Below, piece after piece: positions 1 to 64,000 of a DNA stretch of 64,000 nt. The position numbers were made by a program, and so were the translations under genes. This DNA comes from Hyposmocoma kahamanoa (taxonomy: Eukaryota > Arthropoda > Insecta > Lepidoptera > Cosmopterigidae). The first letter of the stretch is position 1. Each line of letters starts with the position of its first letter. The stretch covers positions 7,129,767 through 7,193,766 of the forward strand of contig NW_020654229.1 in the NCBI RefSeq assembly GCF_003589595.1. Direction: 5' to 3'. The notes beneath the pieces were generated by a model that ran no database searches, had not been told where the DNA came from, and worked only from the letters and a program-made list of their open reading frames with translations.

Positions 1-249
1 ACGAGTCTTCCAGGTAGCTGTCGTTTTACTACCGACTGTGGGAAGAAATATGTTGATTACTAAGCAAAAAAAAAATGGTGATTGCATATTATACGTATAG
101 AAAAATTTATAACAAAAGAAGATACAAAAGAATTTACTGGATTCACCCAATGTTGCAACAAAAAGACGAGTTTGGTACCTTACGGTTCGTCTTACCTCTA
201 CTAAACTTATAAGTAAATCATGCATTTTGGACAGTGGTACTTTGCAATA

Positions 250-432
250 TCAGTCCACGCGCATAAACGTTCGTTCATTGACAATGCGCCCCATACAATA
301 GCGACAGAGCGTGTCGAGTCGGGGGTAGACAAGATTTTTTTCTTGTCCGGCGCCGAGGCAGTGTACACAGTTCGTGTGTAGAAACGACACGAATTCTTGC
401 ATAGACCCGGCGACTTTTCTTAGCGTGGACAC
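250..432 (-). other. Cysteine-rich open stretch, possible exon or relic
   Basis: A GC-richer open frame on the minus strand encodes two CxxC pairs about 20 residues apart (CVHC and CRYC), followed by a stop. Such spacing could belong to a small zinc-binding module. I see no convincing splice signals: the only nearby acceptor-like bases lack a pyrimidine tract. The frame has no methionine at its upstream edge. It may be an exon of a minus-strand gene, a transposon relic or chance. The rest of positions 1-506 holds nothing I can assign. Confidence 0.2.
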
Positions 433-506
433 GCGCCCTAATTGTACTTTTTATAACTCATTGCAATTTGTGCAGGATTTCACAGTTTTGGTGTCTTGCT
501 TTTCAG

Positions 507-3500
507 AGAGCAGGCTAAAGAAAAGGTGCAGTACGCAAGTTCTGTGTACAAATGCGAATTATGTATAATAGGGTTCTATACACAGCAACAAGTCGAGGAC
601 CACTTTATCTCTGCTCATAGAGCCGTAAGTAATATACAAATCGTGGAAATTTCCTATTAACGAGAATTTATATTAATTGAATATCTTTAATATTATTATG
701 ACATGCTTGTATTTCCAGAGACCAGGTCTTCAAGCTTGCAAAGTATGTTACGTATACATAGAGGAATCTAAATTGTCTATGCATATTGACGAACACTACT
801 TCAGATACATATGCAAGTACTGTGGACATACCGACTATAGTAACAAATTAATCACAATGCACGTTAAGTCACACTTGAACAAGGCGATACCAAGTGCCGT
901 GATCAAGTTTGGTGATGTTGGATCCACTGGCGTCATAAGGGTATGAGTTATTGCTGCTGTAGATATATAGCTTCAATTAGATGCACTGTAGTGGCGTGGC
1001 AGTCGCGCGTACGTTTTACTTCAATAATCGTGACTGCTTGCAAAAGTGGCGAGCACGTGTCACGACAGTGACGATGCGACTGCGCATATTGTATGAAACT
1101 TAGTAGTGAAGCGGCTGCATGCCGCAATAATATTTGTTTTCTCTATAAAGTACGTAGTTTACACTGTATACATACATATTTTTTCGATATATCGCTCTAT
1201 TTATACAATAGTGTATTTATTCAAAAAGTGTATTTTTTTAGAATCGATAAAAAACGAATTACTCACTTCTCGTGAAAGATTATTAAAATGTATTTCATAT
1301 TCAAATGTACAATTTCCTACATGCCATATATATTTGCAAATAAATAATTTAATGTTTTTGAGTAAGGACTGTCCAGAACTAGCTCACGACAAGTTTGTCT
1401 CATTTTGAGTTAAGTAGATATTTTAAATGTTTTTTTACAATATTCTAACGACGTTTTATTGATGTATAGAGAATCAAATTCTACGTTCAGCAATAATATA
1501 ATCTTGGATTTCACGTATTTTGAATTACAACACCATTGATATCAGTGCGACATGTTATAGGCAACAATCTTTGTACAGGCCTTGTTGCTTCGATCCTGTA
1601 TTTCAAGTTGCGAAGTATAAGAGTATAATGTGAAAGCGTCCTTAGAGTCCCGTGTTGGGTGCCAATTTTTTAGCCAGAGCCCCACGTTGGGCGCCAATTC
1701 TGTATGTTTGTTTATTTCCAGGGTCGCAAGAAAAAAGACAAATCAACAACGCAGCCACCGAAGCCGGGTGATCTTCGCAAGCTGTTGTCCAAGACTACTA
1801 TTGAGGGCTATCAATGTCTTGAATGTGATATGTTTTTCAAGTAAGTATTACATCAAATATATACGAGTAGCACACTACTCCGTCACTACATCCGTTTATC
1901 CATTTTCGCCTTCCACTTGCTACGATCTGGGCATACATCGGTCAGCTCGTCACCACGCATTAATCCTTTTCAGATAGATAGATAAAAACTTTATTCACAT
2001 CCATGTCAGCTAATTTACATAGGATCCACTAAAACGAACACCATATTTTTATTATTATATTGAACCACTTCAAAATAACAAATTTTTATAACAAAAGGAA
2101 CGTGTAACACATATAACTAATTAAAGTAAATATTTTTGGAAGTCGTGGCAGTGAAAAGGCGCTGGCTTAGAAATAAATGCCGCAGTTTCCCATGACTGAT
2201 ATTCTGCTAGAACCGTGTTAAAACCACAGACACAACAGATCATCGTGCCCTTCTCGTATACCCTAAGGGTCGATAGATAGGGTCACCATAACCAAAACTA
2301 ATGTAGAAAGATATGGGGCTAGACTAGCCTCGAGAATCAGATGAAGTTAGTGACAACGGTCTGTGATAGCCTGTACACTGGCTGCTCTGAGCGGTTGTAT
2401 TATTCAGAGTAATTTAAATATTGTTGCCTAGTAAATAGAATCCAGATTCTATTTATAGCGTGGTAACTGAGCGGTCGCCGCGCGAAAACTTTCGCGTTGT
2501 GTAACTGGGCGCTAAGGGTCACTATAATCAAAACTAATATGATAAGGGCTATCCTGAACAACGCAAAGATGGCGACGGCAGGCGAATTTAAAAACACAAT
2601 CAAGCCGAGCCTGCCCGAACGAACTACTTTTGTAATCGTGAATATAGAGAGGGCAGTAAATTTAAGGTTGGCTCCGGGTGGCAAAAATCGACGCTACGTC
2701 ACTGAACCCCACGCTCCGAGAGAAGTAAAGATATTGTTGCGCTGAACAGGCGGGAGTTGTCCTACATATCAAAATCAAAGTCAAAGAATCATTTAGGACA
2801 AACGAACGGCATCAATCACTAAAGCTAGTTGTTAATTTATTTTAGTATTATTACTCGGACATTATTCTTATTATTATTATTAATTTTGTTATTTTATATT
2901 GTCTAAGAGCACGTTGCATATTGTAATAATTATATTATTAATTGGGTTTTTAAATGTTTAGGTTACGGATGAAATCCTTGTTATTCTTTTTAGTTTTTGT
3001 TAAATAGGCATAGCCATCACCTCTACGTAGGCTCCAGCTGAAAATCAGCGCTGTGGGTCTGCCCAGCATTAAGCTGAGCCGGCTAACCTTTTCGGCTATT
3101 AATTATATACTTAGTAATATATATATTTGTTGTTTTTTTAGTGGTTTTAATAATAATAATATTAACCTAAATTTAAATTAAAGAAATTTAAATTTAGGTT
3201 AATATTATTATTATTTGTATATTTTATTTGTAATAGCCGAATAAATGTTTCTTTCTTTCTTTTCTTATTTATTCCATGGGTAAAATAAATATGTGTGTGG
3301 ATTGAGTGAGCACCCTCTGTAAAATGTTTAAAATATATTAGTCGTTTTTTAGCTCTCTATTTGTAAAAAGACGAAACACACAGAGGGCCAGTCAGATCTA
3401 CAAAAGTATTAAGTTTGCATATAGCACTGTTAATAATATAGTGTATTAACTCAAAAAGTGTATTTTCTCAGAATCGACGAAAAACGAAATACTCGCTTCC

Positions 3501-6500
3501 CGTGAAAGATCTGTGTAAATTTATGTATAGGTTATTTCCTACTTGCCAAATATACATATTTAAAAATAAAAGAGAAAAAATAACTTCATGTTTTTGAATA
3601 AGGACTATTTCGGCCAGAACTAGCTCACATAAAGCGTGTCTCATTTTGAGTTAAGTAGATATCTTTTAGTTGTTTTTTTTACAATATTTTAACGACGGTT
3701 TTATTGACATGTAGAGAATCAAATTTTACGTTTAACAATGGTATAATCTTGAATTTCACATATTTTAAGTTATAACACTATTGTAATTGCAGTGCGATAT
3801 AATTATTATTGTACTAGTTATTAGTAAAAGTTTTGTTAAACTATCTTTTTTAATTACAAATCGATTAGTACCTTTTTTAAATATTTTCTTATGCTCACTT
3901 ATTCCACACACACGTAAATAAATTACACTTGACAACGTATTTTTTTTAGTTACTGCTCATTCATTGTGCTGACTTCCCTGAGAAGAAGAGCAAAAGACCG
4001 TAGGGATTGCTCTTTTCAAATAAACTTAAATGCTATGGAAAACCACATTTAGAGCCGCGCGGCCACCACCCGAACCTATTCCGTAACCCCGAGGGCGCGT
4101 TTCCATTATGTCATGACGACCGATAGTCGTGCAGTTTAAAGTGTCGTGGCTTGTATATTTAAATGAAGTTGTTCACATATAGCACAACACGATTAAGTGT
4201 CGTTCACGAATTTTTGACGTTACGACGACAGACTGTCGTGACAATGGGAAGAGCCAGAACGACAGTCGTCCAACGATAAATAAAATGTCACGATAAAAAT
4301 GTGACGACAGATAATCGCAGCTTCAAACGTTTCTGTCGAGCTGCCGTGAATCGATAAATTGTCGTCACGATCTAGTGTGAACAGCTAAACTCGTCTGTCG
4401 TTCAACGATAAAATAAACGTCCACGACACTGTCACGACAGATAATCGTGATATGGGAACAGGCTAGATGCGACAGTTGTCTAACGGTAAATAAAACGTCG
4501 CGTCATAATGGGAACGCGTCCTAACCCAACGTTCAACATATATAAATAATTATTCCCATTTTGTGATTGTTTCTCAGAAATTCACGAGCACGTAAAAACC
4601 ACGTGGCAAGGTTCCACAGGGAAGGCCTTCAGTGTGACCATTGTAAAAAAAGATTTGTCAACCGGACTACACTCGCCACACATCTTAGGTAAATATAATG
4701 AGAAAAAAGTAATTGTTTGAAATTTATTTCATTGAATATCATGATGTTATGATATTCAATTATTTATTGTGAAATTACCCCACTAGTTTGTTACGATTAT
4801 ATTAAGAAAAATTATACTTGACTGAGTGAAGTAAAACTTTCATAAATTTCTCACAGAGGGCGCTATGGCAAAAAGTTGTTAAAAAATTCAAAACAAAGGT
4901 CTGCAACAAGCACATACAAACATTCGTCAAGTCTACTGGTTCGTTTCATACCTCAGTTTCGAGAGCGTCAGGCACTATATGCTGAAGGCGCTGGTTTGAA
5001 TCCAATCGGACTCAAGACATTTTCCTTAACGTTCGATTTTTGTATTAATAATTTTCTATCGGATACATTTGCGAGTGTGCGCAGGAACATTTCAATTTAG
5101 TTCCACCCTCATCGTTCCTCCTTCGGTCAACTAGAAGGTCCGGAACACTCCAAACTTATGTCGTTGATATACCACAACAAAAGGAAAACCAAAGGAATGG
5201 AATACTCTAGCTGCAAATACCAGTACAATTTGGGGCTATTCAAGGCTAGAGTGTTTAGGCATATTTTAGGCAAACGCGTTCCATTGTAGGTCACATCGTC
5301 ACTTAACATCAGGTGAGATTGTGGCCAAGCGTGTGTCTATTATGCTAAATAATAATAATAATACTTCACAAGTTTGTTATTATTATTCATACAAAGATCG
5401 AACATCCAAAGGAAAATTCCTTCGTTATGGCGTGGACTGGAACCAACATTTGTTGCCACACCAGGGCCACAGCAATTAACAATTGAGCTACACATCGAAT
5501 CAGCAGATCTTACGATTTTCTCTATGGATTTGCAGATTTTAATATTGGGTTTCAACTGTTTTTTTGACGTTATTCATGGTTATTCGCATCTCTATTTCAA
5601 AGATGTTTATTGCTCAATTAGATACAGAAAAATGTAACCCACATCCTCTCCAATTCTTGTAACTCTCTCTCTCTCATCTGAGCGTTATCCCGGTTGCGTC
5701 CTCAGCAGTGTTGCTGCGGAGCCCGGGGTCCGCTTTCCTGCTTTTTCTCCTCCACTTTGCACGGTCTTCGGCATCCTTAGTGGTGAGACCATTGGCACGC
5801 ATATCACCCTTGGCGACGTCAAGCCAGCACTTCTTAGGTCTGCCCCTTCTACCGGGGCCCGGCGGAGGTGGCATAGCCAGACATTTGTTTCCCACGTAGC
5901 ATGCCGGTTTCCGTAAGATGTGGCCGTACCAACGTGGGCGACTTTCTTGCAGTTTATCTGCAATGTCACGGACGTGAAGGCTGCCGCGGATGCGGGAGTT
6001 TCTGACACGGTCTTTCCGTGAAACTCCACACATCCAGCGCAGCATCTTCATTTCCGTGACACGCAGCTCCTGCTTATGGCGCTCAAGTACGGGTCACGTT
6101 TCACTGCCATATAAAAGGACAGGCCTAATGATGGATTTATAGACCTGTCCTTTCAGCTTAACTGGCATCTTGGGGTCACAAATGACACCAGTCACCTCAC
6201 GCCACTTTGCCCAAGCGGCTGCGATTCGGGCTCTGACGTCGCAGATCCCAAGTATTTAAACTGGCCCGTAGGCTCGACCGCGTCTTCGCCTATGCGAACG
6301 GGTAGGGGATCTGTAGCGTTGCAGACCATGTACTCAGTCTTCGCCACATTTAGTCTCAGACCGCCGTTCTCAAGCGACTCCTTCCACACATTCACTCGTC
6401 GTACCAGTCTCCCTCTATCCGCATCCGCCAGCGCAATATCGTCAGCGTACATAAGCATCCACGGGGGTTGCTCATGCGTGTCTCGGATGGAGCTTGAGAC

Positions 6501-9500
6501 CTCGTCTAATATCACGCTGAACAGATAGGGACTGAGAACTGAGCCCTGGTGAACTCCGACTGTGACAGGGAAGGGTTTAGTGTCACCAACAGCAGTCCTA
6601 ACCACGGAATCGGAATCGCGGTACATGTCTCGGATGATGTCAATATAAGCTTCTGGTACCCCTTTGGATCTCAGTGCCCACCAGATCATTACACGGGGGA
6701 TACAGTCGAAGGCCTTCTGCATGTCAAGAAACATGAAATGCAGAGGCGTATTCTTCAATCTGTATTTCTCCATGATGACCCTTAGGGCAAAAACAGGATC
6801 CATGGTCCCAAGACCAGGCCGAAACCCATATTGACCCTCCGAGACAGCACTCTCCTATCGGATCCGAGAGTCTATTATACGCTCGAAGAGCTTCATGGTG
6901 TGGGACATGACCTTTATCCCCCGATAATCGCCACACTCCTGCACCGATCCCTTCCCTTTGAAGACTGGAGTGATAATACTCAGTCTCCATTGGTTAGGGA
7001 TTTTACCGGTGACGAGCACGCGATTAAAGAGGCCGGTAAGGATGCCCACACCACGGGGACCCATTGCCTTCCAGGCCTCGATGGCCAATTCTTGTAACTC
7101 TATCTACAATATTAGTTAATAGACTAATATTATATAGCATATATAATATAATAATATTGTGACTGAATAATTCATCTTTGCTTTCGTACAAAAATAGTAA
7201 TATTTAAATAGAATGTTTATAACATTGATAACTGTGCGTGGTGGGGGTCGTCGTGTAGGGAGCTTGCGCGTTTGAAATTTGAAAAGGTTGAAAACCATTA
7301 GTGTGCTGTGACCAGGATCACGGGAATAAAATAGGATCCTTCGGTCCATAAACTCGATTGTTTGAAGGAAATGAAAGGAAAAGGCCCGAAAAGGGTCGAG
7401 TTATACAGAATTACAGATTGGTATTAACATAATTGGCATATGATTTAGGTTGAATTAGTAAAAGGATCAACATTAGACGCAATTGAAAATTACAGCCTAA
7501 ACAAAATGAGGATGGCGAGGCAAAGGAATTAAAGAACGATTCAAAATTTGAAACAAGTGGCTAGGAACCAGAGAAAAGGCGATAAAAAGGTGGGATGGCG
7601 ATGTAAGGAGGTCACATTGTCACAACTTACTACTTCACTACCAAATGCATATCTAAAAAGTGTCAGATACTACAACAAAAACTTAAATGTTTCTTTTTGG
7701 CAAAGGAGTTGTTCCTTTAGTGGTACTAAAATAAATGGAAAATTAACCAGGCTATTAGTTGGTTTGTTGTAACGCTCTCAAAATCTAGAAAGTCTGAATT
7801 AAAAACAAATTATTTTTGATCTGCAATTTTCAGAAAATCGTTAGGGATTTTTAATACTATGTAAATAAAGTAAAACTGAACGCAATCCCACGAAACGGAA
7901 CGGATTTTTATGTAATTTTTGGCTAATGGGTCAGTGACCAATGCCTTAAAAAAATATTGACAGATCAGATGTCAAAGTCATTCTTGTTGCAATTTAATTA
8001 GCCAATTAGAATTTTGAATATTTTAGTGTTTAAGTGTTGCTGCTTTTTGGACTTTTTTTAGGATCGTAGTGTTGCTGGAATTAATTTAACATATGTATCT
8101 ACCACAATTTTGTTTTAAATAAATAAATAAAAAATGCAGTTCACAATATTTTTTAATTTATTTTGCTAAGCTGTTTATTTCAAGCATATATCTAGCAAAA
8201 AAATTGACTCTGGTTAAATTTTTCTGGGAATAAAGTACCAAGCTCCATACTAATTCGGTACAAGTCCTTTATTGTGTTTTGTAAGAAGCCATGGAACAAA
8301 AATTGTTGTTTATGATGGTAGTAATATCATAGTAGAATAAAACCAAGTATGGTAACTAAGTGTTTTTATTGAGTGTCAGGATGGTTCACTACCACGGTAT
8401 TAATATCGTATTAGTATCGATAATAATAATATTTTTTTTAAATTATTAATTAATTATTAATACAAAGATCGAACACTTAGAAAAAAATATTTCGATCCGG
8501 CCGGATTCGAACCGACGTCTTCTAGCAAACCGTGCTTAGACGCTATGCTAACCAAGCCACGGAACGTACCAGCGGACCTCACGAATTTTTCTATGTGTTT
8601 GCGTCGTATCTTTGTGTTCGGTTTTCAACGACTTTTTAGCCGTAGCGCCATCTATGAGAAATCTATGGAAGTATTTCGTCACCCAGTTAGGCACCTTTAC
8701 AGCTACCAGTAAGTATGGTAACTCAATATTAAATATCGCAGCGCGGCTTGTATAGTGTGGCTTTGTTGGAAGTCCATTATAGAAACGAACGAGCCGCGCG
8801 TCAATGGAACCCGCGAGCCTTTCTTATTCATTTTCTCGGAAAGGGTCCGTGGGCTCTTTGTAATTTTAAGAGGGGTCCATTACTAGGAAAAGGTTAAGAA
8901 CGCCTGTACTATGGTAGTATAGTCCAGCGAGGTCTATACTATAGCCAATGGCACGGGTCTCCTTTCAATTGAGGGTTTAGGCAATAGTCCGCCACGCTAG
9001 CCCAACGTGGGCTAGCGTGGGGTTTTGTCCAGAAGTAGCTCACAAAACGTTTGTCTCATCCTGGGTTAAGTAGATATATTTTAATGGTTTCTTACAATAT
9101 TCTAATGACAATTTTATTCACGTGTAGAGAGACAAATGTTACATTCAGAAATGGTATAATCTTGAATTTCATATATTTTGAGTTACAACACTATTGTAAC
9201 AGTAGTGCTATATATATATTTAGCTACAAGGAGTGACATAGAGTTGTTTAAACCACCAAAACCGGGTTTCCGGATGAAAATAATCCTCATTTTATTTTAT
9301 AAATGAAAATGGCATTTTGTCGTCTTGTTTAAGCGTTCGGCAGTTTTTTTTTTTAATGAAAAGTATTAAAATAATTTGTGTGTGAACATTTTCCTTTTAA
9401 AATACGACATTTCTGCTATTGATTCGAATTTATGGACATCTGTTATACTGTGTTTTTAATTTAAATAAAATATGTTAGAGCGCGATCACAACGATTGTCA

Positions 9501-12500
9501 TGCAAGCTAAAATGTCCTAAAATTCCCCATGTAAATAAATAAAATACAACAATGCCGTTACAACAACGTGACCGTCAACATGCGGTATCTAAAGCCAGGT
9601 ACGGGCGAAACCATTCGCGTAATTTTTTAATTCTCTATTTTGGTAAAAAGTCAGTTATGATTACTTTAAAATCTGACTTCGAATAGTTTTATCCTACGAT
9701 GTAGCAAAACCATTTCCGGAATTAGCATCCTACGATGTAGCAAAATCATTTACGAGTTCTGCGTAAAAAGTAATTAATTAACATTTGGTGATTTTAACAA
9801 CTCTATATCGCACCTTGTAGCTATATCTAAACAGGTTTCTACATCCGTGGACGCCCTTTTCGACCGTTAGTGATAACTTAAAAATCGGTATTTGTACCTT
9901 TTTATGGTGTTAAAAATGACAATAAATTAATTGGACAGGTTACACGAAGGCCCGTTGCCACGGTCCGAATGCCCAATATGCCACAAAATGGTGCGCGTGA
10001 GTCAATTAAAGTACCATATACAAAGGCATCAGAATAAGGAACAACACGTGTGTACCGATTGCAACAAGGTAAGTTACACGCGTGTAAGTCTGAAATGGAT
10101 TATGTTTCTCTTATTTAATTCTACCGCCAAGATTACCACCAGAATTGAAGATTAGTAGCAGTAGAACTCCTTGTGAAAGAGTTCGTCTAAGGAAGTACTG
10201 CCACCACTTTCTGCAGCCTGAGCATTACTGTGTTTCGGTTTTGAAGGAAAAAGGTTCTGGTGAAGTTACAGACACATGGGACTTGTCAACTCATGTCTTA
10301 GGGGGCCTACCATAACCTTTCCAAAAACAATCCTATTTCAGTGTAGGCTTAAAGTAAGCTTATTACAATATTACTCATATTCGTACCTTGAGAAACCTGT
10401 CAACCAAGTAATGTATTATTGCTAAAATGATGGAAAGAACCATTGACTTACAAATAAATGGACGACGGGTCTAATACAAAAACCACGAAAAGAATGTCCC
10501 AAGTCAACCTATTTAAACGTAGTGACATGTAAAGGAATATGAAAAAGCTAAAACGTTGAATTTAAATTGTAATGTCATAGCAGGACTGTCTAATTTTGCT
10601 TGCTTCGCTGTCAGTCGAACAAACGAAGATTAAAACGTGAATGACGCTCTGTATACGATTGTAACGCCCTATAAGTTCGGACACTTTTTAGCGCGGACCC
10701 GACGTCCATATAATTGTAAGTCAATGGAAAGAACAAATGATTTCCCAATATTGTGTATTTCTTACCAAAAATAGGAAAGCAATAACGCTATATGAACTGT
10801 ATAATGCCATCTCTTTCTTTTTTGATGTTCCGAATCGTCCTATCGTAGTATAATGTTAAAGTACTTAATATTATTTACATTCAGAGAATTTTAACTGCCG
10901 AAAAAAGAAAAGTATGTAATAATGAAATCTATTAAAATTACGTTGTTTTCAATTATTTTTCCGCATTTTCATGAAGATAAATAAATAAAACAAGCTGAGT
11001 CTTGTTTGTCACGTTGTGAATTCGGAATTATAGTCTAGTGTCAACTGTTACTATCGCCAAGGAGCATAGAGATGGCACTGTCTTAATTTTACGAAATAGA
11101 CATCGCATATTTTTAGGTAATATACCGACACCTCCTACGTAAAGTATCGTATGTCGAAATTGCCAAGTTTACAGGGAAGCATTTTAAAGTTCTGAATGCA
11201 CTGTGGGGTGTGCACGGCGGGGGAGTGACGTATCGAGCGTCTACGTCACGCTGACAGCCCACATACATTCTATTCTAGTCTGTCACGAAATGCTGCATAA
11301 GAATATTTTATTGTAATTAAATATTAAGCAAACATTTCAATGCCCTTCTTCTTCTTTTAAATGTTATGGCCCCATCGAAGTAATTGATGATTTCGCCAAT
11401 GTCGAGTTAAGGAACGCACGCGCTCCCTCGTTGTTGTAAGTCAAAAGACCATTTATTGCTTTGGAACTTAAATATATCTTTTTTTATGTTATTGCGGGCT
11501 AAATTGTGCGATACAATATATTTATGATAACGTTCCTTTACAGGTATTCTCTCACTTAGCGACGTATCAAGCACACTTGAAATATTCCAGGGCGCATGCT
11601 TCCGACCAAGTGTTCAAGTACGTCAAATAATTATTTATTATAAAGATCGAACAAACACAAAGAAAAGTCCCTTCCATCTGGTTGGATTCGAACCAGAGAC
11701 ACACGTCGTCAAACTACGGAACGAATTAAGGTGGATTCACAATACAGAAATGGGGCACAATAGAATTGCGACAATTTAACGCACAATAGTTGTTATGATA
11801 CCTCGTATTTTTGACGTTTGTGAGTTTTGTTGTTTATTTATTTCATACAAACAAGGCGTACAAGAGAACATAATACAATTTCTCACCAAACTGCGAAAGC
11901 GGTTTGTTGGTGAGGATACACTCATAATTACAAACCTATAGTATACATAGTACGAGTCCATTTAACAAAACCAGTGTAGTATTTACTAAATTTACATGCT
12001 TTCAAGAAGTGTAAATTTTAATTTTTTCTTCAATATGAATTTACTTACCAATTCTTTGCCTCTCAAAAAATCAAATTTATGAAATATAATTGGCAAGAGA
12101 TGTCTATGTTGCCAATTATATTGATGAGATGTTTTTGTTTCTTATTAGTGAATATATCTAATTTCTGGCTTTGCCTTTATTGAAAAGAGGAAAGACGGTA
12201 GTTATAACCATGATGGGGATCATTTACAAACGGACAAATAACTACATTGCTTTTATTTTCACAACGTCTCTGGACAATCATCGGATTTCCGAATGCACGC
12301 GAGTGTTAATTACCATGCCCATTAATTATTAGATTTAAATTCTGTAAGAATTTGAATTTTGAACAATGTACATACGCCAGCACGTCAAGCTACACATTGA
12401 CGTATCTTGTTCCGTTGCCCTGGAGCGATAATGGATGGAGAAATGCGTGGAGCGGACATGGAGATATTATTTTTACGACATACAAGAGGGCTGGCGCTGC

Positions 12501-15500
12501 AGCTGAGCTGGCGGAAAGAATAAAAAGTAGGCTCCGACTCCTATTTACAGCTTTTGGAGTCGAAACCCTTGACCCGTGGGGTCCCAGTGCCCTGTATCTG
12601 TACAAAATTTTATATAAAAAATTAATAGACTGTCTGGGAAACCCAAGGACCGGCTACCTTGCTCAACACATTAGCATAGCCATACAATGGGGCAACGCTG
12701 CTGGGACTCAATTTTATTCATATAATTTAAAAATCCCACTTTTACTTTCTTGTATTTAAGCTTTTATTGCTTCATGGGCGATTTTCTAATAAAAATGTGT
12801 AGTCTGATGTGCCGTTGTCCGTACTTTATTGCTGTTTTGATTTCCGTGTGAACAATAATAATAATAATAACGCACGCACTCGACATAGCCCCACATAGAC
12901 ACACAAATAGACAATTACAAATTACACCCTAACTGCATGGCAGTCCGGCATGGTAACCGTTCGGCCACGGAGGCAGTTAAACAATATAAAGTTGTAAAAC
13001 TATTTCCCTATTTTTAATAACATTTGGTCCATGTCAACAAGCAAGTTAACAAAAATATAAAGATAATAAAGTGTGCTTCTTTTATATAACTAAAAATGAA
13101 TATTTTTCCGGTTATTTTAGTTAATTCAGTCCATATCTGGGGGTCTTCTTCTTCTTCGTTTTGCTCAATGGCGGTTCCTTCTTTTTAAGATTTCGCCAGT
13201 GTCGAGTTTTCCGCTTAGCAGAATGTATATGAAGTTTATGTTTCTGTAAATATGGCCGCCACAAAGAGGATAGGCAATTTGAGGCGGCGTGCTTGGATTG
13301 ACTCGGGATTCCTTAAAACGGGCCGCTACGGGTATTCTAGTTCGAGATTCGTATAATTTCGCGTTTTAATCTGCGATTAAGGCACAATAGCACTATCCTA
13401 TTCCACTTTAAACTAGATTTCACAAAATAATTGAAAGTCAAAATAAAAACGAAACTTTTCCCTCCAAAAGGTCCAGAGCGAATCCATCTGGGGGTCTACT
13501 CTCGATCTCCGTCCGACATCCGTCCGAAACAATTACTGTCAAATAAGTAATATTCGACAAAATTAAAAGACAAGTATCAAGTACGAAGCTTCATTCGCAT
13601 CACGCGTCCTTTTCATTTGGTCAAGTATTGCTTATTTGGCAGTAATTGTTTCGGACGGATGTTGAGAGTAGACCCCCAGAACGCGTTTCTTCATCTGACA
13701 TAGCTATTGTACAAGTACACGCTGTAAATTATCTATCGTGCCTGTGTCTTTAAAGGCTTTCTTCCCATTGTATAATAAATAAAAAACCTAATAGCAACTC
13801 TACATACTTCCAAGTCGACTTAAAGCGCCCGGTCCGTACCAAAGCCAAAGGGCAACTGAATAAAACCCGACGACAGTCGAAACACGAAATTTGCCGAGGG
13901 ACATTGAGAAAATAGAAGCACTGTATATTAAAATCATAAAAATGCTATTTTTTTACAATACAAAGTACCCACCGTCAATTTATTTTTAGTTCTAAGCAGC
14001 TAGAATGCAGAATCCGCTAAATCCACTTAAGAAACTTATAGTTCTATCCACAAAAAACACTTCAAATTATAACGAAAAAAGTATCCCGCCACACAGACGA
14101 CAGTGACAGTTCGTGATCGCTGATGTTGCCGCGTTTTGCGATGATAAGCTTTCAGGTTCATCATCGCGCGTTAAAATATCGCAGCTCCTGATTGGTCAAC
14201 CCAAGGTCATATCGCGCAATACGATAAATTATGGCAATATATTGCTACAGTCTATTCAAGTTAGCGACCTCGTACTGAAAAATACAGCCGCACGTGATTG
14301 GTTAGAGATTAGCCACTAAAGCCGCATTCATAATGGCAAACCACCGAGTATATAATCAGAAATAGAGACGAAATAATTTGTGCATTGTGAATCCACCTTT
14401 AACAGACCTTACTATTTTCTATCTTATACAGATCTTGATTGGTTCTTTAGGCTGTAATCGCCGTAACCTATACTTGTGAGAGATTTGTAAAGCTTCTCGT
14501 AAGTTAGATAATGTGCAACCGTGATTTCAGATATCCCTGTCCGATGTGCAACAAAGGTTACCCGACTAAAGAGCAAATGCAAGACCACTTCAACTACCAG
14601 CACTTGGGGAAGACATCACACAAGTGTCCCGTATGCGAAAAGGTAATAGTGTATATGGTTTACGAATCAGGTCTCAATAAATAAATAACTCACACACTCG
14701 TAGAATAGAATCATTTATTTCATATTATCAATGTCACAGTATTACAATTCAAAATACAATGTCAAGGGATAATATGATCATCACTAACGCAAATAATAAT
14801 AATGAATATAAAATAAAGTAGTTTAACTACTGCTTGTCGAAATACAACGAAGTCAAATAAAACAAAATTACAATTGTATCAAAAGAAACTCATCAACACT
14901 GTAGAATTCATTATCCAATAAAAGTAGTTTTAGTCGGGTATTAAACGTTTCGTCGTTTGTAACACTTTTCAGGTTTGTGGGTAGATGTTCGTAGAATCGG
15001 TGACTTATTACCCGCGGATTTCTATTGTTTCGTTGCGAGTTCGGTATGGTGGGCAATGGATTTTAGTTTTCTCGCGTTTCGCAACGCTCGGCCTCTAGCC
15101 CCGCACTAGGGAAACCCTGTATCGCGGGTGCCATGGACGCACATATAGGTAGACAACCGCAAACTACACCCAAACTTACGAGTAGTGTTGAAAATATTGT
15201 TATTCCATATTTATATGTATTTACTTCGATATAGGATTTTTTTTCAAATATGTAATCTGATTTTCAGCCAATAGCGTCTCGCGCCAACGTGGAGAAGCAC
15301 ATGATGAGAGTGCACCGTGAGAAGAAGGAAAAACCTCGTAACCATCGTTGCCAACAATGTGGAAAAGCCTTCACTGTAAGTGCATCTTTGTTAATTTTGA
15401 GCAGAAAAACTCAAAAATTAAATTTAAAAAATAAAAGCTTTTACACGATTAACCGGTGGGACTGTCATTGGCCACATAAAACTTGGACTTGATCCCACCC

Positions 15501-15709
15501 TCATGCTCTATGTCTATTATTTGCAGGACAGGAAAGCCCTGACACAGCACGAAGTCATCCACTCCGGAGAACGCCCTCTACAGTGCGACATATGCCAACA
15601 AACATTCAAACAAAAAGCGTCCTTATACACACATAGAAAGAGGGTACATAAGGTTTTCCCAACAAAGAGAGTCGTTGAGTTTATGGATACCAAGCCGGAT
15701 GGATCGTAG
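507..15709 (+). CDS. C2H2 zinc-finger protein, 3' nine exons (5' end outside window)
   Basis: Probable DNA-binding nuclear protein; target unknown. Coding exons, all with AG/GT borders and matching phases, are 507-624, 719-940, 1722-1840, 4578-4688, 9939-10068, 11544-11617, 14531-14642, 15268-15375 and 15527-15709 (TAG stop). Together they give 391 residues with eleven C2H2 fingers. Examples are CELCIIGFYTQQQVEDHFISAH-type finger 1 (first exon), CKVC and CKYC fingers (second exon), CPICHKM (fifth) and CDICQQTF (last). Five fingers are split by introns: exons 3/4, 4/5, 5/6, 7/8 and 8/9. The finger split by exons 5/6 has an unusually long His-His spacing (x6). A lysine-rich linker lies in exon 3. 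The first exon begins in mid-codon, so upstream exons, perhaps with a ZAD or other N-terminal domain, are outside the window. The protein ends about 25 residues after the last finger. The family is clear; orthology is not. Confidence 0.9.
985..1128 (+). repeat. Relic of GGGCGC-ended MITE (interior)
   Basis: This intronic stretch matches the interior of the complete MITE at 34851-35101, sharing the segment around GTGTCACGACAGTGA and the following ATTGTATGAAA. The terminal repeats are not preserved here. Confidence 0.5.
1205..1560 (+). repeat. Intragenic dispersed repeat, copy 1
   Basis: First of three same-orientation copies of one AT-rich sequence in introns of the zinc-finger gene (others at 3430-3805 and 9022-9222). 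Shared landmarks are TTCAAAAAGTGTATTTT, CGTGAAAGAT, CCAGAACTAGCTCAC and GAGTTAAGTAGATAT. No coding capacity or terminal repeats seen; origin unknown. The remaining intron up to 4577 also holds LINE-tail-like AGATAGATAGATAAAAACTT near 1972. Confidence 0.6.
3149..3215. repeat. Perfect 31-bp inverted repeat with 5-nt loop
   Basis: Arms 3149-3179 and 3185-3215 are exact reverse complements and would fold as a hairpin. The sequence is AATAAT-rich, then AACCTAAATTTAAATT. It could be a foldback remnant or a recent palindromic duplication. Confidence 0.8.
3430..3805 (+). repeat. Intragenic dispersed repeat, copy 2
   Basis: Second copy of the repeat described at 1205-1560, with the same order of landmarks and clear divergence from copy 1. 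Confidence 0.6.
3945..4035 (-). repeat. Fragment of LINE 3' end
   Basis: The segment with TTCCCTGAGAAGAAGAGCAA and GGGATTGCTCTT resembles the 3' noncoding part of the minus-strand LINE at 48955-49330 (CCCCTGAGAAGAATGAGCAA, GGGGTTGCTCTTTG). Only the untranslated tail is present. Confidence 0.5.
4093..4521 (+). mobile_element. MITE with GGGCGCGTTNCCATTATGTCG ends and GTCGT internal repeats
   Basis: The ends are inverted repeats (GGGCGCGTTTCCATTATGTC against the reverse complement of CATAATGGGAACGCGTCC). The interior is full of CGACAGTCGTCCAACGATAAATAAAACGT-like units in both orientations. Other copies lie at 44347-44646 (inverted, shortened) and 47186-47593 (TTA target duplication). There is no coding sequence, so it is a nonautonomous element, possibly Harbinger-like. 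Confidence 0.7.
4840..5070 (+). mobile_element. Composite tRNA-derived SINE (family 2), old copy
   Basis: The order of blocks is TTTCTCACAGAGGGCGCTATGGC, AAAAGTTGTTAAAAA, a degenerate tRNA-like part with GGTTTGAATCC (B box), then GTTCGATTTTTGTATTAATAATT as tail. Copies with the same layout are at 8455-8700 and 32010-32215. Confidence 0.65.
5350..5480 (-). mobile_element. SINE family 2 fragment (3' tail side)
   Basis: The minus strand holds the tail block CGATCTTTGTATGAATAATAATAAC joined to a degraded tRNA-like part. The 5' half of the SINE is missing. Confidence 0.45.
5667..7084 (-). mobile_element. RTE-type LINE, 5'-truncated, with 17-bp target site duplication
   Basis: A reverse-transcriptase ORF2 fragment lies on the minus strand inside intron 4 of the zinc-finger gene. 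In order it shows an N-terminal RT block (PNQWRLSIITPVFKGKG), FLDMQKAFDCI, HQGSVLSPYLF and the catalytic MYADD box, then the RTE C-terminal domain (MKMLRWMCGVSRKDRVRN, RWYGHILRK). One in-frame TAG at 6855-6857, one frameshift near 6225 and one further stop break it. The coding end is followed only by a short GAGAGAGAG tail, as usual for RTE. CCAATTCTTGTAACTCT at 5650-5666 is repeated exactly at 7085-7101, marking both borders of the insertion. The endonuclease half is absent, so this is a dead-on-arrival copy, but a young one. Confidence 0.93.
7102..8454. other. Intron sequence, nothing assigned
   Basis: AT-rich intron 4 of the zinc-finger gene. Open frames here are short and show no recognisable domain. 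Confidence 0.5.
8455..8700 (-). mobile_element. Composite tRNA-derived SINE (family 2)
   Basis: Read on the minus strand: a 5' non-tRNA block (TTCTCATAGATGGCGCTACGG, AAAAAGTCGTTGAAAACCG), then a tRNA-like part at about 8575-8494 (A-box-like TGGCTTGGTTAGCATAGCG, B box GGTTCGAATCC), then the tail TGTTCGATCTTTGTATTAATAATT. Unusually, the tRNA-related part is internal, not at the 5' end. This copy is the clearest of the family. Confidence 0.8.
8905..9012 (-). mobile_element. Fragment of Bm1-like SINE (family 3)
   Basis: It keeps the GGCACGGGTCTCCTTTCAATTGAGGGTTTAGGC block and the GCCCAACGTGGG block seen in the complete copy at 20959-21269. The tRNA-like head is lost. Confidence 0.55.
9022..9222 (+). 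repeat. Intragenic dispersed repeat, copy 3
   Basis: Third copy of the repeat described at 1205-1560; only the second half, from CCAGAAGTAGCTCAC onward, is present. Confidence 0.6.
10150..10330 (+). repeat. Dispersed repeat with CTTGTCAACTCATGTCTTAG block
   Basis: It shares AGTAGCAGTA, AGTTCGTC, TGTTTCGGTTTTGAAGG and GGGACTTGTCAACTCATGTCTTAG with 23060-23245. Shorter related stretches occur at 34535-34740 and 24155-24365. Probably the 3' part of an unidentified transposon. Confidence 0.55.
10441..10726 (+). mobile_element. hAT-like MITE, copy A (286 bp)
   Basis: The terminal inverted repeats start CATTGACTTACAA and run about 30 bp (followed by ATGGACG[A/T]CGGGTC). Exact 8-bp target duplications GAAAGAAC flank it at 10433-10440 and 10727-10734. 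Length is identical to copies B (19669-19954) and C (20651-20936), and sequences differ at only a few positions. No coding capacity. Confidence 0.93.
11641..11725 (-). mobile_element. SINE family 2 fragment
   Basis: The minus strand shows the tRNA-like B box GGTTCGAATCCAACC joined to the tail block TGTTCGATCTTT. The 5' half is missing. Confidence 0.5.
12352..12759 (+). pseudogene. LINE-derived coding fragment
   Basis: A 135-codon open frame contains VETLDPWGPSALYLYK and YLAQHISIAIQWGNAAG. These resemble the segment VETLGPW...AQRISLAIQRGNAAS that I know from the C-terminal region of some animal LINE polyproteins. There is no reverse-transcriptase core beside it and no promoter or splice context. 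It is probably a relic; a host exon is less likely. Confidence 0.4.
12853..12979 (-). mobile_element. tRNA-derived SINE (family 1), internally deleted
   Basis: On the minus strand the head AACTGCCTCCGTGGCCGAACGG-like A box is present and the tail GCTATGTCGAGTGCGTGCG is present. The B box and middle seen in the full copies at 32230 and 32630 have been lost, leaving 127 bp. Confidence 0.75.
13487..13680. mobile_element. MITE with long terminal inverted repeats
   Basis: The ends TCTGGGGGTCTACTCTC and GAGAGTAGACCCCCAGA are inverted repeats. Inside them ACATCCGTCCGAAACAATTACTG pairs with its near-exact reverse complement, so the arms span about 55 bases each. Target duplication not clear; no coding sequence. 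Confidence 0.75.
15096..15184 (-). mobile_element. SINE family 1, 3' fragment
   Basis: It matches the 3' half of the copies at 32230 and 32630 (GTTTGGGTGTAGTTTGCGGTTGTC, GGGTTTCCCTAGTGCGGGGCTA read on the minus strand). The tRNA-like head is absent. Confidence 0.7.
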
Positions 15710-15857
15710 AAGAGGAACGAGTGGGTGGTCACCGGGACCCCTCCCGCTTTCTAAATATGCCTTAAAAGTAATTGAATTCCTAGATAGTGATTTGCTTGAA
15801 TTGGAAAGAAGAAAATTAGGTCATAGTGACATCCAACGGCCGGCGACTTTTAAACAA

Positions 15858-16110
15858 CTTCAAAAACGGAGGTTATCAATTCGACTGTATTTTCTTTAAC
15901 GATTTTGATTATTCTTTTTTTTTTGTTGGAAAGAGGGTACTTGGGTATTGGTCCCATTTAAATTTGAAGAGAATATTCCACCTCTAAGGGTGGCAAACTT
16001 TGAAATAAATCCGGTTTCACGCATTTTCCATTAACCGATTGCAGTAAAATTTGGCAAATGGATGTAATTCCAATAAAAAAGCCGATTAGCATACTTTTGA
16101 GATAGGTTTT
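15858..16110 (+). repeat. CTTCAAAAA-type dispersed repeat
   Basis: It begins AACTTCAAAAACGGAGGTTATCAATTCG and continues with TGTTGGAAAGAGGGTAC and TTCCACCTCTAAGGGTGGCAAA. Related copies lie at 21455-21870, 22677-23045 and 63037-63260. This widespread lepidopteran-type repeat has no coding frame I can recognise. Here it lies in the 3' flank or UTR of the zinc-finger gene. Confidence 0.65.
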
Positions 16111-16526
16111 ATTTTTAATAATGCTTTTAAAGCCATTGAACTCATCGCCAGATAGGTCAACTGGTCCCGAAGGTCCATTTGTAGAATCCTATTGTGTTTT
16201 TAATATTATCATGGACCAATGAAGAGGACTACCTATAGTCTGCCTTTTTAGAAGACAGAGTAATATGACATTTGTAGGGTTGCCAGTTTTCATAAAATTT
16301 TAATTATGTAGTTGTTGTCGATAGTTTTATCGATAGATTGTGCGAGAAGATAAAATTATGGCAAAAATTTTTGAATTGTGAAAGTTACGGCGTTCTAATT
16401 ATTACTAATTGCGTTATTGCCTTCTTTATTCTTATTTTGACGGTTGGTCTACTAGTATAGAGATAAATTTTTATCAATATTCATTTTAACAAGAATAGCC
16501 GTATTTGATTATCAGTATTGAATTGA

Positions 16527-16532
16527 AATAAA
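16527..16532 (+). terminator. Possible poly(A) signal of the zinc-finger gene
   Basis: AATAAA lies about 820 bases after the stop codon and is followed by a GT/T-rich stretch (TGTGTTTCCTCTTTG). It is the best placed candidate, but cleavage cannot be proven from sequence. Confidence 0.35.
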
Positions 16533-17249
16533 AAACTTTAAAATGTGTTTCCTCTTTGTATTTTTTTTAAACACAGTTCTAAATACATATGAACTTACAA
16601 AAATTTAAACTTCAAATGAACTTGTGCTCAGTAATTGGATGAATAATGGGTCGAGAATGATTGAAATGAAACAAGTTCGGCTATTTATTCCATAGGCGTG
16701 ACCAATATGTAGTCGTAAGAATATTTATCGATAGAATACAATCACTATCTGCTCGCTAGCGGCCAACACTTTTGCCGCCATGAACTGTCATTTCACTCAG
16801 TCTTCAAAAAAGCCAGACTATAATATCTATACTACTCATAACTTTGAAAAAGGCCAAAATTCCGTCTTATATCTAGTTGGGGCTGATTAATAGCCTGGAA
16901 GTAGTTTATATTATGTAAATGGCCGTGGGCATCAATTAGTTCGTCTTTAATGTGAAATACAAAAAGTCAGTTTTTTCCTTGTAATATTATTCAAATATGA
17001 ATCATGATATGCATATCAATATATGGCGTTGTGTGTTACAAACTAATTTATAATTCCTAATATGGGTAGATGGGCGCTATTCCTAAACAAAATAAGAAAT
17101 AGTCTGCACTATCCATAAAAATCCGCGCAATAAGCGCCATCTAGTTGATTTGTTCTAGTAGTTTTGATAAATTACAGCTTGTCAATGTAAAACAAATTAG
17201 TTACAAAAATAGCTATTTGGTTTTCGTCGCTACAGCTGGTGTACCAATA

Positions 17250-17690
17250 ACGTCGAGTATATAACCAGAAATAGAGACGAGATAAGGGCCATACATTCCT
17301 GGTCATCAGTGATACATCACTTATAAATATCAACTCTCGTTTGCACTGAAGTATAGACAGCGCCAGCAACTGTCCTCATGTGTACGTCTCCATATATTCC
17401 AAAAATTTTCTGTACTTATTGTAATAAAGATAATATCTCTAACAATGGTGTGCTGTTCTATTCGGTGGTGTGGGAAAAACAGCAATTAAATATGTAATTT
17501 TCAGTTTTCGTCCATTATAGCAAAGCTCAAGTTGAACTGGTCGTTTTGAAGTAAAACAATTTGACGACACCCGTCAATTGCTTCGAATTTGGGCTGGCCA
17601 ATAGGAGCGCAGTTGTCACCGTAATGACATGGCAGAATAATTTTCAAACAAATTAAATAACATTTCGTCTCTATTTCTGGTTATACTCGA
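17250..17690. mobile_element. TIR element with CGAGTATATAACCAGAAATAG ends
   Basis: CGAGTATATAACCAGAAATAGAGACGA-like sequence at the left end is repeated in inverted orientation at the right end (arms about 35 bp). The interior is noncoding. The same motif occurs at 14350. Outside it, 16111-19668 shows no gene: AT-rich intergenic DNA. Confidence 0.6.
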
Positions 17691-19299
17691 TGACCAATAA
17701 GTACTAAATAGCGGACCACGCTGTCTTGTATCGTGAATAGCAGTCCTCTTGCGCGTGAATGCGCTCCATAGTGGTCCAAGGAGTTTCATGAAATTGTCTT
17801 TTTAGTCAATAATATGAAAGAATGTAAATAGATTTTGGTGTTGCTATGATTTGTAAATTTAAAAAAACGCAATAAAACCAATTTTATCTATAATTATACA
17901 AGAATAACATTTATATATATTTACCAAAAAATATATTACTATTTAATATTAAAATAAATTAGTAAGAGTATGATTTTTGTTCATAATTCTTTTCCTCACT
18001 AACCGTCGTATCTGACATACAAAATGTATTTACTTTTCAAATTGATACAATATAGTAGATGAGAAAAGATTGTATCTTTGCGGTGGCCATTTTGAAAAAA
18101 CTGATGGCCTAAATGGAAAATAAGTTAGCATAGAAAATACTTTGTGCCAACGTCAAGGTTAGGAAACAGGCGAGAGAAAAACCAAAAGGGAAGAAAAACA
18201 TGTTTTTAGCTAGTTATTCAGAAGAGAGACGATATTTTTTGTATTACTCAAAAACAAGTAATTATTCAGAAAGATGGTTTAAAAAAAGCAATATTGGCGG
18301 CCAAAGCGGACTCATAATTTTATCACGTGATAATTTTAACCTAGAGATGTAAATTCACCGTCAAGTGCAAGAAACGCTCGAGCACAATGGTCAATTATTG
18401 TCACAATTGAAAACTCTTGTGATTAAATAAAATCGCAGACACACACTAAAATAATATACTCTTCCCGAACAACTAGGTACATTCCTTCAGCCGCCGCCAT
18501 TAGAGCCAAGCTCTTCACAGCAATTAGCAACTTATGTTTAATATTTATTTAGAATGAATGTTATTATAATCGTACTCCTTATATGTCAATTAATGAAACA
18601 TTAAAATAACTTCATCCTATTGCATATAAAACAAAATAAATAAAGAAGAACACAAAAACATAACTAGGTAGGTACACAATTTAGTCATGGGCCTGACATC
18701 TATAAAAATACATAAATTTATCGTTCAATCATAAGTAATCTAACATAATGGTCAAATAAGACGTAATACACTCCCGGACACATAAATTAAGCCACCTCGC
18801 ATTTTCAGTATTAAATGCCCTAAGCTTAAACAATGTTTGAATTTTGAAAGTAGTATACTAAACGTCTTTTCCATAAATCCTTGTTGGTAATTTGAATTTG
18901 CGAAACCGGGAGAAAACTTCTTCGACGAACACTACTTTTGTATTCTAGCGCTTTAAGACAAAAATGCGAGGTGACTCGAATTATGTGTCCGGAAATATAT
19001 TTTCACATTAAATAAATAACTGTCATTACTAGAACTTATTTAGATAACGATATGAAATACCTATCAAAATAATATTTAATACTTATCCACACACAAATCA
19101 ATAATTCAAGCTTTTAATAAAATTGAAAATGACATATTTATTATTAGCATTTTATCTATGTAGTTTTACTGATTTATTTATTTATTCATTTATTGCATAA
19201 ATAAGTTAATAAAAGTAACTTTCTGTTCCGTAGCCCTAAAATATAGTACGTCTGCAATTTCGATATCTGTTAAGAATACTCAAGCCTTGTTTTGTTTGT

Positions 19300-19430
19300 T
19301 AGCTTTGTTTCTTTATTTTTTTTTTACAAAATCCGTTTTTTTTTTCGTATTTTGTTTCTTCATTTATTTTTTTTACAAAATCTGTTTTTTGTTTTTTTTT
19401 CGTATCTTCTTTTTTGTTTCTTTACGTTTT
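19300..19430. repeat. T-rich low-complexity tandem duplication
   Basis: Two or more units of about 55-60 bases, with TTTGTTTCTTTATTTTTTTT then ACAAAATCCGTTTTTT then TTCGTA, repeated with variation in homopolymer length. Confidence 0.6.
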
Positions 19431-19668
19431 TTTCATAAAGTTCGGGGAGCATAATATTAGTAAATAAATATTGTTCATTAGAGCCATCACTTTAGGAACA
19501 GAGTGTGATTCTGAAAAGTCAATGTGACGTGCAATTTGCTGGGTCATGTTGGTCAGACACTTATAACTTGACGGTCATTTTACATCTCTATTTTAACTAA
19601 TGGAGAGCTTGGTCTCGTAATCGCTGCATTTTTTAAATATTCTGCATACAGATATTTAATAGTAAAAC

Positions 19669-19954
19669 CATTGACTTACAAATAAATGGACGACGGGTCT
19701 AATACAAAAACCACGAAAAAAATGTCCCAAGTCAACCTATTTAAACGTAGAGACATGTAAAGGAATGTGAAAAAGCTAAAACGTTGAATTTAAATTGTAA
19801 TGTCATCGCAGTACTGTCTAATTTTGTTTGCTTCGCTGTCAGTCGAACACACGAAGACTAAAGCGTGAATGACGCTCTGTATACGATTTTAACGCCCTAT
19901 AAGTTCGGACACTTTTTAGCGCGGACCCGACGTCCATATAATTGTAAGTCAATG
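19669..19954 (+). mobile_element. hAT-like MITE, copy B (286 bp)
   Basis: Same family, length and orientation as copy A at 10441. Exact 8-bp target duplication AGTAAAAC at 19661-19668 and 19955-19962. Confidence 0.93.
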
Positions 19955-20650
19955 AGTAAAACAATAAGTATTTTGGTTTGAGTCTCTTGAAAAAATGCGA
20001 TATACGTACGACCTACTGATGGATAATCTCTTTCTAAGTAGAGTCTAAAGGCTGCTCAAGTTTAAGCAAGAAATTAATTTAAACCGTGTGTTTTGCTGAC
20101 TTATAGAACCTTATTTTTGTAAATATGAAAAATTTGTTTTCACCTCACTAGCTCGGAAAGGGTTTCTGTCTCATTTTGTCTGTCACATTCAAGAAATTCG
20201 CGCGCAAATTCGTTTTTTGCTCGCTTGCGTGGAAAATGTTTTTGAAATTCAAACTTGACAATGGATGCACCTAAATTTTTTTTTCGATGCAATAAAACAA
20301 TGACACGTTCAACTATGCGATTTGTCGTACATCATTTATGTAATATAAATCCGTTGGTATATTTTATTCTTGTTATTGTTGACATTAAATTACCACGGTA
20401 ATTTTGTTTATTAAAACGGATTAGTTCCAACTGTTTTTCTTTCATCTACCATTTTCCTCGCTATAGTGAGGTGAAAAGTTGTGTTTCACTCGGCAGCAAA
20501 GTTGTTTTGCGTCTCGTGTCCTGGAACCCTCGCTACGCTCAGGATTCTATTTTTGTCCTTCTATTTTAATCCTTCGCTTGTTCAGTTTTAATACAAGCAC
20601 TGGCGTCAAACAACAACTTTGCAGCCTTGCATAATAAAATAACTATTAGG

Positions 20651-20936
20651 CATTGACTTACAATTATATGGACGTCGGGTACGCGCTAAAAAGTGTTCGA
20701 ACTTATAGGGCGTTAAAATCGTATACAGAGCGTCATTCACGCTTTAGTCTTTATTTGTTCGACTGACAGCGAAGCAAGCAAAATTAGACAGTACTGCGAT
20801 GACATTACAATTTAAATTCAACGTTTTAGCTTTTTCATATTCCTTTACATGTCACTACGTTTAAATAGGTTGACTTGGGACATTTTTTTCGTGGTTTTTG
20901 TATTAGACCCGTCGTCCATTTATTTGTAAGTCAATG
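20651..20936 (-). mobile_element. hAT-like MITE, copy C (286 bp), inverted
   Basis: Same family and length as copies A and B but in opposite orientation. Exact 8-bp target duplication CTATTAGG at 20643-20650 and 20937-20944. With copy B it forms an inverted pair about 700 bases apart. Confidence 0.93.
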
Positions 20937-20958
20937 CTATTAGGTCGTCATTTTTGCT

Positions 20959-21269
20959 TCATCATCAACCCATTTATACGTCCCACTGATAGTCACGGGT
21001 CTCCTTACAGACGAGGGTTTAGGCCATAGTCCCACCCTGGCCCAATGCGGGTTGGGGACTTCACCCGTTTTCCGAGGGTTGTGAAGCTTCTTCGACGAGC
21101 AGGTTTCATCACGATGTTTTCCTTCACCGAAAAGCACATGATAAATTTCAAATTAAATTTAGCACGTAAATTCCGAGTAACTCAAGAGGTGCGAGCTCGG
21201 ATTCGAACCTACGACCTTCTGCTTGAGAGGCAGTAGGTCAAACCATTAGGCTACCACGGCTTCCATTTC
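20959..21269 (-). mobile_element. Bm1-like tRNA-derived SINE (family 3), with target duplication
   Basis: On the minus strand the tRNA-like head is at about 21262-21185 (A-box-like GTGGTAGCCTAATGGTTTGACC, B box GGTTCGAATCC). The body follows (AAACATCGTGATGAAACC, then CGCATTGGGCC). CATTTTTGCT at 20949-20958 is repeated at 21270-21279 as a 10-bp target duplication. Read in the other direction it gives a spurious 63-codon open frame. Confidence 0.85.
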
Positions 21270-21454
21270 CATTTTTGCTAACTCGAAGGCAAAATTCGTT
21301 TTATAAATCTAAGCCTTATTGTGGAAGGCTTGGCAGTCATTTTAAACTCTGAAACGACGCTGTAAAATACTATAACATTGCAACACTTTTTCTTAGCTAC
21401 ACTGTTCTTTGCGAAATCGGTATATTACTTCTTATCTTTTATACCAGACTTCAA

Positions 21455-21870
21455 AAAAAGAAGGAGGTTCTTAACTTGACTGAATTTTTTTTGTATGTTA
21501 CGCGATAACTCATAAATTTGTCAACCGATTTTGTTGATTTTTTTTTTGTTGGAAAGAGGGTACCTCAGCAGTGATCCCATTTAAATTTGAAGACAACATT
21601 CCACCTCTAATGGTCGTATTCTAGAACTCTACTCAATGCTCAACTCAGGATTTGAGTATGGTTTAAAGCACTCGAATTCATACTCAAGTCCCTGCCATTA
21701 GGGTCGTATTTTCAGTGCAATCCTGACTTGAGCATTGAGTAGAGTTCTGGAATACGACCCTAAGAGTGGCAAATTGGGGGATGAATCCGGTTTCGCGCAC
21801 TTTCCGGTAACCGATTTCAATAAAATTTGGCAAATAGATGTAATTTCATCATTCTTTTGAGGTCGGTTTT
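21455..21870 (+). repeat. CTTCAAAAA-type dispersed repeat, interrupted by a MITE
   Basis: Same family as 15858-16110: GACTTCAAAAAAAGAAGGAGG, TGTTGGAAAGAGGGTACC, TTCCACCTCTAA, then after the MITE at 21611-21760 it resumes with TAAGAGTGGCAAA. The copy at 15858 shows the uninterrupted form. Confidence 0.7.
21611..21760. mobile_element. Harbinger-like MITE (150 bp), TTA/TAA target
   Basis: The ends (G)GGTCGTATTCTAGAACTCTACTCAATGCTCAA and its inverted copy make up most of the element. TAA flanks both sides (21608-21610, 21761-21763). A second copy is at 47018-47182. The first base has mutated from G to T. Confidence 0.85.
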
Positions 21871-22676
21871 TATCTTATACAGTTTTATAGTCTTACACAA
21901 AGTCTCTATTTTCACTTCTGAATACGTTTTTGTTCAAGAACCGATACAAAAGAACAAGTATGTTAACTTATATTTCGACTCATCCGAAGAACAGAGTCCG
22001 ATGTGATTAAATAGAGAAAAGAGAATAAGTACGTTAGGAGAATAATTTCCTTATTCAAACTAAGGCCTACGTTAAGGTGTTTTGAGAATTTATATACCAT
22101 AATTCATTTCGGAAATATAAAATCGAATAATGGTCGGTCTGTCATCCACAGCGAAAAAGAACAAACGAAATGTGCTGTCGTGAGAACAAGTAGTGTTGCA
22201 CATAGATCTTTATTCTACGGATGAGTAGATATCGTCATTGGAAATGAAATTGTTTTGTGTAATATTTTTTCACAACTATGACAAAGATTTATCCCAAGTG
22301 CAACTTAAAATTTTATTAATGTGTGTAGTAGCTTATGAATAATTAAGATGTCTATTGAATATTATTTTGCGTAATAAATGATTATCATTCTCAAAGCTAG
22401 TGTTTGATTTCAATTCTATCTACGACAATCCGCGTGCTGACTTTGATTCAAATTAGAATCGTCCGATCGGGTAGTCTCGAAATCGAATGGGTTCCTGAGC
22501 GAGAAGATGAACCTGATTCTTACTATATCTTTCTAATTTGTGAGTTAAATCAACTATTGTTCCGATTTGAAATGTCAAAAGTTTCCAATCGGCGAGTTGT
22601 GAATGGTAATTATACTCTGTAAAGACGCAGTTTCCGATCGGGAGAGAGTGATATTTTATTTCAGCGTTGTTTTTAA

Positions 22677-23045
22677 CCGACTTCAAAAAAGGAGGAGGTT
22701 CTCAATTCGACTGTATGTTCTTTTTTTTTGTTGGAAAGGGGGTACTTCCATAGTGGTCCGATTTCATTTTGAAGAAAATCATACACCTTTAAGGGTGGCT
22801 GTTCACACATGAAGATGCCTTTTTTTATAAATAGCGCCAAATTTTAATTTAGGAGAAATTATTTTAATGGTTTATTTTGCTATTTCTCCAATTCAAGGCG
22901 TTTTTCTCTCAATATACTTTGGTAGTAAGAACCGATTATTATTATCTCCAGTGTCAAGTCCTTTATAGTGGCGAACTAGGGTATATTTCAATAAAACTTA
23001 GCAAATAGACGCAATTTCCACGTACTTTTGAGGTAGGTTTTTTTA
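22677..23045 (+). repeat. CTTCAAAAA-type dispersed repeat, diverged
   Basis: It has CCGACTTCAAAAAAGGAGGAGGTTCTC, TTGTTGGAAAGGGGGTACTTCC and TAAGGGTGGC, then an unrelated insertion, and TAAAACTTAGCAAATAGACG near its end. Confidence 0.6.
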
Positions 23046-23059
23046 GTACTCTGTACTGA

Positions 23060-23245
23060 GATTATTTAGTAGCAGTAAGCTCATTGTGAAATAGTTCGTC
23101 CAGGGAAGTTCTGCCACCTTACCTATTGCCGCCAAGCAGTAATGTCCGCGTTACTGTGTTCCGGTTTTGAAGGGTAAGGGTGCTGGTGAAATTACAGGTA
23201 CGTGGGACTTGTCAACTCAAGTCTCAGGGTGACTAGCGCATTGCA
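23060..23245 (+). repeat. Dispersed repeat with CTTGTCAACTCAAGTCTCAG block
   Basis: Second good copy of the repeat at 10150-10330. The flanking intergenic DNA from 23246 to 25182 has no gene I can support. A weaker piece lies at 24155-24365 (GCACGACCTGTTCGACAGTCACT). Confidence 0.55.
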
Positions 23246-25182
23246 ACCAGGGAACAAATAGTAAAGACGACGGACACTCTCCGCCCCTCCCTATATTTGA
23301 TACCGCACCACGGCCCGCACATTGCCGGTCACATTGACTGAACGACAACAAGGCTGCCGGCGAGCCGTTTTCGCGCGAAGACGGCTTTGATATTTGAATA
23401 TAGTTTTCATTTATTCATTACGAAACTTGTACGTTAATATAAAACATCATTTTACGTTACTATTTATAATGGTCGTGAATTGTGCTCTGTACGGTTGTTT
23501 ATCATCATTTTCCGAAAGATGAAACGAAGTAAGCAAAAAAATTATGTCTGGGACTAATTCAGTGTTTGTTTTCTTCATTTATTTACTGCAGAGTAATATA
23601 TGTATGTATAAAAAAATACAGATTGACTATATCAATATAATGAGGCGCCATGACGTCGTAGATAACGGTTCTCGAATTTTCAATTCGTATTGTCGATAAA
23701 TGTTACGTAAGTAGTGAATATACCTAATTATTAACAGATAATTAGTTTTTATTTTAAGATAATATACAGGTAAGGTAAAAAAGACAATAAAAACTTAACT
23801 ACTAGAAAGTAAAACTAGGATTTTTAAATTATATGAATAAAATTGGGTTCCCGCGGCAAGGTGCCCAAGATGCTGGCAGAGCGTTCCAAATGATGATGAT
23901 CAACTTGGACACGCAGTTTAATACCTTGGTTCCTTATGTAAAAGTACATTTCCAAAATATAACATTTTAAGGGCCTATAATATATGTTTTAAATAAATCT
24001 TCAATATTACTAAAGTTAGTGAATTAATGACAAATATGATATTATATCAATATAAATACGTAATAGACATGTGTAATTATTTGGATTCTGGATTCTATTA
24101 AAAGAATCATAGATAACAGATTCGCGTTAGCATTTTCGCTATGTTGCCGCTCTGATCACGTAACGTAATAGTGCAAGAACGTGATGGGTAACCCTGCCAC
24201 TTTACGCACACATATGCGCGTGTGCAGATAGCACCGTGCTGTATGTAGTAGTAGTAAGTAAATAATTTTCGACTGTTGTATGGAGTGTTGAGGTGTGTTG
24301 CAACTGTAAAATGGTACAGGCGCGTAGCTTACCATTAGGCGCACGACCTGTTCGACAGTCACTTAATATTATAAAAAAAATTTCCTCGAGAATCTCGTTA
24401 CTCCGTTTTTGGACCGAATCCCTTTTTACTCTTCAAGTGCAATATCGGCCAAATAAAACCTAAAATAAATATATAATAATAGATTGTCATTTAATAAAAT
24501 TGTTTCTAGCGAATCTGTTTTTTTGTGCTTACTCAAAAGCTCACATTAATTTTCGAAGTTTAGGAATTAAGTTGATGCCGATGCACTGTTTCCATAAAAT
24601 AATTCTAGATACGTCCATGGTATAACGTCGTACGGGGTTCTTATGTGGTGTAAAGCGGCAGATAAGTATACTAACCATATTTGTGTTGCAAAAACGAGCG
24701 ATTCGTTCTCTGTACCGTTTAGGTTCTCGGGTTTCTCTCAGAGAAAAGTTTAAGGAGTTTGGTATCATGTGTCATGACTGCGGCATGACAATACATTTAT
24801 GATTTAAAAATATACATAATTTCATGAACAAAGAAGATATCCATAATATTAACCTTAGAACTAAAGCCAAATTCATGGCACCACGATTTCGTTTAACTAA
24901 AGTAAACGATTATTGGCCGGGGAACTGTAGGTATACGTTTTTACAATAAGTTTCCGATCACTTCCTAAGTTTAAAACTTCAATAAAATTATTTTAATTGA
25001 AAAGTCACATTATAACATTGAAGGCTATGTGTTAGATAAAGATGTATGAAAAGACGACATAAGCCTAGATGCCTCAAAAATATGAATAAATAGGTATTCC
25101 ACAGCATGCAAGTTTATTTGAAAAAATAAATCCATAGAGTATCTGGCTCGTTCTTATCAAGGAAGTCAGCACAGTGAACGAG

Positions 25183-25408
25183 CTGCAGGACTAAAAAGGC
25201 CGTATTGGCAAAATCATAATATGATTAATTGACAATTCATATAAATTTCTTACAATTCATCTATTTGACAGTGTTCTGTGGAGGTCTCCATAGAACACTA
25301 TCAAATAGATAGATGAATTGCGTTCTTTGTTTCGTTTAAAAATTCATAATACGAATTTTCAATTTAACAAAGTATGATTCTGCCAGTGCGGCCTTTTTAG
25401 CCCTGCAG
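25183..25408. mobile_element. Foldback MITE
   Basis: CTGCAGGACTAAAAAGGCCG at the left end pairs with CGGCCTTTTTAGCCCTGCAG at the right. A second inverted pair inside (CATCTATTTGACAGTGTTCT against AGAACACTATCAAATAGATAGATG) nearly closes the hairpin. Noncoding. Confidence 0.8.
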
Positions 25409-26346
25409 TAATTTAAAAAATGACGTTTGCAAAAGTAAAATTGTGCCTGAGAAATAAAATTATTATTTTGACTTCGACTTCAATGAAAAGAATAATTTCG
25501 GTATTATATAGTTACACAGCTGTTTCTATTTATTAACCATCTCTAACAAGGTACAAGGTCAATGTAAAAGAAAATCCGTCCATTTTTTTCCGAAATTTTA
25601 TTTCCTTAAACTCTAGTACGGTATACAACATTTTTTTTAAATAAATAATATCAAGAACTCGCTACCAGCTTATTGGTCTCTCAATAATATATTAAATGCT
25701 GTTGATACATTTTAAAGTTATATTACTTCAATATTATTCCGTCGCATGATAATTTGTCACATTCGCACTTGGATTAATAGAGCTTAAATATTTCAGATTA
25801 AGTTATGTCACGGCGATGACAGTATCGGTCATTGTCACAAACTACTAATTCAAGTCATTGTCGGAATAATGTTATTGTTATTACCAGAATTGAAGAAATT
25901 TATTCTCACTAAGAATTATAAATAATTCACTCATATGATAACACGGGGAAACAAATTACAATTATTTTTACCCGACTGGGGAGGTTATGTTTTTCAAGTG
26001 TCTGTACGTATGACCATTTCTTTTTCACGCTGTACAGTTTATATGGCTCAATGCATTTTGACATTATAAGGTGTCGTTATTTCGTCTTGATTGTGGGAGT
26101 GTAGTAGAGTATTAGGGGAATATTTATTTTAAGTTTTAGTTTTTTTAAATATTTTTTTAGAAAACATACAAGCACGGTACTTCAACTATACAATAATCAA
26201 GTTTTACCCGCATTCTAAATATAATAATAACAGACAACACGATATCGCCGGTGGTGCTAACTATAAGCTCAACCATGGCTGTATTCACAGACTACGCTAC
26301 CCACTGCTTATACTAGATGTGGCTTATTATGTTAATTTTAATTCTA

Positions 26347-26498
26347 AGTTCCGTGGCAATTTTATAATTTAAATATTCAAGTACATTATCGTGTAATTAT
26401 TAAATAATATTTCACGATACAATACTCGAATATTAAATATAATATTGCACGATAAAAAATCGAATACTTTATAAATGAAATAATAAAAATTGCTACGA
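26347..26498. mobile_element. MITE with GTGGCAATTTT ends, copy 1
   Basis: GTGGCAATTTTATAATTTAAATATTC at the left matches in inverted form AATAATAAAAATTGCTACG at the right. The second copy is inside NUDT21 intron 3 (45658-45976). Confidence 0.55.
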
Positions 26499-26537
26499 AA
26501 ATTAGCTAGTGAACACTAGTCCGAAAACGACCGATCC

Positions 26538-26590
26538 AAGGGCGCCTTCGAATGAGACGCTTATAAAAGCGCTATAGTGGTACCACTAGA
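26538..26590 (+). repeat. Fragment of GGGCGC-ended MITE
   Basis: GGGCGCCTTCGAATGAGACGCTTATAAAAGCGCT matches the terminal repeat of the complete element at 34851-35101. The rest is missing. Confidence 0.5.
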
Positions 26591-27079
26591 ATTCGGATAC
26601 AAATGGTGCTATTGTTAGAAATTCAAAATCCTCCACCAAAAATCATAAAAACGTCCAGAAATCAAGAAATTTCAATTAAATAAAAATCGTTTACAAAATC
26701 CAACGTTCAAACTTGAAAAGCACGAGACGCTACACAAATCCACGACAGGCGCGTCGAGAGCACACCAGAAAAAAGGCAGTTGGGTGTTTGTAAGGATATT
26801 TGTTGGCCGCTGATGGCCTTGACTGCGTCACCGGAAAAAAGGGCGAGCTGAAAGCTCATAACCCGCAAGATAAACTTAAAACTAACTAGCGGGTCTGAGG
26901 GCGCCCAAGTGGGCACGGACTTCAGCTCAGGGCGCTACTGAAGACTTCCGCCAGAAGAGCGTGCTTAGGAGAGAAACCGTTGATTTGATTTGCAACGCCT
27001 TGTATAGTATTCGTCACTGACTGTTGGCAGGTATGACAGTCGGTTGGCAGTACGTGCAGAGACGTTCCTAACACTATTA

Positions 27080-27950
27080 TAAATGATGTTAGGATGCAAT
27101 AGCCCGTTTAGTGCATTGGAAGATTCTTCCTTCCAATCACTGCCTTCAAGTTACTGGACTGATAAGGACTCGGCATCGACATCAATGGCGAGTACATCAG
27201 TCACCTTCAATTTGCTGACGACATCGTGGTCATTGCAGAATCGTTGGAAGAGCTTGACAACATGCTCGGTGACCTCAATAGGGTTTCCCAGCAAGTGGGT
27301 TTAAAAATGAACATGAACAAGACGAAACTTATGTCGAATGTCCATGTCGTACCCATCCCTATAACAGTGGGAACCTCTACTCTCGAAGTTGTTGACGAGT
27401 ATTGTGTGCCTTGGACAAACCATCCAATTAGGCAGAGCCAACTTCGAGAAAGAGAATCGTGGAATCCGACTCGGTTGGGCAGCTCTGGGGTAGCTCCGGG
27501 ACGTCTTCTCATCCGCAGTCCTTGAAAAAAGTCTTCTAGCAGTGAGTATTGCCAGCGATGACCTACGGCTCAGAGACGTGGTCACTTACTATGCGCCTCA
27601 TAAAAAAGCTCAAAGTCACTCAACGAGCTACGGAGCGAGCAATGCTCGGTATTTCTCAACTTGATCGAATCAGAAATGTTGAGATCCGTAGAAGAACGAA
27701 AGTCACCGATATAGTTCGAAGGATTAGCAAGTTGAAGTGGCAGTGGGCAGGGCACATAGCTCGTAGAACTGACGGCCGTTAGGGCAGAAAGGATCTCGAA
27801 TGGAGTCCACGAACCGGATGGCGTTCAGTGGGACGGCTTCCTACTAGATGGGCGGATGACCTGGTAATGATGAGCCCGTTTACTAAGTTTACGACCCAGG
27901 CCCTTTGGAGCTTCTACAGCCTGAAGGCGCCGTACACCCTGCACCATATG
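27080..27950 (+). pseudogene. RTE-like LINE reverse transcriptase, broken fragment
   Basis: The segment contains the catalytic box as FADDIVVIAESLEELDNML, then VGLKMNMNKTKLM, then in another frame MTYGSETWSLTM, RATERAMLGISQLDRIRN and KLKWQWAGHIARRTDGR, which are typical of the end of insect RTE-type ORF2. GRPTRWADD-like sequence follows near 27850. At least two frameshifts and several stops break it, and both the endonuclease and the first part of the reverse transcriptase are missing. It is a different RTE subfamily from the copy at 5667-7084. Confidence 0.85.
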
Positions 27951-28650
27951 TACAGTCGACACTGGCAGTGTTACTATTAAAGTTATGCCAGATTAAGATT
28001 TTTCAGTCTATAGTTGGCGAAATATAATTTGTACCGATTCGTCATAATGCTTTATATTTAGAATACAATAGGACGGAAAAGTGAGCCGACTCGGTACCGC
28101 ACGTGCCGTTGTATAGTGCAAACAACTAGTTTAAACACTTTTACGTATTGGCACGTAATTCTAAATTCGATATTCTTTAGGCGGAAGTAACTTTGTTGAA
28201 TTAGTAAGAAAAGAGTCAGCAGTCGGTATTTAACGAACTAATTAAAGGTTTTAAAAAAAAACGACCTGATAAGTGAAAAAATAATTCAAAACTAGAATTC
28301 AGAAATAGCATTTAGACTCATACAATGGATCAAGATCATTAGTAATAGTAAGGATAAGCCGTTCCAAGAGATAATAATATTCATCGGTGCAAATAATATT
28401 TCTTCCAACTATACCAACATTTCGGTTATAAAACACACTTTCGCTCGGTAAGCTCATATTCCTATAAAATATTTATTGTTTTTTTTTATAATTAAATTGT
28501 ACTTCGAGTATTTTGGGCATTGGTTCCGCCAAGACAGCGGATAAGTTGATGGATTATGCACCAAAACAAGACCTCTTAAGGGTTAATTAACAATGCGGCG
28601 GGACAGATAGGAAGAGATTTTTGTAAACATAGCATAATCAACTTTATGCT

Positions 28651-28768
28651 AAGTATGTAACGTACAAATTTGTGACTAACCAAAAAACAAATCACACGTT
28701 TTTTGGACAATTTTCGCAATTCCTGCAGCTGCCGTCTCGTATCTAGTTTGTACGTTACATAACTAACA
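28651..28768. mobile_element. Short TIR element
   Basis: AGTATGTAACGTACAAA and the inverted TTTGTACGTTACATAACT bound a 118-bp noncoding stretch. Confidence 0.5.
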
Positions 28769-31279
28769 TAAAGTGAGTAAATGTGAAAGTGACAAATTGC
28801 ATCTAGCAACTAACCACAATATCATTTTGTTTAAAAACACCAGCTGCAATAAAGCTATTCATTATTCAACATTTAATTGTTCAACATGTTGTATGCAATT
28901 GGACTTATTGAATATCTAGCTCAATAATTACATATATAACATTATATTATTTATATCTAAGGCACTTTATGTGTGTTATAAATAATATTATGTATAATTT
29001 TAAAAATACACTTAAATTTGCACAAATCTTTTTGTAATATATTGTTACCCAACAGATCTTTTCAATAAAGAGAAGAACGTTGTAATATCGCATGCATTTT
29101 TATACCTAATATTATGTTGATATACAATGCGCACATATTTAACTAAACTAAATTTTTTAAATACCAATCAATCGCATTTATTCTGATCTATGTAAAGCTT
29201 TTCTTTGACCTCCCTATGTAACATGGTCCGCAATTTTCTTATTAGTCAAAGAAGCTTATTCTCGATTGCCTTAATCCACGCTTGCCAATGACACTTACAT
29301 GGCCTAAGATTGTGGATTATGTACATTCAGTTACTGGTCAAACAATACGAACTCACTTTTATAAACTGCAAATTTTAACACTAAATAAATAACAAGTTAG
29401 TAACAAAAATTTTACGAGTTTAATATTGAGATGTAACCGAGTGTACAGTGTATAGGGACAAATTAACATTAAAATGTCTCCTGAATTGGTATTACCTAAA
29501 AACGAAGATGACTTCTCAAGTTCATAATCCTGCAAATACAGACGCATTTATGCGAAAACTTGCTATTTTTTTACCGTGTAGTGGCCACGGTATTAGTGCT
29601 TCCTTTTCTGCAGGGCAGCACGCAGGATTGTGAATAGCCAACTTTAACATTTTAAATGAGAACAGAACTTATAATAAAATTATTAAATACAATAATTTGT
29701 ACCAACTACGTTTAGATATTAAATGCCAAATAAGTATTGTCTAAACGAAAGATAACGTTAACGTAAAATGACTTGACGTAGCACCTAGGACAATCATTAC
29801 ATGAATAAAATTAAAATTTAAACCATTTCAGTTTTGTAGAGAATTAGTATCAATTTTAAAATAAATTTGCAGTTCCATTCTAAATATGTAGTTCTAATTC
29901 ATACATTTGAATGGATGGAAATAGTTTTTCTTATCTACTTACAGATTCTGATATTTAAGGAGTAATAATATCAAAACTTAATATCCGCTCCAACATAATT
30001 ATCAAGGTTCAGAAGTATATGGACGCCCCCTATGACTTTATATTCTAATAAGTTTATATTACGTGGCATATAAATTTTGCACATAATTATAATTTAGAAC
30101 AGAGAAGTTAAAAGAAATCAACATCCTTTCACTGGCATCACAGTACATAATATGAAATGTTTTTTTTTTTTTTTTAAATATAGTGATAGAAATTGCCAGC
30201 TGTTCTTAACAGTTGTCTTCACAATATCACAAATCATATATGGGGCAAATGATGTGTGACAAAAAAGGGCTGGTTTTTATAATTACTGTTTTTACACGAA
30301 ATTTTGATATTTGCATTATTTATTATATCTTTAAGCTGATGGTTTGTAACCAACGCTCAATAAATAAATAAAAAAAATATATGTGAAAAAGATTTAAAGA
30401 AAAAATACATTGTCTTTTAATTTCGATTAAACGTTCTATGTATGTGGCCAGTGATTTATGAACGTTCTATCATAATTGAACCTTTATTAACATAAAGGTA
30501 GTGTTCAATAAATTTCAAGAGTGATTTGTTTATCTATGAAAAGATATTTCTGAATTTTATATAGTGATAATTGTAACATGCGGATTTATATTTATGTGCA
30601 AAAGTGCCACGTTATTTATAAGATACTAGGGCTTTTTTTAGCGGTCAACTGGAACGCACGACTCGGTGTATAACGCGCCAATATTTTAGGCCGAGATTTA
30701 TAAACGACTTTGACTTCGACTGAGCACAAAGATAAGCTAAGAAACAAGTTTTTCGTATTAACAAAACGAATTTTTTCTCTTCTACAAAACAAGCTTTGCC
30801 TAAGTTTAAGCAAGAATTATTTTGAGTCTTTTGCTTAAACTGGGCAAAATTTGTTTTGTAAATACGAAAAACTTGCCCATCTCGCTATGTTTGATAAGTC
30901 GAAATTAAAATTATTTTACAAATCTCAGCCTACATGAAACTTGACAGCTTGCTGTTCGTCTCCGTTCCAAATTGCGGTTATTCCAGAGCTTTTCCATGGC
31001 ATCAAAAGTGTCCCCGAACCCCATTTACCTTGATAGGACGTTAGAATCCACCCTTTTTCTAAATTCATGGCTGCCAGTAGAAAAATTCACAAAACATAGA
31101 CATCCGATACATGGAAATGTTTAAATTATCAACATCAATTTGAATATGAATCGTATTATTACACAACGTTTTCTTATATATATATAACAGCTGCATATTA
31201 AAGATATCATAATTCAATCTTGCTCTGCAAGCAACTTAACCTATTATCTTACCAAAAAAAAATGCTACAATATCAAAAA
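28769..31279. other. Intergenic, nothing assigned
   Basis: AT-rich DNA without supportable genes or element ends; open frames are short and lack domains. The 3' flank of the SNX16 gene is at the right edge. Confidence 0.5.
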
Positions 31280-33899
31280 TCACATATCATTGTTTGTACT
31301 ACAGTTTGAACAACTTTTAGCCTGTCTTTCCAGAGCATTTAGACGCTTTTGCATATGCATTATAGTTGCATCTTTCTGCTTCAACTTCATTTTCAGAGTC
31401 GTTATCGAGTCTTCCAACGCTCCATACACCGCTTGAACCTCAGGTTGGTAGCTAAAAACCTGAGGTGGTTCATCGAGACAGAAAAACTCCCTTACAACCG
31501 GGTGGTTGGGCAATTTACTCAATATAGCATTAACAAAAATTTGCAACCCCCTTACTCGTTCTTCCAAGAACGCTGGTTCAAAGTTATCCCTAAACCATCG
31601 CTTACCTGGTAATGGTAACATTAAGTTAGGCTGTTCGGATTTTATACGTGAGTATAAGCGAACAAAATCTGTATATCGGCGGAATACTAACCAAGACTGG
31701 TCGCGTTTATCATCTTCAACTTTTAACTTGTATATAGTGAAGCGAGCTCGTTCCTCCATGACCTCATAACCTACGATAGGTATTTGTAGTGAGTCGAATT
31801 TCTTTATCTCTTCACTGTGGAGGCTTAAATCTATATTGCTTATACTATTTGGTACATTCACGTTGCAGTTGAAATCCTTTCTATAACTTTCAGTGATGCT
31901 GCCCATGCTCTTGTAATGGCTTCTCGATTGAATCGGGTTTGGTTTTCTCGGTTCGGGGATCTCGTTGTCCGATGCTGCTGATTCTGAGGATAAAATAACA
32001 ATGGTAACTGGCTGAGTGATGAAGTAGATTTCTCACAGATGGCTCTACGACCAAAAAGTCGTTAAAAATCCAAAAATAAAGATCTGCAACAAGCATATCG
32101 AAAAATTCGTAGAGTCCGCTAGTTCGTTTCGTGGCCTAGTTAGCATAGCGTCTGACACGGTTTGCTGGAAGACGTTGGTTCGAATCCAGCCGGGTCGAAG
32201 GAATATTTTCTTAGTATTCGATCTCTATTTAACTGCCTCCGTGGCCGAACGGTTACCATGCCGGACTGCCACGGAGAGGTCCCGGGTTCGAATCCTGGGC
32301 CGGGAGAAATAGTTGTATGGCCTACAATTATTTCTCTCGTGAGTTTGGGTGTAATTTGTGGTTGTCTATGTGTGTGTCCATGGCACCCGCGACACAGGGT
32401 TTCCCTAGTGCGGGGCTATGTTGAGTGTGTGCGTTATTTATTATTATTATTTCATATATATTCGATCTAAAACATTTACCAGCTTCAAATAATATTTTGT
32501 TTAAAATTACTGTCGCTTTTCTGTGTTTATTATTTGTAGTATTTCGACTAAACGAATATGAAATACATTAAAAAAACAAAAAAAAAAACGTATTTTAATG
32601 TTATTTGCTAGAGTAAAAATGTTTCTTATTTAATTGCCTCCGTGGCCGAACGGTTACCATGCCCGACTGCCACGCAGAGGTCCCGGGTTCGAATCCTGGG
32701 CCGGGAGAAATAGTTGTATGGCCTACAATTATTTCTCTCGTGAGTTTGGGTGTAATTTGTGGTTGTCTATGTGTGTGTCCATGGCACCCGCGACCCAGGG
32801 TTTCCTTAGTGCGGGGCTATGTTGAGTGTGTGCGTTATTTATTTATTTAATTTGTTCAGTTAACAGCACATCAAGCTGAATTCACTTTTGTTCGAATATT
32901 CCCTGTAAACCAACGGAACTAGATCCTTCCTACCGTACCTTTTATTTACTAGTCTTCTTGGTAGTAGGTTTCAAGCGATATTTATTCATTTATTGAGCAT
33001 TGGGTAAGATATAGTCGTGGATCGTAGATGGGTATGATAGAGTCGTTAGCTTAAAAAGGTAACAAATGTTTATGAAACTCAAAACGTGAATATTAATTAA
33101 AATATTAATACCTGCAAAAGCTGTTACTACAAAGACCTGCAATATTTTTTCGGTTTACAAGTGTTTTTTTTTCGAGAAAAAAACAGTAGTTTTTTCACAA
33201 TAAGGAACACGTGAGTGCCAATTAACAAGAAAAAAAAAAACAAATTAAAGCTCTAAGAAAAGCAACTAGGCATTAGTGAACTTCACCAATATAATACGAT
33301 AATAATAAAACTTCAACTCTCAACACATTAACAAATAAAAAATACATTACATCTAGAGTTTAGCAACAGACAATATTTACTGGTGGGAAATATAAAGGTA
33401 GCTCAACAAAATGGCGGACTGTAGCTTAGCAAAATGGCGGAGTGTTTCTCAGCGCCTCTAATATACATATAAACGTATTCAATAAATAACTTAAGAATTA
33501 TTTATTGTATACGCTTGACTATAACAGTAACACGTTATAGTCAAGCCAAGTTATGCTTTACTGCTACTTCGGTGTTAACATTAATAAATGCTCAGAAGAA
33601 AAGCCAATCCTTAATTTGTTTTTTTTTTTTTCATGTCATAAAAGTAGTTTAATCATATGTGACTTTATTATACCAAGACTAAGATTGTCAATTTCATTCA
33701 TCTGTCAAATTTGAAATTTTAAAAACGGTCGTCTCTCACCATTTGAATACCGTTGTTTGTAAAAGTTGTTGAATTTTGCGACTGGGTCGGTATTTGGTGT
33801 GCCTTCGCTGGACGATGACGTTCCATTGTTAAAGTTTTGTCGTTGATGAGATTTTTCTCCATTTGTTCGCACCGAAATTGAGTTCTGTACTTTCTCCAT
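31280..33899 (-). CDS. Snx16: Sorting nexin 16-like protein (PX domain)
   Basis: Endosomal membrane protein of the SNX family; the PX domain binds phosphatidylinositol 3-phosphate on early or late endosomes. Coding exons on the minus strand are 33899-33740 and 31983-31280 (TGA at 31282-31280), joined in phase through a GTGAGA donor and a TTATCCTCAG acceptor to give 287 residues. The N-terminal 120 residues are polar and low-complexity. The PX domain covers about 121-227, with the phosphoinositide-binding VFRRYTDFVRL, the proline loop LMLPLPGKRW and the LEERVRGLQIFV helix. A coiled coil of about 30 residues follows (LKMKLKQKDATIMHMQKRL), as in SNX16. The start was chosen at AAAATGG shortly after a TTTTCAG acceptor; the frame is open upstream, so an earlier start is possible. 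The intron holds three SINEs. Confidence 0.88.
32010..32215 (+). mobile_element. Composite SINE (family 2)
   Basis: TTTCTCACAGATGGCTCTACGACC, AAAAAGTCGTTAAAAA, tRNA-like part (GTGGCCTAGTTAGCATAGCG and the B box GGTTCGAATCC) and a tail ending TATTCGATCTCTATTT. It lies in the SNX16 intron, antisense to the gene. Confidence 0.75.
32230..32451 (+). mobile_element. tRNA-derived SINE (family 1), copy 1
   Basis: The head reads TGGCCGAACGGTTACCATGCC (A box) and GGGTTCGAATCC (B box), in a 75-base tRNA-like fold. The unrelated body follows (GAAATAGTTGTATGGCC, GTGTGTCCATGGCACCCGCG) and then a TTATTATTATT tail. Nearly identical to the copy at 32630. Confidence 0.9.
32630..32855 (+). mobile_element. tRNA-derived SINE (family 1), copy 2
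   Basis: Same layout as copy 1, 180 bases downstream and in the same orientation, differing at only a few positions in the shared 200 bases; tail TTATTTATTTA. The two may reflect separate recent insertions or a local duplication. Confidence 0.9.
33514..33545. repeat. Short perfect hairpin
   Basis: CTTGACTATAAC and GTTATAGTCAAG flank an 8-base loop in the SNX16 intron. Confidence 0.6.
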
Positions 33900-34534
33900 T
33901 TTATTACAATTTCTTTGTACACTGAAAAAGGAAAAAGCACTTGTGTGAGTGGAATGGCAAAATACTTGTATCAATTGCAACGTATTTAGATCCTCATTAC
34001 AGGAGATTCACGGTCCGTAGAAATATTTAAATAACGTACAGCAGTAGCCAAACTAGTCTTTATCAATAAAAAACATTATATTCAGATAGAAATATCAAAA
34101 TCATTCAAAATTGGATTTGTTAAACGTGTGGAGCACAACAACAAAAATGACCCAAAAAAAAAAACAAAGAGTTGTATATGCACAGAAAGAAGGACTAGAT
34201 AGTGAAAGTGGTAACTAATACAACGTAACAACATATGACATCATCAAATACAATGTCAAATAATCATTTAAATAAGCCTTGAAATTCAAGGCGTATTTAA
34301 ATAGCATCTACATATACAAGAACACTTAAGTGTGTTTTTGATTTGTAATTATGTATTTGTTTAGAACTGGCAAGTATTTCAATTTCGAATAGGTGAACTT
34401 TGTGTGATTTTCAAATTCAATATTGTCATATCATATTTTGCCATAAATCTAATAGTTTAGTAGGAAAAAAATTAAAAGTGTATTTTTTGTATGGGACCAT
34501 ACCTTTAGTGCCCCATCGTTACAAAGTCTTAGTT

Positions 34535-34740
34535 GATCCAGTCTTGGAATTACTACAGACACAAATTACAGGCACGTGGACTTGTCAACTTATGTCTTAG
34601 AGTGTTGGGTGCAGTAGTAGTGCTCCTCTGATCTATGTGATTCAAAGCTCTGAGTGGCACTGCAACTGTTAGGGACAGGCGTATCTCTCACCAGCAGGCA
34701 CACGACTTGTTCGTCCTGTCACTTAATGTTACAAAATAAT
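34535..34740 (+). repeat. Dispersed repeat, GGACTTGTCAACTTATGTCTTAG type
   Basis: Continuation of the family at 10150 and 23060, with an additional 3' part (CTCTGAGTGGCACTGCAACTG, CACACGACTTGTTCG) also seen near 62970 and 24330. Confidence 0.5.
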
Positions 34741-34850
34741 AATATAAAAAATAATTTAAAACAAATCATGTACAAGACGGTGTTGCATTTAATTTAGTAT
34801 ATATAGTATATATAATTTAGTATTATTATAATTTTGTGTAATAAACACTA

Positions 34851-35101
34851 AGGGCGCCTTCAATTAAACGCTTGTAGAAGCGCTGCAGAGATAGAAATGT
34901 GGCGCGGCAGCCGTGCGTCTGTAGCGCTTCAGTAATTGTTAATTCACTAATTTGTGTCTGCAATAGTGGTGCGTGCGTGTCACGACAGTGATGCTGCAAC
35001 TGTGCTTCTAAATATTGTATGAAAATTAGTAGTGGCGCGGCTGCAGCGCCACACTGGCGCCACTGCAGCGCTTATATAAGCGTCTTATTTAAAAGCGCCC
35101 T
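34851..35101. mobile_element. MITE with AGGGCGC ends and TA target duplication
   Basis: Inverted ends of about 37 bp: AGGGCGCCTTCAATTAAACG against the reverse complement of CGTCTTATTTAAAAGCGCCCT, both continuing to GCGCTGCAG. TA lies directly outside each end. Relics occur at 985-1128, 26538-26590 and possibly 57712-57748. Noncoding. Confidence 0.85.
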
Positions 35102-35674
35102 TATATTTTAAATAAATTTTATGTTTCAAATGGTTTTTAAACTGTTTTAAATTGGTTTTGTTTTTATTTTTTATATGAAGCAAAAAATAATCATTCATGA
35201 ACACAAATGAATTTGGAATATAGTAATTCAATAAATAAAAACTTGTTTTTTGTGCCATGGGCCATGCACTAGCTAGTGTCAATTGTGCTGTTGTGTTTAG
35301 TTGTCCATGATTTTCAAATTAATTGTTTGAATACCTCTGGTTTTATAAAACTAAAACCATTGTGAAGCTTCCTTCAGACTATGTCTAACTTCAAAATAAT
35401 GTCAAAATCCAATTTGATGTTATCATAAAGCCTGTAGCTACCGAAACATGTCATTATACTGTACCTACAAGGTGTTGTAAGCTCATTTAATGCATCATTT
35501 CACTCAGTGAAATGATGTAGCTCCATCAATACAATCAATGATTCCAACAACATCAAGGGCACATATTTATAACTCAGAGTTGGACCGTTAATTTCTGATG
35601 GCAGATTTCAACTCAACTTTAGAACACGTGATGTAGACTTCGGTGTTGATATTATATTTGGTGGTGGACCTGGT

Positions 35675-36140
35675 CAAAGGAAGTGTTGGAAAAGCTTTTT
35701 GCTGACACACCTTCTACATAGGTTGAATGTTTTCGAAGAACTAAACACATAGACATTCATACAAGAATGTGTTGACAATAAAGTAGTCTGTTTAAAGTAC
35801 AAGCTTTCAACAGAGTTAGATGTTGATCTGTCTACAAAAGCCTTGCCTAAGGCAAAGCATGAGTTGTTTGTAAAATCTTTAGTTTTAATTTAGGTTATTG
35901 AATTATTATTGTACTCTCGCATTATGTTTCTATTATTAATTATGATTGCTCATATCAGAGGTGGTGTTGGAAAACCTTTTTGCTGACACACCTTCTATGT
36001 AGGTTGCCTGTGTTTGTTTTGAATTTTGATTTAAATTTTTATTGTTCCTTGTCACGACGACTTAAGAATCATTGTTGTTCTCGTAATGGAAACTTTTTTT
36101 GTCGAGATTTTCTAAGATAGAAGACTCCTGTCTTCACAGG
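35675..36140 (+). pseudogene. Deleted Copia (Ty1) LTR retrotransposon
   Basis: The end of a Copia polyprotein is visible: TKHIDIHT, then after a frameshift KVVCLKYKL and STKALPKAKHELFVKSL with a stop near 35893. TGTTGGAAAA(G/A)C(T/C)TTTTTGCTGACACACC occurs at about 35676 and again at about 35962. The second, after a purine-rich AGAGGTGG, is the likely start of the 3' LTR, ending about 36138 (CTTCACA). The first is a remnant of the 5' LTR joined to the end of pol by a deletion. Gag, protease, integrase and most of the reverse transcriptase are gone. Confidence 0.65.
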
Positions 36141-37949
36141 GCGCCCCCCACTGATTTTCTATTTTAGGAAACCAAGGTTACAACATCATAACTTTTGCAA
36201 GTGACAAAAGCAGAAGATACATTTGGCACTAGCTAATACAAACAATGTCCCACAAAAGCACATTAACTGAGCTTTTTGTGTTGCGTTTTTTGATATTCAT
36301 CAAGTTTTTTTATTTCCCCCCTCTATTTCAATATCAATTATTCTAAAGTCCACACTAGAGCTGTGTTATAATGTCTTTATCGAAAAACAAAACGGTTATT
36401 TTCTAAAAAGAAATGATTTCAAAAAACAGTTACATAAAAAAACTTTTCCAAAAATAAAACTAACCTCTTAACTAACCCTTATTGACTAAATGTTCAGGAG
36501 CACTGTAGGCGGTCTAATTTGTCATAGAAATAGCAACTGAATGCATTTAGCATAAGATCCATTTTACAAATAAGCAGTGAAACAGTTACGAATGGTCAGG
36601 AAAAAGTTTCTTAAAACTGTTTTGGGGACTTTATTTTATAAAATGAACGCTGTAAAGCATTGTTGGAATGAATCATGAACAAATGAACTGTTTTCTTTCC
36701 AGGCGCACACAAGTAATGTAATGTGTTTGCAGAATAATACATACATACTTAACTTGTAGTGTGAGTTGGTTTCGTTTTCTGAAACTGTCGTTTCTTTAGT
36801 AAATGAAACCTGCATGAAAGAGTTTTTTCACTAAATTGAAAGAAAGTGCGTCTCAGTCCTAGTCCTAACAAGACTTCATTCAGACGAGAATCCACAAACA
36901 GACAACGCAAACCTTTTAAACTATAGTGTTAAAAATTAAAAATCACGACAAATATAATTAGTTAAAAAAAATATTGAAAAATAATCAACTGAATTTATTA
37001 ATATTATCTACAAATATGACTAATACTCCAATGAAAATTAGTGGACCGTACGCAAAAAAATTATAATAGAAAGTACCATAGGGCTCTAAGCAACCTTGTA
37101 CAGCAATTAGCCAAGTAGCATTCGAATACGTACCGAATACTTTACAAATTGTAAATAACTCGCCTTAGAATTGCACTTGACGCCTTATCGCGAACATTAT
37201 TGGTTCACAATACAAGAATTTTAAACACAATTAGGGCGTAAATCGTAAATAGCTTGAGCAGTCACAATTTATTACAATATTACGTGCAAGTATATTAACG
37301 TTAGCACCTATAAAGGCAGTTTTATGTGATCACAATATGTTCAAAAATCGTTTAGAATGCAAATTTAGAACAGTAAATTGAGATTATTATGATAAATTTA
37401 AATTAAAAAGCGAAAATAACAACGACGTACCATGTAGGTACAATAAACTTTTGACAGTGACTGATACTGACAGCCAATACCACCAACATGACGCTAATTT
37501 TGGCACCATAATGAATTTTTACTTTATAGATTCAATCTACAAAAACCGTTAAGATTGATCAATATTAATTACCCGGCTGCACTAAAATCATTGACAAGTT
37601 TATTTTATTAAATAAAAATGGCGGGTTTTTGAAGTTACGAGTACAATTTTTACGAAATTAACGGAGCCATAGATACAAAAGTTGAAAGATTAATTTTATT
37701 TTAAGTATTTTATGAGGAAAAAAAAACCGAAACTTATCTTGAAAATTCCACTAATTACGAATTCAAAATTATTGTTCAAAGTGATAGAAGATAATGTGAT
37801 TTAAGTGAAAGTAAAACATAAATATTGACTCCCGCCGCTTAAAAGACTATTTAATAAGCCCAAATAAGTGAACTAAGTTATTTAAGAGAAAGTGGAAACA
37901 TAATATATTACAATTTAGAACTATAATGGCAAATATTACTGAGGATCCC
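36141..37949. other. Intergenic, nothing assigned
   Basis: AT-rich sequence without a supportable gene or element ends. Confidence 0.5.
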
Positions 37950-37999
37950 GATAATTAAACGAAGACATGGCTCAAAGAACTTGTATCCAAGCCAAAACT

Positions 38000-40900
38000 C
38001 TTAATAATAATAATAATAAAACAAAATTAATTGATTGGCGGGAACCTGGGAATTGTGAAAGCGGCATTATTTGAAAAATACTTTTTTCGTTAGTTTTCCA
38101 AGTCAAAGCAAGCTATTGCGCTTTTTCCATTTAGTGGAATTATCAACGTGATGAAGAATGGGAAGTAATAAAGCGGCTATAAAATGCAAGAACCATGAAC
38201 CTGACAAAGAGAATGCTGAGGGCCCTCAAGCAGAGTCTACCTCATCGGATTCGGAAGAGGAAGGGGAGGAGAGTTCTCTGTCTCTTCAGTGTACCAAGAA
38301 GACTCAATGTACACAGAGCATGTGGTCTTTGTAGAATCTGCTTATTCACAAAGACCTATTGCAACCAGGGATTTATTATCTCTATCCAATTACTTAGGCC
38401 GGTACAACAAAGGGGTGATTTTCATGAGATCCATAAATAAATTCAAAATATGAGTTTACTTCGAAAAACCAAATTTGGCTAATGCATTCTTGAACAACAA
38501 AACTTATCTACCAGAAAATAATTTTAAAGCTAACATTCCTGCTTCAACTATTGAAATCACAGGCATAATCAGAAATGTTCCTGTTAAATACAGCAATAAG
38601 AAAATTTTCACTATTCTTTCAAGTTACAAAAAAATATAAGCATCAGACGTTTTTTCAGAGAAATCTTTATTGAAGAAGGTGGTTTTTCTCGACAGCCGAC
38701 TCAGACCATTGCTATCTAGGCTAGGGTTGGCTGGAAGAGATCTCTTCTAGAGATAAGCTCACCTTTGTATATGTCCTTTATAACTTGTGTTTCATGTATC
38801 TTTTCTTTGTGCAATAAAGAGTTATATATCACTTTTGCTGCAACTCAGCTTCCCGATTTCGTTGACCTCGATGCATGGCGACACAACGTTACCCCGTATG
38901 TGCCGCCAGTAAGACAGTGTTACCGATGTTTAAGGTATGGCCATTTGGCCATATTTCTAAATATTGTAAGAACGCTGAAAAATGCTCCACTTACAACAAT
39001 AATCACAATTTCAAAGACTGTAGAATTCCGAAAGAGAAAGCAGTTTGTGCCCATTGTAATGGGAACCATATAAGTTTTTCTGCGCAATGCCCAGTAAAAC
39101 AACAAAAGATATTAGAAAACAGAAATGTCGTTGGACATAATCCACCAACATTTGCAAATTTGTTTGACAAGAAAAGTTTCCCAGAACTAAAATCTATTGC
39201 TATGACACCTACTAAAAAACGTGAACCACACAATTTGTTATCAATTTTAAATACAGATACAATGTCAATGGAAATTCTTTTGGAAACTATTATTAAACTT
39301 ATAATAACTTTAAATAGAGCACAAAATGCTTTAATTTCTTCTGAACACATAATTGAGGTTTTATCTGAAACTCTTTGTAATAAAAATAAAAGTTCTTCAA
39401 AATGACGCAATAAATTAAATTACTACAATGGAATGCTCAAACTTTGATTTGCAATCGTCATATTCTTTCTAAATTCATGTATGCTAAATCTATAGATATC
39501 GCAGTTATTTCTGAAACGTGGTTGAAACCTGAGCTTAAATTGAAAATAAAAGGTTACTGTATAGATCGTAATGATAGTGCCAAATAATGTGTAATCATAA
39601 TGAAGTAGCCATAATCATTAGTAATAAACTACATACATTACGAGAAAGTAGATACAGTTTTTGATAATTCATTGCAAAGTTTAGCAGTAAAGGTAAAAAT
39701 TATAATAATATCAGTTTACTGTCCTTGTTATAGCAATCCAAGATTCCATATTAAGAAATTTACTCATCTAGTCAATAATTTACCGAAACCAGTTTATATA
39801 GCTGGTGATTTTAATGCACATCACTTCTTTTGGGGCTGCAATTCCAAGGACCCTCGTAGAAGAGCTATATTATAGTCTTTGGATGACTGTGATTTAATTT
39901 TATTGAATAGTGCGTAAGCAACTACAGTAGGTACTGATATTTGGATACCTAATGGTCTAGACTTAACAATGGTTAGCTCCAGTATAGCATTGAATTGCCT
40001 ATGACGTGTCAATGACGACCCTCTAGGTAGTTATCATTTACCCATATTAACAACTATACAGTTATGTTCCACACTTTTCATATCCACTTGACTTATCTTC
40101 TCATACAAACTTACGTTTAGTAAATTGGGAACATTATTGTAAGCTTGTAAAGGAAATGTTAAATCAATGCTCAGTAACATTTGACAATCCACTAAATTCA
40201 TATAAGGACTTTTGTAATTTAATTTTATCAGCTATAAGAAATTCAGTTTCTAACAGGATAAATCAAAAGAAAATTCACAATGTAAACAACATTAATGTAC
40301 AAAATCAAAATGATAATGACGTTGGTAGGTCTCATTTAAAACTTTGTCAATATCTTTCTGTTCCCTAGTGGAATGAAAGCTGCGCAAGGGCTGTGCAAAA
40401 TAGTAACGAAGCATATGTTATTTAAATATTAAGAAATTACAGGCTGTAATGAAACTGGTAGGTAATTAAAAAGGAAAGAAATGAAAGTTGGAAACTGCTG
40501 TTCTGACTTAAATAGATTATCACCTATGTCTAGGATGTGGCAAACGATGCGAAAATTTAACAAATGTTTTGCTTCTCAGTCTGGTCACCATGATGATTAT
40601 GCTTGGGTAAATGATTTCCTTAAGAAATATACTCCTGATTATGTAGAGCCACGCTTAATATCGTCACATTCTTATTCATGTCTTAATGATTACAATTCTT
40701 ATTTAATCACACCTTTAAAAAAAAAAAAAAAATTGTCGTAATTTCAATAAACTTATAGCAATTCTGAATGATCTCTGGTTAAATAATATCATTCCAGTCG
40801 AATGGAAAATTGACTGCTTGATTCCCGTATTAAAACCTGATAAAAACAAAGATAGCCCTGATTCTTATCGTCCAATAGCTTTAACTTCTTGTGTAGGCAA

Positions 40901-43080
40901 AATATTTGAACAATTGTTAAAACAACGTTTGGAATTTTATATTGAGAGTAATTATCTTTTACCGAATAATCAATTTGGGTTCAGGCGAGGATGTTTGACT
41001 TGTGAGAGTGTTGGATGTCTTTGTGTAGACAATGAAAAAGCCCTAAATGATAATAAATTTCTATTTTCTATATTTTTCGACATAGTGGGTGCATTCAATA
41101 ACATTCATCTTTCTGTGTTAGCAACAACCCTGTCCTATAGGCATTCCATATAAAATGGACAGTTGGCTTTACAAGTTTTTAAATGAACGCCAAATCTTCG
41201 TTAAAATAAATAATAAGCTACACGGCCCTCGTTCATCTCATAACGGTGTATATCAAGGCGGTATCTTAAGTCCCACGGCCCTCGTTCATCTCATAAAGGT
41301 GTATGTCAAGGCGGTATCTTAAGTCCTTTAATGTACATATTACCTATATATTAACAGATTAAACGAAATTTTAGGATCTGACCCGACAGCTTACAATCTC
41401 CAATTCGCCGACGACCTAGCTATTTATACAAAGGGACCTCTCTTTCTGAATTGAAATCTAAATTAAACAATATTTTTATAAAGTTGCGTAATTATTTCAA
41501 TTACCTGAACTTAGAGGTTAGTCAGAATAAGAGCAAAGTTATAGTTTTCAAGAAACGAAACGTTGATTTATCAGATTTCGACTTATATTATGATAGTCAA
41601 AAATTACCTGTAGTTGCTTCTACAAAATTCTTAGGAGTGATTTTTCAACAAAATTTTACGTGGAAGGGATATGTCGATGCTAATAGAAAGAGCACTTAGA
41701 GCTACCAATATTTTAAACTCCCTTGTTGGTACACAGTGTGGCGCTGATCCCAAAATATTACTTATTCTCTACAAATCATTAGTCAGATTGTAAGTCAATG
41801 GTCAGAAGTCATTTTGAATAATGTGTCATTTTAGTTTGCGTCAGATAAAACATTAGTTGATAAACTTGAAAAAATACAAAACCAAAATATGAGAATTATC
41901 CTAGGTGCCATGAAAACATCTCCCTTTAATTATATGCAAGTAGAATGTAATTTGCCTCCCTTATTCTTGCGTTTTGAGTTTCTTAAACATAAGCTGATAC
42001 AAAAATTGTTCACTAAATTGTTCTAAATGATATTTGTAAAATTTTGACAATGAAAGAGGAAAATAATGTATATTGTAGTAAATTTTATGAAATAAAAGTA
42101 GTTATAAATAAGAATATCGCCAGTAAATACGAAGTTATTATATTAATGAATTGAATTTAAGAGCAAAATATAGACAATTATATACAGACGGAGCTAAAAA
42201 TAGTATGTCGGTATCAAAGGCATTTTATGATATTCAAATAAAGATGTATCATAGCTTTAAATTACCGAAAAGTACGAGCATTTATACCGTAGAGGCTGCG
42301 GCCATATTAACTGCTTTACAATATATTGAAAAGTCTGACTATAATCAATGGATCATTATAACTGCTAGCATGACAATCCTTCTACAGGACAATCCTTCAA
42401 CAATCCTTCGTATTCTGCTAAAATCAACTATCTAATTTACAATAAAAGTGAAGAAATATACAGTTTGTCCGAAAAAGGAAAAGAAATATTGTTAATTTGG
42501 ACTCCTTCTCATATTGGTGTGCTTGGAAATGAAGAACCTGATACTTTAGTGAAGTATATCACAAACACCACCTCCGATATTGTCCAACAAAGAAACATAA
42601 AAATATCGGATTTTGACTGTGCTTGATGAAAGACAAGTTACTTAAAAAAGGCACTTGGTATCATGGTATAAACTCTGAAATTAAACAGCCGTGGTTTGTG
42701 AAAAGAAGATAATATCTTCTTAATATGTTATTCTCATAGAAAGTTCTATACAACTATTTGTAGATTACGTCTTGGTCATGGACGTTTCAATGAACACCTG
42801 CATAGAATGCACATGATCTCCTCCCCATTGTGCGCTTACTGTAACTACTCCAACCAATCCTTGCATCACATATTTTTCAATTGCCCACATTTTTCTATCG
42901 CTAGAATAGTCCTCATCGATCGATAACCTTCTTGAACTATACAAAACCCCTGAAAACATCCCGCTTTCTTTACCAGATCTCCTGAAAAATCAAGAATATT
43001 ATCCAATTTTATATTATTTCGTAAGAAGCACTATCGAAGACATTAAATTCTTGTAATGGAATACAAGAAAGAGATTACTC
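38000..43080 (+). pseudogene. Nearly full-length non-LTR retrotransposon of the I/Jockey group, degenerate
   Basis: ORF1 starts near 38158 (MGSNKAAIKC, acidic serine stretch). It continues broken to 39404 with CCHC zinc knuckles (CYRCLRYGHLA, then CSTYNNNHNFKDC and CAHCNGNHISFSAQC). ORF2 follows at about 39420: endonuclease (LLQWNAQ, VISETWL, GDFNAHH), reverse transcriptase (SYRPIALTSCVGK, NQFGFRRG, FADDLAIYT near 41404) and RNase H (YTDGAKNSM, VEAAAILTAL near 42290). The RNase H domain favours the I group over Jockey proper. Many frameshifts and stops break both frames, and a 53-bp tandem duplication lies in the reverse transcriptase. Its 3' end lies about 200 bases before the NUDT21 start codon. 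Confidence 0.85.
41221..41326 (+). repeat. 53-bp tandem duplication inside LINE reverse transcriptase
   Basis: Units 41221-41273 and 41274-41326 both start CACGGCCCTCGTTCATCTCA and end ATCTTAAGTCC, with two visible differences. The unit encodes the conserved QGGILSP motif; 53 is not a multiple of 3, so it shifts the frame. Confidence 0.93.
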
Positions 43081-43292
43081 TGAGTCTTGGCTGTATGGCG
43101 CATTAGTGCCTTTGCCTTTTCCAATGGAAACAACAGTAACAAAAAACAAATTAATTAATGGCTGCCGGTTGTTTGGCGTGTGTGATTTTCACGTTTCTCG
43201 TTTAATTTCACGAATAATTTCGCTCGAAAAACGCAATCTATTACTATAAAATTTACCTAAAAGATATAATTTACTTTTAAATTGTGTAATAA

Positions 43293-46310
<3,018 letters not shown>

Positions 46311-46494
46311 ATACACATTTCGTGTATACAGGGTCTTCTTATCAACCCTGAAAACCTCTCACATATTTCTGCCATTAAAAGTTGATACAAAATAGAATAG
46401 TAACAGTTCGTGCCCAAACACGGACCAAGTGTGGGCAGTGGATGGGTTTTAACAGTATAATATTTACGTTTACATCTTTGGATAGGGAAAGTTT

Positions 46495-46630
46495 GCATAT
46501 TACATTTTGCTCTCACTAAGTTGACCGCAGCTACTTGCTCCATACAGTAATATTCATACCGTGGAGGTTTTTGGGAGGGGATCACTCGGTGAAGTTTTGA
46601 ATTTGGTACGTTAAGTTAATGAAGTAGTTG
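46495..46630 (+). repeat. Copy of the repeat at 43845-44085
   Basis: Same landmarks in the same order, about 190 bases after the NUDT21 stop codon, possibly inside its 3' UTR. Confidence 0.6.
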
Positions 46631-47017
46631 TTAATAGCATCTTTGCCCAAACCTATTTCTGCTCAAAATCTTTATTCGAGGAAAAAGAAGCAATCTCGCA
46701 ATGTAAGTAAAATTAACGAACACAAATAAAAAAGTCATTTTATGACTGAATTTTCTATCCTGATTGATAAATATTCGCAATTTAAATCCGAAAAATAGAT
46801 TCATTTCCAAAGTTTCAAAATGTTAATGTAAGTTTCAATTCTACGTCGTCCATATGGTTTCAATGCACAATGAAAACTGACAGCGCCCAACGTGTAGGCA
46901 GGTCCACAAAACTCGTCTCCTTGACATTGACCGTCTGTATTGCTCTAGCGCTAGCCGTGTATCAGTTTGCCTACGCTCGCGTTGGCTCAGGCTCGGTCAA
47001 CATATATTGCAGACTTA

Positions 47018-47182
47018 GGGTCGTATTCTAGAACTCTACTCAATGCTCAAGTCAGGGTTTGAGTACGGTTTAAAGCACTCGAAATCATACTCAAGTCCCT
47101 GCCATTAGGGTCATATTTCCAGTGCTTGTGTTTCCAGTGCAATCCTGACTTGAGCATTGAGTAGAGTTCTAGAATACGACCC
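47018..47182. mobile_element. Harbinger-like MITE (165 bp), second copy
   Basis: GGGTCGTATTCTAGAACTCTACTCAATGCTCAA ends in perfect inverted form; TTA duplicated at 47015-47017 and 47183-47185. Same family as 21611-21760. Confidence 0.9.
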
Positions 47183-47185
47183 TTA

Positions 47186-47593
47186 GGGTGCTTTCCCATT
47201 ATGTCGTGCAGTTTAAAGTGCCGTGGCTTGTATATTTAAATGAAGCTGTTCACACATAAAACAACACGATTAACTGTCGTGACTTTTTGACGTTACGACG
47301 ACAGACTGTCGTGACAATGGAAAGGGCTAGAAAGACAGTCGTCCGACGATAAATAAAACGTCACGATAAAAATGCGACGACAGATAATCGCAGCTTCATA
47401 CGAACTGCCTGGCTGTCGTGAACCGATAAATCGTCGTCACGATGTAGAGGGAACAGTTAGACACGACAGTCGCTAAACGATAAAATAAACGTCCACGACA
47501 CAGGCACGTCCGATAGCCGTGACATGGGAACAGGCTAGACTCGACAGTCGTCTAACGATAAATAAAACGTTACAACATAATGGGAATGCGCCC
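47186..47593 (+). mobile_element. GTCGT-repeat MITE with TTA target duplication
   Basis: GGGTGCTTTCCCATTATGTCG at the left, inverted CATAATGGGAATGCGCCC at the right; TTA at 47183-47185 and 47594-47596. The left TTA is also the right TTA of the neighbouring MITE, so the two abut exactly. Confidence 0.88.
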
Positions 47594-47596
47594 TTA

Positions 47597-48954
47597 AAAA
47601 AACTTGAGAAATTACAAGCAGAGAACAAATCTTATTTGTTTTAATGGCAGGATATTAACGGTGACTGGTTTCGCGGGTTTATTTTTAAATTGCTCTGTAT
47701 AGACCAGTGGCGACGGGTATATATTCAAAAATAGTGTAGACTGTACACAGCAAATATTGCAATGCAAAAATATTCGGTTCAAACACTGTGATTAATTTGG
47801 AGACTAAATTATTATCACTAGTTGCGGGTTTTACCACGGTAATATTTCTGTGGCACTAGTGAAAAAGGGGTGCAAGTAAAAAAGCAAACTTTACAAGAAA
47901 ACTCGAAAAACGCTTAAACACTTAATATCTTAATAATCTTTAACTGTTTATCGCGCCTCCTTCTAAAGTTGGCTTTTTTAACTTGTACCTTTTTCACTAG
48001 AGAAACAGATTTTTCTTGTGACGATCTTTGTGGCCCAACAAATTGGGGAAATGGTCTTTTCTAATTTGATTCCGGTCTGGGTGCTCCCTAGTATCCCTGG
48101 AATTAATTGCGTTGCTCTGACACAGGGAATTCTCTATTGTCATGGGCTAATAACTCTAAAGGACTGCTGCCGCGTCACGCTCGCTCGGCTCGTGCTGCTT
48201 TTTTATATACTAACCTACTGAATGGAGAGCGCAACCAAACAACCAAGATTTATTAGGAGCTCGATATCAAAAGATATACTGGTTATAAATGACATCATTC
48301 GTAAAAGAAAAGACTAAAAAAAAGAGGAACAAATATTATCTTTAAATACCAAACATTAATTTAGTAAGCTTAAACAAAATATAGTGTTAGCTTGAATGCA
48401 GTTCAATTATAATTTATCCGTAGATCGACTAATATAGACGGAACAACTAATATATATATCAAACATAAAAAAAATCGCTTATTTAAAAAAGTGCACATTT
48501 ACAATAGATCAATTATATCTTATTCTATCCCTATCCCAATAATATTACTGGTAAATGAAAAATAATAAAATTGTGGCAACCGTAAAAACAGTCTGATTTG
48601 AAAATCCTAAAAATCATGTTTTGTTGACGTTTATTCTACATCGAATTGGGCTGTAGTAATAGTAATTTAGTGATATATCACGAGTCTCAAAATTTACATA
48701 GGACATTGAGGCCCCCTCGCCACTGGTGTGGACCCTTTAGTGTTGCAAGATTTCATAATAGTTCTTTCATTTACTAACAGTATAGCAGTATTTGTCAATT
48801 TATCTGATGATGACGGGGGCAGTGGCAGTGCATCTCGATCTTTGCGACTTCAGGCTCTGACTGGCACTGCTGTTATGGGTACAGGCCTACCGCTTAACTG
48901 AGGCGGTTTCTGAGGTAGCTGCATGGTGCTGGAGATGTCCCTACCAAATTAGTC
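47597..48954. other. Intergenic, nothing assigned
   Basis: No gene visible. A piece near 48840-48900 (CAGGCTCTGACTGGCACTGC) loosely matches the repeat at 34535-34740. Confidence 0.45.
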
Positions 48955-49330
48955 AAATTCAAATTCAAATTCAAAATAATCTTTATTTCATAGGTAAGCA
49001 TTATTACACTTGAAATCGTCACAATAGTTAAACTCTACCGCTCATTCGTAAGGCAGATTCCCCTGAGAAGAATGAGCAAGAAACTCTAGGGGTTGCTCTT
49101 TGTAAATAACATTTACAATATTTTTTTTTTATTTGAAACATCAGAGATCGAGACTACCTCCATGAGCTAAACGGCTTACTACCACGGATTTTTGTCATCC
49201 AAGTACGCAGAAGTTGTATAATAACATTTAGTATAAAGTTTTTGTTTCACTATAGTTTTAAACCTCGTGAAAGGCAAATTTTGTATATCAACCGGAATCT
49301 TGTTATAGAAGTCAATTGTAGTTACGTGAA
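48955..49330 (-). pseudogene. LINE 3' end (CR1/Jockey-like), ORF2 C-terminus and tail
   Basis: On the minus strand, 49327-49181 encodes VTTIDFYNKIPVDIQNLPFT, RFKTIVKQKLYTKCYYTT and YLDDKNPW, then TAG. This is the usual C-terminal end of Jockey/CR1-type ORF2. The 3' UTR contains GAGCAACCCCTAGAG and ends in repeats of GAATTT (48955-48975), a typical tail for these LINEs. The region upstream is degraded. Confidence 0.75.
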
Positions 49331-50683
49331 AAAAATATTTCATTGATAATTGAAATGAATAGACAAGCCATTCGGCACTTTTTTCAATCTACTTATTATG
49401 GAATATAGTCAAAAAAATCTTGTTGAAATTATCCCGTATGCAGCGCGACATACCTGCTACGTAAACTGCCACCCCTTCCACATCGCTTAGCTACCTCAGG
49501 AGCCGACTTAAGGTAGGCCTATATGTCATAAACAAAATAATATTGACCTTAAATATCAAGCGCTACTATTAAAGGGTCCAAAAAGTTTTTTCAGTGATTT
49601 GAAACTGGTTATACTGCATTGAACAATTCGCTTATTCCAACTAGAATAGACGTAATGTGTTACTGACGTCATAATAACGACTTTGTTACATGACTTTTTA
49701 CAAAATTTATACTTAATTATACTTTCTAACACTTTTTAGATCTATAGTAAAGTAGTAACTTCGCCACCCCACACTCCTGCGTTTTGCATTTGTTTTTTGC
49801 ATTTGCAGTTACCACCGTTTAGAGTAATTTGTTTACTTTTCTATAAAAGTGAAATCTGATGAATTATATGAAAGCATGGAACAAAAGTTATTTTTTATGA
49901 TGTTAGTAATATAGGCCTGCGAGGTTAGTATATATTTTTTGGCACAAATAATTTATTTACTAAATCGACTATGGAAAGGTAAAACGTATAACATGTGGAA
50001 AAGATTACAGGAGAGATGCGATTTAAAGTAATTTGTTTAAGATAAAACCCATTAGTTTAGTTACTTAACAAAATGTAAACAATCATGACATGTTTATTTA
50101 ATGAAATATAGATTTATAAAATGATTTTTACTTACCTTCAGATACAAAATACAAATACTTAGTTCATATGAAATTGTATGCCTCTTTTTATACCTATTCA
50201 TTTGTAAACTACATATATGTTTCAATAAAAAGATGTATCAAGATTGTTTACATTTAGTTAAGTATCTAAACTAATGGACTATTAATTTGATTTGCTGTAT
50301 AGACAAGCTGAAACTTCTAGTTTTCCATATAACAAAAAATTTAAATCGCTCTTCTGTAATATTTTCCGAATGATCGTTAGACGTTTTACATATCCAACGT
50401 CAAAGTGCAAATTATAATATAAAAACACTTATTAAGCACTAAATAATTTACATTGACACAGTAGATTGTACAACAAGTGCATAAAACGCGTCATTTTGCC
50501 CGAGATGAGTATATGTGGATACTTAAGTCGAGGGTAAAATGGATTCTATGAACGAGTTATACACTCGGCTTTTCACTTCGATTGCGAGGAAATTAAACAG
50601 CAATATTACAAGTAAACGATTATTTAATTAAAATTGAATGTAAAATTACAACAATTAGACATATTTAATGTGATGGTTTTTAT

Positions 50684-50750
50684 TTTATGCACTAGAACAT
50701 AAAATCCTATTTTATGCACTAGAACATAAAATCGTATTTTATGCAGTCTA
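50684..50750 (+). repeat. Two-unit 31-bp tandem repeat
   Basis: ATTTTATGCACTAGAACATAAAATC occurs twice in a row, with a third partial unit; each unit is itself partly palindromic. Confidence 0.8.
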
Positions 50751-51082
50751 CACCCAGCATAAATACGAATTTTAAGAGCATGAGAAGTGAAAATAACCAT
50801 TAGACAAAGACCGTTTCCGTCAATGTTCTAAGTCATGTCCGTTCGTGTTTAAAGGGATGTATTTTATATTTCATCAACACCCGTTAAAACGCGCTGTAGT
50901 ATATAACAAAAAGTATAACCAGTTAAATGATAAGACAATTCTTAAGTTAAATTTTATAACAACATTGTACCAATGTTCTTTAGTTTTAAATGAATTTGAC
51001 TAAATAATGAAGAAAACGACTACGAGTTTCATTTATTGTACCTCAAGAAAGAAGATTGTATTTAGTTATAAGTTTTATTACC

Positions 51083-51190
51083 TTTATAAGATCAGTCGGG
51101 GTAAGTATGTCCAATGGACAAGTCTTTATAAGGTTAATTGGGGTTAGTATGTCCAATGGACAAGTCTAAAAGGTTAACTGGGGATATAGT
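51083..51190 (+). repeat. Minisatellite, about 42-bp units (left part)
   Basis: Units contain AGTATGTCCAATGGACAAGT followed by CTTTATAAGGTTAATTGGGG. The array resumes at 51585-51660 beyond an inserted MITE. Confidence 0.8.
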
Positions 51191-51194
51191 ATAA

Positions 51195-51576
51195 AGGTTT
51201 AGGTAATTAACTAAACTTCAGCTGTCACTTGGATAACCGGTCAAATACAATATTTAGTAGTGAGTTTCATATGCCGTATTACTGCTGTACTGTTTCATTT
51301 GGTCGCATGGTATTAGTTGTCGTCTTTTTAAAGTCTTAAATTTTAGGTTGTTTATCGTAGGAAAGTTGTGAAACGTGTTATTAAACATCTTTATTTATAT
51401 TACATATTTAGTACTATTTTATATAGATATTTCGAAATGTTGTGTATTACTTGAAAACATTATCATATATTTATTTAGAACCATTTTCAAAAAGTTATTT
51501 TACAATAAGTAAGGTTAAACCTCATAAAGTACTTCATTACTGTTTGTTTATATTTATTTAATTACCTAAACTTTTG
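51195..51576. mobile_element. hAT-like MITE inserted in the minisatellite
   Basis: AGGTTTAGGTAATTAA and inverted TTAATTACCTAAACTT ends. TAGTATAA at 51187-51194 and 51577-51584 is an 8-bp target duplication. Interior noncoding. Confidence 0.8.
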
Positions 51577-51584
51577 TAGTATAA

Positions 51585-51660
51585 GTATGTCCAATGGACA
51601 AGTGCTTATAAGATCATACTGGGTGAGTAAGTGCAATGAAGTAGCCTTTATAAGGTCAAT
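51585..51660 (+). repeat. Minisatellite, right part
   Basis: Continues the units of 51083-51190 (AAGTATGTCCAATGGACAAGTGC, then a diverged unit) after the MITE. Confidence 0.7.
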
Positions 51661-51904
51661 ATATTACTTACATTAGAATGGTTAGGTATATTAATATTAT
51701 TAAGGTTTGTTTTTTATAAGTGTTCTGTATTGTAATGTCAGCGTCAAATAATCTAAACCTGTCCAATTGGATAGACAGACAGGCACGTTGCATAGTCAAT
51801 TTTATCAAATTTGCAGATATTTCGAGTTGTACATGAAGTCGGCCATATCTAATTGTTTGAAAGTTTATTAATTGTTTAAACAATATTGAAGCTAACTGAA
51901 TTGT

Positions 51905-52110
51905 ACTAAAGATTATAAATACAAGATCGAACACACGGAAAAATTTTTCGTCGACCCAGTGTGGGACTTGGAACAGAAAAATTTTTCGTCAACCCGGTGT
52001 GGGACTTGAACAGAAAGATTTTTCATCGACCCGGTGTGGGAGTTAAACCCACGTCCATGCTGCACCGTAGTTTGTACTCATAATCATAACCAAACTAGTG
52101 AAGTTATTTC
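51905..52110 (-). mobile_element. SINE-related segment with a 38-bp triplication
   Basis: On the minus strand the tail TGTTCGATCTTGTATTTATAATC is present. It is joined to three consecutive units of GTCCCACACCGGGTCGACGAAAAATTTTTCTGTTC-like sequence at about 51938-52045. The unit carries the end of the tRNA-like part of the copy at 52140-52430. Confidence 0.65.
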
Positions 52111-52139
52111 ACAAAAAATCTCAAATTCATTTGATCGAA

Positions 52140-52430
52140 AAGCGACACTGCGTCAGTTGTGGTACCTGTAAAAGTATCGGCTGCGGTGAGGTTTTTAAAA
52201 AAATCTCTCACTAGAAGTCACTAGTGGCGACGGATGCCGAAAACCACTACAAAAAACAGGAAAATTTCGACAGCACGGTATTTGGACTCGTAGCTCAGTT
52301 GGTAAAGAGTAATGCTACGGTGTAGCGTGGACGTGGGTTCAAGTCCCACGAGGTCGACGAAAAAAACATTTTTTCTGTGTTCGCACTTTGTATTCATAAT
52401 TATAACAAAACTAGTTAAATGTAGTAAAGA
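52140..52430 (+). mobile_element. tRNA-derived SINE (family 2 relative)
   Basis: A 5' block (TCTCTCACTAGAAG, GCGACGGATGCCG) precedes a tRNA-like part at about 52286-52358 with the A box TAGCTCAGTTGG and the B box GGTTCAAGTCC; the tail is TGTTCGCACTTTGTATTCATAATTATAAC. The acceptor and anticodon stems do not pair well, so it is a SINE head and not a working tRNA gene. Confidence 0.75.
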
Positions 52431-53199
52431 TGTTGTTTAATGTTGCCAGTTTGATGACAAGGGAGTATGGTATTAGTTAGGCTTATACAAACATGTATAA
52501 ACATAACTTAAATTTTAAATTCGATTTTAATCTTATTTAACACAACGTTGATATTAAAATTGTGTTTAAAGTAGATTTTGAAAATACTAGCATGTATTGA
52601 ATACCAAATTATTACCTGACATCAGCTTTTATTTCAGAGGCCCTTTAAGAAAAGGCCGTTAAGTTTTAAATACAATATAAACAGTAAATGAAGTATTGTA
52701 CCTGTTCTAGATACTAGAATTATTAACTGTGATAGGAGTACCTAACGTATTCCTACAATATGTTTTATCTTAAGTGGGCCGTGTTCTGCATAAATGTTTT
52801 AAGTTTAATATTCTTTCCAGTAGTATATTTAAAAAAATCGTAGTGAGAGACGTATTTATATTTTTATTATATTCTCATATTAAATAAACGTAGTTAAATA
52901 AAAAAATTGTTTTCACAAAATGTGGTTCGTCTCGTAGGTGAATTTCGCAAAAATGTGTTATGTGTGGTTAGACCATAAATGCGAATTACAACACATGTTT
53001 GCCTTTCAACGTGGTTTGAAACGATTTAGTCTAAGTAGGTACGCTTAACACGTACAACTTGTTTGAAAAATGTAAATGCTTTAAATTTTGTCGATGATAT
53101 GGACAGACCGGAAAATAATATAGATTCTGGAACTGAAGATTGGGCGATGAGAATATTTCAAAATATTTATTGTGAAGACTGAAGCTTAATTAGTGTTTT

Positions 53200-53335
53200 C
53201 AATCTGAAAGAAAAGGAATGAAGGCGAATGTGAATAAGGTGAAGGTGATGGTAATTGAAAGGGTTAAAAGTGGAAAAATGGGGACAAGGTTGGTAGCGAG
53301 AGGGTACAAAAGAATTTGTGTAGCTGGCTGGGTAG
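53200..53335 (+). pseudogene. RTE LINE fragment, left part of a split element
   Basis: MKANVNKVKVMVIER resembles the post-catalytic segment of RTE reverse transcriptases (MKVNANKSKVMVFER in relatives). The frame is cut by the CR1-like LINE at 53340 and seems to resume at 57515. Confidence 0.55.
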
Positions 53336-54372
53336 TATATATATTTTTTTTATGTAAAGGAGGCAAACAAGCAGACGACTCTCTTGATGGGAGATGGTCA
53401 TTGTCGCCCAAGGACATTTGCAACATCAGATGAGCTGCCTATGCGTTGCTAGCCTTTGAGAACCCTGTCAACACGCTTTTTGAAGAACCCCATGTCATAG
53501 CGCAAAGAAAATACTTCAGGAGGAAGTCATTCCACATCTTGCAGGTTCGAGGAAGGAACGAACGAGATGCCAGGCATCTAAGATGTGGGGATGGACTCTA
53601 CTCCTTTGGCGGGAGGTGTGATGATGGAAACGAGACGGTGGCACCAGTTCGGAAAGTTCCTCAGTGCACTCCCCATTGTAAAGACAGTAAAACACGCTCA
53701 GAGAGCCAACGTCTCTCCATAGGCTAAGGGGATCCATACCGTCTGCGCGTTTGTGACCATCGACAATTCCAACAGCCCTACGTTGGATGGAGTCAAGTGG
53801 GTCAATCTGGTATTTCGGAGCTCCTGCTAAGAGATGCCAGTAATACTCCATAAGGGGCCGTACTTGTGTTTTATACAACAACAGTCGGTGACCTAGTGAT
53901 AAATACTGCTTCGCTCTATTGAGCACTCCGAGATTTTTGGAAGCCAGTTTGGCTTTGCTCTCTAAAGGACCCCGGAATTGGACTTAGAGATGGTAAGGAC
54001 AAAAGGGTAAAAATGTTCTAGAACTTAGGCGCTATTACAAACGGGTATTTTTTAGCGGTGAACGCGTGTCTTTGCGGGGTTAAATTTGACAAGATTCTAT
54101 CGACCCCATTCTGAGACCTGCTCCAAAGAAGTCTCGATTTTGGACACAAGTTGCAATCTATTTTGTTCCACTTGCTGGTATATATTTGTGCGACCTGTAT
54201 AATAGACATCACTGGTACTGTCATCCGTATAGCAATGAATGTTACTAGTTAATAACATATCATTGATATGCAGGATGAACAAGGTTGGCGATAGCACAGA
54301 TCCTTGCGGAACGTCGGGGTTAATGAGCATGGTGTCCGAGCACAAACCGTCCACACCGACTTTTAAGCTCCG

Positions 54373-57278
54373 CACGGTGATTCACGCTCCATACTAAGGC
54401 GGTCATAAATACGTAACTCCGAAATTATTATTATTTTTTTATTTTATTACGTTAAAATATGATTAGGTAAACGTAAATTAATAAAATTATACATTTTAAA
54501 AAATATTTGACAATATTTAGGTGTAAAAATGTCTCGCAGTAATTTTGTTTTTAGACGATGTATCTAAAACATTTTATACTGCGACTTTTAATGGTAAAAC
54601 TGTGTAAATAATGATTATTTGTATTAACAATAACCACAAATGAATAAATTAAAACAATAAAAATACATAAAAAAGTTCATTTTACAAAATACAAACAAAA
54701 CACAAATTATACCAAAATACATTAAATCTCAACAATATTAACTTTAAATACATAACAAGTCTAATACAGCTTTTGACAGTACACCTTTTTTTTTAACAGG
54801 TAACTTTCGTAGACCTGTTATGAAGGGATCTGAATGAAGAAGCAGCCTATTTACTAAATCTGTGTTGGTCACAATGCGACTCATTTTACGCGTATGATTT
54901 TTTCTAAAAGACTTGATGTATTTGTTAGTCGCTTCAGCTGCTTCTTCAGACAACTCTCCGATTGACAACAAACCGTAATCTATAACATTAGCACCATGAA
55001 TTAGAACTTTGTGAACGGAAGCAGGCATGTTATACCACGGATACTCGGCAACTAACTGCCGAGCCGTCTCTAAAGCGAACTCTTCGAAGTTCGTCTTATT
55101 AATATTATATCCCGAATTTAAACATTGAAGGATGATCCAGCAACGATCTAGGAGATCCTTCTTGATCCCAGTAATTTCAGCGGAAATTTCTGAATTCGAG
55201 AAAAACCGCCTGGCTGTATTACCATCGTTTGATGTTCCGCTTCCGCCACTTTTAGGCTTATCCACTATAAGCCCTAATCTTTCTCTAAATTGAGTCTGAA
55301 CATATGATTTTTTTGCAGCAACAAGCATTTTGTCATTAGCGGACCTAGCTTGCCATTTCCTAACATCTAACTTGTACGCGACATGAACAAAATATTCAAA
55401 AAAACGTATTAACGCGTGAAGAGGTGATAAACCAAATTCATATTTACTCTCATCGACTTCCTTATTTAAACATTCGTCAATTTTGTTCATTTCACTGGGC
55501 AAGGCGTTACAAATAAAACATTTTGATGAAGAAACACCACTAAGTGCATTACACACTTTACCATCTACCATAGTAAGTTGCAAACAATGAGTAATGCGAT
55601 ATTCGCGATCTTCTTCCTTGAAAACAGTAGGCTGCAAGTTCCTTATTTTATCTTTAAAATGAGCTTCTTCCTCAACTGACACTGCAGTCGATTCCTTCAA
55701 ATATCGGAGGCGTATAGGACGACAGTATCGAGTTGATGAAGGACGAGGATTTTTCCACAAAACTACTGAATTTTCTTTGTTATCTGTTGTCAAAACAAGC
55801 TGAAGTGGCACATACGAAGTAACAAACAGGCTACTGTCTTCAAGAGTGGAGTCAGAAAAACACTGTTTATATTCTGAATGCCCTGTACTGCCATCGAAAC
55901 CCCATTTCCCTATCAAAGATATCTTATCTAGAGACTCATTAGGTACACTATCCAAAACATCTTTTTGAGACTTGAGAATCCGATTGGCAGTATGATCTAA
56001 TAAACTTTGAAGTTCGACTTCGGCGGATGATTCTGTAACAGTAATATCTGAAGGATAACAGTGTTTTTTAGATTCCACGACACTTTGGTAAGATGGGAAA
56101 ATGGTTTTTGAAAACTTATTGTCTATAAATTTCTTTACTAATATATATTGATGTCGAGTTAACTGAGCTTCAACAATGAGCGATAAAACTTCGCTAGAAT
56201 CGATTTCAGGACAAGACAAGCTATCGGACGCATTGAGCAATGACTGTACAAGAGAAGGGTCTTGGTTAGACAAACTAGCCAATCTTCTCCTTTTTGTACG
56301 TTTACTGGTGTCGTCAAAGTTAATTCTCGGACGGCCATGCGATGAAGAAGTTGATGGTTTAACTTCGTCAAAGCTCTGAGATACACGTAACTCAGTTCGC
56401 TGTACATCAATATTTTCAACGACATGCAGCCAATCTGAATATTTTTCTAAGAATTTAGATCTAGTACGATTCGACTTTGCCCAGTAGTGGGAAATTCGTT
56501 TACAAATATTCTTAATTTTAAGGCTTAAAGTCTCTAAATCAATATTTTCGATGTCGTCAGAAAGGGATGATGTTTCGGTCAAAGTGCTCAGGACGTGTTG
56601 CATTTTTTCATTTGGATTACCCACTTTAGAGTGCCAAATATCAAAAATTGTCATCCTCGATACAGAACATTTGAAAAATGTACCTAAAACAATATGAAAG
56701 CTGAACTTAAAAAAAAATTAATAATTCAATACTATGGACATGCATACTTTGACACCCCTTTAAGCCAAGAAGAGGCAGCAAGATGCAAATGAAACTTATA
56801 GCTCTTAATAAGGACATACTCCTTATTCAAAAACCATATACGTCAGGTGCAGCTCAGCGCAGCCAAAAGTTGTAGGTCTAAAGGAAATTAAGTTATGCCA
56901 AAAATTTTCACCAAAAAACTGCCTTCAATAAAAAAATTATATAAAAAAAATATGCATAAAAAAAATTAAAAAAAAAATTGATAATAAAAGTACATACCAT
57001 GCTCTTGGATCTCCATGCTTTCACAACACGTAAACACTTGATTTGGAATAGTGACACTCAAAAACAAAGTGATTAAGTTTCGATGACTCACACGTGGTGA
57101 TAATTAGTCTCGCGATGCGCTCACTTCCGATGCACAAAAGTGAATGATAACGTGACCTAATTACATTGATATTTATAGTTTTTGGAAGCTTGTTAACTAG
57201 TTACTAACTTAGTGAGTTGATCTAACCGGGATAAGCCAATGATTTTTTTGATTTATGGCCTATGGGGGAATCACAGTG
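54373..57278 (-). mobile_element. Transib DNA transposon, complete (2906 bp)
   Basis: Ends read inward CACGGTGATTC (54373) and CACTGTGATTCC (57278), followed by diverged CCATA, GGC and CATAAAT blocks shared by both ends. Exact 5-bp target duplication CTCCG at 54368-54372 and 57279-57283, GC-rich as usual for Transib. The first seven bases resemble the heptamer of V(D)J recombination signals (CACAGTG), in line with the known kinship of Transib and RAG. The one gene inside is the transposase. Confidence 0.92.
54744..57016 (-). CDS. Transib transposase (RAG1-related), intact frame
   Basis: Cut-and-paste transposase of the RAG1/Transib family. A 636-codon open frame (56654-54744) is uninterrupted. 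A short first exon 57016-56998 (MEIQEH), donor GTATGT and acceptor TTGTTTTAG would extend it to 652 residues: exons 57016-56998 and 56683-54744. In the longer numbering I see KWGFDGSTGHSEYKQ with aspartate 270 (matches RAG1 D600 region), MVDGKVCN with D380 (D708 region), the zinc pair CFIC at 395/398 with HKVLIH H564/H569, WQARSANDK, KPKSGGSGTSNDGNTARRFF, and LSEEAAEATNK with the third acidic residue (E962 region). The assignments come from motif order and are not a computed alignment. A basic stretch KRTKRRR may be a nuclear signal. No stop or frameshift, so it could be active. Confidence 0.93.
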
Positions 57279-57514
57279 CTCCGGTCAGACGGGAAGCTAG
57301 CGATCCAAGTGCACAGCCCTTTTGGAAGCCCGTAAGATGGTAGCTTCGATAGAAGTGCCTTGTGCCAGACCCGATCCAAAGCCTTAGCGATGTCTAAGCT
57401 CACGGCCATTGCTTCTCCCTTGCTCTCGATGGCAGCTACTCATTAGTTCGTGAGATATGCAAGAAGATCACCAGCACTATGGCCGCGGCTATATTAATAA
57501 GAGATGGTTAGTGT

Positions 57515-58935
57515 GATGATATTGAACGGAAAGTAATAGTCGATATCAGGTAAATGGAGCTCTGTATACCTTTATGGGTAGCCAAAACGTGTCAAGAAAG
57601 TGTTGGGTGTCCAACCCTGATGTACGGTAGCGAGTATTGGGTGTGACAGAAGAAGCATGAAATTAGGGTAAATGCTGTTAGTATAAGAGCTTTGAGTAGT
57701 ATGTGCTCTGTTAGTGCGTCTTCAAATTAGGCGTTTATAGAACCGCTGCAGTACAAGATACAATTGTTTGAAGAACCCAACGAAAGACTGAACCCCAGAG
57801 AGGTCAGCGTCTTCACTGATGGATCTAAAACAAATTCAGGAACAGGTACTGGGGTATTCTCAGAAGACCTCAATATCAGGATATCAACACCACTTGGTGA
57901 CCACAACACAGTATTCCAGGCTGAATGCATGGGCATCAAGTTGGCGGCAGAAGCAATCATAGCGAGAAGAGTTAGAACCACCCCAATCGAATACTCTCCG
58001 ACAGTATGTCAGTACTATGAGCACTGAACAGCTATGACATAAACTCAGGGCTCATTTATGAACGCCATCAAGCACTCATGGAGGTATGTATACAAAACCA
58101 CGTAACCCTACAGTGGATTAAAGGACACAGGGGCTCACGTGGCAATGATGCAGCAGATGAACTAGCCAGAAAAGGGTCGGAGACGGACGCTGTAGGACCC
58201 CCATAGTGTCCCTCCCCTACCAATGGTTCAGAACAACTATACACAAAGGTACAAAATCGTCACATAATAATGCATGGGCGACCCTTACGGTCTGTAGACA
58301 GGTGAGGGAAGCACTCCCAACGCTCAATACCAGTCTATCTCCAATATTTATTAAACTCAAAAGGCAAGAGCTTCTTTAACTGCCGCCCTAGCGGGTCATG
58401 GTCCATACAATAAACACCTTTTCAATTTAGGTATCACAGACAGGCCACTATGCAGAGCGTGCATGGAGGGGGAGGAAACGGCTGCGCACATTCTACTACA
58501 GTGCTCCGGCGTGGCCAACTACAGGGTAAAGTACCTTGGAGTGCCAAGGTCGCTCCCCGAAGTCTTCAGCAAACCGAGGAGGCTGCTGAGATTCCTGGAG
58601 GAGCTCGGGTGGCACGAGTAGGACCATGCACCCACCACACGCAAAATAGGCGTTGACGGCGAGTTGCGGACACCAGCCCGTTACACCAAGTACCAAGAAC
58701 AGCTGCAGTGCGCCACTGTGGCACTGCATCTGCGCCACTACGAAAAAGGAATAAGAGCGTCGTTTAGTGAAAGATTATGTGGTCAAGTAGAAAGGATGGA
58801 TGTTAGTAGATTTAAACGTGGGAAGAGGTCGAAATCTTGTAAAAGTAAGGAATGTTACGTCGTGCGGGAGGATCCCTTTGTGCACCCCCGATTGTTACTA
58901 GTCAGAGAATGGCTTTTGATTATTGAAAACAAAAC
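57515..58935 (+). pseudogene. RTE LINE fragment, right part, itself interrupted
   Basis: DIERKVIV, then in other frames NGALYTFMGSQNVS, TLMYGSEYWV and QKKHEIRVNAVSIRALSSMC (57515-57712), match the C-terminal part of RTE ORF2. After an inserted LINE it resumes at about 58745 with EKGIRASF and QVERMDVSR (RTE: EKGMLRWFGHVERMDESR) to about 58935. Broken by stops and frameshifts. Confidence 0.7.
57749..58745 (+). pseudogene. R1/I-like LINE fragment with RNase H and CCHC end
   Basis: RNase H domain: VSVFTDGSKTNSGTG, then FQAECMGIKLAAEA, then ILSDSMSVL and WIKGHRGSRGNDAADELARKG. The C-terminal CCHC motif CRACMEGEETAAHILLQC precedes the end LEELGWHE and TAG at 58619-58621. Several frameshifts and stops. 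5'-truncated: endonuclease and reverse transcriptase are missing. The 3' UTR (CACCACACGCAAAATAGG) also occurs at 44653. Confidence 0.82.
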
Positions 58936-58970
58936 ACGTTGACTGACAAAAATAAAGCTACTGTTTCTTG

Positions 58971-59360
58971 ATTAAATTTTTATTGAATTGATATTCAATT
59001 ATTTTTTGTGANNNNNNNNNNNNNNNNNNNNNNNNNNNNNNNNNNNNNNNNNNNNNNNNNNNNNNNNNNNNNNNNNNNNNNNNNNNNNNNNNNNNNNNNN
59101 NNNNNNNNNNNGACCTCACGATTTTTTCTATGTGCTTGCGTCGTGTCTTTGTACTTGGCTGTTCAACGACTTTTTAGTCGTAGCGCCATCTATGAGAAAT
59201 CTTTGACAGATTTATCACCCAGTTAGTACCTTTACAGCTACCAGTCCTGGCGAGAGATGTCGCTATTCACTGTATTAATTAAATTTTTATTGAATTGATA
59301 TTCAATTATTTTTTGTGAAATTACTCGACTAGTTTGTTATAATTATTAATACAAAGATCG
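58971..59360 (-). mobile_element. SINE family 2 insertion with assembly gap and 11-bp target duplication
   Basis: ACTGTTTCTTG at 58960-58970 recurs at 59361-59371 as target duplication. On the minus strand the insertion starts at the right with the SINE tail (CGATCTTTGTATTAATAATT...CTAGTCGAGTAATTTCAC). It then has AAAATAATTGAATATCAATTC and the 5' block (TTTCTCATAGATGGCGCTACG, AAAAAGTCGTTGAAC, GTGAGGTC) before the N run. The sequence TTAAATTTTTATTGAATTGATATTCAATT occurs on both sides of the gap. Confidence 0.7.
59012..59111. other. Assembly gap, 100 N
   Basis: Exactly 100 undetermined bases, the conventional size for a gap of unknown length. It falls inside a SINE insertion. Confidence 0.99.
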
Positions 59361-60225
59361 ACTGTTTCTTGGTTTAATACATGATCACTATGAAAATGTG
59401 ATTTCTCAGTGTTTGCAAGGATCAAGTGACACTTTATACGTACTTTTCCGTATTTAGCAAAAATGTGTTAACCACACTTGACACATAGAGTAATAATTTT
59501 GTTGATATATCGAATTTTGCATAAACCATTTCCATTTAATTACTAATCATAAATTTGTTAACTTAAAAAAACAATAAACTGATCGTAATTAATTACAGAT
59601 GTTTTGATGTATAATTGCCCTGTAAACTTCATTAATTAAATGAGCAATGACAAATAGTTGCCAAACATCTTTAATTCTCAATATCTCGAAACTGTCATTT
59701 TGTGGGTTAACTCATTTATGCAGAACAGGGCCCAAACGTGATAAGGAACCTGAACATGTAAATGATCTGTGATATGTATTTATTTAATAAAAAATACAAT
59801 TTTTAATTCAGTCTTCACAATAGACTTAGGACATCATAAGAGTCTGTTCACATGAGAAGTTACAACTACATGAATTTTATTCGTAAGTCGCCGTAAATGT
59901 TCACATGATGACGGGCGGTGAACGCGCATTAAATTATGATTATTAATTTATTAACACATGCGGCTACTTATGAATATAATTCATGTAGACACGAGCGTGC
60001 GTTAACAAAACGCGTTAAAAACCTGAACTGGCACTAAGTCGGCGAAAGGAACTTGTTCGCGGTGTACATCACTTACGCAAGATGTTACATTTGCAAAAAT
60101 GAACATCATTATGTGACGAACATCGTATGTGCTGAACCGTATATCGTACCACTCGCTATAGTATCGTAACCGAATAAAACCAGGTAAAACGTACGAACTT
60201 ACTCAACGTGTACTCCAATCGACTG

Positions 60226-60513
60226 CAGTGGCGGATTTGCCCTAAGGCCACCCTATAATTTGCCCTAGGGTGGCCAATTTGAAGATAACAAGAAATAACT
60301 CAAGGTACGTAAATATTCTAAAGGCTCACGCACATTATGGCGGGCCGCACTGCACCGCATCGTATACCAATAATCTTCCTAAATCACTCGTACATTTTAT
60401 TTATAAAATGTAGATATGTCTACCAGTAGATATATGAGTGCTGAGAAAGGGGCGGCTGGTACTGACTACACGGCAGTGGGCCTACGGTGGCCAAGACTGC
60501 AAATCCGCCACTG
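60226..60513. mobile_element. hAT MITE with CAGTGGCGGATTTGC ends (288 bp)
   Basis: CAGTGGCGGATTTGC and inverted GCAAATCCGCCACTG; classical hAT CAGTG start. Flanks ATCGACTG (60218-60225) and ATCGTCTG (60514-60521) match at 7 of 8 positions. Confidence 0.88.
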
Positions 60514-60710
60514 ATCGTCTGCCTTTTTTGTACGTATATGCGTATAGTTCACTGATATATCGATATTGGCGTGACTACGAGCTACAATTTACTATTACTA
60601 GACCACAAATACATTGCCCTTAACAATTTGCCTAATGTGACTTACAACAATTACTCAGGAAACGATCGAAATGTGTCGAATTTACTTGTAATGTACCTCA
60701 AATTCTGTGG

Positions 60711-60831
60711 CGAACATCGTAAGTGATGAACAGAGTAAGTGACGAACATCGTAAGTGATGAACAGCGTAAGTGACGAACATTGTAAGTGATGAACAGCGT
60801 ACGCGACGTACATCGTAAATGATAAACAGCG
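60711..60831 (+). repeat. Minisatellite of alternating 16-bp half-units
   Basis: GTGACGAACATCGTAA and GTGATGAACAGCGTAA alternate (period 32) for about four rounds, decaying to the right; a related stretch is near 60112. GTAAGTGA occurs five times. It lies about 500 bases before the astacin-like gene. Confidence 0.9.
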
Positions 60832-61334
60832 TTCGAGAAAGACATACTGCAATCCTTGTAAACAATACGCCGTTTACGTAATAAATTTAGAACATGTATA
60901 GGGTAGATCGTCCGAGGTGGAAACCACCAATGATACATTTTGTGTTTTTCTATTTTATACATAAGAGGTGAACTACGTGAAGAAAAAATTGTCCGTGGTC
61001 CACCGAGTTGAACCGCACGGGCAACAAGCGAATTTGATGATCTGGTAACTTGTTTATTTTTATTGTAATACAAGAAATAATTCCTGCTATAGTCTATATT
61101 AAATTTAACGAGTAAAAAGAAAATAAAATTGCACAATGTACTTTTTATGATCTTGGTGCAAGTTATATGAATTTTATATATTTGCCAATAAATAAAAGAG
61201 TCAAATGTAATTTTGGTGTTGTAGGAATATTATATTTAGTGCAGTTTTTTGTAACAATCAGTGTTTTTTTATATATTTTCAATAGAGTTTTATTTCCTAG
61301 AAAACCGAATCGGTTTCATAATTTTAACAGGATA

Positions 61335-63644
61335 ATGCGTAGTATAGCATTTATTATTCTGCTATGTCTAGGAAGTGCTCGGAGTTTTCTGTGGCCGAAT
61401 GGAGTCGTTCACTTTTCTGTCGATCCTAGAGATTATGGTAAGTACTTTGTTAGGGTAATGAGAGCCGCCATAGCTTAGTTGGATAAACGCTGCTCAATTT
61501 GTATTGCGGCGGAACGTAAGCTAATTTTTGTAACCATATTGTATATAGCATAATAAACTTTATGGTCAAATGTTCGCTCGCGCATTCCGCGGAAGATTTT
61601 GGCTTATATCTTGTACAATATCGTTGCAAAATTCTATTTTTTCGTTCCTCCGCAATATAAATTGCGCCTATGACAATACATTTTCAAGATAACAGTTCTG
61701 CAACATCAAAATTCAAAACCTAATACGATAGATTGTATTTTCTTCACATAGTACTCCCACAATACTTGTTGAGTAGTAGAATTTACAGAAACTTTCAAGC
61801 AATAGAGCTCCTTGCATTTGTTTACAACAAATGTGAGGGCAAAAGTATTGACCATTTTCAAGCGACACTCAATACAATACAATAAAGTTGAAATCGCTTT
61901 ATTTTTTTCTTTGTTCAATACTTAAGATGGCTGTCAAAACCAAAAGGTAGGTAGGCTGATGGTGTCAGACTGATCCAGCCATTAGTAGGTACTAATGGGT
62001 CCACTCAAAAAACTTGATACTACCTCTGCTTGAATTCAAATTATTCCGTTACTAATACGGTTCATTTTTGCTTGGGTCGAACGGCAGGGCCATTGGCTTT
62101 ATCTCAGAATTTATTATTTAACGAATGAAAGCGATTTGAAAAATGTATATCGTATTATGTGTTCTGTTTAGTTCAGTTGATATAGAAAAAATCTTTGGTA
62201 ATGTACAGTCTTAAACATGAGATTCCTGACACTAGCCAACCTACCTTTTGGTTTTGAGATCCATCTTACGTATTGAACAAAGAAAAAATTAAAGCGACTT
62301 CAACTTTATTGCATATGCAATACAGTGGAGTGTCGCTTGAAAAAGTTCAAAATATTTTTAAAACCTATACTAAATTTCAAAGAGTCATATCAAAATAAAT
62401 TTTACGGCTCACAAGTTAAAGATTCAAGTTCATTTAACAATTTTCTCCAAATTTTTATTTTTTGTAAACTGACTCCACTAGTTTGTTATAATTGTTATAC
62501 CAGTACCGTAAATTCGAAGTTCTATGAAGAAAATTGTAGCGCTGTAATGTATCGCCAAAACAATCTTTCAAATTTGTGGTTTAAAATGTGACAGTTTGTG
62601 ACTGTATAAAGGGTTTTTCACCAAGAACTCTGTTTTGTAAATCAAAATAAACCAATAGATTTAGATGCCAGTGATTCAAATTTTTATTGTATCAAAAAAA
62701 GCAAGGTTTGGCAGTTATGAATGAAAAATGATATCTGATAAATGTCCACCACGACCACAGTTACAGATTTCTATTCTTTCATCAAAGTTTTTAATCACAT
62801 TTTGACAAAATGGTGGATCTATATCGTATACGTCACGAATTTTGAGGTTTAAGGCTGCAATCGATTCGACTGGCTAATAATCCAGCGGTGTCAAATCACA
62901 TGAAATTATGCGATCGGGAAATTTGGTTTGCAATAAATTCATTGTTTCGGTGGCTGTGTGACTGTGTGTGATCAAGCACACGACTTGTTCGTTCGTCGTC
63001 ACATGATGTTTTTTAAAAAAGCTATGACCTATTTTTAACCGGCTTCAAAAAAGGACGAGGTACTTAATTCGGCTCTATATTTTTTTGTATGTATATTGCG
63101 CGATAACTCTGAGATTATTGTGTACCGATTTCGTTGGTTATTCTTTTGTTGGAAAGAGGGTACCTCATTATAAGTCTCATTTAAGTGTCAGGTATCTTGT
63201 AATGACTGTACCTATTCAACACAGCGGTTTTCTTGAAAAGTTTTGAGGTAGTTTGTGTTTTTTTCTTTAATTTTAGTATAGTATCAATGTCTAAAGTATT
63301 TGATTAAACACTTATGCGGAATCAGCCGCGGAAGATTTCTGTCACACGAATTCCTACACAAAAACTCTACTGCTACTAAATACGATATTTACAGAACAGA
63401 ACAGGTTTCATTTCTAGAGCAGTTCCTATTAAAGAATCGTTTCCTCCTAGATTTCCATTCGGAAGATATAATAACCGCAGCGCTGACACGCATAGAGCGA
63501 GAAATCTGCATCAAGTTCTTCAAGCTGCCACTCAACTACACCATGAACGCCGTGAACAAGCTGGAGAAGTACATCTTCATCTCGAATCCGGATAAGAACA
63601 AAGAATGTCCGCCGGTTCATTACAATTTCTCTGGGACCGTAATT
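61335..63644 (+). CDS. Probable astacin-type metallopeptidase, first two exons (3' end outside window)
   Basis: Secreted zinc metallopeptidase family, inferred from the N-terminal half only. Exon 1 (61335-61437) encodes a signal peptide MRSIAFIILLCLGSARS and then FLWPNGVVHFSVDPRDY, matching the start of the astacin catalytic domain (WPNG.I.Y.ID). Exon 2 (63418-63644, acceptor TTCATTTCTAG, phase kept) continues FLLDFHSEDIITAALTRIER, EICIKFFKLP and YIFISNPDKNKECPP. It keeps the helix and first disulfide cysteine of the family (TCI.F). A GTAAGG donor at 63645 leads on. The zinc-binding HExxHxxGxxH would be downstream and cannot be checked. An in-frame upstream ATG at 61167 exists but would bury the signal peptide. 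Possible alternative: a catalytically dead astacin relative. Confidence 0.65.
61855..62345. mobile_element. Foldback element with arms of about 115 bp (astacin intron)
   Basis: TTTCAAGCGACACTC, AATAAAGTTGAAATCGCTTTA, TTTCTTTGTTCAATAC and AAAACCAAAAGGTAGGT in the left arm recur inverted at 62220-62345. The loop of about 255 bases has no coding frame. Confidence 0.8.
62715..62942 (-). pseudogene. Mariner-family transposase, C-terminal relic
   Basis: The minus strand encodes FPDRIISCDLTPLDY (containing the third catalytic aspartate in LTPLDY), a stop, ESIAALNLKIRDV, CQNVIKNFDERIEIC and GGHLSDIIFHS with TAA at 62717-62715. This order is that of Tc1/mariner transposase ends. About 15-20 residues expected after LDY (FLWG...) are deleted. 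The N-terminal two thirds are absent. Confidence 0.75.
63037..63260 (+). repeat. CTTCAAAAA-type dispersed repeat
   Basis: ACCGGCTTCAAAAAAGGACGAGG, TTGTTGGAAAGAGGGTACC and a TTTTGAGGTAG end; same family as 15858-16110. It ends about 160 bases before astacin exon 2. Confidence 0.6.
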
Positions 63645-63679
63645 GTAAGGGGATTATATTATTGGCATCTAAACATTAA

Positions 63680-63970
63680 GTATGTCACCACACATTAGTA
63701 CATTTGCGAACTGCATCCGATATCAGAGATCTAAAAACTCTGATCCATACTTGTCACGGCTTCATTACTCCACAATGTCTGCGGATATTGTAGAGTATAT
63801 ACGATGGAAAGCCAATGCTGTCCTGAGTTGTGTATCCATTTGTGATGAGAGTACCAACACATCACAATGTCGGTACATGACGCCCTTCGGCCAAAACGTC
63901 GACGTATGTTTCCGAGGCCGGCCACCGGATACCCGCGTTGCGTCACGCGTCGCAGACATTACGTGTAAAT
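63680..63970. other. GC-richer unidentified segment
   Basis: Open frames of 64-96 codons run on both strands through this stretch (ATTCCACAATGTCTGCGGATATT, GGAAAGCCAATGCTGTCC). I recognise no domain. It lies in the intron after astacin exon 2 and could be a transposon piece. Confidence 0.3.
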
Positions 63971-64000
63971 AAATAATTAGTAATTAGTGTTTTATTCTTG

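Follow-up and report, generated by a model that had tools for sequence, protein, structure and literature searches.

HzTransib from Helicoverpa zea, a biochemically active transposon represented in the PDB by 6pqn and other entries, is a close relative of the element described here. Its catalytic triad was assigned to D126, D225, and E436 (PMC6941560), and its ends, according to the description in PMC8289069, are symmetric, resemble the heptamer, and show little if any nonamer. HzTransib is the best-studied Transib but, because its ends are described as symmetric and as lacking a clear nonamer (PMC8289069), it cannot be used to test the use of unequal spacers by a Transib transposase. Asymmetry of the 12/23 ± 1 type is attributed to Transib5 of Drosophila melanogaster and to Transib2 and N1-N3 of Anopheles gambiae in PMC8355894, which cites Kapitonov and Jurka 2005 and presents the hypothesis that the V(D)J loci were seeded by a Transib whose ends were 12/23-like. 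In the description of Transibs given in PMC9435367, a nonamer-binding domain (NBD) containing a GRP motif is reported, and the members of Subgroup II lack the RAG2-binding α11-α12 region, carry a CTT2 tail, and have ends of both the symmetric and the asymmetric types. Asymmetric Transibs and a Transib NBD are therefore already published, and the value of the locus analyzed here is that of an intact test case.

Structure of the element

The preliminary description of the window, i.e., the whole stretch of 64,000 nucleotides of Hyposmocoma kahamanoa DNA analyzed here, had reported CACGGTG and CACTGTG termini, an exact CTCCG target duplication, and an uninterrupted 636-codon frame containing the GFDG, MVDGK, and LSEEAAE regions in addition to CxxC and HxxxxH. 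All of these features were recovered (Table 1). The duplication flanks both termini, the frame contains no internal stop, and the putative zinc ligands are C379, C382, H548, and H553. Both termini begin with a CAC heptamer resembling those of RSSs, as found in Transibs. A scan of the interior of the element (54373-57278) revealed just two frames of at least 80 codons, the transposase and one 88-codon antisense frame, and no second frame of the size of RAG2. The element therefore displays the Transib organization of one RAG1-like gene without a RAG2-like gene. Identity with the RAGL (ProtoRAG) transposons was rejected on this basis. These transposons are similar in having a RAG1-like transposase, 5-bp duplications and, in some of them, asymmetric ends, but they carry a RAG2-like gene beside the RAG1-like gene.

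Table 1. Coordinates, in the window, of the features of the Transib element
Feature	Position	Strand	Basis
Complete Transib element, 2906 bp	54373-57278	-	Ends, frame, duplications, copy comparison
Target-site duplication CTCCG, left	54368-54372	+	Sequence
Target-site duplication CTCCG, right	57279-57283	+	Sequence
Heptamer-like CACGGTG, 3' end of the element, downstream of the transposase	54373-54379	+	Sequence
Heptamer-like CACTGTG, 5' end of the element (read inward, 57278-57272)	57272-57278	-	Sequence
Nonamer-like GGTCATAAAT, positions 29-38 of the 3' end; C at 32; 23-bp spacer in the RSS register	54401-54410	+	
Nonamer-like GGCCATAAAT, positions 19-28 of the 5' end; C at 22; 13-bp spacer in the RSS register	57251-57260	-	
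RAG1-like DDE transposase frame, 636 codons including stop	54744-56654	-	ORF scan, homology, fold
Predicted exon 1, coding part, ATGGAGATCCAAGAGCATG	56998-57016	-	Splice-site consensus
Predicted intron, 314 bp, GTATGT...TTTTAG	56684-56997	-	Splice-site consensus
Predicted exon 2 of the transposase	54744-56683	-	Splice consensus and N-terminal homology (inference)
GRPR motif, codons 107-110, candidate NBD	56325-56336	-	Alignment, profile
Catalytic D254 codon	55893-55895	-	Alignment
Catalytic D364 codon	55563-55565	-	Alignment
Catalytic E574 codon	54933-54935	-	Alignment

The element is inserted in an apparent non-LTR reverse transcriptase, recognized by eye in the minus-strand frames 54097-54375 and 53516-53926. 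The window also contains a 220-codon open stretch (6192-6854, minus strand) that appears by eye to encode a reverse transcriptase, an exon of sorting nexin-16 (31280-32032, minus strand) whose best named relatives are all from Lepidoptera (about 84%; best match, 93%), and a weak tRNA-Thr prediction (52283-52358; ARAGORN, Rfam 32.4 bits), which is perhaps the head of a SINE.

Transposase

The transposase matched the sequence of HzTransib (E value, 2.7e-114) and, by profile, RAG1L (1.7e-13) and RAG1 (about 1e-8); it matched no NCBIfam family. The predicted fold agrees with that of a RAG1-like transposase, in a comparison that covers mostly residues 148 to 620, and structural alignment with vertebrate RAG1 revealed about 16% identity. 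Across an alignment comprising 39 rows, D254, C379, C382, H548, H553, and E574 were identical in all rows, whereas the position of D364 was occupied by Asp in 36 rows and by Asn in the remaining 3, corresponding to homologs P0031, P0036, and P0046, in which the second catalytic Asp is thus replaced. Residues D254, D364, and E574 align with D126, D225, and E436 of HzTransib. Alignment with the Transib and RAG1 cores, which had been suggested as a check, therefore placed the acidic residues inside the core, and the assignment to Transib and RAG1 was borne out by the sequence, the predicted fold, and the published triad of HzTransib. Together, the sequence, profile, fold, and 39-row alignment identify a RAG1-like DDE transposase. 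The element is an asymmetric and intact Transib, of a kind already present in the literature. The end-to-end alignment of its core with that of HzTransib makes it likely that the Subgroup II feature is present.

The N-terminal region is longer than that of HzTransib, since about 128 additional residues, including GRPR, precede the first catalytic Asp (residue 254 versus residue 126); the chain in the HzTransib crystal matches only from position 145 of the profile. The GRP motif, at residues 107 to 109, was found in 34 of the 39 aligned rows, and the profile is collinear, albeit weakly (11.5 bits; i-Evalue, 0.63), with the region of mouse RAG1 that contains GGRPR. The structure model has low confidence at residues 89 to 108. 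This region is treated as a candidate NBD.

The transposase groups in the tree with proteins of 86% and 79% identity. Among the best 120 of 1032 matches, nine had an assigned organism, all of them insects other than moths. Copies transferred from the host to viruses, or present in prokaryotes, were also considered: in the viral and genome contigs, from collections that may leave out records resembling those of the host genome, pattern matches with the alignment were obtained but no tblastn relative.

Copies of the element in the genome

Near-identical copies, the search for which had been proposed in the preliminary description, proved to be numerous and mostly to have intact frames, rather than being only old and damaged. 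Full-length rows at 99 to 100% identity numbered 69 in the 728-Mb genome; 63 of these contained no stop, and the top score was reached by 18. The 50 best-scoring rows were fetched, leaving 19 aside, and the frame was intact in 45 of these copies. Both ends were readable in 42 copies, the remaining 8 lacking a readable end and being excluded from the duplication count. All 42 copies had distinct 20-bp flanks on each side, and exact 5-bp duplications were present in 41 of them, a result far exceeding chance. Exact duplications were likewise found in all four copies sampled later for which both ends were read, a fifth place from the later sampling containing a 293-bp fragment only. The 5-bp duplications of Transibs were thus exact in 45 of 46 copies (42 + 2 + 2). 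The sole exception, L045, has CACGC on the left and GCACG on the right, off by one base, as would result from the gain of a single nucleotide at the junction. The duplications have the consensus CRNYG, i.e., C(A/G)N(T/C)G, the first position being C in 38 and the fifth being G in 36 of the 41 duplications. Near-identical copies with exact duplications support the recent activity that had been proposed for the element.

The 5' end was found at 133 genomic places with two mismatches or fewer, versus none for the control, and the first 100 places listed were exact. Among these 100 places, inspection by eye revealed no 5'/5' element, and 5' ends in opposite orientations were never closer than about 149 kb. 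No swarm of MITEs was seen in this genome-wide count, which covered the 5' end alone. Sequence capture was considered for the four of the 50 copies without a normal 5' part and was rejected, as these copies share no captured gene: L013 is cut at the start of a contig, the 5' part of L027 consists of N, and L016 and L022 continue into DNA unrelated to the element. Changes in the frame of the 50 copies comprised 53 nonsynonymous and 34 synonymous changes, versus 2.74 under neutrality, a ratio that is not interpretable as selection because the copies were chosen by protein score.

Other Transib families and phylogeny

A beetle Transib used as the query revealed further Transib families in the same genome. 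Fourteen diverged copies with flanks were examined, and an end pair was found in 12 of them by a rule that considered the duplication and the 14 terminal bases, and not the inner motif; candidates C359 and C2615 had no end pair by these criteria. The 12 copies define eight families, designated B to I, with three copies each for B and C and one each for D, E, F, G, H, and I. The duplication was mismatched at one position in one of the 12 copies (C1519 of family B; GGACG/CGACG). This moth hence harbors at least eight Transib families (loci L051-L090) in addition to that of the window. Copies within families B and C are >98% alike at their ends, and several families have therefore been recently mobile.

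The protein of family E is 62.6% identical to that of the window over 489 residues. Both belong to a 22-row clade (100/100) that also contains Drosophila and hoverfly proteins, including the Transib proteins of Drosophila ananassae (57%) and D. yakuba (51%), whereas symmetric families B, C, D, H, and I are grouped in a separate clade (100/100); F and G lie apart from these. The tree gives no branching order among E, the Drosophila rows, and the subclade of the window. The matches outside moths and the separate clade formed by five resident families are at most suggestive of horizontal transfer.

Spacing of the inner motif

A second sequence shared by the two ends, CATAAAT, had been proposed as a possible nonamer-like transposase site. 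The heptanucleotide is indeed present in both ends, but its sharing was not significant alone (P = 0.075 with shuffles and P = 0.09 with random pairs of windows), and support came only from the comparison of nine families. In seven of these (B, C, D, F, G, H, and I), all 14 ends contained CAWAA with C at position 31, 32, or 33. A second CAWAA was present in 4 of these 14 symmetric ends, at position 20 in the 3' end of C and both ends of I (C3, I3, and I5) and at position 39 in the 5' end of C (C5). A-rich words near position 20 are thus not unique to ends with short spacers. The CAWAA at 20, located about 12 bp inside the heptamer, is a possible source of short spacers.

A scoring matrix was built from the 14 ends, excluding the window family, with the CAWAA nearest to position 32 as the anchor; C3, I5, I3, and C5 each have one at exactly 32. 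The matrix assigned 11.5 bits to C32 in the 3' end of the window family and 12.3 bits to C22 in its 5' end, where the next best place scored -1.4 (P = 0.00095 by shuffling). Family E displayed the same polarity, with C33 in the 3' end and C23 in the 5' end, the short spacer being on the side of the transposase start; scores were weaker, 6.6 bits at each end (P = 0.039 for the 5' end), for the single, damaged copy of this family. In the RSS nonamer, ACAAAAACC, C is at position 32 with a 23-bp spacer. The ends thus form a 13/23-like pair, rather than a 12/23 pair, with spacings unequal by about one turn of DNA, as in asymmetric Transibs. The idea of a nonamer is consequently supported by these sequence comparisons and also refined, since they reveal a 10-bp asymmetry not mentioned in the earlier reading. 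The simplest reading is that the shift would be older than the split between the window family and family E.

Alternative interpretations

The ends could be effectively symmetric if the true 5' site were the A-run at C29 (TCAAAAAAAT, positions 28 to 37), close to the usual 31 to 33, and the CATAAAT at C22 were due to chance. The P values for the shared heptanucleotide (0.075 to 0.09) leave room for such a coincidence, AAAAAAATC at spacer 22 of the 5' end matches the vertebrate nonamer at 7 of 9 positions, and symmetric ends are reported for most Transib families in PMC8289069. However, the C29 site is not preceded by GG and scores only -1.4 bits with the matrix derived from the other families, and family E repeats the 10-bp shift, with the sole CAWAA of its 5' end at 23. 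We therefore consider symmetry unlikely and retain the 13/23-like pair. An equally unlikely proposal is that the 636-codon frame is the entire protein, with no spliced exon. The frame does begin with an ATG, and P0002, P0003, and P0005 are among the relatives that start at the same point, but such coincident starts are mechanical or automatic. Residues immediately preceding the ATG of the window (FKCSVSRM) are conserved in P0007 (LKCSFNRM), P0026 (QKCVFPRL), and P0029 (RQCIFSRL), which read upstream of the ATG exactly to the predicted acceptor. The donor CATG/GTATGT (after 56998) and the acceptor TTTTAG/GT (before 56683) place the ATG at 57016 in frame, and both splice-site strings are exact in 39 of the 50 copies. 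The predicted splicing yields 652 residues, including 16 additional residues (MEIQEHGTFFKCSVSR). The 636-codon frame is thus probably an incomplete protein from which a short upstream exon is missing.

Whether the family represents a finished burst, with young copies whose transposition has stopped, is evenly balanced. Divergence was analyzed in 40 copies, 10 of the 50 having been dropped owing to truncation or long indels. Outside indels, 112 of the 115 variable sites were singletons, and the number of changes per copy had a variance (2.51) close to its mean (2.95), as expected from few sources and a short time. This star-shaped, Poisson-like divergence fits a single burst that has since slowed and speaks against transposition having proceeded over many generations from copies already altered. 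A moth-like mutation rate is about 2.9e-9. At this rate, the noncoding divergence of 1.26e-3 per site per copy corresponds to a burst of up to some 4e5 generations ago, an age that is possibly inflated because assembly errors add singletons. Against a complete arrest, one copy, L007, had no change at the scored sites, and the sample was restricted to the best-scoring rows, less the dropped copies.

Discussion

The element is very probably an autonomous cut-and-paste Transib of a moth, with unequal spacing of its inner motifs and putative 13/23 pairing, belonging to a family that arose from one recent burst. In the proposed mechanism, the transposase would include the short upstream exon; its core would bind the heptamer, and a RAG1-like NBD would recognize the A-rich motif. 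By analogy with HzTransib and RAG, the flanks would then be nicked and hairpinned. Synapsis would join one end with a 13-bp spacer and one end with a 23-bp spacer, resembling the pairing of 12/23 signals.

The element differs from HzTransib, whose ends are symmetric by description, in its asymmetric nonamer-like pair. Spacer asymmetry between the ends is common to this element and to the fly and mosquito Transibs described previously; compared with these by description, it is distinguished by its 13/23 spacers, its intact frame, and the young age of its family. The D. ananassae and D. yakuba elements, from fly rather than moth hosts, are predicted to share the asymmetry of the ends. Relative to vertebrate RAG1 and its 12/23 signals, the element has no RAG2-like gene, and its short spacer is of 13 rather than 12 bp.

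It is possible, though we regard it as rather doubtful, that the clade follows a true 12/23-like rule in which the NBD reads the motif at 13/23 and pairing is restricted to unlike ends, one 5' and one 3'. If so, a transposase consisting of one protein and lacking RAG2 would display an asymmetry of one DNA turn, and V(D)J recombination would owe its 12/23 rule to a property of transposons that either existed beforehand or evolved repeatedly. The question addressed is the origin of the 12/23 rule in the assembly of antibody genes. For this question, the window offers an intact, recently mobile Transib combining unequal ends with a candidate NBD, and the symmetric families of the same genome provide natural controls.
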